From positions 100,277 to 164,276 of the forward strand of contig BDDD01001471.1 of NCBI GenBank assembly GCA_001972305.1: a stretch of DNA of 64,000 nucleotides. Direction: 5' to 3'. Positions 1 through 64,000 of the stretch are shown here, one piece after another. The notes beneath the pieces were generated by a model, which ran no database searches, was not told where the DNA came from, and worked only from the letters and a program-made list of their open reading frames with translations. How positions within the stretch are numbered: the first letter of the stretch is position 1; each line of letters opens with the position of its first letter. The stretch comes from Cephalotus follicularis (Eukaryota > Streptophyta > Magnoliopsida > Oxalidales > Cephalotaceae). The translations under genes and the position numbers were made by a program.

Positions 1-1
1 G

Positions 2-374
2 GCACCGTTGGAACTGCAAGAATTGAAAGAACAGTTGCAAGAGCTGTTGGATCGGGGTTTCAATCGGCCAAGTGTTTCGCCTTGGGGTGCTTCGGTTCTT
101 TTTGTGACGAAGAAAGACGGGTCTATGAGGCTATGCATAGACTACAGAGAGTTGAATCGGATTACTGTTCGGAAAAAATACCCGCTACCAAGGATTGATG
201 ACTTGTTTGATCAACTCCAAGGTGCTCGGTATTTCTCGAAGATCGATTTGAGATCGGGATATCATCAGCTTCGGATATAGGATGAAGATGTGCCTAAGAA
301 TGCTTTACGTACTCGGTATGGGCATTATAAGTTTCTGGTGATGCCTTTCGGACTCACAAATGCACCGACAGTTT
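2..374 (+). pseudogene. EL1 gypsy reverse transcriptase, N-terminal part
   Basis: This is the N-terminal half of a Ty3/gypsy reverse transcriptase, which copies element RNA into DNA in virus-like particles. The translation shows the fingers/palm motifs [16 protein letters not shown] and [12 protein letters not shown], then [17 protein letters not shown]. One in-frame stop lies at 278-280, so it is decayed. The frame runs off the left edge of the window, so no start codon can be assigned. At 374 the reading frame is cut by an LTR beginning TGTAACGCCC. It resumes at 20175, and the target bases AGTTT are present on both sides (370-374 and 20175-20179). The two halves therefore belong to one pol broken by EL2. 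Confidence 0.93.
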
Positions 375-576
375 TGTAACGCCCGAGATTTTTACACAAT
401 TTGATATTTCAATTTTATTGAAATACTATCATTGAATTCATGGGAATGGCATAATTTTGACCTAGGTGATGCTTTCCAAAAACCTAAGGGTTAGATTTTG
501 GAAGAGGGAATGATTGGGATAATAAAGAAATTCTAACTGATGCAATTAGGGGCAAAACGATACAGTTTTGGGCTAA

Positions 577-731
577 AAGCGTCGATGTCTTTGTAAAGAC
601 GTCGACGCGTATGGGAACAAGGGGGCGCACGTAAATGCATAAACATGCACGTCGATGCAGGCGAAGGCATCGACGCCCTTGTACAAAAGAGGAAAAGACA
701 TTGACGTCTAAAGAAGACGTCGATGTCTTTG
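577..731. repeat. TCGA-core palindrome array, EL2 U3
   Basis: Six degenerate copies of a palindrome of the form ARRCRTCGAYGYYT are visible, for example AGACGTCGATGTCTTT and AGGCATCGACGCCC. They are separated by unrelated 5-40 base spacers. The array lies upstream of the TATA-like box. It recurs at 10795-10945 and 17240-17390 in the other LTR copies, with some CpGs changed to CA or TG. Confidence 0.75.
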
Positions 732-1026
732 AAAATAACATCAGTCACGTTATGAACTAACAGATTAACGTGCAAAGGGAGACCATTCTGGGCTTGTTGC
801 AGGCACCTTGGGACACGAAGGGGGACGTGATGGCCATGCATAATAACCTCCTGACCTGCATGACTGAAGATGGATGGAGAATGTAACAAGTGTTGTGATG
901 CATGCAACCTGCAAAAGGAAAGGAGAAGGAAACAAAAGTGAGAATGCAGAAATGGAATGGGGAAGAGGGAGAGGACACGGGAAGGTTCATTTGGTGCAGA
1001 AAGAAAGAGGGAGAGGGAGCCATCTG

Positions 1027-1033
1027 CATAAGA
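1027..1033 (+). promoter_or_regulatory. TATA-like box of EL2 LTR
   Basis: CATAAGA sits in the context ATCTGCATAAGAAC. The aligned position in EL10 reads CTGCATAAAAAA, in EL3 CTGCATAAAACG and in EL6 CTCCATAAAAAC. Conservation of CATAAAA among otherwise diverged LTRs supports a promoter. Transcription would start roughly 30 bases downstream. An alternative AT-rich candidate is TTTAAAAC at 1064-1071. Confidence 0.5.
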
Positions 1034-1496
1034 ACAACCCCATCCCCACCTCTCTATCTCTCATTTAAAACACCGGAGAAGAAGAAAAGAAAGAAACAGT
1101 GAGTGTGAAAGAAGAACATCACCATTGTAGAACCAGTGGAGCTTGGGAAACTTGGAGTTGGAGGCTTGCAGCAACGGGGCAACCTTGGAGCTGCTGTGGA
1201 CAATTCTTGGAACAAAAAGAGGTGGACGTTCAAGGTTTCTAACTTGAAACCAGAGGTAGGGGAATTATACGTACATATTTGAGTTCAAAGTTAATGTGTT
1301 GCCATGAATGAAATGCATGAATTGCATGTTGGTTGGGAGTTGAACTAAATGTTTGATTGATGGTATGAACACCTGTTGGTGTAGACTGTATATGCATGTT
1401 GATTTCTGGGTGAATACCATGCTTGATTGTATGTGTATATGGGTTGAGTACCCCTGGTTGTGGATAGAAAGAAAGAGACAGTGTTCAGGACTCTTG

Positions 1497-2045
1497 CACG
1501 TCGATGCTTTTGTGATAAGCATCGATGTCTTTAGGCGATGAGACGATAGACATCGACGTCTTGGTTAAGCGTCGATGTCTATTTCAAACATTGCAGAGCA
1601 GCAACGTTTGCTTCTGGACTTATGGACTTTTTATGGGTTGATGATTTGGTTATACATTTGGATAACCTGTGGTGTGCGTTATGCCGTATGTGGTGTTTCT
1701 GGGAAGTGTATGCATGAATGGAGGATGGATTCTTCTTTGAAATGGAGTTTGGTTGTGGTGACACCTTCTGGTACAACTTAAGCATCGACGTCTATGGAAG
1801 GCATCGACGTCTTTGGTTGCCATGCATCAGGTCTTTTACATAACGCGAGGACGTGTTAAGGTTCCTACCTTAAACGTCGATGCGTTGTGATGAATATCGA
1901 CGCCTAAGGGTTTTGGTTCGTAGGCATCGACGCCTACAGAAAGACATCGACGCATTCGTGTTGGTTCAAGCTGTGACTTTGGGAATGAACCTCGACGCTT
2001 CTGGGGCAATGGCATCGACGCGTTTGGGAAAGACATCAACTTATT
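1497..2045. repeat. TCGA-core palindrome arrays, EL2 putative intron
   Basis: Two groups are present. At 1497-1582 there are four copies, including AAGCATCGATGTCTTT and AGACATCGACGTCTT. At 1781-2045 there are about nine, including AAGCATCGACGTCT, AGGCATCGACGCCT and AGACATCGACGCAT. Spacers share no sequence with one another. Copies recur at 11713-11797, 11997-12265, 18158-18240 and 18443-18710. Confidence 0.75.
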
Positions 2046-2599
2046 TCCTCCTGGGTTGTATGGTTTGACCCACTTTGGACCCGTTAGCTCCGGAACGATT
2101 CTAGAAGCGACCCTAGGCATGTTTGAGCATATGGTTGCATTGCATGCTACTGTGAATTGATTTGTTATGATATCGCATGATTTCTTAAATAATTTAATTT
2201 GAGAAATACGTATATGTTTGTTGTGTGGAAATATATGCTTATATATATAATTTCCAAAAAGGACTGCATAAATGATTTCAATGATTGAAATTATGTATAC
2301 GAAAATAAGTATTTTCGGAGAATTAAATATTGTACAAAAGGACTGGTTATAAGTTTTGAACAAATGTAATGTTGTCAAGTATTTTATACATAATAAATTA
2401 CATGGAAATGGACTGTGACGGAAATATATATTTTCCAAAAAGGATTGCGAAAAGGTTTGACATAATTAAAATTATGGTATACGGATATGAATATTTTAGA
2501 AAGAATGGAGTACATTTATAATGTATTGTTTCAAGTATTTTATGATTCACTAAAACTACTTGAAAAGGTTTGAAAAAGGACTGTGAAACTTTGATAACT

Positions 2600-2930
2600 A
2601 CTAAACCCTGTTGGGTGAGTAGCCTAAAACTGTAATCTTTGTTAAAAGGACTGATGCCCATTTGGGATGTTTGGTTTACAAGTATTTCTTACATGTTAAT
2701 TACTTGTGATGGCTTGTTTGGGGTTACTAAACTCTGTTGGGTAAGTAGCCAGGGATTCCACTACTGAGGTTAGTTGGGAAAGCAGTTGGAAGTTCCGTAT
2801 AAGGTAGCCACTGAGCTCTGTTGAGTAAGTAGCTAGGGTTTCCCACGAAATCGTTACTGAGCTATGTTGGGCAAGTAGCTAGGGACTCCCATTTGGTTGC
2901 TAAGAACTGTTGTGTGAGTAACCGGTTGTT
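2600..2930 (+). repeat. Degenerate minisatellite with repeated GTAAGT
   Basis: About five diverged units of roughly 50-65 bases are built around TACTGAGCTCTGTTGGGTAA followed by GTAGCTAGGGACTCCC. They lie shortly before the acceptor-like block of the EL2 LTR and recur at 12815-13145 and 19260-19590. Several units contain GGGTAAGT or GGGTGAGT, which match the plant 5' splice consensus. Confidence 0.6.
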
Positions 2931-3638
2931 GAGCCTGGGTGTCAGCAACTTTAATCTGGCTTGATGGGTCCTTAATGACCTGATCGTTGTATCTAGCTCC
3001 TTCCGGGATAGTTTCGTACTTGTGTTATTGTGACCCTCGGGTGATACCTGCTTGTGGGTATATACATATATTTATATATATCATGTGTTATTTACGTACT
3101 GCATCATGAATGCATTCATTTCATGTCATTCATTACTTGATCCCAAATGAATTTATACTTAGCCGAGTGAGGACAAAGGCTAACCCCATACTATTTCAGA
3201 TTGACGGAGACAATCAGACAAGTGCGGTTAAGGCTATCTTGGAGCTGCTATTTGAAGGTTGTTTAAGCTGGTTATGTATTGTAATGATCCTACTCGTGTG
3301 GAGAGGATGATAATTTGTACTTATTTAATTTCGATAATTTGTACTTTGGGTTTTGGAACAATGGTTTGGCAATGAGAACTTCTCATTAAGAGATATTAAT
3401 GGTTTAAAATGAAGATTATATCACGCTTCGTTTCGTGAGCTTTTAACAATGATGTAGTTTTGTTGTAACACGTAGTATGGGATGCGTGTTATGTTGTTAG
3501 TTCGGCTTATGTTAAAGGCTTCCGCAACTGATACAACTGTTTTAAAAGTTTTAAATTTATCGTAAAATCTGATAAGCCAGATTATTTATGTTAATTGCTA
3601 CCATTTGTATGTCGTTTGGAAAACGGGGTGTGAAAATA

Positions 3639-3650
3639 TGGTATCAGAGC
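3639..3650 (+). other. EL2 primer binding site (tRNA-iMet)
   Basis: TGGTATCAGAGC lies four bases after the 5' LTR end. It is the standard plant LTR-retrotransposon primer site complementary to the 3' end of initiator tRNA-Met. It fixes the LTR boundary and the + orientation of EL2. Confidence 0.92.
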
Positions 3651-3749
3651 ATATATCCATTATATTCTTAGCTTGGATAAGTTCCTTGGCAATTAACGGA
3701 TTGTTTCCTTGAGATGACTGCTAATGACATCTTTTCCATATAGGAACAA

Positions 3750-4058
3750 ATGGACAGAAGGAGGACACGGGCGAGAGCTAGAGCCGCTTAGGCCAATGCC
3801 CCCGAGGCGGCGAATGCCCCGCGAGGGGTGAATGATCCACATGATGACAGAGATCCGTTGGTGCGCATTGCAGATTACTTTCAGCAGCAGATGGCCTTTA
3901 ATATGGCTAATGCGGAGGATATGCGCCAATACTACGCGCAAGCCCAACCTCGACATAGAGCTCCTGCTAAGTGTGACCATGAAGATGGGAACACGTTTGG
4001 GAAAGGCTTAGAGAGATTCGTGAGGTAGAATCCTCCTAGCTTTCGAGGAGAACTAGAT
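3750..4058 (+). pseudogene. EL2 gag, N-terminal part
   Basis: This is the start of the capsid (gag) protein. The likely start is ATG at 3750, giving MDRRRTRARARAA, followed by an in-frame TAG. The frame continues with PLVRIADYFQQQMAFNMANA, the conserved N-terminal region shared with the EL3, EL6 and EL10 gags, and reaches NPPSFRGELD before the EL3 insertion. A second in-frame TAG lies at 4026-4028. The TAGAT bases at 4054-4058 are duplicated at 9344-9348, after which gag resumes. It is a decayed copy and could not make full-length protein without suppression. Confidence 0.85.
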
Positions 4059-5584
4059 TCTCACACCCCATTTTTAAGAGAAGCCAGACATTAAAGCGGT
4101 AAAGGCAATTAACATAAAATACAGCTCATGCAAAAAACCATAAAACTTAAACCTTTCCAAGGTACAACAGTTGCGGAAGCATAACAAAACATAAGCTGTA
4201 AACTCGTAACGTGCATCCCATACTGCACGCTACCCAAATACAAGACATAAGTTAAAAGCCCACAAAAACGGAGCGTGAATTACAGTAAGAGATTAAAATC
4301 CTTCAGTAACAAAACCATAACAACGGTACATCCGAAAACCATAACCATCATAGGTTTAATACAAAGCAGGAGAATAAGCAAAATCAAGAACATAATAACT
4401 TGATCTTCCTCCATGTCAGTCCAACCGGTCCACTGCATCAATCTGTAAAGTAGGGGGTTAGCCTTTGTCCTCACAACTACTCCAACGATTCATGGTAAGC
4501 AGATAAATCAAGCTCAGGGATAGGAATATAACCATAGGTTGTCATATCATTCATATAACAACACATTCAACATGTATTTCAACATGCAACCAATTCCATG
4601 TTAAGGTTAAACAAGCATACACTTGATCACATTTAATTTACAGTAACAAGCATAACTAACGGGAAAACAGTAGTGATCACATCCTATACTCAGTAGTTAT
4701 AACTCATACAACCAGGCATTTCGATCCATGAAACATGCAGTGACTTTAACTCAAAACACCATTAAAACTTCCCCTACCTTTGATTCCAAGTTAGGAATCT
4801 GTAAGTCCACCTCTTTTCGTTCCAATCAGTGACGTTCTAAGCTCCCCAGAAGCTCCAACTCCAAGCCCAGCAGCTCCAAGGACAGCTCCCTCCTTGAACT
4901 CCAAGCTTCAACAATGGACATCACTCCTCTTCCCTCTTTTCTCTGTGGTTTCTCTCTACTGTCTCTGTGATTCTCAACTTAACAGTACCAGAACGAGAGG
5001 GAATGAGTCGAACGTTTTATGCAGAGTCTTTCCTCCTCCTCTTCCTTCACCTCTCACATGGCAGTAAATGCCACACACACCCACTAACATGCATGCACAC
5101 ACACACACAAAGCCAATTTCTCTTCCCCACGAGGTCTTGCATGATTCACAGGTGTCTCTTCCTTCCATCCTCTCGACTGCATGAAGCACAGATGGCCCCC
5201 TCTTCCACTGTCAGTTATAACATGTGATTCATGTCACATGCAATAAATAGAGCATGATCTAGTCGGCTGCCTTTCCCTGGCAGTCGGCTGTTCGCCTGGC
5301 AGTCTGTTGCCAAGTGTCACGACAGTTGGCCAGTCGACTGGTTCATCCCACCAGTCGACTGCCCCCATATGCAGCCATCCAGTCGGCTGGTCCTCCATGC
5401 CAGTCGACTGCCCCCAGTAATTACCAAGCATTCACAATTTTAAGTATATGATTGATCAAAATCAACATCACCATAACTTGGGAAAACATCATCAAATTCG
5501 AAAAAATCCATCACTTTATTAATTCCACAAATAAAGTACAAGTACATTGTGAAATTACATTACATGAAAATCTCGGGCGTAACA
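4059..5584 (-). mobile_element. EL3 3' LTR, internally deleted
   Basis: The copy is 1.53 kb against 2.72 kb for its partner. Sequence equal to 7040-8237 is missing, with a clean junction at 4474/4475 inside the putative intron. The acceptor-like block (AG at 4444-4443) and donor-like block (AAG/GTAGGGG, GT at 4777-4776) survive, as does CATAAAA at 5021-5015. Confidence 0.88.
5258..5415. repeat. CAGTCGACTG palindrome array, EL3 U3
   Basis: About seven copies of CAGTCGACTG or its one-base variant CAGTCGGCTG occur here, spaced 12-35 bases. The same array in the right LTR is at 9018-9175, and in the duplicated copy at 15463-15620. Confidence 0.8.
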
Positions 5585-5602
5585 TCCACCCCTCCTTCAG
5601 GG
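5585..5602 (-). other. EL3 polypurine tract
   Basis: On the minus strand the bases just before the 3' LTR are purine rich (CCTGAAGGAGGGGTGGA), as needed to prime plus-strand DNA synthesis. The matching tracts of EL2 are at 10575-10590 and 17020-17035. Confidence 0.8.
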
Positions 5603-5628
5603 AATTTCGTCCTCGAAATTAAAACAAT

Positions 5629-6513
5629 CTAGAACAAGTGTGGGTAGCGTTCTCGGTTGTCCTCCTCACGCTCCCAAGTGGCTTAATCAGGTCAGTGGAA
5701 CTGCCATTAAACCTTGACCATGGAGATGGTTCGGTTCCTCAAAATATGAGTCTTCCGATCAAAAATCCGCACAGGCAATTCCTCACAAGATAGATCATCT
5801 CGCATCGGAACAGTATCATGATCCAGGACATGTGAAGGGTCTGGGACATATCTCCTCAGCATCGATACATGGAAGACGACATGCACGTTTGACAGTGCAG
5901 GAGGTAGGGCAAGCTGGTAGGCTACCTCCCCAACACTCTCCAGAATCTCGAAAGGACCAATGTAGCGAGGAGCTAATTTGCCCTTATCAATATGCGGAAC
6001 ATAAGTCTCCAAGAACTTAGCCTGGAATCTATCCCAAGTACTGTCCAGTCTCTGTGTCTCCCATTTTCCCCTAACCATCTCCCACCAATGAGTGGCCTCA
6101 CCCCATAGGCGGTACACAGCAAACTTCAGCTTCTGAGCATCAGTACAGTCCATCACCTCGAAGATCTTTTCCAAGTCTTGCAGACATCTTTCAGCAATAG
6201 TAGCGTCAAGTTCCCCAAGGAAACTGGGTGGATTCAGTCTCATGAACTTTTCAATATCCCTACCAAACTGGTTACCATCATCCCCCGAGCAGTGGTCGGG
6301 AGGTTCGCGTTGCGGTCGAGCCTGCGCGTGATACTGGAGCATCTCCTCCTCATTAGCCCGATTAAAGGCCATCTGCTGCTAAAAATAGTCTGCGATCCAA
6401 GCCATCGGATCTCTGTAATCTTAGGGAAAATTCATCCCTTGCGGAACATTTTCCTCCTCATGGGCATTAGCTCCAGCAGCTCTAGCCCTAGCTCGATTTC
6501 TCCTTCGGTCCAT
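5629..6513 (-). pseudogene. EL3 gag-integrase C-terminus fusion
   Basis: One minus-strand frame begins MDRRRNRARARA (ATG at 6513), passes two in-frame stops, then reads through the conserved gag core (residues such as FQQQ-like region, RLNPPSF, LKFAVYRLWGEATHWW). At about 5988 it switches without frameshift into the end of integrase (GKLAPRYIGPFEIL, HVVFHVSMLRRYVPDP) and a chromodomain-like tail ending ATWEREEDNRERYPHLF. Stops also fall at 5706-5704 and nearby in the tail. The gag zinc knuckles, protease, RT, RNase H and the integrase core are missing. The deletion kept frame, so a gag-chromodomain chimera of about 220 residues remains open between stops. Whether it was ever functional is unknown. 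Confidence 0.85.
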
Positions 6514-6608
6514 TTTCCCTATAAGAAGATTGACGGTCAGTCACGACTTTAGGAAAACAATTCATTAATTGCAAAGGAAAGTATCCTAGCTAAGCATATA
6601 TGGAATAT

Positions 6609-6620
6609 GCTCTGATACCA
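6609..6620 (-). other. EL3 primer binding site
   Basis: GCTCTGATACCA is the reverse complement of TGGTATCAGAGC, placed three bases from the right-hand LTR. It confirms the minus orientation. Confidence 0.92.
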
Positions 6621-6623
6621 CAA

Positions 6624-9343
6624 TGTCACACCCCGTTTTTAAGAGAAGACAAACATTAAAGCGGTAAAGGCAATTAACATAAAATACAGCTCATGCAAAA
6701 AACCATAAAACATAAACCTTTCCAAGGTACAACAGTTGCGGAAGCATAACAAAACATAAGCTGTAAACTCATAACGTGCATCCCATACTACACGCTACCC
6801 AAATACAAGACATAAGTTAAAAGCCCACAAAAAACGGAGCGTGAATTAAAGTACGAGATTAAAATCCTTCAGCAACAAAACCATAACAACTGTACATCCG
6901 AAAACCATAACCATCATAGGTTTAATACAAAGCAGGAGAATAAGAAAAATCAAGAACATAACAACTTGATCTTCCTCCATGTCAGTCCAACCGGTCCACT
7001 GCATGAATCTATAAAGTAAGGGGTTAGCCTTTGTCCTCATTCGGCTAAGTCATAAGAACAGTTCGGGATTAAAATTTAAATGCATGTCATGACATGAATG
7101 CATGAATGATGCAGTGTAGAAAAACCAGTTCATATATATATATATGAGAAATATATATTTTAACAGTACAGTAAAATAACAGTGGGTACATATATAAGAA
7201 AATATATGTATGCAGGATCAGTACAGTGGTAACCCGGGCAAGGCTACATCAACAAACACAGGAATGTCCGTGAAGGACCAACAGGCAGTACAGGACGTCC
7301 ACATAGGACTACAACAGGAAGGATGTCCACATAGGACCACAACAGGCAGTATGTGTAGCGTCGCCAACTCCTGGCCCCACGCTACACTCCCACTCCGGTC
7401 CCTACATCAGGCAACCGAGCGAGGCAACAGGACAGTGAGTTACCAAGCCATACTCCTGGACCCTAGGTCAACCCTCCACTAGTCGGTGCTGGCAGTCTAC
7501 GCCATGCAACTAGTGGTTCAAGCACAAACACATAGCAATTCACAGAGCAAACAGTGAATTCAAGAAGTAACAGTACAGTAAACAGTAGTGATCAATTTGA
7601 TACACAACAGGCAGGTTATATCAAAAATGTTTCCAAAAGTGACAAAATTTGAAATATATAAATACAATAAAAAATACCTTTAAACAGTTTCAGTAGTGTG
7701 AATTTGTTTACCAGTTCGTTCGAAAATACGTTATTAATCAATACATATTTCCATACTCAAAATATCACATTCCAAGTTCATATATGCATTTCTAAATATC
7801 AAGCTTTAGAAATCATAAACAATTCGCAAATAGTATACAATCAGGCAGTACACAGTACATATGCAATCCATACAAATGCTCAAATGCATCCTAGCAGGGA
7901 ATCAGGATTGTTTCGCATCGTTTTAAGAAAACAGCAGTCCAACCAGTCGGTTGGAATCCTCACCAGTTGACTGTTCCTGGGTCGAGCAGTATCAGTAGTC
8001 GACTGGTTCCCTCTACCAGTTGACTGTCCATTAGGCAGTCGGCTGTTGTTCTTCAACAGTCGACTATTACAGTACTCTCACACGAGAATATTCCCAGATT
8101 TCCATCTTCTGGGCAGTAGGAAGTATGAACAGTCGACTGCTTTCCATTGGCAGTCGACTGGTATCAATGAGTAGTCGACTGTCTTGCTTCAACAGTCGGC
8201 TGCTCTACAATCCAGTGGCATGAAAATCGATCTAACTACTCCAACGATTCATGGTAAGCAGATAAATCAAGCTTAGGGATAGGAATATAACCATAGGTTG
8301 TCATATCATTCATATAACAACCCATTCAACATGTATATCAACATGCAACCAATTCCATGTTAAGGTTCAACATGCATACACTTGATCACATATAATTTAC
8401 AGTAACAAGCATAACTAAAGGGAAAACAGTAGTGATCACATCCTATACTCAGTAGTTATAACTCATATAACAAGGCATTTCGATCCATGAAACATGCAGT
8501 GACTTTAACTCAAAACACCATTACAACTTCCCCTACATTTGATTCCAAGTTAGGAATCTATAAGTCCACCTCTTTTCGTTCCAATCAGTGACGTTCTGAG
8601 CTCCCCAGAAGCTCCAACTCCAAGCCCAGCAGCTCCAAGGACAGCACCCTCCTTGAACTCCAAGCTTCAACAATGGACAACACTCCTCTTTCCTCTTTTC
8701 TTTGTGGTTTCTCTCTACTGTCTCTGTGATTCTCAACTTAACAGTACCAGAAAGAGAGGGAATGAGTCGAACGTTTTATGCAGAGTCTTTAATCCTCCTC
8801 TTCCTTCACCCCTCACATGGCAGTAAATGCCAAACACACCCACTCACATGCATGCACACACACACATAAAGCCAATTTCTCTGCCCCATGAGGTGTTGCA
8901 TGATTCACAGGTGTCTCTTCCTTCCATCCTCTTGGCTGCATGAAGCACAGATGGCCCACTCTTCCACTGTCAGTTATAACATGTGATTCCTGTCACATGC
9001 AATAAACAGAGCATGATCCAGTAGGCTGCCTTTCCCAGGCAGTCGGCTGTTCGCCTGGCAGTCTGTTGCCAAGTGTCACGAAAGTTGGACAATCGACTAG
9101 TTCATCCCACCAGTCGACTGCCCCCATATGCAGCCATCCAGTCGGCTGGTCCTCCATACCAGTCGACTACCCCTAGCAATTACAAAGCATTCACAATTTT
9201 AAGTATATGATTAATTAAAATCAACATCACCATAACTTGGGAAAACATCATCAAATTCGGAAAAATCCATCACTTTATTAATTCCACAAATAAAGTACAA
9301 GTACATTGTGAAATTACATTACATGAAAATCTCGGGCGTTACA
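6624..9343 (-). mobile_element. EL3 5' LTR (2.72 kb)
   Basis: It starts on the minus strand at 9343 (TGTAACGCCCGAG) and ends at 6624 (GGTGTGACA). On the minus strand it shows a U3 palindrome array (9175-9018), CATAAAA (8780-8774), a donor-like block near 8537 (here AAT/GTAGGGG, last exon base changed), a palindrome array (8215-7940), short tandem units near 7260-7350 and an acceptor-like AG at 7010-7009. Confidence 0.9.
7940..8215. repeat. CAGTCGACTG palindrome array, EL3 putative intron
   Basis: About ten copies of CAGTCGACTG, CAGTCGGCTG or CAGTTGACTG with unrelated spacers occur here. The duplicate array is at 14385-14660. It lies about 320 bases after the donor-like site on the minus strand. 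Confidence 0.8.
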
Positions 9344-9348
9344 TAGAT

Positions 9349-10208
9349 GCTAATATTGCAGAAAGATGGTTGCAAGATCTGGAGAAGATCTTCAAGTTAT
9401 GGATTGTACCGAAAACCAGAAGCTGAAATTTGCTGTCTATCGGTTATGGGGCGAGGCCATCCACTGGTGGGAGATGGTCAAGGCAAAGTGGGAGTCAACC
9501 AGACTCGAGAGTACATGGGAGAGATTCCAGAGAGAATTTCTTGATACATATGTCCCTCGTATCGAGCAAGAACGAAGAGAGACAAAACTTCTAGAACTGA
9601 GACAAGGAGAGATGACCGTGGCTGAATACCAGGCCAGGTTTATGGAGCTTGCCAGACACTCCACCTATCTGGTGGAGGATGAGGAAAAGAAAATTCGGAG
9701 GTTCCTGAGGGGTCTTTGACCGGACCTTTTATCAAGGATTAGAGCTATGGAGTTGGGAACTTTTGTAGAGGTTGCCCAAAAAGCAAGGTTGCTGGAAAGC
9801 ATAGCAAGTGAGGACTGCGCCGAGAGAGCTCGTACACAGTAGAGCAACCAAACTTCCAAGCAATCTAGGTCGGCTTCATCTAAGTGGCAAAACAATGATT
9901 CTTCGACAAAGTCAACAAAGAATGAATCTCAGCAAACTGCTAGTCAGGGCAATCCTAGTCAGGGGAGCAATGCTAGGAAGGGAGTCTGTCCACATTGTGA
10001 CCAAAAGGGCCATCAACCGGAGGATTGCTGGTGAAAAAATGGAGCATGTATGAAGTGTGGAGCACCTGACCATTTGAGAAGGGATTGTCCGATGAAGTAA
10101 GTGACAGTGCCCACTAGACATGCAAGTGATGGTGGTGCTACAGCTGGACCTACACAGTGGAGAGACACTGGCAAGGGCATCATGAGAGGTACTTCTTACT
10201 ATCTATGA
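9349..10208 (+). pseudogene. EL2 gag, C-terminal part with two zinc knuckles
   Basis: Gag resumes after EL3 with IAERWLQDLEKIF, then one frame change near 9390 leads to MDCTENQKLKFAVYRLWGEA and WERFQREFLDTYVPRIEQER. In-frame stops at 9717-9719 and 9840-9842 break it. Two CCHC nucleic-acid-binding knuckles follow: CPHCDQKGHQPEDC (9987-10028) and CMKCGAPDHLRRDC (10047-10088). The frame ends at TGA 10206-10208 without entering a protease, so EL2 is a gag-only element. Confidence 0.87.
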
Positions 10209-10590
10209 TGCATTGTTTTATCATATATTGAAATTGTTCTTGATTTACTGGACGATCAAAGTCGTGATTGAGCGAATGTTATGGTGTTAAGCTAGAACCT
10301 TCGGAGGCTAAACTAGTAAGTACAAGGATAAATGAACGCTGACGTAACAGTCTAATGAATGATCGAACGGTTGTCGAACGATCGAGAGAATGAACGACCA
10401 TCGCTTAGGTCAAACCTCATAGGTGAGACTTCATGAGAAGTCAAGATCGTTGAGAAGGGGTTACTTGGGGCACAAAGCGGACAGGAAAGTTATACCAATA
10501 ACACGAAGAGAAGATTAAGGATTGGTACACTTAATCGTCCGGAGTAGGTTAAGAAAATTCGAGGACGAATTTATTTGAAGGAGGGTGGAT
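10209..10590 (+). other. EL2 internal tail and polypurine tract
   Basis: This stretch is noncoding between gag and the middle LTR. It ends with TTCGAGGACGAATTTATTTG then GAAGGAGGGTGGAT, the usual end of gypsy pol plus a polypurine tract. It contains repeated GAACGATCGA-like bases at about 10365-10395. The duplicate is at 16654-17035. Confidence 0.7.
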
Positions 10591-13484
10591 TGTAACGCCC
10601 GAGATTTTTGCACAATTTGATATTTCAATTTTATTGAAATACTATAATTGAATTCAAGGGAATGGCATAATTTTGACCTAGGTGATGCTTTCCAAAAACC
10701 TAAGGGTTAGATTTTGGAAGAGGGAATGATTGGGATAATAAAGAAATTCTAAATGATGCAATTAGGGGCAAAACGATGCAATTTTGGGCTAAACGCATCG
10801 ATGACTTTGAAAAGACGTCGACGCATATGGGAACAAGGGGGCGCACATAAATGCATAAACATGCACGTCGATGAAGGCGAAGGCATCGACGCCCTTGTAC
10901 AAAAGAGGAAAAGACATCAAAGTGTAAAGAAGACGTCAAAGTCTTTGAAAATAACAACAGTCAAGTTATGAGCTGACACACTAACGTGCAAAGGGAGACC
11001 ATTCAGGGCTTGTTGCAAGCACCTTGGGACACAAAGGGGGACATGTTGGCCATGCATAATAGCCTCCTGACCTGCATGACTGAAGAAGGATGGAGAATGT
11101 AACAAGTGTTATGATGCATGCAACCTGCAAAAGGAAAGGAGAAGGAAAAAAAAATGAGAATGCAGAAATGGAATGGGGAAGAGGGAGAGGACACGGGACG
11201 ATTCATTTGGTGCAGAAAGAAAGAGGGAGAGGGAGCCATCTGCATAAGAACAACCCCATCCCCACCTCTCTCTCTCTCGTTTAAAAAACCTGAGAATAAG
11301 AAAAGAAAGAAACAGTGAGTGTGAAAGAAGAACATCACCATTGTTGAACCAGTGGAGCTTGGGAAACTTGGAGCTAGAGGCTTGCAGCAACGGGGCAACC
11401 TTGGAGCTGCTGTGGAAAATTCTTGGAACACAAAGAGGTGGACGTTAAGGGTTTCTAACTTGAAACCAGAGGTAGGGGAATTATACGTACATATTTGAGT
11501 TCAAAGTTAATGTGTTGCCATGAATGAAATGCATGAATTGCATGTCTGTTGGGAGTTGAACTAAATGTTTGATTGATGATATGAACACCTGTTGGTGTAG
11601 ACTGTATATGCATGTTGATTTCTGGGTGAATACCATGCTTGATTGTATGTGTATATGGGTTGAGTACCCCTGGTTGTGGATAAAACGAAAGAGACAGTGT
11701 TATGGACTCTTGCACGTCGATGCTTTTGTGATAAGCATCGTTGTCTTTAGGCGATGAGATGATAGACGTCGACGTCTTGGTTAAGCGTCGATGTCTATTT
11801 CAAACATTGCAGAGCTGCAACGTTTGCTTATGGACTTGTGGACTTTTGATGGGTTGATGATTTGGTTATACATATGGATAATTTGTGGTGCGCGTTATGC
11901 TATATGTGGTGTTTCTAGGAAGTGTATGCACGAATGGAGGATGGATTCTTCTTTGAAATGGAGTTTGGTTGTGGTGACACCTTTTAGTACCACTTAAGCA
12001 TCGACGTCTATGGAAGGCAACGACGTATTTGGTTGCCATGCATTAGGTGTTGTACATAACGCGAGGACGTGTTAAGGTTCCTACCTTAAAAGTCGATGCG
12101 TTGTGATAAACATCAACGCCTAAGGGTTTTGGTTCGTAGGCATCGACGCCTACAGAAAGACATCGACGCATTCGTGCTGTTTCAAGCTGTGACTTTGGGA
12201 ATGAACCTCGATGCTTCTGGGGCAATGGACATCGACGCGTTTGGGAAAGACATCGACGTCTTTCCTCTTGGGTTGTATGGTTTGACCCACTTAGGATCCG
12301 TTACCTCCGGAACGATTCTAGAAGCGACCCTAGGCATGTTAGAGCATATGGTTGCATTGCATGCTACTGTGAATGGATTTGTTATGATATCGCATGATTT
12401 CTTAAATAATTTAATTTGAGAAATGCGTATATGTTTGTTGTGTGGAAATATATGCTTATATATATAATTTCCAAAAAGAACTGCATAAATGATTTCAATG
12501 ATTGAAATTATGTATACGAAAATAAGTATTTTCGGAAAATTAAATACTGTACAAAAGGACTGGTTATACGTTTTGAACAAATGTAATGTTGTCAAGTATT
12601 TTATACATAATAAATTACTTGGAAATGGACTGTGACGGAAATATATATTTTCCAAAAAGGATTGCGAAATGGTTTGACATAATTAAAATTATGGTATACG
12701 GATATGAATATTTTCGAAAGAATGTAGTATATTTTGAATGTAATGTTTCAAGTATTTTATGATTCACTAAAACTACTTGACAAGGTTTGAAAAAGGACTG
12801 TGAAACTTTGATAACTGCTAAACCCTGATGGGTGAGTAGCCTAAAACTATAATCTTTGTTAAAAGGACTGATGCCCATTTGGGATGTTTTGTTTACAAGT
12901 ATTTCTTACATGTTAATTACTTGTGATGGCTTGTTTGGGGTTACTAAACTCTGTTGGGTAAGTAGCCAGGGATTCCACTACTGAGCTCTGTTGGGAAAGC
13001 AGTTGGAAGTTCCGTATAAGGTAGCCACTGAGCTCTGTTCAGTAAGTAGCTAGGGTTTCCCATGAAATAGTTACTGAGCTCTGTTTGGTAAGTAGCTAGG
13101 GACTCCCATTTGGTTGCTAAGCACTGTTGCGTGAGTAACCGGTTGTTGAGCCTGGGTGTCAGCAACTTTAATCTGGCTTGATGGGTCCTTAGTGACCTGA
13201 TCGTTGTATCTAGCTCCTTCGGGGATAGTTTCGTACTTGTGTTATTGTGACCCTCGGGTGATACCTGCTTGTGGGTATATACATATATTTATATATATCC
13301 TGTGTTATTTATGTACTGCATCATGAATGCATTCATTTCATGTCATTCATTACTTGATCCCAAATGTATTTATACTTAGCCGAGTGAGGACAAAGGCTAA
13401 CCCCCTACTATTTCAGATTGACGGAGACAATCGGACAAGTGTGGTTAAGGCTATCTTGGAGCTGCTATTTGAAGGTTGTTTAAA
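10591..13484 (+). mobile_element. EL2 middle LTR, 3' truncated
   Basis: It begins TGTAACGCCCGAGATTTTTG and matches the 5' LTR up to GAAGGTTGTTTAA, where the tandem-duplication junction cuts it. The last 350 bases or so of the LTR are missing. TATA-like, donor-like (GT 11472) and acceptor-like blocks (about 13413) are kept. Confidence 0.9.
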
Positions 13485-15788
13485 TTCGGCTAAGTCATAA
13501 GACCAGTTCGGGATTAAAATTTAAATGCATGTCATGACATGAATGCATGAATGATGCAGTGTAGAAAAACCAGTTCATATATATATATATGAGAAATATA
13601 TATTTTAACAGTACAGTAAAATAACAGTGGGTACATATATAAGAAAATATATGTATGCAGGATCAGTACAGTGGTAACCCGGGCAAGGCTACATCAACAA
13701 ACACAGGAATGTCCGTGAAGGACCAACAGGCAGTACAGGACGTCCACATAGGACTACAACAGGAAGGATGTCCACATAGGACCACAACAGGCAGTATGTG
13801 TAGCGTCGCCAACTCCTGGCCCCACGCTACACTCCCACTCCGGTCCCTACATCAGGCAACCGAGCGAGGCAACAGGACAGTGAGTTACCAAGCCATACTC
13901 CTGGACCCTAGGTCAACCCTCCACTAGTCGGTGCTGGCAGTCTACGCCATGCAACTAGTGGTTCAAGCACAAACACATAGCAATTCACAGAGCAAACAGT
14001 GAATTCAAGAAGTAACAGTACAGTAAACAGTAGTGATCAATTTGATACACAACAGGCAGGTTATCTCAAAAATGTTTCCAAAAGTGACAAAATTTGAAAT
14101 ATATAAATCCAATAGAAAATACCTTTAAACAGTTTCAGTAGTGTGAATTTGTTTACCAGTTCGTTCGAAAATACGTTATTAATCAATACATATTTCCATA
14201 CTCAAAATATCACATTCCAAGTTCATATATACATTTATAAATATCAAGCTTTAGAAATCATAAACAATTCGCAAAAAGTATACAATCAGGCAGTAAACAG
14301 TACATATGCAATACATACAAATGCTCAAATGCATCCTAGCAGGGAATCAGGATTGTTTCGAATCGTTTTAAGAAAAAAGCAGTCCAACCAGTCGGTTGGA
14401 ATCCTCACCAGTTGACTGTTCCTGGGTCGAGCAGTATCAGTAGTCGACTGGTTCCCTCTACCAGTGGACTGTCCATTAGGCAGTCGGCTGTTGTTCTTCA
14501 ACAGTCGACTATTACAGTACTCTCACACGAGAATATTCCCAGATTTCCATCTTCTGGGCAGTAGGAAGTATGAACAGTCGACTGCTTTCCATTGGCAGTC
14601 GACTGGTATCAATGAGTAGTCGACTGTCTTGCTTTGACAGTCGGCTGCTCTGCAATCCAGTGGCATGAAAATCGATCTAACTACTCCAACGATTCATGGT
14701 AAGCAGATAAATCAAGCTTAGGGATAGGAATATAACCATAGGTTGTCATATCATTCATATAACAACCCATTCAACATGTATATCAACATGCAACCAATTC
14801 CATGTTAAGGTTCAACATGCATACACTTGATCACATATAATTTACAGTAACAAGCATAACTAAAGGGAAAACAGTAGTGATCACATCCTATACTCAGTAG
14901 TTATAACTCATATAACAAGGCATTTCGATCCATGAAACATGCAGTGACTTTAACTCAAAACACCATTACAACTTCCCCTACATTTGATTCCAAGTTAGGA
15001 ATCTATAAGTCCACCTCTTTTCGTTCCAATCAGTGACGTTCTGAGCTCCCCAGAAGCTCCAACTCCAAGCCCAGCAGCTCCAAGGACAGCACCCTCCTTG
15101 AACTCCAAGCTTCAACAATGGACAACACTCCTCTTTCCTCTTTTCTTTGTGGTTTCTCTCTACTGTCTCTGTGATTCTCAACTTAACAGTACCAGAATGA
15201 GAGGGAATGAGTCGAACGTTTTATGCAGAGTCTTTAATCCTCCTCTTCCTTCACCCCTCACATGGCAGTAAATGCCAAACACACCCACTCACATGCATGC
15301 ACACACACACATAAAGCCAATTTCTCTGCCCCATGAGGTGTTGCATGATTCACAGGTGTCTCTTCCTTCCATCCTCTTGGCTGCATGAAGCACAGATGGC
15401 CCACTCTTCCACTGTCAGTTATAACATGTGATTCCTGTCACATGCAATAAACAGAGCATGATCCAGTAGGCTGCCTTTCCCAGGCAGTCGGCTGTTCGCC
15501 TGGCAGTCTGTTGCCAAGTGTCACGAAAGTTGGACAATCGACTAGTTCATCCCACCAGTCGACTGCCCCCATATGCAGCCATCCAGTCGGCTGGTCCTCC
15601 ATACCAGTCGACTACCCCTAGCAATTACAAAGCATTCACAATTTTAAGTATATGATTAATTAAAATCAACATCACCATAACTTGGGAAAACTTCATCAAA
15701 TTCGGAAAAATCCATCACTTTATTAATTCCACAAATAAAGTACAAGTACATTGTGAAATTACATTACATGAAAATCTCGGGCGTTACA
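13485..15788 (-). mobile_element. Second partial copy of EL3 5' LTR
   Basis: This matches 7040-9343 at the 6445-base offset and ends ...CGTTACA followed by TAGAT (15789-15793). It is part of the tandem duplication, not a separate insertion. Confidence 0.9.
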
Positions 15789-15793
15789 TAGAT

Positions 15794-16653
15794 GCTAATA
15801 TTGCAGAAAGATGGTTGCAAGATCTGGAGAAGATCTTCAAGTTATGGATTGTACCGAAAACCAGAAGCTGAAATTTGCTGTCTATCGGTTATGGGGCGAG
15901 GCCATCCACTGGTGGGAGATGGTCAAGGCAAAGTGGGAGTCAACCAGACTCGAGAGTACATGGGAGAGATTCCAGAGAGAATTTCTTGATACATATGTCC
16001 CTCGCATTGAGCAAGAACGAAGAGAGACAAAACTTCTAGAACTGAGACAAGGGGAGATTACCGTGGCTGAATACCAGGCCAGGTTTATGGAGCTTGCCAG
16101 ACACTCCACCTATCTGGTGGAGGATGAGGAAAAGAAAATTCGGAGGTTCCTGAGGGGTCTTTGACCGGACCTTTTGTCAAGGATTAGAGCTATGGAGTTG
16201 GGAACTTTTGTAGAGGTTGCCAAAAAAGCAAGGTTGCTGGAAAGCATAGCAAGTGAGGACTGCGCCGAGAGAGCTCGTACACAGTAGAGCAACCAAACTT
16301 CCAAGCAATCTAGGTCGGCTTCATCTAAGTGGCAAAACAATGATTCTTCGACAAAGTCAACAAAGAATGAATCTCAGCAAACTGCTAGTCAGGGCAATCC
16401 TAGTCAGGGGAGCAATGCTAGGAAGGGAGTCTGTCCACATTGTGACCAAAAGGGCCATCAACCGGAGGATTGCTGGTGAAAAAATGGAGCATGTATGAAG
16501 TGTGGAGCACCTGACCATTTGAGAAGGGATTGTCCGATGAAGTAAGTGACAGTGCCCACTAGACATGCAAGTGATGGTGGTGCTACAGCTGGACCTACAC
16601 AGTGGAGAGACACTGGCAAGGGCATCATGAGAGGTACTTCTTACTATCTATGA
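15794..16653 (+). pseudogene. EL2 gag C-terminal part, second copy
   Basis: This duplicate of 9349-10208 has the same frame change and the same in-frame stops, so both defects predate the duplication. The zinc knuckles are present at about 16432-16533. Only a few base differences separate the copies, for example GAGATTACC versus GAGATGACC near 16056. Confidence 0.87.
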
Positions 16654-17035
16654 TGCATTGTTTTATCATATATTGAAATTGTTCTTGATTTACTGGACGA
16701 TCAAAGTCGTGATTGAGCGAATGTTATGGTGTTAAGCTAGAACCTTCGGAGGCTAAACTAGTAAGTACAAGGATAAATGAACGCTGACGTAACAGTCTAA
16801 TGAATGATCGAACGGTTGTCGAACGATCGAGAGAATGAACGACCATCGCTTAGGTCAAACCTCATAGGTGAGACTTCATGAGAAGTCAAGATCGTTGAGA
16901 AGGGGTTACTTGGGGCACAAAGCGGACAGGAAAGTTATACCAATAACACGAAGAGAAGATTAAGGATTGGTACACTTAATCGTCCGGAGTAGGTTAAGAA
17001 AATTCGAGGACGAATTTATTTGAAGGAGGGTGGAT

Positions 17036-20000
17036 TGTAACGCCCGAGATTTTTGCACAATTTGATATTTCAATTTTATTGAAATACTATAATTGAATTC
17101 ATGGGAATGGCATAATTTTGACCTAGGTGATGCTTTCGAAAAACCTAAGGGTTAGATTTTGGAAGAGGGAATGATTGGGATAATAAAGAAATTCTAAATG
17201 ATGCAATTAGGGGCAAAACGATGCAATTTTGGGCTAAACGCATCGATGACTTTGAAAAGACGTCGACGCATATGGGAACAAGGGGGCGCACATAAATGCA
17301 TAAACATGCACGTCGATGAAGGCGAAGGCATCGACGCCCTTGTACAAAAGAGGAAAAGACATCAAAGTGTAAAGAAGACGTCAAAGTCTTTGAAAATAAC
17401 AACAGTCAAGTTATGAGCTGACACACTAACGTGCAAAGGGAGACCATTCAGGGCTTGTTGCAAGCACCTTGGGACACAAAGGGGGACATGTTGGCCATGC
17501 ATAATAGCCTCCTGACCTGCATGACTGAAGAAGGATGGAGAATGTAACAAGTGTTATGATGCATGCAACCTGCAAAAGGAAAGGAGAAGGAAAAAAAAAT
17601 GAGAATGCAGAAATGGAATGGGGAAGAGGGAGAGGACACGGGACGGTTCATTTGGTGCAGAAAGAAAGAGGGAGAGGGAGCCATCTGCATAAGAACAACC
17701 CCATCCCCACCTCTCTCTCTCTCGTTTAAAATACCTGAGAATAAGAAAAGAAAGAAACAGTGAGTGTGAAAGAAGAACATCACCATTGTTGAACCAGTGG
17801 AGCTTGGGAAACTTGGAGCTAGAGGCTTGCAGCAACGGGGCAACCTTGGAGCTGCTGTGGAAAATTCTTGGAACACAAAGAGGTGGACGTTAAGGGTTTC
17901 TAGCTTGAAACCAGAGGTAGGGGAATTATACGTACATATTTGAGTTCAAAGTTAATGTGTTGCCATGAATGAAATGCATGAATTGCATGTTAGTTGGGAG
18001 TTGAACTAAATGTTTGATTGATGATATGAACACCTGTTGGTGTAGACTGTATATGCATGTTGATTTCTGGGTGAATACCATGCTTGATTGTATGTGTATA
18101 TGGGTTGAGTACCCCTGGTTGTGGATAAAACGAAAGAGACAGTGTTATGGACTCTTGCACGTCGATGCTTTTGTGATAAGCATCGTTGTCTTTAGGCGAT
18201 GAGATGATAGACGTCGACGTCTTGGTTAAGCGTCGATGTCTATTTCAAACATTGCAGAGCTGCAACGTTTGCTTATGGACTTGTGGACTTTTGATGGGTT
18301 GATGATTTGGTTATACATATGGATAATTTGTGGTGCGCGTTATGCTGTATGTGGTGTTTCTAGGAAGTGTATGCACGAATGGAGGATGGATTCTTCTTTG
18401 AAATGGAGTTTGGTTGTGGTGACACCTTTTAGTACCACTTAAGCATCGACGTCTATGGAAGGCAACGACGTATTTGGTTGCCATGCATTAGGTGTTGTAC
18501 ATAACGCGAGGACGTGTTAAGGTTCCTACCTTAAACGTCGATGCGTTGTGATAAACATCAACGCCTAAGGGTTTTGGTTCGTAGGCATCGACGCCTACAG
18601 AAAGACATCGACGCATTCGTGCTGTTTCAAGCTGTGACTTTGGGAATGAACCTCGATGCTTCTGGGGCAATGGACATCGAAGCGTTTGGGAAAGACATCG
18701 ACGTCTTTCCTCTTGGGTTGTATGGTTTGACCCACTTAGGATCCGTTACCTCCGGAACGATTCTAGAAGCGACCCTAGGCATGTTTGAGCATATGGTTGC
18801 ATTGCATGCTACTGTGAATGGATTTGTTATGATATCGCATGATTTCTTAAATAATTTAATTTGAGAAATGCGTATATGTTTGTTGTGTGGAAATATATGC
18901 TTATATATATAATTTCCAAAAAGAACTGCATAAATGATTTCAATGATTGAAATTTTGTATACGAAAATAAGTATTTTCGGAAAATTAAATACTGTACAAA
19001 AGGACTGGTTATACGTTTTGAACAAATGTAATGTTGTCAAGTATTTTATACATAATAAATTACTTGGAAATGGACTGTGACGGAAATATATATTTTCCAA
19101 AAAGGATTGCGAAATGGTTTGACATAATTAAAATTATGGTATACGGATATGAATATTTTCGAAAGAATGGAGTACATTTTTAATGAATTGTTTCAAGTAT
19201 TTTATGATTCACTAAAACTACTTGACAAGGTTTGAAAAAGGACTGTGAAACTTTGATAACTGCTAAACCCTGTTGGGTGAGTAGCCTAAAACTATAATCT
19301 TTGTTAAAAGGACTGATGCCCATTTGGGATGTTTGGTTTACAAGTATTTCTTACATGTTAATTACTTGTGATGGCTTGTTTGGGGTTACTAAACTCTGTT
19401 GGGTAAGTAGCCAGGGATTCCACTACTGAGCTCTGTTGGGAAAGCAGTTGGAAGTTCCGTATAAGGTAGCCACTGAGCTCTGTTCAGTAAGTAGCTAGGG
19501 TTTCCCATGAAATAGTTACTGAGCCTTGTTTGGCAAGTAGCTAGGGACTCCCATTTGGTTGCTAAGCACTGTTGCGTGAGTAACCGGTTGTTGAGCCTGG
19601 GTGTCAGCAACTTTAATCTGGCTTGATGGGTCCTTAGTGACCTGATCGTTGTATCTAGCTCCTTCGGGGATAGTTTCGTACTTGTGTTATTGTGACCCTC
19701 GGGTGATACCTGCTTGTGGGTATATACATATATTTATATATATCCTGTGTTATTTATGTACTGCATCATGAATGCATTCATTTCATGTCATTCATTACTT
19801 GATCCCAAATGTATTTATACTTAGCCGAGTGAGGACAAAGGCTAACCCCCTACTATTTCAGATTGACGGAGACAATCGGACAAGTGTGGTTAAGGCTATC
19901 TTGGAGCTGCTATTTGAAGGTTGTTTAAACTGGTTATGTATTGCAATGATCCTACTATATCAAGCTCTGTTTCGTGAGCTTTTAACAATGATGTTGTTTT

Positions 20001-20174
20001 GTTGTAACGCGTAGTATGGGATGCGTGTTACGTTGTTAGTTTGGCTTATGTTAAAGGCTTCCACAACTGATACACCTATTTTAAAAGTTTTAAATTTATC
20101 GTAAAATATGAAAAGCCGGATTATTTATGTTAATTGCTACCATTTGTATGTCGTTTGGAAAACGGGGTGTGACA
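17036..20174 (+). mobile_element. EL2 3' LTR
   Basis: The LTR starts TGTAACGCCCGAG after a purine tract and ends GGGGTGTGACA, followed by target duplication AGTTT. It is 3.14 kb. Compared with the 5' LTR it lacks about 120 bases near 19955, just after the acceptor-like block (AG about 19861). Confidence 0.9.
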
Positions 20175-22147
20175 AGTTTTCATGGATTTGATGAATAGGG
20201 TGTTCCATGAATACTTGGATCAGTTTGTTATTGTGTTCATAGATGACATTCTTGTATATTCCAAGTCGAAAGAAGAGCATAAAGGACAGCTTTGCATTGT
20301 GCTGGGTATTCTGAGGAAGAATCAGTTATACGCGAAGTTTTCGAAGTGTGAGTTTTGGTTGGAACAGGTGGCATTTTAGGGTCATGTGGTTACAGCTGAA
20401 GGTATATTTGTGGATCCTGCTAAAGTTGAGGCTATTACTAATTGGCCGAGACCTACCATAGTGACAGAGGTTAGGAGCTTTTTGGGTTTGGCTGGATATT
20501 ATAGGCGGTTTGTGGAAGGCTTTTCCTCTATAGCCTTACCACTAACTCAGCTTATGAGAAAAGGAGCTAAGTTTGAATGGAACGAGGAGCGAGAAGCAAG
20601 CTTCGAGAAACTGAAGAATGGTCTTGTGTCAGCACCTATTCTTCGTTTACCATCTGGGTCCGGAGGATAGCAGATTTACAGCGATGCTTCTAAGAAGGGT
20701 TTGGGGTGTGTTTTGATGCAGCACGGTCATGTGATAGCTTATGCTTCGAGACAATTGAAGCCTTATGAGGTAAACTATCCTACACATGATCTAGAGTTGG
20801 CAGCAGTAGTGTTTGCGTTGAAGATCTGGAGGCACTACTTGTAAGAAGAAACTTGTGACGTCTTTACCGATCATAAGAGTCTCAAGTACATCTTTACGCA
20901 GAAAGAGTTGAACATGCGTCAGAGAATGTGGTTATAACTTCTTAAAGACTATGATATGAATATTCAGTACCATCCTGATAAAGCAAATGTGGTAGCTGAT
21001 GCTCTTAGTCAGAAAAGTTCTGGTAGTGTAGCAGCTTTGCTTACTCAGCCGCAGTTGATAGCTGATATGGAGCGGATGGATTTGCATCTGTATGTTCGGG
21101 ATTCTGAAGGTTGTGTTGATACGATGAATGTTGAGCCTACTCTTATATCTCGGATTAAGACAGCTCAGAGTGATGATGGTGAACTTTGGGCCTTAGTCTA
21201 TAATGTTGAAAAGGGTAAGCAATCAGAGTTTCGTATGGATGAGCATGGTGTGATATGGCTGGGTAATCGGTTGTGTGTTCCGTCAGATTCTTCTATCAGA
21301 GATGTTGTTTTGTCAAAGGCACACAGTTCTCCATTTTCTATACATCCGGGTTCTACGAAAATGTATAGAGACTTGAAGAAGAACTTCTGGTGGAATGGAA
21401 TGAAAAGGGATGTTGCAGAGTACGTTGGGAAGTGTTTGATCTGCCAGTAGGTAAAGATTGAACACCAACGTGCAAGTGGTTTGTTACAGCCTTTGGAAGT
21501 ACTGGTATGGAAATGGGAAAGTATTTCTATGGACTTTGTGACGGGTTTACCGAAAACTTTTAGGAGGAATGATGCTATCTGGGTAGTAGTGGATCGATTA
21601 ACTAAATCGGCTAACTTCTTGGCTATCCGAGAGGACTTTTCGGTGGATCGTTTGGCTGAAGTGTTTCAGCAGGAGATAGTGAGACTGCATGGGACTCCTG
21701 TATCCATTGTTTCGGATAGGGATCCTCGTTTCACTTCGCGGTTTTGGAAAGGGTTCCAGAAAGCTTGGGGTACTAGACTCAGTTACAGTACAGCTTTTCA
21801 TCCATAGACAAATGGGCAGACTGAGAGAACCATCAAGACCTTAGAGGATATGTTGAGGTCTTGTGCTTTGGAGTGGACTGGGAGCTGGGATGAGTATTTC
21901 AGCTTGGTAGAGTTTGCCTACAATAATAGTTGGCACACTAGTATTGGTATGGCTCCGTTTGAAGCTCTTTATGGGAGGAAGTGTCGTGCTCCGACATGTT
22001 GGGATGAGGTTGGTGAGCGAGTCATTGAGGGAACCGAGCTAGTGCAGGTCACTACGGAGAAAGTGGCTATAGCAAGGGAGAGATTGAAGGCAGCTCAATC
22101 TCGACAGAAGAGTTATGCGGACAGACATCGGAGGGACTTGGAAGTTT
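20175..22147 (+). pseudogene. EL1 gypsy pol: RT C-terminus, RNase H, integrase
   Basis: This continues EL1 pol. RT has [10 protein letters not shown] (the catalytic DD box) and the connection [16 protein letters not shown]. RNase H shows [11 protein letters not shown] and [10 protein letters not shown]. Integrase shows the HHCC finger (ending GKCLICQ), the first catalytic Asp in [21 protein letters not shown] and the Glu in NGQTERTIKTLED. All parts share one frame, with no frameshift over 2 kb. Stops occur at 20377, 20668, about 20842, 20935, 21448, 21805 and 22168. At about 22147 (RHRRDLEV) the sequence switches into EL4 LTR, so the chromodomain end is lost. Confidence 0.93.
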
Positions 22148-24810
22148 TTGGCTTATGTGATTTGGGCTGACTGATACCAGTCCGAATTTTGGATATGTGA
22201 TGCTATGTTGGGTTTGGAGTTTTTATTTTATTTAATCAAAATTTTATTTTAATAAAACAATTCATTTCTATTTTATAAATCCTTTTAATTCATTTTATTT
22301 ATTTTAATTAAATTTTCCTTCTTTTCTTCCTTTTTTCCTTTTCTTTCTTATTTTCTTCTTCTTTCCTATTCTTCTCCCTCCTTCACCCGAACTCTCTCCT
22401 CCCCTCTTTACTTCCACACGGCAAAAATCCATTCTTTCCATTCTTGTTCCCTGGAAATCCTCCTTTCTTCCCTTTTGGGCAGATTTGTCTTCCTTTTTCC
22501 TTTTTGTGAGTGCCATTGTCATTCTATATTTGCCTTCTTCTTTATCTGTTATGTGCCACTGCAGACAACTGCTTGTGGAGTCTGTGTAATCTGCTGTGTA
22601 ATCGTTTCGTTAAGTTTGAAGAGGTAATCTCAATCCTTTGGTTATTCTTTGGGTTGAATTCTTCTAGTTTGTTAAGCATGTATGTACTTCTTGTTTTGTT
22701 TTCTTGTCCTCCTTCTGTGTACAGCAAATTAACCAGTAAAATTGTGGTGTTCTTGCTGTGTTTTCGTGTTCTTCGTACTCATTACAGGTTAGTAATCTTA
22801 CTGTAATGATTCGTTTCTGTAGTCTTTGGTTTTTGTTGTTGGCATTCTTGGTATTTTTCTAAGTTTTGATCTCCTATATAATTATATGTTCTGTCATGGT
22901 ATTAGTAGGTTGTCAGCATGTTTTGTGTACCATGACTTGTCACAAACTGGTTTTATAACATTTGTAATTGATAATGGGCAGAATCAGGACATATATGTAT
23001 GCATGTTTTCTTGCTTTCTCTTAAAGATAAGTCACTGTCCAGATAATTATATGTCAAGCATGTATTTCTATGTCACCTAAATGTCAGATATGGTCATATA
23101 ATTATGTCCTTGTGTCTATGGTTTAATGTGGTACTCATTTGAATCAGTTTCGGTATTGAATTGTCTAGTTTCCTACTGTTTTGTCGTCCAGAACAGTCAG
23201 CTGTTCCTGTGGACAGTCGGCTAGAATGGATGAGTAGTCGACTGCCATATGAACACAGTCGACTGTCTTGGGTTGAGTAGTCGACTGGATCTATGAACCA
23301 GTTGACTGTCTGCATGCTGGTTTGAGTAGTCGACTGGCCCTTGTGATTAGTCGACTGCCAAGCTTCCCCAGTCGACTGGTGCTCTGTAATAGTCGACTGT
23401 TTTGCCCAGAAATATACTGTTTTCAATTATTTTGATCCGTTTGTTCCTCGAATCGATCCGGGTCTTTTCTAAACACTGTTATGAGTCTATTTAACGTTTC
23501 TGATGTGTCTTAGACTCTTATACGTATGGCTTTGGTGTATTTAGATTGTTGTGCCTCAAGTGGAGTTTGTTGAATCACCTATCCGTAAGTGCATTATAAA
23601 CGCATAAGGTCCGGATACTTCGTTCCTTGATACACTCTTATGATTTTATCAAGTAAAATCAGTTTTGCTTTATGCTATGCTTCTTCGTTTATTAAATTGA
23701 TTATGTTTTATGGTTTTGACACATTTCGAAAATAAAGTTGGTTTGACATTGTAAATGATTCCGACTTTATATATATGATATGAAATGATACGATATGTTA
23801 TGAAATGTATGTTATTATACCGTTGTGAGCGGTTTCTGAATATGTTATGTGAAAACATATTTTATGTGGTTTTAAAATTGATTTCGATAAATCAATGTTT
23901 TTGAAATGACTAAATACTGAGTATTGTACCCACCTATGGGGCGTACCATAGGCACGTCGTAGGCCTGGCACGGGGACGTGACACTTCTGTAGCGGTGTGA
24001 TTAATCTACGGTGTCTCTGAGTGTATGAATAAATCCCATGAGGTGGATTTATGGATCCGCTATGTATGATAGATGCGTATGAATCGATTCTAGTTTATGT
24101 GATCTGAGGTGTGATCAGATATGTGATCCGAGATGTGATCAGATATGTGTTATGTGAGAATTGACTTGTGCAGTGTCGTACACTTCAATTCTAGTGGGCA
24201 TGTGGAATTAGCGCCCCCCTTGCCAAATTTATGTTATACGATATGTATGTGGCTCAGTATGACCTATGATTCGTAAATGATTTTATGAAATGCATCGTAA
24301 ATGTTTCGAAAGACATATGGATTTTATGAAAGTACAAATGTGATTTTACGATTATTTATCTGTTTTAATTGCTTAAGATTTCTGTTATGAATCTTACTGT
24401 CCTTAAACTTATCGTTTACTATTTTATTTCCCTTATCCGTACTGAGGTTTGCTAAGCCGCGTTTTTGTTTCCATGCGGCAGGTTATCGGGAGCAGCGGGG
24501 GAATGAGTGAACGAGAGATGACCACCCTATGTGTTTGGATCCCTATCAGTGTGATCCCTATGTTATGTCTAGTGGTCATAAACAATCATATTTATGTTTT
24601 TATGTTTTAAATTTTGGAAGTTGATTATGTTTAAGTCTATCTGAATATGCTATCTTGTTAAGTTTTAATGTTCCAGATATGATAAGACCGCCACGTTTTT
24701 TGGCTAATAAAGTAATTATTTGATTAGATATGTTATGTATATGATCAAATATGTTATGATAGGTTTTGTATTATGACCTGTGACGACTCCCGCCGTCCGG
24801 GGGTGTTACA
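22147..24810 (+). mobile_element. EL4 LTR, 5' truncated
   Basis: It matches the EL4 solo LTR from about 25627 onward (GATTTGGG ... CCGAATTTTGGATATGT) and ends GTCCGGGGGTGTTACA. It contains a long pyrimidine tract (22300-22510), a donor-like GAG/GTAATC (GT 22624), a palindrome array (23198-23402) and an acceptor-like TTTTTGTTTCCATGCGGCAG (AG 24480-24481). Its left end fuses directly to EL1 integrase with no target duplication visible. Confidence 0.8.
23198..23402. repeat. CAGTCGACTG palindrome array, EL4 LTR
   Basis: About nine copies occur, most of them TAGTCGACTG or CAGTCGACTG, separated by 10-25 unrelated bases. The orthologous array in the EL4 solo LTR is at 26678-26872. Confidence 0.8.
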
Positions 24811-25074
24811 AAACTGGTATGGAAACCCGACTAAAGCGTCGACTGTTTACTTAAAGCGTCGACGGTTAAACACTTAAATACAAAACGCGTCAATGTCACA
24901 CGTTTAAGCGTCAACGTGTCACACAGCACCCAAAGCGTTGGTGATTCTAATAAGAGCATCGACGCTTTGTGCCCAGAAATCAAAAATAAAAGAATTTCAA
25001 ACTAAACAATCAAAGCGTTCACAAACCATAGCATATTTCAAAAGGTATAAACCCAACATAAAACATGTTAGCAT
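24811..25074. other. Unassigned spacer with AAGCGTCGAC motifs
   Basis: No coding potential is seen. It begins AAACTGGTATGG, which matches only the first six bases of a tRNA-Met primer site. It carries about six AAGCGTCGAC-like motifs (24831-24970). The remainder, up to the start of EL5-like LTR sequence near 25075, resembles nothing else in the window. Confidence 0.4.
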
Positions 25075-26677
25075 AGACGGGATATTACATCTTAAAACAC
25101 GAGTATGGTTATTACAATACAATACAATTAAAACAACCTTCAGAAAAGAAGCTTGCAACTCAGCTTCAGCAGCACTTGTCCGATTGCCCCTGTCAATCTG
25201 AAATTGTAGGGGGTTAGCCTTTTTCCTCACTCGGCTAAGTAGAGAAAGTATAAATACCTTAAGGGATCAACAATAATGTAAATCATGTAATGAATGCATA
25301 ATGATGCAGTACAATATATATATACAATATGTATTTGTATATGTATCTCGATCAATAGTTATGCAACCATGCCAAGTGGCTACATCAACACAGTCCATCA
25401 GTCATGTCTAAGGACCAATCAATTCAATCAGTATTCGATAACCACCACCCGTAGGTTAGCATTATCTCACATCGACGCTAACCGGCCCATAGGCGGAGGA
25501 AAGCTCGATCAATAATTGACACTGTAATACCCTGCTTGTTCGTATGTGTTTTTACAGACTTTTTATATTTTTGTTTTCGGGCTTTTAATTTTTGTTTTAA
25601 ATTTTAAAAGTACGGTTGCCCTTTTTGTTTTGGGCCTAAGTGATTTGGGTTGTTTGGTACAGCCTGAATTTTGGATATGTAATGAAATGTGGGTTTGGGC
25701 TTTTATTTATTTATCATCCAACTTATTTTATTAAAACAAATTACTTTAATTTTATTTTACAATTCTTTAAAATTCATTATTATTCCTTTTATTTTATTTC
25801 TTTATTCCCTTCTATTCTTTTTATTTCCTTTTCTTATTTTCTTCCTATTTTATTCTTCTTTCTCCCGTAATTCCTTCTCCCCTCCATCAATGTCACACGG
25901 TAAGAATCCTTTGTTCCTTTTTCAATTCCTAAAAAACCTCTCTTCTTACCCTTGTGGTCAGATTTTGTCTCCTTTTACCTTTGTGAGAGTGACATTGCCT
26001 TTTAAAGTGTGGCTCTCTTTCTAGATTAGCCATTGTCGATTTCTGCCAAGAGAGAAGCTGTGTTAATCTTCTGTGAATCGTCTCTTTAAGTTGTTAAGGT
26101 AATGTTAATCCGTTGGTTGTTTCTTTTGGGTTAAATTCTTTGGTTTGTTAAGCATAGTCATGTATCATTGTTCTGTTTTCTTTGGCTTCCTTCTGCACAG
26201 CTGTTATCATCTATTCTGTGGTGTACTTGCTGTGTTTAAAGTGTTCTGGACAGTCATTACAGGTTAGTGATTCCCCTATAACGATTTGTTTCACTAGTCT
26301 TTTGGTTCTGGTTGTTAGTATTCTTGATATCCTCTAAGTTTTGATTTTCTGAGTATATATGTTTCTGTCATAGTGTAAGTAAGTATGTCAACATGTTTTG
26401 TATACCTAGACTCGTCATAATCTAGTTTTAAGTATCTGTTAAGTGATAATGGACAGATTTTGGGACTTGGACATATGCTAAAGTAAAAGAGTCTTTGCTT
26501 TCCTTGGAAGTTAAGCCGCTGTTTAATCGTTTCCATGTCGATTATGTGTTTTAATGCCATCTAAGTGTCATATAAAGTCATATGTTTAGGTCCATGTGTC
26601 TCTGGTTAGGTGTTGAATTCATTTGAACCAGTTTCTGTATCAAAATTGTCAACTTTTTGCTGTTCTGTCGTCCAGAA

Positions 26678-26872
26678 CAGTCGGCTGTTCTTATGGACAA
26701 TCGGCTGGAATGGATGAGTAGTCGACTGACACATGAACACAGTCGACTGCTTTGTGTTGAGTAGTCGACTGCCTGCTTTCTGGTTTGAGTAGTCGACTGG
26801 CCCTTGTGATTAGTCGACTGCCAAACTTCCCCAGTCGGCTGGTGCTCTGTAATAGTCGACTGTTTTGCACAG
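26678..26872. repeat. CAGTCGACTG palindrome array, EL4 solo LTR
   Basis: About eight copies occur at the position orthologous to 23198-23402. Spacers align between the two LTRs while individual motifs differ by CpG changes and by the CGACTG/CGGCTG alternation. Confidence 0.8.
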
Positions 26873-28734
26873 AAATGTACTGTTTTCAACTGTTTTGCTC
26901 CGTTTGTTATCCGAATCGATCCGAGTCTTTTACAAACACAGTAATGAGTCTGTTTAATGTTTCTGATGTGTCTTAGACTCTTATACGTATGGCTTTGGTG
27001 TCTTTTAGATTATTGTGCTTCAAGTGGAGTTTTTGATATAAATCATCTATCCGTAAGTGCATTGTGAATGCATAAGGTACGAATGCTTCGTTCCTTGATA
27101 CACTCTTATAATTTTATCAAATAAAATCCGTTTTGCTCTATGCTATGCTTCTCCGTTTATGAAATTGATAATGTTTTATGGTTTTGACATGTTTCGAAAA
27201 TAAATTTGGTTCGGATATTTGTCACACCCCGTTCCCATAACAACAATAATAATGGTAGCAATCAACATAATATCCGGCTTATACAGTTTTACGCGGAAAT
27301 TTAAAACTTTCAAAACGATTAATAACTTGCGGAAGCATTCAATTATAAGCCGAATTAACAACGTAACACGCATCCCATACTATGTGTTACCTAACAGTCC
27401 ATAGCGTCAACGCTTATCGTCTAAGCATCGATGGTTAGAGAAGATCAGAAACTTCTTCTTCTTAAACACGTTCAATACCAAGAGATCAACATGCATAATC
27501 ACACATGCAATTCGATCCACAATCATTTCAATCACAATATGCAAGGCAGGTTAGCTACTTATAGCAACCCTAACACAAATCACACCATTCACAAAGCAAG
27601 GGAAAATCATCCCAAAACGTGCATGCAATTCAATCCACAAAGTTCACGCATTTCATCAATGATAAACATCATTCTTGAACTCAAATAAATATGTATAAAT
27701 CCCCTACTATTACCCCTACCTCTGATTCCGAGTTAGGAATCACAGTATCACCAGCACAGTCGAGCCGTAGGTTCAATTCCCGAACCTCTCCAATAACCGC
27801 TGAACCGAAGCCGGTTCTTGCTAATTGATCCTTTCCATTGCCAAATCCAATTACCGCACACACTGCACATACAACACATTTCATTACGATCAAAGCAGGT
27901 AAAACATTATCGTCGCCGAAACGTCGACCGGATTCCGGCCAACTCATCCAGCTTGCGAAACACACATCAACAGGTTCCACATTGAACGGTCTACACAGAA
28001 CCGGTCACGACTCACCGGGAATCGACCCCGAACGCCGCGCCACGTCCGGCAGTGAGTTGTGACTTACTGAGTCAACTCGCCGGACCTCCACAGGTCCGAT
28101 CGCCACCCAAAAACGCCTCACATTCAACAGTTTTACACATCCTTACCTCAAACCGGCCAACACTAACGGCGCCGAGAAACGCTGGGAGGAGGCGCAACAG
28201 TGGCGGTGAAGAAAAGGAAAAGAAGAGAAAAGAGGGGAAGGGGTGTCACACCCCGTTTCACAACAACATATAAAGTGGTGGCAATTAAAATATAAATCCG
28301 GCTTATACAAAAAACCATAAAATTTAAAACTTTCCATATCCTTTAACAACTTGCGGAAGCATATAAAATAAGCCGAATCACAACATAGCATGCATCCCAT
28401 ACTACATGCTACCACAGTAAATATCATAATAACAGTTAACTGCCCTCAAACGGAGAGTGAACAATAATCACTATCAATATCTCGATACATTTATTACAAC
28501 CATTCATTTATTACAATGATCCATCAACATTTCTCAAAGGTAACAACATAAAACTCCATATCGCTCCTCAAAGCCCAACGGCAACCCACGGCTGCATCAA
28601 CCTGAAACACACTGAAGTTGTAGGGGGTTAGCCTTTGTCCTCACTCGGCAAAACCATAAGAGCGATCCAGGGTCAAGGATAAAACATGCCATGATATGAA
28701 TGCACAATGATGCAGTACATACTATATCTCGATG

Positions 28735-28763
28735 CATATATATACATATATATATATATATAT
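28735..28763. repeat. AT/TATATA microsatellite
   Basis: A run of alternating AT with one CA interruption lies in the EL6 left LTR. Similar short TATATA runs occur at the matching place of other LTRs (7133-7143, 13578-13590, 25318-25325). Confidence 0.8.
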
Positions 28764-28937
28764 GTGCCACGACCACACGGTCACAGGCCACAATGTCACA
28801 GTACATCACCACGCTACACGGTTCACAATATCACAACGGCCAACAATATCTCAGGTCTCCAAGGACCCATCACTACACAATAGCAAATAGCCACGTCCCA
28901 AATGACAACAATCAGGCATGTCAAGGCAGACAATCAA

Positions 28938-30119
28938 TCACTCAATGCAAACAATTGTTCCCGTCACAGGCACGACGNCGCCACTACCGCCAGTAGGTCC
29001 TGCGGTTACTGCCATAGAAATCTCTTGACAATCCCTCACCAAGTGACCAGATGCTCCACACTTCATACACAACCCTTTCTTCACCCGACAATCCTTCACT
29101 TGATGACCGGTACGAGCACAGTGAAAACAAACTCCAGGCCTTACATTACTCCCCTGACTAGGAGTTCCTTGGGTGGCAGTCTGCTGAGACTGGTTCTCAG
29201 ACAATCTGGGTGGAGAATCACTGCCTTGCCATTGGGATGACGCTGGCCTGAACTGAGTAGAGCCCTGTTTGCTCTGCTGTCTACGAGCCCTTTCAGCACG
29301 GTCTTCATTGGAGATACTCTCTAACAACCTTGCCTTCTGAGCGACTTCCACAAAAGTCCCCAGTTCCATAGCCCTGATCCTCGACCGAAGATCCGATCGC
29401 AGACCTTTCAAAAACCTCCGTATCTTTTTACCATCATCAGCTACCAGATAAGGGGAATGTCTGGCTAGCTCCATAAACCTTGCTGTATACTCTGCCACAA
29501 TCATTTCTCCTTAACGTAGCTCCAGGAGCTCTGTCTCCCTCCGTTCTTGCTCAAGTCGGGGCACATAAGCATCGAGGAACTCCTTCCGGAACCCCTCCCA
29601 AGTACAACCGAGTCCAGTTGACTCCCACTTTGCCTTGACCATCTCCCACCAGTGGATGGCCTCACCCCACAGTCGGTACACAGCAAACTTTAGTTTCTGA
29701 TTATCTGTACAGTTCATCACATCAAGGATCTTTTCAACATCTTACAACCACCGCTCAGCAATGGTAGCATCCAACTCTCCTCTAAAATTGGGTGGACTCT
29801 GCCTCATGAACCTCTCAAGGTCTCTCCCAAACTGATTACCGTCATCGTATGCACCCTGAGCCGGAGCCATGTACTGAGGTTGAGTTTGGGCATACAGTCG
29901 CCGCATCTCCTCCATATTTGCTGCATTAGCACCCATCTGTTGCTGAAAGAAATCAGCGATGCGATCCAACGGATCTCTCACCCCGGGTGCTGCCCCCGGC
30001 ACATTCACATTCGTAGTTCCCTGTGGAACATCATCCATAGGATCCCCTCCAACATTCATTCCCTCGGGAACATTCTCGTTAACAAACCCACGCCTTCCGC
30101 GTCTTCTCCGACCGTCCAT
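28938..30119 (-). pseudogene. EL6 gag
   Basis: Capsid protein on the minus strand. The likely start is ATG at 30119-30117 (MDGRRRRGRRGFVNENVPEG), the position equivalent to the starts of the EL2, EL3 and EL10 gags. It continues through RIADFFQQQMGANAANMEEM, LKFAVYRLWGEAIHWWEMVK, KKIRRFLKGLRSDLRSRIRAMELG and two CCHC knuckles, CFHCARTGHQVKDC (about 29131-29090) and CMKCGASGHLVRDC (about 29071-29030). The whole stays in one frame with stops only near 29742, 29511 and 29505, making it the best preserved gag here. An N at 28979 lies near its C-terminus, where gag runs directly into LTR sequence, so protease and the rest of pol are deleted. Confidence 0.9.
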
Positions 30120-30318
30120 CTTGTTCCTATATGGAAAAGATGTCATTAGTAGTCATCTCAAGGAAACAGTTCATTAATTGCCAAGGAAAATATTAGCTCA
30201 GATAAGTTCCTTATTCAATTTAAGCATATATGGAATATGCTTGATTACCACTATTGTAGTATCAATCATTTGATTGCCGAGGATAGTATCCCAGCGATAG
30301 CTTATAAAAGGAATATAA

Positions 30319-30330
30319 GCTCTGATACCA
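30319..30330 (-). other. EL6 primer binding site
   Basis: GCTCTGATACCA is the reverse complement of the tRNA-Met primer site, four bases left of the EL6 5' LTR start at 30335. Confidence 0.9.
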
Positions 30331-30707
30331 CTGTTGTCACACCCCGTTTCACAACAACATATAAAGTGGTGGCAATTAACATATAAATCCGGCTTATACA
30401 AAATACCATAAAATTTAAAACTTTCCATATCCTTTAACAACTAGCGGAAGCATATAAAATAAGCCGAATCACAACATAGCATGCATCCCATACTACATGC
30501 TACCACAGTAAATATCATCATAACAGTTAACTGCCCTCAAACGGAGCGCATAAAGTAATGATTTATGTAAATCACATTTGTACTTCCAAAAGGGGTAAAA
30601 CGTTTCACAATCAACACTAACCAACCCGAAATACAGTTTGACACGGTACAAGATGCATACATATGCTCACAATGCAAAACGGTTCCAACACTCGGTCGTT
30701 TCTCACT

Positions 30708-31195
30708 GACAGTCGGCTGTTTTCCTTCAACAGTCGGCTGCTTTCCTTCAACAGTCGGCTGTCCCACACTTGGAAGTCGGCTGCCCTTAACCACCAGTCG
30801 GCTGCTCTCCTTGGCAGTCGGCTGTCTCATGCCAACAGTCGGCTGCCTCCTTGGCAGTCGGTTGTCACTCACCTAGCAGTCGGCTGCCCTCTCCAGTCAG
30901 TCGGCTGGTCCAATACAATACACATCCTTGCTGCCACCTGTCCCAGCATGCCTGGTATGGTGACACGTGGACAGTCGGCTGTTAGCCAAAACAGTCGGCT
31001 GGACCACCACACAGTTGGCTACCTTCCTTGGAAGTCGGCTGCATAACAATAGGAAGAAACCTGCAATTCCAGGCACAACAAGTCGACTGGATCCAATGCC
31101 CAGTCAGATGTTCTCCTTGGACAGTCGGCTGTTACCCAAAACAGTCGACTGCTAGCCTTGGACAGTCGGCAGTCCTCCCTGGACAGTCGACTGCC
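30708..31195. repeat. CAGTCGGCTG palindrome array, EL6 LTR
   Basis: This is the densest array in the window, with roughly twenty copies in under 500 bases. Most read CAGTCGGCTG, some CAGTCGACTG. Spacers of 10-60 bases share TCCTTGG or TTCCTTCAA in several places, which hints at growth by local duplication. It lies on the minus strand about 180 bases after the donor-like site (GT 31376-31375). Confidence 0.85.
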
Positions 31196-31727
31196 CCTAC
31201 GGGCAGTGCCCAAAAACAGCAGCAAAACACACACTTCAATCCACATTTAAACCATTTCCAACCACAATCACTATCACCACAACACATATACATGCCTCTA
31301 TCACAATATCACATATGCATTTCACTCATAACATCATTATAAATGACTTTGAATCACAAATATAGCTTTCCCCTACATTAGAACTCCAAGTTAGGAGTTG
31401 CAATCCACCTCTTTAAGTCCTAGATCCGAGGACCTTGCACCTGCAAACGCATCCAGCAGCCTTCCATGGGTCCGATTCCTCCGCTGGTCCGGCCTCCAAG
31501 CTCACGGTTCAACACCAAGCCCCGTATATCCACAACACACACACTTTCACTCCATTCTCTCTACTCCCAAACACACTTGAAATCCAAAGAGAAAGATGGA
31601 GATTTGAGAAGGGAAATTTGTGTTTTTATGGAGGAAACCCGGCCCCCTCTCCTGCCTTTATGCCCAAATGCCAAAACACCCACACTTTATCATTTTAAGG
31701 CTGAAAACATGTGGGCGTCTGGCGCCT

Positions 31728-31865
31728 GGCAGTCGACTGCCTTCACTTGGCAGTCGACTGTTTCTTCCGACACTCAGAACAGTTGGTTGTTTCCTCACAA
31801 CAGCCAGCTGCCGCCTCCACCAGGGGAGTCCAGTCGGCTGCCTCTGGGTGGCAGTCGGCTGCCCC
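31728..31865. repeat. CAGTCGACTG palindrome array, EL6 U3
   Basis: Five or six copies lie upstream (minus strand) of the TATA-like CATAAAA near 31628-31622. Position and content match the U3 array of EL3. Confidence 0.75.
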
Positions 31866-32095
31866 CTGCACCAAAATCATACTAACATACTTTTTCTTGC
31901 CACTTTTACCACACCGAAGGAGAAAACACAATCCTCATTAATTCCACGTATAAAATTACATTTAAAAATGCAATATTACACCTTAACAAAAATCCCGGGC
32001 GTTACAAGGGGGAAGAGCATACCGGCGGTAGGTGTGCCTGGGTGGTCCGCCGTCCTCTCCCGGTCACGTGGTTGGCTCCGGCGCCGTCTCCGGTG

Positions 32096-32157
32096 CCCTC
32101 TCTCCCTCTCTCTCCCGCTGTCTCTCCCAGACTCTCTCTCTCTCTCTCTGCAGCTTC
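32096..32157. repeat. CT-rich microsatellite in EL5 LTR
   Basis: A pyrimidine tract dominated by TCTC repeats lies next to a GC-rich stretch (32030-32100). It is part of the EL5 U3. Confidence 0.7.
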
Positions 32158-32500
32158 TTCTTCGCACGGGCGCGCTATGCGCCCGTGTCTCCCCCTTCTT
32201 CTTTTATTATTTTTGCTTCCCCCTTTGTATTTTCTAGTAAAATACTAAGGTCTGGGTCCCGATTTTTCCACGAATCGCGACATAATTTATCCGAACAGCC
32301 ACCAAAATAATCGCAATAATATTTCAAACATTTGGGCTTTATTGTCGCGCATTAAAAATAGATTTTATTAACCGTCTTAGCTAACACCATTACGATATAA
32401 ATGAGTAATGCCTTTTTATTACTCCGGGCTCTATCGATTTTATTATGATCGTACACGCACCAATTTCATAATAATTATTTATGAAATTCGGGGCGTTACA

Positions 32501-32620
32501 TCCTCCCCTCCTTAAAGAAATCTCGTCCCGAGATTCCCTAGATTAAACATGTGAAGGTAGAATGCCTTCACTTCTTCCTCTCGTTCCATGTGGCTTGCAA
32601 CCACAGCTCATCCACATCAA
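32501..32620 (-). pseudogene. EL5 pol tail and polypurine tract
   Basis: Read on the minus strand, 32620-32545 gives a chromodomain-like pol end (ATW, EREEEVKAFYLHMFNLG) with a one-base frame change between ATWNER and REEEVK. The purine tract GGAGGGGAGGA abuts the LTR at 32501. This is the only pol remnant of EL5. Confidence 0.65.
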
Positions 32621-34040
32621 ACAGTTCATAATCATATGATCCATAGTCATATGGTTTATGACCGCACATTCCGTAACCGTACAATCTGTATCCGTTCGAT
32701 CTGTAACCATACCATATCCATATCACTGGGTCTCCAAGAACCCAACACATCACTTATTATTCCGCAACTTCAAATAACTTCAATTAGCACTTATTCAGTT
32801 AATCACCTTCAATCTCTCAACAGTAAGGATCCTACCCTGGTATATCCAGCATAGTTCCGTCCAATTCGAACAATCATATCTCAATCACACTCAAAAGTGC
32901 TATAATCTCGATCTTTAAACAATCACATCATGTCAGTGGAATAATCAGTTGAATACATTTCAACTCTTATAATCTCCCAAAAATCGGTCATGAAGTATTC
33001 GTTTACAGGACTATGCCCCCTGTAAAGAAAACACATTTTATATATTCACACTCCCGAAGGAGGAATCAGTAGTTCACAAATCGGATCAGCCCTCATCAAA
33101 CCACAATTCAATAGAATTACATCATTCTAGAACCTCAAGTGATGAATCCATTAAAATCAAACTCTTAAGATTTCTCGAAATTTTGGCATGAAGTATTCGT
33201 TTATCGGACTCCATGCCATCTGATAAACCACAGTTTATATGTTTTGGGGTTTAACCCTCATATCTCATTACAATCTATATGCTGGGGGCTCCGCCCACAC
33301 CAGACTACATCACAACTAAATCCAAATATATCATTTGCATGCGGAAGGATAATCCTTTCAATACCCACAATGATGGGGTTGATCATATCCAATAATATCA
33401 TACATCGATCAAATGATGTACTGCCACATGTCGGCAGGTCCAATACATCAACACACATTCATTTGCAGCACTGCCACAAGCCGGCAGGTCATATAATGTA
33501 AATACACTGTCCATCTACATCAACTACCTCATACAACCACAGATAAAAGAATATAGATTCTTACGCTGCGCTTGGACTGTCTAATCACTGATGCGTCCAC
33601 CTGAACCTGAACTTAAACCTGACCCACTTCATTTCAATGAAACAGATCAGCAGCCAATGGCTGTGTACAATATACATATGTAATGAATATATGCAAAGGT
33701 GTAACAGATATATATATAATGTCAATCATGTGAGATGCGAACATAGCATAAGCAATGTGAACAATGTCATTTCACATTTATACAAGTCATAACACAATAC
33801 GTCATCAGTAACTCTACCATATACCATCATCCGGGGCCTTTCGTCCCGTATAAATCCATGATTGTGCTCTATCCACCCCTTTTCATATCCGTTCACGGTC
33901 CATAGCCGTTTACGGTCCATATCCATTCACAATCCATAGCCGTTTACTCTCTACCAGGAATTTAGAGGCTAACAACATATGTAGTTGTCATCTAATGGTT
34001 GACTAAATATATATACTGTCCCATACCATCACATATAAGT
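32621..34040. other. EL5 internal noncoding sequence
   Basis: No coding frame is recognised. It holds degenerate short repeats around CATAGTCATATGG and CCGTTCGATCTGTAACC (32620-32735), and two related hairpins preceded by CATGAAGTATTCG (33002-33026, 33199-33228). Two copies of CTGCCACA(T/A)G(T/C)CGGCAGGTC lie near 33420 and 33472, and a 15-base repeat around TCCGTTCACGGTCCATAGCC is at 33885-33945. Parts of 33250-33550 resemble the EL7 LTR near 41140-41240 (GCATGCGGAA, TGCCACAAGC). Confidence 0.5.
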
Positions 34041-34109
34041 AGTTGGCCGCCCTATCAGTTCATTCGCAATCTAGTCCGAGCATCCACGCAATGCCCATCT
34101 ATTCCATAA

Positions 34110-34943
34110 TAGTCCATTCGACCACTATCCGATCAATAACGACCCATTCGGTCACTATCCATTCAACAACGATACGTTCGATTACTAACCGTTCGATAAC
34201 AGTTCATACGACCACTCACCGCTCAACAACGGTTCATACGATCGCTAACCGCTCAACAACGGTTCACACGATCGATATCCATCCAATAACGGTACATTCG
34301 ATCACCAACCGTTCAACAACGGTCCATATGATCGCTAACCGCTCAACAACGGTTCAAACGATCACTATCCATCCAATAACGGTACATTCGATCACCAACC
34401 GTTCAACAATGGTCCATTCCGATATGATGCGATCGATAACGATACAATACGATCCATGATGACACACTAGCCATTCGTAATGACCATTCATATTCTATTT
34501 TGGCATATTCAAACCAGGGCGTCAACAGTTTCCTTAAGCGTCGACGTTTATCGCAAAGTCAGTGTACATTCCTACGCGTAACAGTCCATAGCGTCAACGC
34601 TTATCGTCTAAGCATCAAAGGTTAGAGAAGATCAGAAACATCTTCTTCTTCAACACGTTCAATACCAAGAGATCAGAAACATCGCTAACCGCTCAACAAC
34701 GGTTCACACGATCGCTATCCATCCAATAACGGTACATTCGATCACCAACCATTCAACAACGGTCCATATGATCGCTAACCGCTCAACAATGGTTCAAACG
34801 ATCACTATCCATCCAATAACGGTACATTCGATCACCAACCGTTCAGCAATGGTCCATTCCGATATGATGCGATCGATAACGATACAATACGATCCATGAT
34901 GACACACTAGCCATTCGTAATGACCATTCATATTCTATTTTGA
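34110..34943. repeat. 30-base minisatellite split by an EL5 LTR fragment
   Basis: Units of 30 bases built on CAACAACGGTTCATACGATC and GCTAACCGCT repeat about eleven times from 34110 to 34425 and again from 34681 to 34870. Both blocks end in the same flank (GATGCGATCGATAACGATAC ... CATTCATATTCTATTTTG). Between them, 34507-34677 matches EL5 LTR bases about 37389-37560. A 138-codon open frame crosses the first block only because 30 is a multiple of three. Confidence 0.85.
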
Positions 34944-35384
34944 TCAACCACTATTCGATACGGAAAGTTTTCTGACAACACTTATGCCTTTCGGCTCATC
35001 CGATCGACCATTTAGCCATTACGACTTATTCGGTCAGTCACTTGACGATTTCGGACTTCAAAGCCCTCACTGTCACTTCATTTGATGTATCCCATAGGAT
35101 TTCGGGAGGTCTGCCTTCTCGAAGTAAGCCTTTCAGGCAAGTCTAGACTGTTTGGCAGCCTTAGACACTATTTCAGAAGCTTAAACATTAGCGTGATCTC
35201 AATCGGAATCAAAATCCATGCAAAATTGGACAGTTTCACTAAAACAGGGCCATTGGCGTCAACACCATCCCGTAGGCATCGACATCATCACTCTAGGTAT
35301 CTACGTTCATATCAGGCTATTCCAAAACGGTTTCCATCATGCCGCGCAACATGGTCATGAACCATGTGCTGTGGCTATGCTTGT

Positions 35385-35573
35385 GCATACAATCGACGCA
35401 TATCCACCATGTTTGCAGCATTCGCAGCCATCTGCTGCTGGAAGTAATTCGCTACACGGCTCATAGGGTTCGTTCTGTCATTTACTTCCTCAGGAACATT
35501 TCCATTAGTGGCTCAAGGCCCTACGCGTCTTCTCCTTCCGACTATTTCGTTTCCCTTAAGGAAGATGATGATT
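35385..35573 (-). pseudogene. EL5 gag N-terminus remnant
   Basis: The minus-strand translation gives GRRRRVGP, a stop, NGNVPEEVNDRTNPMSRVAN, then YFQQQMAANAANMVDMRRLY. This aligns with the N-terminus of the EL6 and EL2 gags. The expected ATG reads ATAGTC here. Gag similarity ends near 35385, after which the sequence is unrecognised. Confidence 0.75.
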
Positions 35574-35644
35574 AATCACATCTTTAGGAAATAATCTTTA
35601 ATTGCCAAGGATAGTATCCCAGCTAAGCATATAAATGGATATAT

Positions 35645-35656
35645 GCTCTGATACCA
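35645..35656 (-). other. EL5 primer binding site
   Basis: GCTCTGATACCA is placed four bases from the right LTR, which starts TGTCACACC at 35661. Confidence 0.9.
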
Positions 35657-35660
35657 ATGT

Positions 35661-37798
35661 TGTCACACCCCGTTCCCGTAACAACAATAATAATGGTAGC
35701 AATCAACATAATATTCGGCTTACACAGTTTTACGCAGAAATTTAAAACTTTCAAAACAATTAATAACTTGCGGAAGCATTCAATTATAAGCCGAATTAAC
35801 AACGTAACACGCATCCCATACAACGTTTTACAAAAATACGACATTTCATTGTTAATTTCCCTCAAAACGGAGCGTGATTAAAACATGTCGATACAATATT
35901 TCCTTCAGTGTGGAAATCTATCATGTACAATAAATACATTATCCCAAATTAGTAAAGTCATAAACCATTATACATTAATCCAGTACAAGATTCCATCATT
36001 TCAATAACCAATTGATACAATATCCAACTGATAATTCATAACAAGTACGTCTCATCATTCTCTTAACACACGAGTATGGTTATTACAATACAATACAATT
36101 AAAACAACCTTCAGAAAAGAAGCTTGCAACTCAGCTTCAGCAGCACTTGTCCGATTGCCCCTGTCAATCTGAAATTGTAGGGGGGTAGCCTTTGTCCTCA
36201 CTCGGCTAAGTAGAGAATGTATAAATACCTTTCGGGATCAACAATAATGTAAAACATGTAATGAATGCATAATGATGCTATACAATATATATATACAATA
36301 TGTATTTGTATATGTATCTCGATCAATAGTTACGCAACCATGCTAAGTGGCTACATCAACACAATCCATCAATCATGTCACTAAGGACCAATCAATTCAA
36401 TCAGTATTCGATAACCACCACCCGTAGGTTAGCATTATCTCACGTCGATGCTAACCGGCCCATAGGTGGAGGAAAGCTCGATCAATAATTGACACTAACC
36501 GGCACGTAGCGGAGGAAAGTTCAACAAACAAATGAGTCTAATCGGCACAAGGAGGAGGATAGCTCATAGTGTGGATGTCAACCGGCACGTAGCGGAGGAA
36601 GACCATCCGGTGTGGTGTCCCTAGCCATCTCCTGGCCCCTAGAGCACAACCTGCCACTAGCGTAAGTGACAACCTCCTTAACCGCACTAACAGCGTAACA
36701 ATCACAATCAATCAAACAATTCAATCATTGATGCTAACCGGCCCCGAGCTAGGAAAGCACACAGCTAACCGTCCCGTGGTGCTAGGAAAGCTCAATCAAT
36801 CCAAAAATCAATCCTTTCCAAGTAATTTATAGGTTATAAAATACTTGAAATAATACAGTTATTCAAAATGTAAACAGTCTTTGAAATCACGTTTCAATCC
36901 TTCGAAAATATACATTTAACAAATATACATTTTCGTGTAAAATAATGATTTATTATAAAATCATGTATGCACTTCTAAAATGATAAAACACTTTAGAATT
37001 AAATCACATTTCAATTCACAATTCAGTTCACGGTTCAATTCATACCTACATCGATGCTAACCGGCACAAGGCAAGGAAAGCTCGACCAATCCACAATAAT
37101 ATGCAAGCAAACATATGCTCAAAATGAAACCCGACCCTTTCGGCATCGACACCTAACCTCTAGGAGCCAATCGTTCATATTAGTAACTTAAGCGTCGCCG
37201 ATTAACCCTAGGCATCAACGGTTATACCCTTTAAGCGTCGGCGCTTTAACCAGTAACCCATGTGTCAACAATTGTCCTTGACGTCGACACTTCAAGGTAA
37301 GGATCCTTGAGCGTCGGTGTTCATTACTTTGTTGTCGACGCTTTGAGGTAGGACCTCAAGCGTCAACATCCACGTGTCTATCACTACGCATATTCAAACC
37401 AGGGCGTCAACCCTTTCCTTAAGCGTCGACTTTTATCGCAAAGTCAGTGTACATTCCTATGCGTAACAGTCCATAGCGTCAACGCTTATCGTCTAAGCAT
37501 CAAAGGTTAGAGAAGATCAGAAACATCTTCTTCTTGAACACGTTCAATACCAAGAGATCAACATGCATAATCACACATGCAATTCGATCCACAATTATTT
37601 CAATCACAATATGCAAGGCAGGTTAGCTACTTATAGCAACCCTAACACAAATCACACCATTCACACACCAAGGGAAAATCATCCCAAAACGTGCATGCAA
37701 TTCAATCCACAAAGTTCACGCATTTCATCAATGATAAACACATTCTTGAACTCAAATAAATAAGTATAAATCCCCTACTATTACCCCTACCTCTGATT
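35661..37798 (-). mobile_element. EL5 5' LTR, truncated at its U3
   Basis: The segment covers U5 to just past the donor-like site (GT 37790-37789). On the minus strand the order is donor, palindrome array (37505-37137), tandem CTAACCGGCACGTAGCGGAG-type units (36430-36800), then the acceptor-like CCTACAATTTCAG/ATTGAC (AG 36170-36169). The TATA and U3 are missing because the element is deleted into EL4 at 37798. Confidence 0.85.
37137..37505. repeat. AAGCGTCGACGCTT palindrome array, EL5 LTR
   Basis: About a dozen degenerate copies occur, such as TTAAGCGTCGACTT, AAGCGTCGGCGCTT and GACGTCGACACTT. Several have extra paired flanks (CCTTGA...TCAAGG). The array starts about 285 bases after the donor-like site on the minus strand. 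The older EL5 LTR has the matching array at 38632-38995. Confidence 0.8.
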
Positions 37799-38631
37799 CT
37801 TTTTGGATCCCTAGGAATGTGATCCCTATGTTATTATGTCTAGTGGTCGTAAACTATGACACTTATGTTCTTACGTTTTAATTTGGAACTTAATTATGTT
37901 TAAGTCTATCCGAAAATGCAATATTGTTAAGTTTTAATGTTTCAGATATGATAAGACTGCCATGTGACGACTCCCGCCGTTCGGGGGTGTTACAGACACT
38001 AACCGGCATGTAGCGGAGGAAAGTTCAACAAACAAATGAGTCTAACCGGCACAAGGCGGAGGATAGCTCATAGTGTGGATGTCAACCGGCACGTAGCGGA
38101 GGAAGACCATCCGGTGTGGTGTCCCTAGCCATCTCCTGGCCCCTCGAGCACAACCTGCCATTAGCGTAAGTGACAACCTCCGTCACCGCACTAACAACGT
38201 AACAATCACAATCAATCAAACAATTCAATCATTGATGCTAACCGGCCCTGAGCTAGGAAAGCACACAACTAACTGTCTCGTGGTGCTAGGAAAGCTCAAT
38301 CAATCCAAAAATCAATCCTTTCGAAGTAATTCATAAGTTATAAAATACTTGAAATAATACATTTATTCAAAATGTAAACAGTCTTTGAAATCACGTTTCC
38401 ATCCTTCGAAAATATACATTTTTGTGTAAAGTAATGATTTGTTATAAAATCATGTATGCACTTCTAAAATGATAAAACACTTTAGAATTCAATCACATTA
38501 CAATTCACAATTCAGTTCACAGTTCAATTCGTACCTACATCGACGCTAACCGGCACTAGGCGAGCAAAGCTCGACCAATCCACAGTAATATGCAAGCAAA
38601 CATATGCTCAAAATGCAACCCGACCCTTTCG

Positions 38632-38995
38632 GCGTCGACACCTAACCTCTAGGCGCCAAATCGTTCATATTAGTCACTTAAGCGTTGCCACTTAACCCTA
38701 GGCGTCAATGCTTATACCCTTTAAGCGTCAGCGCTTAACCAGTAACCCGAGTGTCAACAATTACCCTTAACGTCGAAGCTTCAAGGCAAGGATCCTTGAG
38801 CATAAGCATTCATTACTTTGACGTCGAAGCTTTGAGGTAGGACCTCAAGCGTCAACAGCCACGTGTCCATCACTACGCATATTAAAACTAGGAAGTCAAC
38901 GCTTTCCTTAAGCGTCGACATTTATCGCGAAGTCAGTGTACATTCCTACGCGTAACAGTCCATAGCGTCGACACTTATCGTTTAAGCATCTACGG
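38632..38995. repeat. AAGCGTCGACGCTT palindrome array, older EL5 LTR
   Basis: This is the orthologous array to 37137-37505. Here many CpGs have decayed to CA or TG, for example AAGCGTCAGCGCTT and GCGTCAATGC, in line with older age and cytosine methylation. Confidence 0.78.
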
Positions 38996-39700
38996 TTAGA
39001 GAAGATCAGAAACACCTTCATCTCCAACACGTTCAATACCAAGAGATCAACATGCATAATCACACATGCAATTCGATCCACAATCATTTCAATCACAATA
39101 TGCAAGGCAGGTTAGCTACTCATAGCAACCTAACACAAATCACACCATTCACACACCAAGGGAAAATCATCCCAAAACGTGCATGCAATTCAATCCACAA
39201 AGTTCATGCATTTCATCAATGATAAACAAAATTCTTGAACTCAAATAAAAAAGTATAAATCCACTACTATTACCCCTACCTCTGATTACAAGTTAGGAAT
39301 CGCAGTATCACCAGCACAGTTGAGCCGTAGGTTCAATTGCCGAACCTCTCCAATAACCGCTGAACCGAAGCCGGTTCTTGCTAATTGATCCTTTCCACTG
39401 CCAAATCCAATTTTGCTCCCTCCTTAGTATTTTCTGGTAAAATACTAAGGTATGAGTCTCGATTTTTTCGCAAATTGCGGCATAAATTATCCAAACGACC
39501 ACCAAAATAATCGCAATAAAAATGTGAACATTTGGGCTTTATTGTCGCGCATTAAAAATAGGTTTTATTAGCTGGCTTAGCTAACACGATTACGACTTAA
39601 ATGCGTAATGCCTTTTTATTTCACCTGGTTCTATAAATTTTATCACAACTGTACACGCACCAATTTCATAATAATTATTTATAAAATTCGGGGCGTTACA

Positions 39701-40997
39701 ATGTAAGAGAGTATGAAACATGGAATTGTCACAATAGATTTGAGAGTGATTAGCTTTATAGCATCTATATTCATTACGGACTTGTAAATACCTGGCCAGG
39801 TGCCGGCGGATTAGAAACTAAGTTTCTGGAAAGGTCTGCTGAAGTCGTAATATGTTTACGGATTTATAGTCGTTGCTAAAAAACTAGGTTTGACACATAT
39901 CCTTTCCCTAGGCCGCGATCAAAGCTAAAGATGATCAAGGAAAAATTACACAGAAACTGACTTCAAAAAAAAGTACTGGTTTATTGGAAACGGATTATTT
40001 ACATGGAAGTTAATTTCGAATTAATTCCACGTCTATAATAATATTATATATCATTTTGGGATCATTTTAATAGTTTGGGGACAAATTAGAATTATCGTAT
40101 GGAGCCTAGGGTGCATTCCGGACATTTTCCGTCTTTACCGAATTCAATTTGGACTTTCTGGTCCCACTGGGTTATCAGAAAAGTGACAATTGCTGGGCAT
40201 GTGTCATTTGGTGGAGGAAAGATTCTTAGAGAAGCTACCTTGTTTAATGCTTAACTTAGGACACTTGGAAAGATCATGTGGTTGACACATGGCATGTTCT
40301 TAACCTAGCATTAAACAAATGATAAAAGTGTGAGATATTTGACTTACTTAATGGTTAAGTAAAAGATATGAGGGGCCGTCCTTGACATGGACTAAGGGGG
40401 CCAAATTTGTCTCACTCTCATTCTATTGTCTCTTGTCTCATTTATGAGTGTGTTGCCTTCTCTAAGTGTTCACCATGAGGATCTTGGAGTGAGGGAGAGA
40501 AAAGCTTGGATCTTAGAGAGAAACACTTTTATCTTCCACATACTTGATCATCAAAGGTGGTGCTAGGTTTTGTCTTGAACCTTAGCATTCTTCTCTTGAT
40601 CGTAGGATAGTATTGAGTATTTTGTGAGCTTGTAATTTCCGTTAAGGAAGCTTGGAGATCATGGGTTCAAGGAGGTTGAAGGGGGAGTTCCAATCTTAGA
40701 AGTGCAGAGGGAAACTTGAATGAAGGAGGCCTCAAATTTGGGTAACCATATTCAATCTTTTTCTTTCCTCATGAAACCCGAACCATGGGGTTGGAGCCCT
40801 TATGGTTAGGGTTTAAGTTTTGTAACCCTAAGGTTTGGAACCTTTAGGGTTTTTGGTTTTTTCATAACCCTAAGGGTTGGAACCCTTAGGGTTTAAAGTT
40901 TGGTACCTTAGGGTTAAGGTTTACAAACCCTATAGAACCCTCAGGGTTATACTTTGGTAACATAGAGGCCAAAACTTGGCATAGCCAACATAGAGCG
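39701..40997. other. Unclassified noncoding sequence, LTR-like
   Basis: No conserved protein is seen in six frames. An AT-rich part (39960-40110) is followed by pyrimidine/purine tracts and then a cluster of AACCCTAAGG/CCTTAGGGTT units (40795-40960). The composition looks like an old LTR in + orientation, but neither end is clear. Confidence 0.4.
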
Positions 40998-41009
40998 GGT
41001 CTGATACCA
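40998..41009 (-). other. Primer binding site left of EL7 LTR
   Basis: GGTCTGATACCA is the reverse complement of TGGTATCAGACC, one base from the usual tRNA-Met site. It lies six bases left of the LTR at 41016, which makes that LTR the 5' LTR of a minus-strand element extending to the left. Confidence 0.7.
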
Positions 41010-41015
41010 CCAAAC

Positions 41016-43410
41016 TATCACTCCTCGAACCATGGGAGGACCCACCGGTCTGACATGTGGCAACCATCCATACAATTCATTCATGACATCATAACATACA
41101 TCCAAAATACACTATAATTTAAAACATAAAACACCAATAAGCATGCGGAAATAACCGTTCAATACTTTTGTAGTTAAGCCCAACAATACACATAACAACA
41201 TCATATAACCGAAGCATTGCCACAAGCAGATAGGTCAATACAACTTAATTACAAACATCCATTACAAGTAGTCCGATACAAATTTCATATATGGTAGATA
41301 AAGGAAACTTTATAGCAACAGGAGCTAGAAGACCCGTTCTGCAAACCATCCCATCTCACCCTGAGATGTCCTCTGCACTATACCCTAGATGTTGTGCCCA
41401 TTTCGAGAATGGGTCAGCCAAACACAATGATGTAGGCAATACTATATGCAATGAAGTGAGCAGATGTATGCATGGCATGTGAAATGCTTGAATGTGAATT
41501 GTGGACAACATCATTACATCAACCGTCCCTAAGCAATGAAATAGTTAACGAGTCCTAATCATATAATTTACCATCCATACACCCTTAGTCTATAGACACT
41601 CCATTAAACAATCCATAAGTACAAACAATCCCTACTGTATAGGGTCTAAGCATCACTCTGCCTCTTCGGTTGGAGATGGTATATGCACTGTCTATGCACT
41701 TTCTGTGTCATAGTCGTGTGGGGACGAGATAACACTAACCACATCAACCCTCCCTTAATGCTAGTCCCCTTAGGTTCTAGCCCTAAGTTCCTTAACCCTC
41801 CCTTAATGCTATTCCCCTTAGGTTCTAGCTATATTCGTGTTTCTCTTTGATACTACACACCTATAGGTCTAGCCACAATGCGGTGTCTCCCATAGGTTCA
41901 CCCCTAATGTGGGTTCCTATTGGCCCCTTTAATACCTCGTGGCCTAACTCCTTTAACCATCATGATAGAAATGAAGATTAGGATTGGGTTATCTCGGCAA
42001 GTCTCAGACAACCTCAACTAAAATCCTTAAACCTAAAACCCTTTAACCTTAAAATCATTTAAATGGTAGGGACCTAACCCTAAAGGATCATGTGGGATCT
42101 ATCCGTTAAAACCCTTTTATACCCTCTTAGTAATTCTAGCCCTCAAAGATTCTAGCCCCTAATGGTGTTCCCTTAGGTCCAACCAAACCCTATCGTATCC
42201 CTATCTCGATCACTATCTCGGTCCCTATCGAAGTTTATAAAAAGATTTATAGAAAACCTTTTTGAAATCTGTTGAAGATCGATTTGAGTGTCGATTGTGT
42301 TTAAAAAGAGGTTCTCATCGGTTACACGACCTTAGGGACACTTCCTATAGAACCCATTTGAAGATAAAAGGGATTGGCTTTGAAAACATTTCATTTCGTA
42401 TAAAAATAGGGCGCCAAGCGCCGACCCTTTAACCAAGCATCGAAAGTTAGCGCTACAAAGCGTCGACGGTTTGATGCCAAGCATCGACGGTTTATGCGCT
42501 TAAGTGAAAACGTCAATGATAGAACAAAGCGTCGACAGTTCATGTGCTAAGCAAAGCGTCAACGATTATGTTCAAGAGTCAATGGTTTGAGCTGGTGTCG
42601 ACAGTCAACAGCTAAGAACAACGTCGACGCTTCCATTAAAGCGCCGAAGATTTCAGACTTAGCTGTTAGTCGCCATATGGTTGTTTAACAGTCCAAAAAC
42701 AATTTAAATCTCTTTAAATCCCTTTAAAACTCAATCAGAAGAAAGCTATGAGCCCCAATGGTCGATTATAGCTTGAAAACAACTTTAAACCCTTAGATCT
42801 ATACTCTTAAGCCCATGATCGAGAGAGAGAACATAGATTAGGCAAAAGTCCCAAATTCACTAATCTCTCTCTAATCTCTAGACTAAGCATTAATTGACCA
42901 TATAAATCAGCATAAATCATGCATCTAGCATGTATATATCAATCCTTAATCATACAATCACTCCATTTCATCAATATGCATGCATTAAAAGCATATATGT
43001 AGAACCTACCTCAAAATTGTTGAGCTGAAGATCATGAAGGATTTGCTTTTGAATCCTTGATATGATCCTTCCTTCAAGTTCTACACTCTGCCATGAATCC
43101 AATGGCTCCTTCCTTGCTTGATTATGACCTTTATCTCTCTAACTCCCTCTCTCATTATCTCTCCAGAAATGGAAAGAGAATCAAAAAAAATGAGAAGGAA
43201 TGAGAGTTATTCACCTATATATACGCTCCTTTATGGAAAAAATTGAAAAACTCGCCTTAGGTTTGATTGAACCCCTACTACCCATAAACAGTCATAAAAA
43301 AGAAAATATCATAATACTATATACATTCCATGTCATGCCATAAGTACAATATAGTATAATATTGTATATAAATACATACCATTTCATACATCTAAAACTC
43401 GGGGCTTACT
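41016..43410 (-). mobile_element. EL7 LTR (gypsy)
   Basis: On the minus strand it starts at 43410 (AGTAAGCCCCGAG, first base mutated) and ends near 41016 (GGAGTGATA). A minus-strand TATA box GTATATATAGG is near 43223-43213, a donor-like GAG/GTAGGTTC near 43012, a palindrome array at 42660-42412 and tandem 57-base units at about 41745-41830. The left side has a primer site and the right side a purine tract, so it serves as LTR for elements on both sides. Confidence 0.8.
42412..42660. repeat. AAGCGTCGACGGTT palindrome array, EL7 LTR
   Basis: About eleven copies such as AAGCGTCGACGGTT, AAGCATCGACGGTT and ACGTCGACGCTT occur, roughly 350 bases downstream of the donor-like site on the minus strand. 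Confidence 0.78.
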
Positions 43411-43444
43411 TCCTCCCTTCCTAAAAGAAATCTCGCCCCTAGAT

Positions 43445-45929
43445 TCCCTAAGATAAAAACAAGTGAGGGTATAATGCTCTCACCTCTTCCTCACGCTCCC
43501 ATGTCGCTTCCTTAAGCCCGTGATACTTTCATACCACTTTAACCAAAGCAATGCTCTTATTCCTTAACTATTTGATCTGACGATCTAGGATCTGAACAGG
43601 TGTCTCCTCAAAACTTATTTCCTTCCTCAACTAAAATATTTCAAACTATAGCACGTGAGAAGGATCTGGATGATACTTCCTCAGCATCGATACGTGCAAG
43701 ACATCTTTCACTTCTGACAGGCTGGGCAGCGAGTCAAGTGTGTAGGCAACTGTAACTACTCTCTCAACGATCTCAAAAGGTCCTAAATACTACGAAGCTA
43801 ACTTTCATTTCTTGCCAAACCTCATAATCCCTTTGGTTGGTAAAACCTTAAGGAATACATGGTCTCCCACTGAGAACTCTAAGACTCAACTTCGATGATC
43901 TGCATAACTCTTTTGTCGACTCTAAGCCGTTGGAAGAGTTTCTTCGATAAACATGGCCCTTTCCAATGTCTCATGCACATGCTTTGCCCTAAAAGAGTCT
44001 TCTCACCAACCTCAAACCAACAAACTGGGGTTCTACACTTCTGACCATAAAGAGCCTCAAACGGTGCCATACCGATGCTATCATGGTAACTATTGTTGTA
44101 TGAGAAGTCCACTAAACGCAAACGCTTATCCCAACTGCCACCCCAATCCATCACACACGCCCGGAGCATATCCTCAAAAGTCTAGATCCTTAGCTCAGAC
44201 TGACCATCTGTCTGGGGATGAAACGATGTATTGAAGCTTAATTGAGTACCAAAAGTTGCTTGCAGTTTCTTCCAAAACCGCGAAGCAAACTGTGGGTCCC
44301 TGTCATACCCAATACTGACTAGTACTCCGTGAAGCCTAGCAGTCACCTCAACATATAAGGATGCCAACCATTCAAGAGAATAAGTCATCTTGATTTCTAG
44401 AAAAAGTGCAGATTTCATAAACCGATCAACGATGACCCATATGGCATCACGGTTAGTCCTCGTCCTTGGCAACCCTATCACAAAATCGATTGAGATGTGC
44501 TCCCATTTTCACTGTGCTATTGACAACGGTTTAAGCAATCCAACTGACGTCTGATGTTCTCCCATGACTTGCTGGCATGTGGAGCAGGAAGAAACATACT
44601 CCACTATCTCCCTCTTCATGTCATACCACCAATAGCTTAGCATCAAGTCTCGGCATATCTTGGTACTCCCAAGATGTACTGAGAAATTGGAGCGATGAGC
44701 CTATGACAAAAGCTTATCCTTTAGCTCCTTACAGTTAGGAAGATAAACCGTGCCCTAAAACCCAATAAATCCCTCACCATGAAGCGAGATTTCAGGTTTT
44801 AACCTTCCTTGACCATCTAATGCAACCTTGAGCAAGATTCCATCAATACCTTGAGCCTCTCCGATTCTAGCTTTGCTGGATCCACTAATGAATTGGCACT
44901 GGAGATAACGTGACCAAGAAAAGCCACCTCTGACAACCAAAACTTCCATTTTTTTAACTTGGCATACAACAAGTGGTCTCTCAAAACTTGTAATGCCAAA
45001 TGAAAATGTTTCTCATGCTCCTCTATACACTTGGAATACACCAATATATCATCGAAGAAGGCCACGATGAACTGGTGAAGACGTGGACTAAACACTCTGT
45101 TCATAAGGCTCATAAATGCAGTAGAGGCTTTGGTCACCTCAAACGGCATTAAAACGAACCCATAGTGGCCATACTGTGCCCTGAAGGTTGTCTTTGTAAC
45201 ATCTTCAACTTTAACCCTAAGCTGGTGATATCCCAATCTCAAATCCAACTTGGAAAACACTGAAGAACCTCTCAACTGATCAAACAATTCATTGATATGT
45301 AGGAGTGGGTGCTTGTTTTTAACAGTAACCCTGTTAAACTACTGATAATCGATACACATATGGAGGTACCCATCCCTTTCTTGAGAACAGAACTAGTACT
45401 CCCCAAGGAAAACACTCGGTCTGATAGAATCTCTATCGAGCAATTCCAGTAACTACAGTTTCAACTCTTTCAACTTTGGGGCGCCATATTATAAGGTGTT
45501 ATCGATATATGTGCTGTCCCTCGTAGGAGGTCCACAACAAAATCTGTATTCCTCTCTGGAGGTAAGGATGTCAACTCCTTCGGAAACACATCCGGATACT
45601 CATAAACAACTGAGACTGCCTCCAACCTCGGCACCCATATTCTATCATTCTCCACATGTGCCAGGTAACCACTACAAGCTTGTCTCATAATCTTGTCAGC
45701 AGGAATGGCCGATATCATCCAAACTGGCAGGTGATCTAGGGTCAACGTCCTGGCATACTGAAGATCATGACCTTCCCATAACAATCCACTCAAGCACAGT
45801 GTGCTGCTAACCAATCCATTCTTACGATTACATCCAACTCATCCATCAACAACACTATAAGATTTGTTAACAAAACACGGTCAACGATCTCCATGTTAGA
45901 CATAAAGTCCTGCAAGCTAGTGATGACCA
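43445..45929 (-). pseudogene. EL7 gypsy protease-RT-integrase, RNase H deleted
   Basis: The minus strand, right to left, shows a protease end (LLMDELDVIVRMDWL), an RT start (VVYEYPDVFPKELTSLPPER), RT core ([25 protein letters not shown]), then directly the integrase HHCC region (STKICRDL, SSCSTCQQV). Catalytic-core pieces DFVIGLPRTRTNRDAIW, YDRDPQFASRFWKKLQ and HPQTDGQSELRI follow, and finally a chromodomain-like tail (PVQILDRQ, ATWEREEEVRALYPHLF). RNase H is missing near 44830-44870. Several stops and frame changes make it nonfunctional. The left end abuts the purine tract and LTR; the right end is cut by EL8. Confidence 0.9.
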
Positions 45930-47606
45930 TGTATTTACTCTATCTTGTACATAAATGCAATAAAGATGTTTATATTTTATCATTGGTTATGAGTTCATTG
46001 TTTGAATACATGTTTATTTAATAAATGAATGTCCTGGAATAAAGTTAGAGAACCAAGTTCATGATGAGATCATGATGTGAGAATTGGAATCTCAGTATAC
46101 TTTATTTCGAATTCCTGGTCAAAGGATTGACACTCAGGGCATGATCGATCCGGATACACTAGCACGTACTGTCAGATCGATAAGAAGAGGGTGACTGATC
46201 GCACACCACTCGCATGGTTGATGCTATGACAACTACGTGGGTTCTTGTTAATTTATTAATGAGTTCACTGAAGGTGACTGTTGATAGAATTTCTATATGG
46301 AGTTTTACTTACATGTCTGACAGAATTCTAGTTTTACAGTAGTGCATGTGGTCCTTGGACATGACTCGTCACTGGATGTCTTGTGTGTAAGGTGCTGTGT
46401 TTTGAAGGTGCTTAAATACATATTCAATGAAGTGTATACAGGCAGTAGTTGGACATAGTACGCTTATGTATCGAGTCATGCGAACTGGCAACAATGAATC
46501 CATTGCTTCTAGTGAAAGAAGATTATGCTCAGGATGATTTTCGTTAGCAATTCAGTGCCTGACTAGGCTAGCCGCGATATCAAGAGTGTGATATCATTGG
46601 TTGAATATTAGAGGGGCACCTCTAATGTTATTCAGGATGACAAAAGATAGTCACGAGACTAAAGATTAAATTATTGGGGGGTTTGACATAATCCGTACCC
46701 TAGATTTAATCAGAGCATTGTCAATGGAAGGAATATACGTGCATGTACCTGTAAATAGTAGTTCGTAGATAATTCATATTACATGGGGGTTGTTATGATT
46801 GCTAGATGTCGATGTCGACTAGTAGGATGCCTAAGATTAAATTGATAATTAATCTTGGAAGAAAAGAATAAAAAGAGTTTTAATTTGAAATATCTGATAT
46901 AATGTTTTTTTATGTGATAATAAATATTTAATCGGATAATCGTGAGTGTCACGATTTAATCCTACGGCCAGCGTAATATAGGGTCACACACAATATTGGC
47001 TGACATTTTTGACACTATCATGAGAGAATAATAATTACAATATTATTTTCTAATTATGTTTAATGAGATTAAATATTCTTAATGCGATTAAGGAAAGAAA
47101 GTAATATAAAAGGAAAGGAAAGCTATTTATGTTAAGTGGGATACTTGACTAAATTAGAAGATTGAGAACTAAACGTTCAACACGTTTTTACTAGCATAAA
47201 AATAGCTGAACATGTTTTCTTTCATCAATCACTCTACTGGCATTCCTATTTCTCTCAACTGTTTTCTTCTAGTTCTTGGAGAACAAAGAAAAACACAGTA
47301 AAACGCAACAAGAGTTGTGAGACTTGAGAAGTCACGTGTTGGAGATAGAGGCTTGGTGTGGATACCTTGGAGACCTACAATTCTTGGAGGCTAGAACCCA
47401 CAAATAATCAAAGAAAGACCTACTCCATTTATGTGAGTAGATTCTGCCTACTCTTATTGTTTTATATGTATTGTTTCTAACTGTATATGCATTCACAAAT
47501 GATCGTAGGAATGAACTTTATGGTTTGATTATCATGAGATGATAACACAATACTTCTAGGTTGCAAGCATCTAGATTATTTGTTTGATCACCATAAGGTT
47601 CCACCA
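45929..47606 (+). mobile_element. EL8 copia 5' LTR (boundaries approximate)
   Basis: The start is near TGTATTTACTC (45930) or TGATGACCATG (45921), where EL7 protease stops. The end lies just before the primer site at 47610. The 3' LTR is not in the window, so neither end can be confirmed by comparison. Confidence 0.65.
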
Positions 47607-47609
47607 AAA

Positions 47610-47620
47610 TGGTATCAGAG
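47610..47620 (+). other. EL8 primer binding site
   Basis: TGGTATCAGAG in + orientation matches initiator tRNA-Met. It fixes the direction of EL8. Confidence 0.85.
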
Positions 47621-47749
47621 AGGATTCGATGCATATACACAGTTAGAATTTTATTTATGATGATATGCTTGAATTATTTGGGTTGATTTGTGAGAGAAAC
47701 ATGTGATGGAATCGTGCTTGTTCAGGTTAAGGGTTGATAGTTTAAAGTA

Positions 47750-48120
47750 AACCGTCGACGCGCAAGCGCTGATGGTTTTCAAAAACTGTCGACGCTTAAG
47801 CGCTAAGCACGGACAGTTTGCACAAACCGTCAACGCTTATTCGTTAACCGTTGAAGTTTTGAGAAAATAATCAACGCTTAAGCTTGAACCATCGACAGTT
47901 AAGCATTAAGCGCTGACGTTTTGAGAAAACAGTCGACGCTTAAGCTTGCCCCTCGACGCTTAAGACTGAGCGCTAAAGTTTTGAGAAAACTGTCGACTCT
48001 CATGTCTAAAGCGGGGATGAATATACAAAGCGTCGATGGAAGCATCGCAGCTTAGCGGGTAACCACTGACGCTAATTATAAAGCGTCGCCGCTTAAAACG
48101 GTGAAACTCGTTAGCGCTTG
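47750..48120. repeat. GTCGACGCTTAAGC palindrome array, EL8 leader
   Basis: About fifteen copies of AAC(T/C)GTCGACGCTTAAGC-like and AAGCGCTGACGTTTT-like units occur, with TTTTGAGAAAA repeated between several of them. This places the motif in a copia leader, outside any gypsy LTR. Confidence 0.8.
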
Positions 48121-48899
48121 TGAAGCGCATTCCCAGCTCTGCAAACTCGTTGAAAAAGAGTTTTAAATTACCATAATTACCCAACTTAATTATAGAAGTA
48201 TAACTATCAAAATTAATATTAGATAATTCAATGAGATTGCATTATTATTATTATTGGATAATTCAATGAGAATTAATTATATTTATGCATGATGGTTGGG
48301 TTATGGACTTCACCTAGTTTTGTCTTATTTTACTCAAGCGATGAATGTATATTTTATATTCATACTTTATGGGTTGAAATTTTTGAGACTTGCATGTTTC
48401 TCTTCTCTCTCTTGATTCGTATCTTTAATTCTTCTTAACCTCCTTGTGACTCCCCTTGATTTAATCAAGGTTTCTATAGTTTATAGTTGGTATATGTAAT
48501 TGAAGAGCGAGATTCGCAGCAGAAGGAAGTTTGAGAAGAGCAAAGATATTACAAGACCCATGTGTGTATGGGAGGAAATGTATGATTGTAATAACATACC
48601 TAGGAATGAGACCAGCAGCTTGTTTGAGAGTCAAATAAGTTGCAGTAGTAAAGTCCATAACCAGCCATTAGTTTTTTAGAATGTATGTGATGCATATCTA
48701 AATTATGAGGTTCCAATGGCCTCCCCACATTTTTCCATATACATGTAATTTTATTAATAACGGGTCGGCTAATAACAATAAGAGTTATATTATTATTCCT
48801 CATTTATACCATGATATCAAGTTAAAGCGAAATGGGCACAAGATAGTGTTCAGTCATTACCTTTTGCCATTGCAACTAATATAGATGCTCTTGGAAATT

Positions 48900-49219
48900 G
48901 TGAGTGTTTTGGCCCCCATCATGGCTTACCTTTTCTGGGAACATATGTATAAGTTGAACATGAGATTGTAAATACAGATGAATTATGGATGTGAATGTTA
49001 AGGCCCCCGTCAAGATTCACATTCAGTGATTCATTGTGTGATCGATGGTAGGTGAAACTTGACTAGAATACATATGGCGTTTTGGCCCCCGTCAAGGTCA
49101 TATGTAGACTATAGGCAAAAGCAATGATCGGGAATCATGCTATTGCATGGTGGGCAAGAGTTTTGCCTAACTGCAAGATTAAGTGTAATGTTTTGGCCCC
49201 CGTCAAGGTTATACTGAAT
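48900..49219 (+). ncRNA. Array of four covarying hairpins in EL8 leader
   Basis: Four units share an 18-nt loop GTTTTGGCCCCCGTCAAG or a close variant, at 48906-48923, 48997-49014, 49079-49096 and 49190-49207. The flanks pair each time although their sequences differ: GTGAGT with GCTTAC; TGGATGTGAAT with ATTCACATTCA; TACATATGGC with GTCATATGTA; AAGTGTAAT with GTTATACT (G-U pairs allowed). Between units 3 and 4 a further nested hairpin occurs (AGGCAAAA 49113-49120 with TTTTGCCT 49161-49168). All are on the EL8 sense strand. Pairing was checked base by base; the function is unknown (packaging, dimerisation, translation control or protein binding are options). Confidence 0.75.
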
Positions 49220-49449
49220 ATGTTGCCGGACACCGATCCCCACTCGGAAATGAGATCCATGAGACTTGTATTGTTGTTTCTCGTCTCCCATATTTATAAG
49301 GGTTTTGGGATTCACATAAAAAAGTGGGAGCCTAAGAGGAAAATACACCTAAAAGATTAAAAGACCAAATCCTTAAGGTTATAAACATTGAAATTGAATT
49401 TATCTGATTTAATTATTGTTGTCTTCTTTTTATATCTACAGACATCGCA

Positions 49450-50440
49450 ATGACAAACTTACTTGCTGTTATTCTTGAGAAGAATCAGCTCACAGGTACT
49501 AACTATGTGGACCGGGTACGGAATGTTAGAATAGTTCTGAATTCTGAGGACATAGATTATGTCCTAGAGGCCCCTATGCCAGCACTGCCTGCTGCAGATT
49601 CCTCAGTTGAGGACCATGCCATTTATAACAAATTGGCAGCAGATGACAAGAAAGTAAGATGCTATTTGATGGCTTCGATGAGAAATACCCTACAAGTCCA
49701 ACATGAGACGCTGCGAGACTCTAGGGCTATTCTGCTGCACCTCCATGAGTTATACAGAGTGAACAGTAGGAATGCTCGGTTCCAGCTCACTGCTGAGCTG
49801 TATGGCACTAAAATGGCTGAAGGATATTTTATCAATGATCATGTGCTGAAGATGATCAATGCGATTGAACGTCTTGAAGCTCTAGGCATCGTTCAGGATG
49901 CTGAATTGAGCATTGATCTTATCCTTCATTGGCACCCTCCTTCATTCTCTGGTTTCATCACCAACTTTAACATGAATAGGATATCAGCTAGTTTTGCTGA
50001 CCTCAGAAACATGCTGAGGGAAGTAGAAGCAAACATGTATAGGGACAAGGTGCCAGTGATGATGGTAGGGCAGTCCCGAAGACCCAAGAGGAAGGGAAAG
50101 CTAGCTTCTACAAAGGGGAAGGCTAAGAGTGGGATGTAGCCACCACGACAGGCATCCTTTAACCCAAGGACAGCCATACCACCTAGTCAGGGAAAGCCGC
50201 AAGTTGTTACTGTGCCAGATACTGATACAAGAGTTGCACATGCTGAGGAGAGTACCTCAGAACCTCCTGCTAAGGGACCCTGCTTCCACTGTGGGTAGTC
50301 GAGACATTGGAAAAGGAATTATGTGACATTGGAAAAGGAATTATGTGACATTCTTATATAGAGGTGAATATGTACATACCTGATTAATCTTCCTCGATTT
50401 TAGATAGTGGATGTAGCACTCACATATGTTCTGAATAAAC
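49450..50440 (+). pseudogene. EL8 copia gag and protease start
   Basis: A 229-codon open frame starts MTNLLAVILEKNQLTGTNYV, which is typical of Ty1/copia capsid proteins (UBN2-like). It includes VLKMINAIERLEALGI, a region shared by many plant copia gags, and ends in a basic tail. A stop at 50137-50139 breaks it. The same frame then gives a CCHC-like CFHCG-stop-SRHWKRN. A 22-base direct duplication at about 50308-50351 shifts the frame, after which ILDSGCSTHICSE, the aspartic protease active site region (DSG), appears at about 50394-50432. EL9 interrupts immediately after. Most of pol lies beyond the window or is lost. Confidence 0.88.
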
Positions 50441-51107
50441 TACAAGGGGGGGGGGGTGAATTGTAGTTTCGAAAAATTAATTATCTTTTTGCAATTCTAA
50501 GTTAAAATCAATGAACAATATATATGTGCAATAAAAAATAAATAAGTAAACTAATTTCAAGAGAGAGAGTTAGAGAGTTTGCAAACACGGTTTTAGCGTG
50601 ATTCAGCTTAACTCTTGCCTACGTCCACTTTTCCCAAGGATACCCTTTGGGTTTCCACTAGTCTCCGAATAAATTTCCTGGTGCTATTCGGTACACCATG
50701 GTGATTGACCTCAATCACTTACAATTCTCTTTGGGTTCACTCCCCAATTTTTCTTAGGGTTCACTCCCCTATTACAATAAGAGAGTAAAAAGAACAATGA
50801 TTGTTCTTAACCTCTCAAAGGTTAGATTTTACAAGATAATATCTCTCAATTTAAGTGGGAACAAATATATGCTAAGACACAAGACAAGAGCTTTTGAAAG
50901 AGACTTGATGATTTTGAATGCTTGTTTTGTTTTTGCTTGAATTATCTTTGTATTTGTGTTCTTTTTTTATTCTTGTTTTTGTTCTTCCTTAAAAACTCTT
51001 GCTTATAGCCGTTTATTTCTTCATAAATCCGTTGGATGTGTCTTGAAATTTTTTGCTTCAAAAATGGAGCATTAAAACTCTGTCATAAATTTTTCCAGCC
51101 ATGCAAA

Positions 51108-51250
51108 ACGTCGACAGTTTGCCTTAAAGCATCACCGCTTATATGACCGTTGGGCAGTTCAAATTTGCATTCTAGTCAAAGCGCTGGCGTTCTGGATTTT
51201 GGAGTCGACCGTTTCCTCAAAGCGCTGACGCTTTGTGTTGAGCGACTAAA
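51108..51250. repeat. GCGCTGACGCTTT palindrome array, EL9 LTR
   Basis: About five degenerate copies occur, including ACGTCGACAGTTT, AAAGCGCTGGCGTT and AAAGCGCTGACGCTTT. This is the same motif family as in the gypsy LTRs but inside a copia LTR. Confidence 0.65.
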
Positions 51251-51336
51251 GAAAAGAAACATGCATGATCACACAAATATAAGAAACAATGCAATAAAAT
51301 AAAGAACAAATGGGTAGGGTTTACCGGATATGATCA

Positions 51337-52165
51337 TGGAGGCTCGAAATAACGAGGCTCATGAAAGTCCATGGCCTCTTCAATCAATGCAACTTTAAAT
51401 TTGAAAACCGTTAGTGCTTGCTTCCTTAATGCTCGCTTCCTTTTCACTTTGAACGCGTCTCCAATACCTGTCTTAGCAAACTCAAAAAGGCATAGGTTTA
51501 ATAATATAAGCATCATCCCAAAAGGATGTCCACCAATGAAATTCACCATCAACAGAACCATAATGGTTAGAAACATTTTCAACAATAGAATAATCGTCCC
51601 AATAGGATTTCCACCAGTAAAAACAATGAAAAGAACACAAATAATCACGGACAACCAACCAATCACACACATGGTCCATACGAATGCACATCCTCCATCC
51701 TAATTGATCTTAAGTAAAGCAAAAGTTATTTTCAAGGATGGTGTGAGGGTGGGATGGCGTGCTAAGTTTGTGAGTGAAATGGGACAGATCATCCCCTTGA
51801 ACTTCCAAAATCGAATCAACGTCCCCATCGTCAAACCAACTCAATATCTCCTTTTGTGTGGCCTCCAATTCCTCGAACTCCCTCAAGCATTCCATGAAGT
51901 TATTATCAAAATATTCGTCAAAGTACGTTTGGTCGGGCGTGGCCAGTTTGTGTGTATAATGGGATAGATGATCCCATTCACTATCCGATGTTGGCTCATA
52001 GAGCTTACTTTCTAACCATGCTAATGCTTCCTCATTTTCTAGCCACTGCAATCTATCTTTTTGCTTAGCTTCCTCAATCTTGAAGTCTCTCCTGAAATTA
52101 CGATCAAAGTCGATATTAAAATACGAATGATTTAGCACTTGTACATGAAAATCAATATAACACAA
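51337..52165 (-). pseudogene. Coding-like block inside EL9 LTR, possible captured gene fragment
   Basis: I do not recognise the family. From 52165 the minus strand has a 151-codon acidic frame with two related stretches of about 60 residues. Each contains a YF..DFD.NF-like start, a Glu/Lys-rich middle with a Trp, and then DHLSHYTHKLATP or DDLSHFTHKLSTP. After the stop at 51710-51712, another frame reads SFHCFYWWKSYWDDYSIVE and GEFHWWTSFWDDAYIIK, two copies of a Trp-rich unit. A further frame ends GDAFKVKRKRALRKQALTVF and AMDFHEPRYFEPP. Repeats kept at protein level across frame changes suggest decayed real coding sequence. A captured host gene fragment or an unknown element protein are both possible. 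Confidence 0.5.
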
Positions 52166-52353
52166 CCAAAGTAGTCTATTCCAAACATAAAAATATCACG
52201 AATAACACATTAAAAACAACACATTTTTATGCTAAACAGTTGTTTCTGCACTTTTCTTGCTGTTTTGCGCACATTCTATCTTTTTCTTGCAAAACTTTGT
52301 TAAAACACAAATATGTTATCATCAAAACTAGGATTGAAACATAAATGTCAACA

Positions 52354-52368
52354 ATCTCCCCCTTTTTG
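52354..52368 (-). other. EL9 polypurine tract
   Basis: Minus strand CAAAAAGGGGGAGAT directly precedes the LTR start TGTTGAC. The context TTTGTCATCATCAAAAAGGG is typical of SIRE-clade copia elements. Confidence 0.88.
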
Positions 52369-52961
52369 ATGATGACAAAATTTGCTTCATTTTAAACAAG
52401 TTTTAAACAATATAACAATAATGCACAAGTATAAAACAAAACATATTCATGTATACATGCTCCCCCTTAATTCAATATCTCCCCCTTAGTAAAACAATAA
52501 GTGTTTACTTATCATTATTTCCCATCTTTTCCTATACTTTCTCCCCCTTTTTGTTATCATTTCAAAAAGGATTGAATTTGTTACAATTAAAACTATTTAT
52601 GATTATAAAGCATTGGCATTATAACTTTGAATCATTCACATTGCACACCAAGCATTCATTAATACAATTCAATACATTAACACAATATCATTCACATTAG
52701 ATAAAATGCATAGTGAAATATTACAAAGTTGATGATTACATCACAAGTTCACTTTAAAATCACAATCCATAAAATGTTTTTCAAAACAATAAATAATCAT
52801 GACATGCATAATGAATCATGATATGCATGAGCTCAATCGTCCATTGGAGTGTCTTCATTATCTCCAACTATATCACCTTCAAAGTCATATGTCCCTACAT
52901 CATCTCCCTGAATGTCATCGTCTTCTTGGCTTGAAGAGGAGATAAGGCCTTCGTTGCCAAT
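52369..52961. other. EL9 sequence between third ORF and polypurine tract
   Basis: This is an AT-rich noncoding part of EL9 with several CTCCCCC tracts near 52460-52550, which read on the minus strand as additional GGGGGAG purine runs. No conserved frame is seen. Confidence 0.55.
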
Positions 52962-53960
52962 AATTCATGTTTCCTCAAATCTCTTTGCCATCCTCTTTTG
53001 CCTTCTTTTAATTGATTCAACATTCACCTTCATTTCTTGGACATTTTGCTGTAGGCCTTTAATTGCCTCAAAGATTTCTTTGAGTTTAGTGCTTGGTATG
53101 TTGATATTTGGTGTGGGCTCTTCTTGGGGCTCTCTTGCTTCAGTTTGAGCTTCATCACACATTTCCGCTTCTCCTTTTTCTTCAACGACTCTGTTCTAGT
53201 CCTCCTCCCTAGGGATCCATGTCCCAAGTCTTTTATGTTTCTTGAACCCCATTCATCAAAGGGTTCCCTTTCCTAGCTTGTCTGCACTTTGAAGTGGGTG
53301 ATGTATCTCTCCAGTTAGGTCAATTTCAACAAATTGAAGGATTTTGGTGATGATGTTACTATAACCCAGTCTGGCATTCTCTCGATCGTGGATTGCGTGT
53401 ATATGGTTGATTATAAGGTAAGGGACATTGATCTTTTTTCCAGTGATGAGGTGATACATAGTATACGCCTCAATGTGTGTTACGTCATCAAACCCACCAG
53501 CCTTAGGCAAAATGTGTGTGCAAATAGCACGATGTAGCAACATATGATGTAGGCTAAGGTTCCTAGTGTACATTCGTTCCATAAAGTTGTCATTTTCTCC
53601 GAATAGCAACTTAACACATTCTTCTTTGTCAAAATTGTCATTTATCAACCAATTCCTTTGATTCCAACCTATTGGACCTTCACGTGGGATTCCTAGAATA
53701 TTTGCTAAGGTTGGTACATCAAATGCTATCTCCGAATTCTTGACTTTTATGGTTAAATCTACCCTAGTGGTGGCTAGTATGTGAACATAAAATTCCTTGA
53801 TTAGCTATGGATAACTTAAAAATAGAGGTTCTAACCCCTGTGCACTTAACCACTAAACAATGGGGAAACCCTAATTGTTGCAAAAATCAAAGTCTAACAC
53901 TTAGCCTAAAATTATTTTGCAATTGAAGTAGGCTTCGGGATACCTTGGGAGTGAAGGAGT
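52962..53960 (-). pseudogene. EL9 third ORF (putative plant transposon protein / env-like)
   Basis: The minus-strand reading shows LIKEFYVHILATTR, KNSEIAFDVPTLANILGIPR, then MYTRNLSLHHMLLHRAICTH, FDDVTHIEAYTMYHLITGKK and INVPYLIINHIH. This pattern is shared by uncharacterised plant retroelement proteins found as an extra ORF. After a frame change it ends in a Lys/Glu-rich, coiled-coil-like stretch (LKEIFEAIKGLQQNVQEMKV) and stops at 52965-52967. No signal peptide or membrane segment is visible in the readable part, so an envelope role is not supported by the sequence itself. Stops in the first third show it is decayed. Confidence 0.65.
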
Positions 53961-54179
53961 CGCTTCTGGTGTGTCTGGCAGTGTGCTTGCACCCTTGCCC
54001 TTGCATCCAACCGATTTTCTCCTCTTTCTAGACCCTTCCCCAGCTTAAATGTTCTTAGTATTAGGCATATTTGATGTTGGTTTAATGTTTAACAAAGATT
54101 TTCGACAGAAAGGAGGTTCGAAATCGCCAGAGACTGTGGTTTTTGAGTTAGGGATTTGATTTTTAGGGGTAAAATGTGT

Positions 54180-54325
54180 TGACAGACGGCGCTTTATGTT
54201 TTAAAATATGACTAAAGCGTCGACGGAGTCGGGTAAAGCGTTGGCGCTTTTATCAATTTACCTAATTCGAACCCTAATTTTTATGTAAAGCGCTGACGCT
54301 TTCATTCCAGGCGTCGGTGCTTTGC
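54180..54325. repeat. AAAGCGTCGACG palindrome array in EL9 spacer
   Basis: About five copies occur: GACGGCGCTTTA, AAAGCGTCGACGGA, AAAGCGTTGGCGCTTT, AAAGCGCTGACGCTTT and GGCGTCGGTGCTTT. They sit in the noncoding gap between RNase H and the third ORF, not in an LTR. Confidence 0.72.
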
Positions 54326-54436
54326 TCTGTTTTTCTGCCGATTTTTCCAAAAACGCGTATGAATGAATGAAAATGATGTAAAACTCAATATTCAAGCAAT
54401 TCAAGCAAAAATCATACAAGTATACAATCATATTAA

Positions 54437-55104
54437 TCATTCAATTTCACACAAACCTAGTTCCATTCTAAATTTTGAGAAAGTTTGTTCATCTAAGGGT
54501 TTTGTGAAAATGTCCGCGACTTGTTCTTGAGTAGGAATGAAGACTAATTCAATGTCACCTTTTTCAATATGGTCTATTATAAAGTGATACCTAATATCAA
54601 TATGCTTTGTCCTAGAATGATGTATGGGATTATGTCCTAGACAAATTACACTAGTGTTGTTACACCTAATTAACACTTTCTCAAAATTAAAGCCGTAATC
54701 AAGAAGTTGTTGTTTCATCCACATGATTTGAGCACACCAACTTCCCGCAGCAATGTATTCAACTTCGGTAGTGGAAAGTGCTACCGAATTTTGTTTCTTG
54801 CTAAACCAAGAAATAAGCATATTGCCTAAGAATTGACAAGTGCCACTTGTACTTTTTCTATCTACTTTGTATCCTCCGAAGTTGGCATCGGAGTATGTAT
54901 GTAGGTCAAAAGATGAGTTCCTAGGATACCATAGTCCTAAAGAGGGAGTATATGCTAGATACTTAAATATTCTTTTTAGCGCATGCAAGTGAGATTCCAT
55001 AGGGCATGCTTGAAATATAGCACATAAACACACACTAAACAAGATATCCGGCCTACTAGTCGTTAAGTAAAGCAACGAACCTATCATTCTTCTATAAAGT
55101 TTTT
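54437..55104 (-). pseudogene. EL9 copia RT end and RNase H (open, 5' cut)
   Basis: This is the C-terminal part of Ty1/copia pol on the minus strand. It has YRRMIGSLLYLTTSRPDILF (end of RT), HTYSDANFGG (RNase H first Asp), STSGTCQFLGNMLISWFSKK, ALSTTEVEYIAA (catalytic Glu) and TKHIDIRYHFI, ending at the stop 54437-54439. The frame is open over its whole length, so this is one of the least damaged coding pieces in the window. The upstream part of pol is separated by EL10, inserted at 55105. Confidence 0.92.
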
Positions 55105-55295
55105 TGTAACACCCGAGATTTTTCCTATGTTGTAATTTCATAATGTAATGTGTTTTATTGAGGGATTAATAAAGGATGGATTTCCAAGACTTTGATGATG
55201 TTTTCCAAACTCTAATAATGTTAATTTTAGAGTAAAAATGTTAAAGGAATGTTAAAAGGGCAAATAGATGTAAAACGACACTGTTTTGGGGAAAA

Positions 55296-55445
55296 CATAT
55301 CGACGCCTTTCGGAACGCATCAACGCCTTTGGAACTGAGAGACGCACTAATTGCATGCACATGCACGTCGATGTAGGTAGGGACATCGACGCCCTCATGT
55401 AAAAGGGGAAAGACGTCGACGTCTTCTAAAAAGACGTCGATGCGT
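55296..55445. repeat. TCGA-core palindrome array, EL10 U3
   Basis: About six copies align one by one with the EL2 U3 array, for example GCACGTCGATGTAGG against GCACGTCGATGCAGG, and AAAGACGTCGACGTCTT. The orthologous EL3 region instead has CAGTCGACTG copies. Confidence 0.78.
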
Positions 55446-56224
55446 AACATTGAATGTCAGGCATGTTACTCTGCTGACGAAATAATGTGCAAGGGGGCAC
55501 TATCCAGGCATCTTAGCATGCAGATCATGACATGTTGAGCATGCAATATGGTAACCTAAACTGCTAGGACTGAAATGGCAGAAGTGGGAAGGCATGTGAG
55601 AGCATGGATTGGCCTTGGAAGCAAAGGGGAGACACCTGGTGCGCCATGCAACCAGGTGTGGAGAAGGTGTGAAGAAAGAGGGAATATTTGCATGGATGCA
55701 GATGGGAACAAACTTCAATCTGCATAAAAAAACTCCCTTCTCTTCCCAAAACGAAGAAGGAGAAAAAGAAGAGAAAAGAAACAGTGATAGTTGGTGGGAA
55801 ACACACGACGAATATCAAAGAGAGGAAAATAGTGAGGTAGGATAAACGTTTCCACCATTGTTGAACTTGGTTGGAGCTTGGAACTGGGAGCTGGTGGCTT
55901 GCAGCAGCGGGGCGGACCTGGGGGCTGCTGTGACCAGTTTGGAACGCAAAGAGGTGGACTTTCTAGTTCCTAACTTGGAACAAAAAGGTAGGGGAAGCCA
56001 TAACTGTATTCTTGAGATTAATGTTCATGCATGGACTATGGTTTTGGTGTATAGATTGAATAATTCTTGGACTATTTCTGCTCACTGGATCAATGCCATG
56101 TTATGCTAGATATGAGATTTGTATCTGCATGTTGGTTTCCTGCCTTGATTTCATGTTGTTTTGCATGTATGTGGTTTGTAATGGCCACTGTCTGTTACGT
56201 CGTGAGGAAGAAGACAACTGACAC

Positions 56225-56570
56225 TCGAAACACGCCGACGCCTTTTAAGAACATCAATGCCTTTGGGTTATTTGCTTGGTTACTGACATGAAACAGGTCG
56301 ACGACTTTGGAAAAACATCAACGCCTTAGGCTATCTGCTTGGGTTTTGATGTATTACACGTCGACGCCTAAGGTTCCTACCTTAACGCGTTGATGCCATA
56401 AGTAATACGCTAACGTTTAAAGGTTCCAGACTTTGAGTGTCGATGCGTATAAAATGGACATCAACGTCTTTAAATAGTAGAAAGCACTGACACTAAGGAC
56501 TTAGACATCGACGTTGATGGACAAAGACATCGATGCCTTTTAATAGGCATCGACGTCTTTTGGTACTGTT
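56225..56570. repeat. TCGA-core palindrome array, EL10 putative intron
   Basis: About fourteen degenerate copies occur, such as ACGTCGACGCCTAAGG, AGACATCGATGCCTTT and AGGCATCGACGTCTTT. The array starts about 240 bases after the donor-like site, the same distance as in EL2. Confidence 0.78.
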
Positions 56571-57715
56571 TGGAGGTTTCCTTATTTAACGATGCGAAAC
56601 GATCCCGATACATGTTAGGGTGCATTTGAGCATTTGTATGCATTGCATATACACTGTTTACTGCATGTTTGGTTACTATTTGTAAATTGTTTATGATTTC
56701 TAAAACTATTATATTTAGAGTTGCATATGTGAAATCGGAATGCGCCTTTTTTAGTATGAAAATATGTATTGACTAATAACGTATTTTCGAACGAACTGGA
56801 AAGAGATTTCCACTACTGAATTGTTAAGTATTTTCTATCCATTAGAAATACATATTTCAAATATTATCACTTCCAAAATATTTGAAAATGAACTGCCTGT
56901 TGTCGATCTAAACGATCATCATTGTACTGTTTACTGCACTGTTTACTGTTTTGATTCATTGCTTGCTTTGTGAATTCCCTGTGGTTGTGCTTGAGCCACT
57001 GGTTGCATGGCAGAGACTGCCAGTGCCGGCTAGTGGTAGGGTTGACCTAGGGGCCAGGAGTTGGCTAGGTGACTCACTGTACTGTAATGTTGCCTCGTTT
57101 GGTTGCCTGGAGTAGGGACCGAAGTGGGAGTGAACGTGGGGACAGGAGTTGGCGACATTACACATACAGCCTGACTGTTGTGGTCCTTTTATAAACTTAC
57201 TGTACTGCTTGTTGGTCCTTTTCGAACATTACTGTGCCTGTTGATGTAACACTAGCCGGGTTATTACTGTACTGTTATTGCTTACATATATTTTTCATAT
57301 ATATGTACCCACTGTTATTTTTACTGAACTGCTAAAATATTTATATCTTTTTCATATATATATAAACCGGTATTTCCTGCACTGCATCATTTATGCATAC
57401 ATTACATGACATGCATTTAATGTTTATCCCGAGCTACTTTTATAACTTAGCCGAGTGAGGACAAAGGCTAACTCCCTACTTTACAGATTGATGCAGTGGA
57501 CCGATTGGACTGGCATGGATGAAGAATAAGTCGTTATGTTGTTATTGTTCTTGGTTTTACTTATTCTAAGTTGTAATAAATTGTTTTGCCAAAGGATTTT
57601 TGATGTATTGTACTTATGGCTTTTTAACGATGGGTTGTATTATTTGTTTTATGGTTCACGCTCCGTTTTGTGGGCTCTTAACAATGACAAATTTTTTTTG
57701 GGTAGCGTGCAGTAT

Positions 57716-60025
57716 TGTAACGCCCCCGATCCGAGCCCACTTTATCTCAAAGCGAACCTCGGGGTCGGTGCGTTACATGGGTGTGACCTTTGACCGTCAA
57801 ATCATTTAATCATTTAACGATCCATTTCATATCATTTAATCTTAACTTAGATCTAAAACCTAACATTATTACTCAATAACTTCACAGGATCACATATGCT
57901 TACATCTTTGAAACACCAATTTCAAAATGTCATATTCTCATTATCATGATCATTTCTAATTCCTTTACATTTATACATCACTTAACATGTAACCTTTCAC
58001 AGCGGAAAACATAACTTATTAGATCATAAAAAAATCATATACTCACCTTTACTATTAACTTCTCATACCCTCACGTATGTTCAATAACTCTTGATATCAT
58101 CATCTTACATAAAAACATCATAACCTAAAGCATTCATTTATATACATTCACATCTTTACATCGTCTATCATAAAACATTACACAGCGGAAAAAATGAACT
58201 TATGACATTAAAACCAAATGTACAAAACATCATAGCATAACATACTTCCTTTCCTTACACTTCTTTTACTAACTTCCTCTAAAACTCGCAATTCCACGTT
58301 CAACAATTCCTGGAAGATTTGTTTGAAAACAAGACATTGAAAGGAGTGAGCTTTAAAGAACTCATTAAGTAACATAGTCATAAAATGTTATCGAAATCCA
58401 TTGTTTTTGATAAACTTTATCAAAACATTTCCAGTTCATACATTTCGAAACATCTTTGAAAATCATCTTCTAGTTTTATAAAACCAGAACATTTTACTAT
58501 GAAAATACACTTTTCTGATAACTTTCGTAAAATCTTAACTCAAATGCATTCATAAAACATTTCTCTTCATTTGAGTACTTAACTCAAATGCATTCATAAA
58601 ACATCATTGTAAAACATTTCTAAAACTTGTTTCTCATGTGGAAACATTCATTTCATTTCATTTCACAATCATAAAACATTTCTCATCACTTTGAGTAATT
58701 AACTCAAAAACCTTTATAAAACAGCATTGCATAACTTTTCTAAAATAGATATTTCATATATAAATAATCACTTTCATAGAAAACTTAAAACATAAACATT
58801 AAAGTAGAAATCTTTACAGAAAGCTCAAGATCATAAAAATTGGTTGAGAATCGAATCCGTTATGAATTTTTGAAAGTGGCTGGTTCCATATGAAAATAAG
58901 GCATGAGCAGTAAAATGAAACATTGATTCTCATCAAGAATTTGAAAGAATGTCGATATGCATAAACATAACAGTTAAAGTAGACATCTTGAAGTTTCCAA
59001 AACATTAAACCATTCAAAATTTCATCAAGAAATGAGCAAGATATGAATAAAACTATCTGCTACATAATTTGGAAGTAAAACAGAGGAAACTTTGATGAAA
59101 AATGGGTATACAATCTCCTTACCCCACTTTGATCTCCTTCTCTCTTGCTCTCCCACGAATTCTCCTCTCCAAACCCAGCAGAAAAACTAACCTTTATCAG
59201 ATAAAACCATACCCATATATATAGGAAAGACAAGCTTGGAGGCCAAGCTTGGATGGTGTCATCCATAACCTCACCCAAGTGAGGTGTCCCCTTAGCAGCC
59301 CATGTGCTCATTTCCTCCAATCCAGATGATGACACCTGCCCTTTAGCCACAAAATATCATAAGACTTTATTTCCTTGCTTGCCATGTGTCCCTCAATCCA
59401 TTAATTCCTCCACAATTGTCATAAAACTTAGAATTCTGTAACTGAAACAGGGCAAAGCGTCGACTCTTTAGTTAAAGCGTCGTCGGTCACGGGCTTATCC
59501 TGAGTTCTTCAACTTACTTCCTGACTAAAGCGCTGGCGCTTTCCTACAAAGCGTTGCCACTTTAAGTCTCATCCAGGTCAAGTAAAACACTTGATCTTCA
59601 AAGCGTCGTCCGTTAAACTTGAAGCGCTGGCGCTTAACTTCAAAGCGCCGCCGCTTACGTCCAAGCGTCGTCGATTAGAGGCACTTGTCCAATTTGATAT
59701 CGCACTGGTTTAAAGCGCCGTTATGAGGGGCCAAAGCGTCGCCCGTTACTACCCAAGCGTCGACGCTTGAAGTGGAACTATCGTCGCTTAAGACAGTTTA
59801 ACTTCTCATCACTTAGCCAAATTCCATTTTCTTCCAGGGGCGCTGCCCCCGAGCCCTTGCCCGCTGACCGAGCAGCGGGACCCCCCATCCGCTCACCGGG
59901 GACCGGAACCCCCGAACCCCCCGAGCTTAGGGTCAAACTATGGGTCCCTTGTAGAATTTGTCAACTACACAATAACAATCATAGTTCCATAAATAAACTC
60001 TTTAATGAAAATTAGGGTCATTACA
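57716..60025 (-). mobile_element. EL11: solo LTR in EL10 LTR
   Basis: Ends are TGTAACGCCCCCG and TAGGGTCATTACA, with target duplication AGTAT (57711-57715, 60026-60030). Orientation is minus: a TATA box CCTATATATATGGG lies on the minus strand near 59225-59212, with a donor-like GGG/GTAAGG at 59122 and a pyrimidine-rich acceptor-like site near 58311. No internal domain is present. Between 58300 and 58800 it is rich in CATAAAACATTTCT-like units. Confidence 0.85.
59452..59790. repeat. AAGCGTCGACGCTT palindrome array, EL11 U3
   Basis: About fourteen copies occur, such as AAAGCGTCGACTCTTT, AAAGCGCTGGCGCTTT, AAGCGCCGCCGCTTA and AAGCGTCGACGCTTGA. They lie upstream of the TATA box on the minus strand. 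Next to it, 59835-59930 is strongly GC rich. Confidence 0.8.
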
Positions 60026-60192
60026 AGTATGGGATGCACGTTACAAGTTTTCAGCTTATGAGTTTAATGCTTTCGCAACTGATATCATGTTTAAAAGTTT
60101 AAATTTTATGGTATTTACATGAGCTGAATTTATATGTTAATTGCCTTTACCGCTTTAATGTTGTCTTCTTGGAAAACGAGGTGTGACAAGAG

Positions 60193-60204
60193 TGGTATCC
60201 GAGC
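60193..60204 (+). other. EL10 primer binding site
   Basis: TGGTATCCGAGC differs by one base from the canonical TGGTATCAGAGC and lies four bases after the LTR end. Confidence 0.85.
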
Positions 60205-60301
60205 ATATTCCAAATATGCTTAGCTAGGAAATTTTCCTCGACAATTAATCAAGTTGTTTTCCTAAAATTGTGACTAACCATCATCCTTCTTAAAGAAACT
60301 A

Positions 60302-61183
60302 ATGGACCGAAGGAGAACACGTGCTAGGGCTAGAGCTGTTGAAGCCAATGCCCCTAGGGAAGCAAATATTCCGCAAGGAATGAATGTTCCCCAAGATGAC
60401 AGAGATCCGATGGCCCGGATTGCGGTTTATTTTCAGCAACAGATGGCCTTTAATAGGGCTAATGCGAAGGAGATGCACCAGTACTACACGCAAGCTGAGC
60501 CGCAACATAGAGCTCCCGACCACTACCCGAGAGAGGATAATAACCAGTTTGGGACAGACATTGAAAAGTTCATGAGGCTGAATCCACCCTGTTTCCGGAG
60601 GGAACTTGATGCTACTGTTGCTGAGAGATGGCTGTAGGACTTGGAGAAAATCTTTGAAGTAATAAACTGTACTGACACTCAAAATCTGAAGTTTGCTGTA
60701 TACCGTCTATGGGGTAAGGCCACTCATTGGTGGGAGATGGTCAAAGCAAAATAGGAATCACAGAGACTGGATAGCACTTGGGACAGATTCCAGAGGGAGT
60801 TCTTGGAGACTTATGTTCTTTGTATTGAATAAGAGCGACGAGAGACGAAGCCCTTGGAGTTCCGACAGGGAGAGATGACTGTGGCTGAGTATCAAGCGAG
60901 GTTCATGGAGCTCGCCAAAAATTCACCTTATCTGGTAGCTGATGAAGTGAAGAAGATACGGAGATTCCTGAGAGGTCTGCGACCGGATCTTCGATCAAGG
61001 ATTAGAGCTATGGAACTAGGGACTTTTTTGGAGGTTTCTCAGAAAGCAAGAATACTAGAGACAATATCCAGTGAAGACCGGGCTGGGAGAGCTCGCGCAT
61101 AGCAGAATAAACAGGGTCCTACACAGTCCTGACCAGCATCGTCGAAATGGAAAAATGGTGGTTCTCCGGCGAAGTCGTCTAAG
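60302..61183 (+). pseudogene. EL10 gag
   Basis: Gag starts at ATG 60302 (MDRRRTRARARAVEANAPRE), 114 bases after the LTR, and includes RIAVYFQQQMAFNRANA, NQFGTDIEKFMRLNPP, NLKFAVYRLWGKATHWW, GEMTVAEYQARFMELAKNSP and KKIRRFLRGLRPDLRSRIRA. The reading frame is continuous with no frameshift but has stops at 60635, about 60750, about 60830, 61100 and one further on. It breaks off near 61183 before the zinc knuckles. Confidence 0.9.
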
Positions 61184-61189
61184 AACAAG

Positions 61190-61262
61190 TCTCAACTTAG
61201 TACCCAATGCTTCTTGCAAGCTCTGCCAAAATCTGGAAGTAAAACGGGGGTCTCTGTCAGAT
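61190..61262 (-). pseudogene. Gypsy integrase scrap, opposite strand
   Basis: The minus strand reads [20 protein letters not shown] followed by GTKLRL, the conserved region between the second Asp and the Glu of gypsy integrases. It is about 75 bases long and lies head-on against the broken end of the EL10 gag. Confidence 0.65.
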
Positions 61263-62563
61263 ACTTGTCTGGAACGCTTGGCCCACGCGCAGTGGAAGAC
61301 TTATCAATTCATACATTAGGGTTTAGGGTCGCTTAACTTTAACTTTTCACCAATAGATTAATCCCCAAGCAATGGGATGCTCTAATCTAAGTCTTAATTG
61401 CACCAATGAGTGCCAAGGAACCATAATTGAACAACCAATCAAACCAAACCCAAAACCAAGCATAGGGCAAAATGGCTCGAAACATTAAGGTTGCCATAAA
61501 CCCTAGAAATGGACTCCAAACATAGGCTCACAAGAAAACACACAAAACCCTAGACTACAGTCCAATCAACACATACCCTAAGGGAGGAGAAACAAAGCAA
61601 GCCATGGAGCATTAGCTAGGGTACACACACCCTACCACCCACCCACTGCCATGGTGCCAGAGAAGGGAGAAGAATAAGCGATTCTTACCAATGGTGAAGA
61701 CTCCTTCCTACAAGACAAGCTCCCTCCACTCTTTATCCCCATAAGCTCCATGCTCATCCACAAGCCACGGATGGGAGAACCAAGGATGCAAGCCAAGTGT
61801 TTAGACCTTTACTAAATCACTCTATGTGTAGATAACATGCAGTGTACAAGTTATCTCCACCTATAATGACCTTTGAATGTTGAAAGGAGGCTTGAAAATG
61901 GCTACAAAAAGCACAAGACGACGTGGGCATCGATGTGTAGGTGATAGGCATCGATGCGTATGCAAGATGGGAGAAGAGGGCGCACGACATGGAAGAGAGA
62001 GAAAGAGAAAGACTCAAAAATTTTTGAAGAAGCTTCTGTCAAGCTTTCATAGTCAGACTTTCTCTCTCCTACTGTAACCGCGCATGAGCCTGTCTAGGCA
62101 TCAACACCATGCGTATCATATTATCTAGGCATCAACTCCATGGATAAGATGAAACAGGCGCCAAGTCTCATTTGTCTTCTAGTCGATGCGTAAAACCCAT
62201 AGCGTCAACGCGTAAACCTACTAGTTTTTAAAACGTCAATGCCATGCTCTCTATAGCGTTAACGTCCAGCGGCTTCATCCGGTTATGGCGTCGACACATG
62301 CTCTCCATGGCGTCTACATATAAAGCTACTGGTTTTTTCAGTGCTAATGCAATCTATTCGCGTCAATGCCCAGAAACTCAACCAGACATGGCGTAGATGC
62401 TTGCTCTTCATGGCGTCGACGCCTAAGAAAAAATTGCACATTCTATTCCTTTTTCAAAGCCCTTCTCAGGTAATATTTCATCTTGGCATTGCATGGACCT
62501 AAATACATCAAATGAAATACTCACTAGCAAAACAACATCTTCCATGGTGTTGTCCTTTCACTA
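61263..62563. other. Unassigned noncoding sequence with palindrome motifs
   Basis: No protein is recognised. It contains TTAGGGTTTAGGGT at 61317-61330, three TCGA motifs at 61918-61965, and about ten degenerate GCGTCGACGC motifs from 62095 to 62430 (for example GGCGTCGACGCCTAAG). The rest is probably a decayed LTR; ends and orientation are unclear. Confidence 0.4.
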
Positions 62564-64000
62564 AATGATATGTGTCCCACTAGATATCAACCTGTTCAAA
62601 GTCAGGCAGGACTCGAAAGCCTGTCGTTCTCCGGTATGATGATAAATTCCCAGGACATCCCGATTCCTGGTATGACCACTCAAACAGTACACCGACAATC
62701 AGAGCAGCCCGGTGTAAGCACAAGTCAACCCCTAGATTCGTGTATTACCACGTTTATCAATCATAGTCCGAATATCCAGACGCTCTATCCAGTCATCGGC
62801 ATATGTGTCATGTTTCCCTCGTCATACTTGGCTCTGATCACAGCCTAGGGTTTGGATGAATGTCAACCCTAGTATTATTGTGATAACTATGAATTGACGA
62901 TTGCACTGAGACTATCGGTAGACCTCCCACGGGAACCTCTCGTTCCCAGTCCACCTATGCCTGATCAAGAATTTTCAGTCTGCAAAGTACATAGATAAAT
63001 ATAGCCAGTCACCCTCAGCCCGGGTGTGACGATCCCCTATTGCGCACTCGCCCATACTTCTCAATGCAGCTCCCTCAAGACACAAAGACAACCCTTTTGC
63101 CAGCTCCTGGCTATTGCTGGGGAAGACAGAAATCAAAGTCAAGCAGTCACCACACAATGCATGCCAGCCGCTCAAGTCAAAGGAGACAACGTAGGCTATA
63201 GACCTACTAGTCACCATAGACTATACACTACTGAGACCATAGGAATCCTATTGACATTGGGTATTGACTATCCAAATAGGTTTCCTATTGGTGGGTCTAT
63301 TCAGTGTCACTCTCTCTAGCATACACCTCACATTTAGCTTTAGGGGTAAATCCAAATGGCTACGAGATAACCATCCTCCACTGCTAACCTGGGAGCAAGC
63401 TTAACATGACAAGTCTTCACGGTTCATCAATGGCCCAAAGAAAGTGAACCTATGACTTGGAACATTTGTCACAGGGAATAAGGATATCATTCTCATAGCC
63501 CTCTCAGCACGAGATCCAACCCTTTGGATGTGACATGGCACTATATGACATACAACTAATTATGAATAATTATTATGTTCCTTTAGGTTGACTAGGATGA
63601 GCCATATAGCCTTGCCAATTAAATTGAATATGCACATGAATATGAAAGGAAATCATAATTGCATAAATCAAGAGTGTTTATATAAAACGAGACATATCGT
63701 GGCAAAAAGGGACACCCCTAACTTAACAATCTCCCACTAGGCCTTATAGCCACGATGACCGATAGCCTAAGCCCATAGCACTCCGATGTCTCTCTAGAAC
63801 AGTGCTGCTCAAAGCCTTGATCAGTGGGTCTACTAAATTTGCCTCCTTGGAAACTCTCTCACGGGTAATGTCTCCTCTGACAATGATCTCTCTAAGCAGG
63901 TGATAACATCGTTGTATATACTTGAAGCGATGATGCAACCGGGGTTCTTTGGCTTGTGCAACAGCCCCATTGTTGTCACACTATACCACAACTGGACGTG
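62564..64000 (-). mobile_element. EL12: copia element end, minus strand
   Basis: On the minus strand the LTR starts TGTTAAGTTAGGGGTGTCCC at 63728, preceded by the purine tract CTAGTGGGAGAT (63740-63729). It extends left to about 62564, where ATATCA-like bases suggest the other end. RNase H lies to the right up to the window edge. Confidence 0.7.
63744..64000 (-). pseudogene. EL12 copia RNase H C-terminus
   Basis: The minus-strand translation gives CDNNGAVAQAKEPRLHHRFK (the conserved CDN region), then YIQRCYHLLREIIVRGD and NLVDPLIKALSSTV, the usual C-terminal end of copia pol, ending at the stop 63744-63746. A TAG lies just before CDN near 63984. The element continues past the window. Confidence 0.85.

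Follow-up and report, generated by a model that had tools for sequence, protein, structure and literature searches.

The core encapsidation signal of MoMuLV is formed by neighbouring leader hairpins (SL-B, SL-C and SL-D) that serve joint Gag recognition and dimerisation, according to the sections of PMC7599994 used here. The 5' TIPIRT domain of Ty1 provides a structured 5' RNA for packaging and for the start of reverse transcription (sections of PMC5454406 used here). In barley, BARE2 is a gag-less parasite of gag-bearing copies and has conserved dimerisation and packaging signals; for LTR retrotransposons beyond BARE, little is known about the packaged RNA (sections of PMC3735527 used here).

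The locus described here, an array of four hairpins in the leader of a Ty1/copia-type LTR retrotransposon of Cephalotus follicularis, was compared with these systems. The MoMuLV signal occupies a position comparable to that of the Cephalotus array, between the primer binding site (PBS) and the gag start, but NC binds a UCUG linker in MoMuLV (PMC7599994, in the sections used), whereas the Cephalotus array has four units, the common tip being CCCC on a conserved helix. Ty1 is also of the copia type and its domain is likewise located between the PBS and the gag start; this domain combines a pseudoknot with two hairpins whose 7-nt tips are complementary (PMC5454406, in the sections used), whereas no conserved complement of at least 7 nt was found in the Cephalotus element. 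BARE1 and BARE2 are plant copia elements like the Cephalotus element, and a gag-less subfamily exists in both cases; the sections of PMC3735527 used here describe no hairpin array for BARE, and its signals are set beside the Cephalotus array by description. Structured leader signals are already known; what is new, within the searches made, is their arrangement in four copies in a copia element of a plant.

Those searches agreed with the statement of an earlier note on this DNA that no described family with this loop is known. There were 0 Rfam 15 matches at the gathering threshold in the window (the whole 64-kb stretch of DNA that was analysed), and the interval 48275-49450 gave only two antisense matches, both of them weak (E 2.4 and E 4) and outside the hairpins. 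The motif, its RNA form and its complement were not found in a text search of 5.39 million papers, and nothing resembling the array was noticed in what the other literature searches listed. The exact 17-nt motif was not found in viral contigs, where 47 stretches fitted a pattern for gag relatives and 0 were confirmed. Any likeness of the motif to the sequence complementary to a conserved part of 16S rRNA is taken to be chance.

The host element belongs to a large, high-copy family. A total of 29 gag relatives were found; the 15 with at least 62% identity were all from Cephalotus follicularis, the next had at most 44%. Cephalotus relatives bear the name zf-CCHC protein. In the window, the 5' LTR was placed on the + strand at 45894..47605; its start with TGTTAGA was checked, its 3' end is approximate, and LTR homology to three other copies (L031, L048 and L049) begins at 45888-45894. 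Next to it lies the PBS TGGTATCAGAGA (47610..47621, + strand), presumably of the initiator tRNA-Met type; in 16 of the 20 long loci (9 kb), a site with at most one mismatch to it precedes the hairpins. The gag ORF (49450..50139, + strand) is of the copia type and encodes 229 aa (Pfam PF14223, E 6.6e-12); a CCHC-like stretch follows it past an in-frame stop. A post-gag remnant occupies 50140..50432 (+ strand). The window copy is broken, as homology to the same three copies stops at 50432, and no 3' LTR of this copy was found within the 64-kb window. From 50433 onward copia homology stops near a G run, and another repeat seems to have been inserted or joined there. The copia gene order was found in L031, in which an rve integrase precedes RVT_2 in an open 918-aa ORF, and distant direct repeats fitting LTRs were present in five of the 20 long loci (L031, L032, L041, L048 and L049). 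The leader hairpins are thus located between the PBS and gag, the position of a packaging signal (Psi), and about 230 nt separate the end of the hairpin domain from the start of gag.

The window also contains two adjacent 6.4-kb stretches, 7039-13484 and 13484-19929, that are 99.3% alike; the pair (7039-19929) may have arisen by recent tandem duplication or in the assembly. A CG-rich motif, AAGCGCTGACG, occurs with at most one mismatch 14 times in the window on both strands (0.26 expected), at 47764-48119, 27405, 34592, 37236, 37477, 38726, 51179, 51220, 54288, 59528 and 59622. Its leader copies belong to a repeat array whose units are imperfect and in part self-complementary, and a related sequence, GTCGACGCTT, is present in 37 of 70 loci. 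AAGCGCTGACG may be common to unrelated elements.

The four hairpin units had been reported at 48906, 48997, 49079 and 49190, and a search with GTTTTGGCCCCCGTCAAG allowing up to three mismatches returned exactly these four matches in the window (shuffled sequences: mean 0.05, largest 1). The units lie within a structured leader domain at 48860..49250 (+ strand), supported by RNAalifold on a 29-row alignment (A2), with spacings of about 90, 82 and 110. H1 (48900..48929, + strand) has the arms GTGAGT/GCTTAC, which form 6 bp, and its motif (48906-48923) carries two changed bases. H2 (48986..49025, + strand) has an 11-bp basal stem and a motif, again with two changed bases, at 48997-49014. The exact motif is found in H3 (49069..49106, + strand; 10-bp basal stem; motif 49079-49096) and in H4 (49182..49215, + strand; motif 49190-49207), the basal stem of which has 8 bp in the window and 12 pairs in other copies. 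Contiguous flank pairing of 6, 11, 10 and 8 bp (G-U allowed) matched the earlier count. In a shuffled-flank check, the total of 35 bp was never reached in 200,000 random draws from the same 391-nt domain (highest 23), so that chance pairing is excluded. The two motif variants named earlier are indeed present in units 1 and 2, but are mostly private to the window copy: at the changed sites of unit 1 the common base was found in 23/28 and 27/28 sampled units, and at both changed sites of unit 2 in 29/30.

Matches to GGCCCCCGTCAAGGT (at most one mismatch) in the assembly (1.58 Gb, 9746 contigs) numbered 2093 + 2171 compared with 674 + 698 for the reversed control; the motif is therefore widely repeated. 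Among the first 30 loci, some of which overlap so that the same element is counted twice, cores with at most two mismatches numbered four in 22, three in 7 and one in 1. In the 20 long loci, motifs with at most three mismatches numbered at least four in 17, three in 2 and one in 1. Every one of these loci was reached by way of the motif, which selects for an intact H3 or H4. The basal stems of 119 units (L001-L050 plus the window) comprised 1113 cells, of which 879 were Watson-Crick, 184 G-U, 13 A-C and 37 other; 27 further rows were omitted from this count as non-fitting, and at least three of these are real units with a shift. When right flanks were inspected by eye, no stranger with the exact motif was noticed among the matches listed (100 of 637), nor among sets of 60 and 26 genome matches; exact motifs that continue with GT or GC lie outside this screen, and a shorter core would escape it.

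The earlier note described the motif as an 18-nt loop. An open 18-nt loop was not favoured in H3, H4 and the exact-motif copies, in which the motif is predicted to fold on itself into a short conserved hairpin. In the predicted fold of H3 and H4, the basal stem is followed by a GU bulge of 2 nt and then by UUUGGC-CCCC-GUCAAG, which forms 6 bp closed by a CCCC tetraloop. The tip of H2, with its two changed bases, is predicted to form a partial apical helix, and that of H1, which also has two, a different fold. In exact-motif copies (12, 8, 23 and 21 copies of H1, H2, H3 and H4), the inner four apical pairs had mean probabilities of 0.83-0.98 and the outermost 0.41-0.81. Hairpin pairs of the MoMuLV type are said to have GACG tetraloops; no such pair was found here, the common Cephalotus tip being CCCC.

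The placement of the array in a sense-strand copia leader agreed with the folding results, since a signal beyond controls was obtained on the sense strand only. As a single sequence, the 391-nt domain gave z -4.79 in the sense and +0.42 in the antisense orientation. Alignment A2 comprised 29 rows, namely the window and 28 distinct sequences drawn from 50 loci, those omitted being duplicate or incomplete. Its sense RNAalifold energy was -64.2 kcal/mol compared with a column-shuffled mean of -38.2 (z -5.63, 0/60 shuffles), and its antisense energy was -32.8 kcal/mol (z -1.39, 5/60 shuffles). No sense-only structure was found upstream (about 48275-48880) in four pieces with 17 rows. Hairpin tiles were 0.86-0.90 identical to the window and most gag tiles lower (0.77-0.88); other near-leader tiles were as conserved as the hairpin domain (0.82-0.93).

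In A2, 95.7% of stem cells were paired, compared with 27-43% when the pairing was slid. The stems had been called compensatory, and this is true when the four units are compared with one another, as their arms are unlike and yet all pair; it does not hold across copies of one unit, where double-changed pairs numbered 3 against 3.1 in shuffled data, with no excess, and the majority of variant pairs differ on one side only. Changes were placed on a tree (FastTree on A2, Fitch states), and only those starting from Watson-Crick pairs were counted, because G-U transitions always keep pairing and give an excess of kept pairs in slid pairs too. On internal branches, basal Watson-Crick pairs changed 16 times to G-U and 0 times to A-C (p 3e-5), and on terminal branches 34 and 15 times, respectively; the pooled slid control gave 48:35 on internal branches. 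With C>T and G>A changes removed (A>G versus T>C alone), the internal ratio was 10:0. The apical 17 nt (68 columns) accumulated 4 internal and 81 terminal changes, compared with 67 and 285 in 243 other columns (Fisher p 8.5e-4). When split, this contrast gave p 0.042 for C>T/G>A and p 0.014 for other changes, and for the H1 and H2 tips alone, which are outside what the search pattern selected for, it was 3/58, the remaining 317 columns having 92/360 (p 0.0024). Terminal changes in the apical helix led 6 times to G-U and 17 times to A-C, so that pairs were broken more often than kept. These results support a sense domain of about 390 nt whose apical sequence and basal pairing were kept in the lineages behind the 29 leaders, and suggest constraint while the lineages were active with ordinary decay after insertion. 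By these mutation patterns, the shape of the hairpins may have mattered during the activity of the family.

Larger samples weaken the selection signal. With 48 rows the internal ratio of G-U to A-C was 11:2 (slid 53:50) and the apical contrast had p 0.019; with 63 rows the ratio was 16:4, and the two change classes gave apical p values of 0.002 and 0.038. A tree-free count on the 48 rows gave 14 kept, 4 A-C and 1 other among stem variants in at least three copies, and 14, 0 and 1 among those in at least four; the tree-free apical contrast of shared and single variants had p 0.27, 0.012 and 0.044 at 3, 4 and 5 copies. A sample close to one subfamily (L031) and not chosen by the motif comprised 34 rows (36 fetched, L067 and L074 dropped). 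Here, stem variants in at least three copies were kept in 4 cases and A-C in 3 (slid 51:20), those in at least four copies in 2 and 3 cases, and no depletion of apical variants was seen (p 0.35 and 1.0). Methylation decay can make C>T and G>A changes recur, and since most shared apical variants in this sample are C>T or G>A, 10 of the 12 commonest kinds of argument from shared ancestry fail in it. The 34-row result provides no support for structural constraint. The selection on RNA structure claimed earlier is thus favoured in the 29 rows by fold energy, by the G-U/A-C asymmetry and by apical conservation, with a weaker signal in larger samples and none in one.

A gag-deleted subfamily was also found. 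L031 has both LTRs (92.9% alike), the four hairpins and the open pol ORF, and lacks most of gag; it was the sole row without gag homology among 21 (20 long loci plus the window). Its gag-deletion junction (L031:4406-4540) was located at no fewer than 20 places including L031, with at least 569/591 bases at 87-100%, in a search that scored 40 of 2804 candidates. All four hairpins were recognised in 17 of 21 gag-less copies (L031 plus 20 slices, one a partial match), and two of these 17 have one weak unit (H1 in L053, H2 in L054); the slices may cut other units. Young gag-less copies may have the array simply because they inherited it. A2 contains one known gag-less row (L001, the element of L031), too few for a selection test there. 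In lacking gag and keeping the array, the subfamily resembles BARE2 of barley (PMC3735527, in the sections used).

The explanation preferred here, to which we give slightly less than an even chance, is that the array is a multivalent Gag-binding packaging or dimerisation signal of the element's genomic RNA. The four hairpins would act in cis, and the apical motif (GU bulge plus UUUGGC-CCCC-GUCAAG) would be bound by the CCHC nucleocapsid part of the element's own Gag, with which the zf-CCHC names of the Cephalotus relatives fit. One RNA would thus offer four equal Gag sites, through which it would be taken up selectively into virus-like particles and might also dimerise. Similar tips sit on stems that differ, which suggests that recognition lies in the tip and that the stem holds it. 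In no more than 2 of the 21 rows (20 long loci plus the window) did a 7-mer complementary to the motif lie at a common place; a Ty1-type kissing loop with a second complementary site of at least 7 nt was not found, nor was any other conserved site in the element with which the motif would pair over that length, although contact through the 4-nt GGCC self-complement may occur. As no such complement was found, the partner is more likely to be a protein or a host RNA, and Gag is favoured as the protein because of the position of the array, its repetition and its survival in gag-less copies. The same fixed motif, shown four times on differing stems with a protein or host RNA as the probable ligand, would also suit a host protein acting in nuclear export, stability or translation; this reading is unlikely, as the exact motif was seen only with family-like flanks among the matches listed (100 of 637; 60; 26).

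Strong structure about 230 nt before the gag start could instead control gag translation by internal entry, shunting or repression, which we consider improbable, given that the gag-deleted subfamily keeps four hairpins in 17/21 copies, although this may be inheritance. That the four units are mere duplicates with inherited pairing and no function would accord with the missing excess of double compensation and with the 34-row sample without signal; chance pairing is excluded, however, 0/60 column shuffles match the sense signal, and internal and terminal branches of the tree differ, so that this appears quite improbable. A function at the DNA level, for instance through leader palindromes that bind a protein, would suit a motif that occurs four times between inverted flanks, but is hardly to be expected, since sense-strand stem changes favour G-U over A-C (16:0 internally; 184 versus 13 of 1113 cells), which is not anticipated for a palindrome.

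If Gag does bind the array, gag-deleted derivatives would have spread by keeping it and using Gag from other copies. More tentatively, the array may be a modular, four-copy Gag-recognition device, a fixed RNA handle on differing stems that serves as a multivalent packaging tag and is exploited by gag-less parasites whose spread would depend on keeping it. The finding provides a compact, repeated RNA motif with evidence of evolutionary constraint in a high-copy plant family, and the gag-deleted subfamily stands beside the array as a natural experiment. A hairpin of about 40 nt makes RNA recognition by a plant copia Gag testable.
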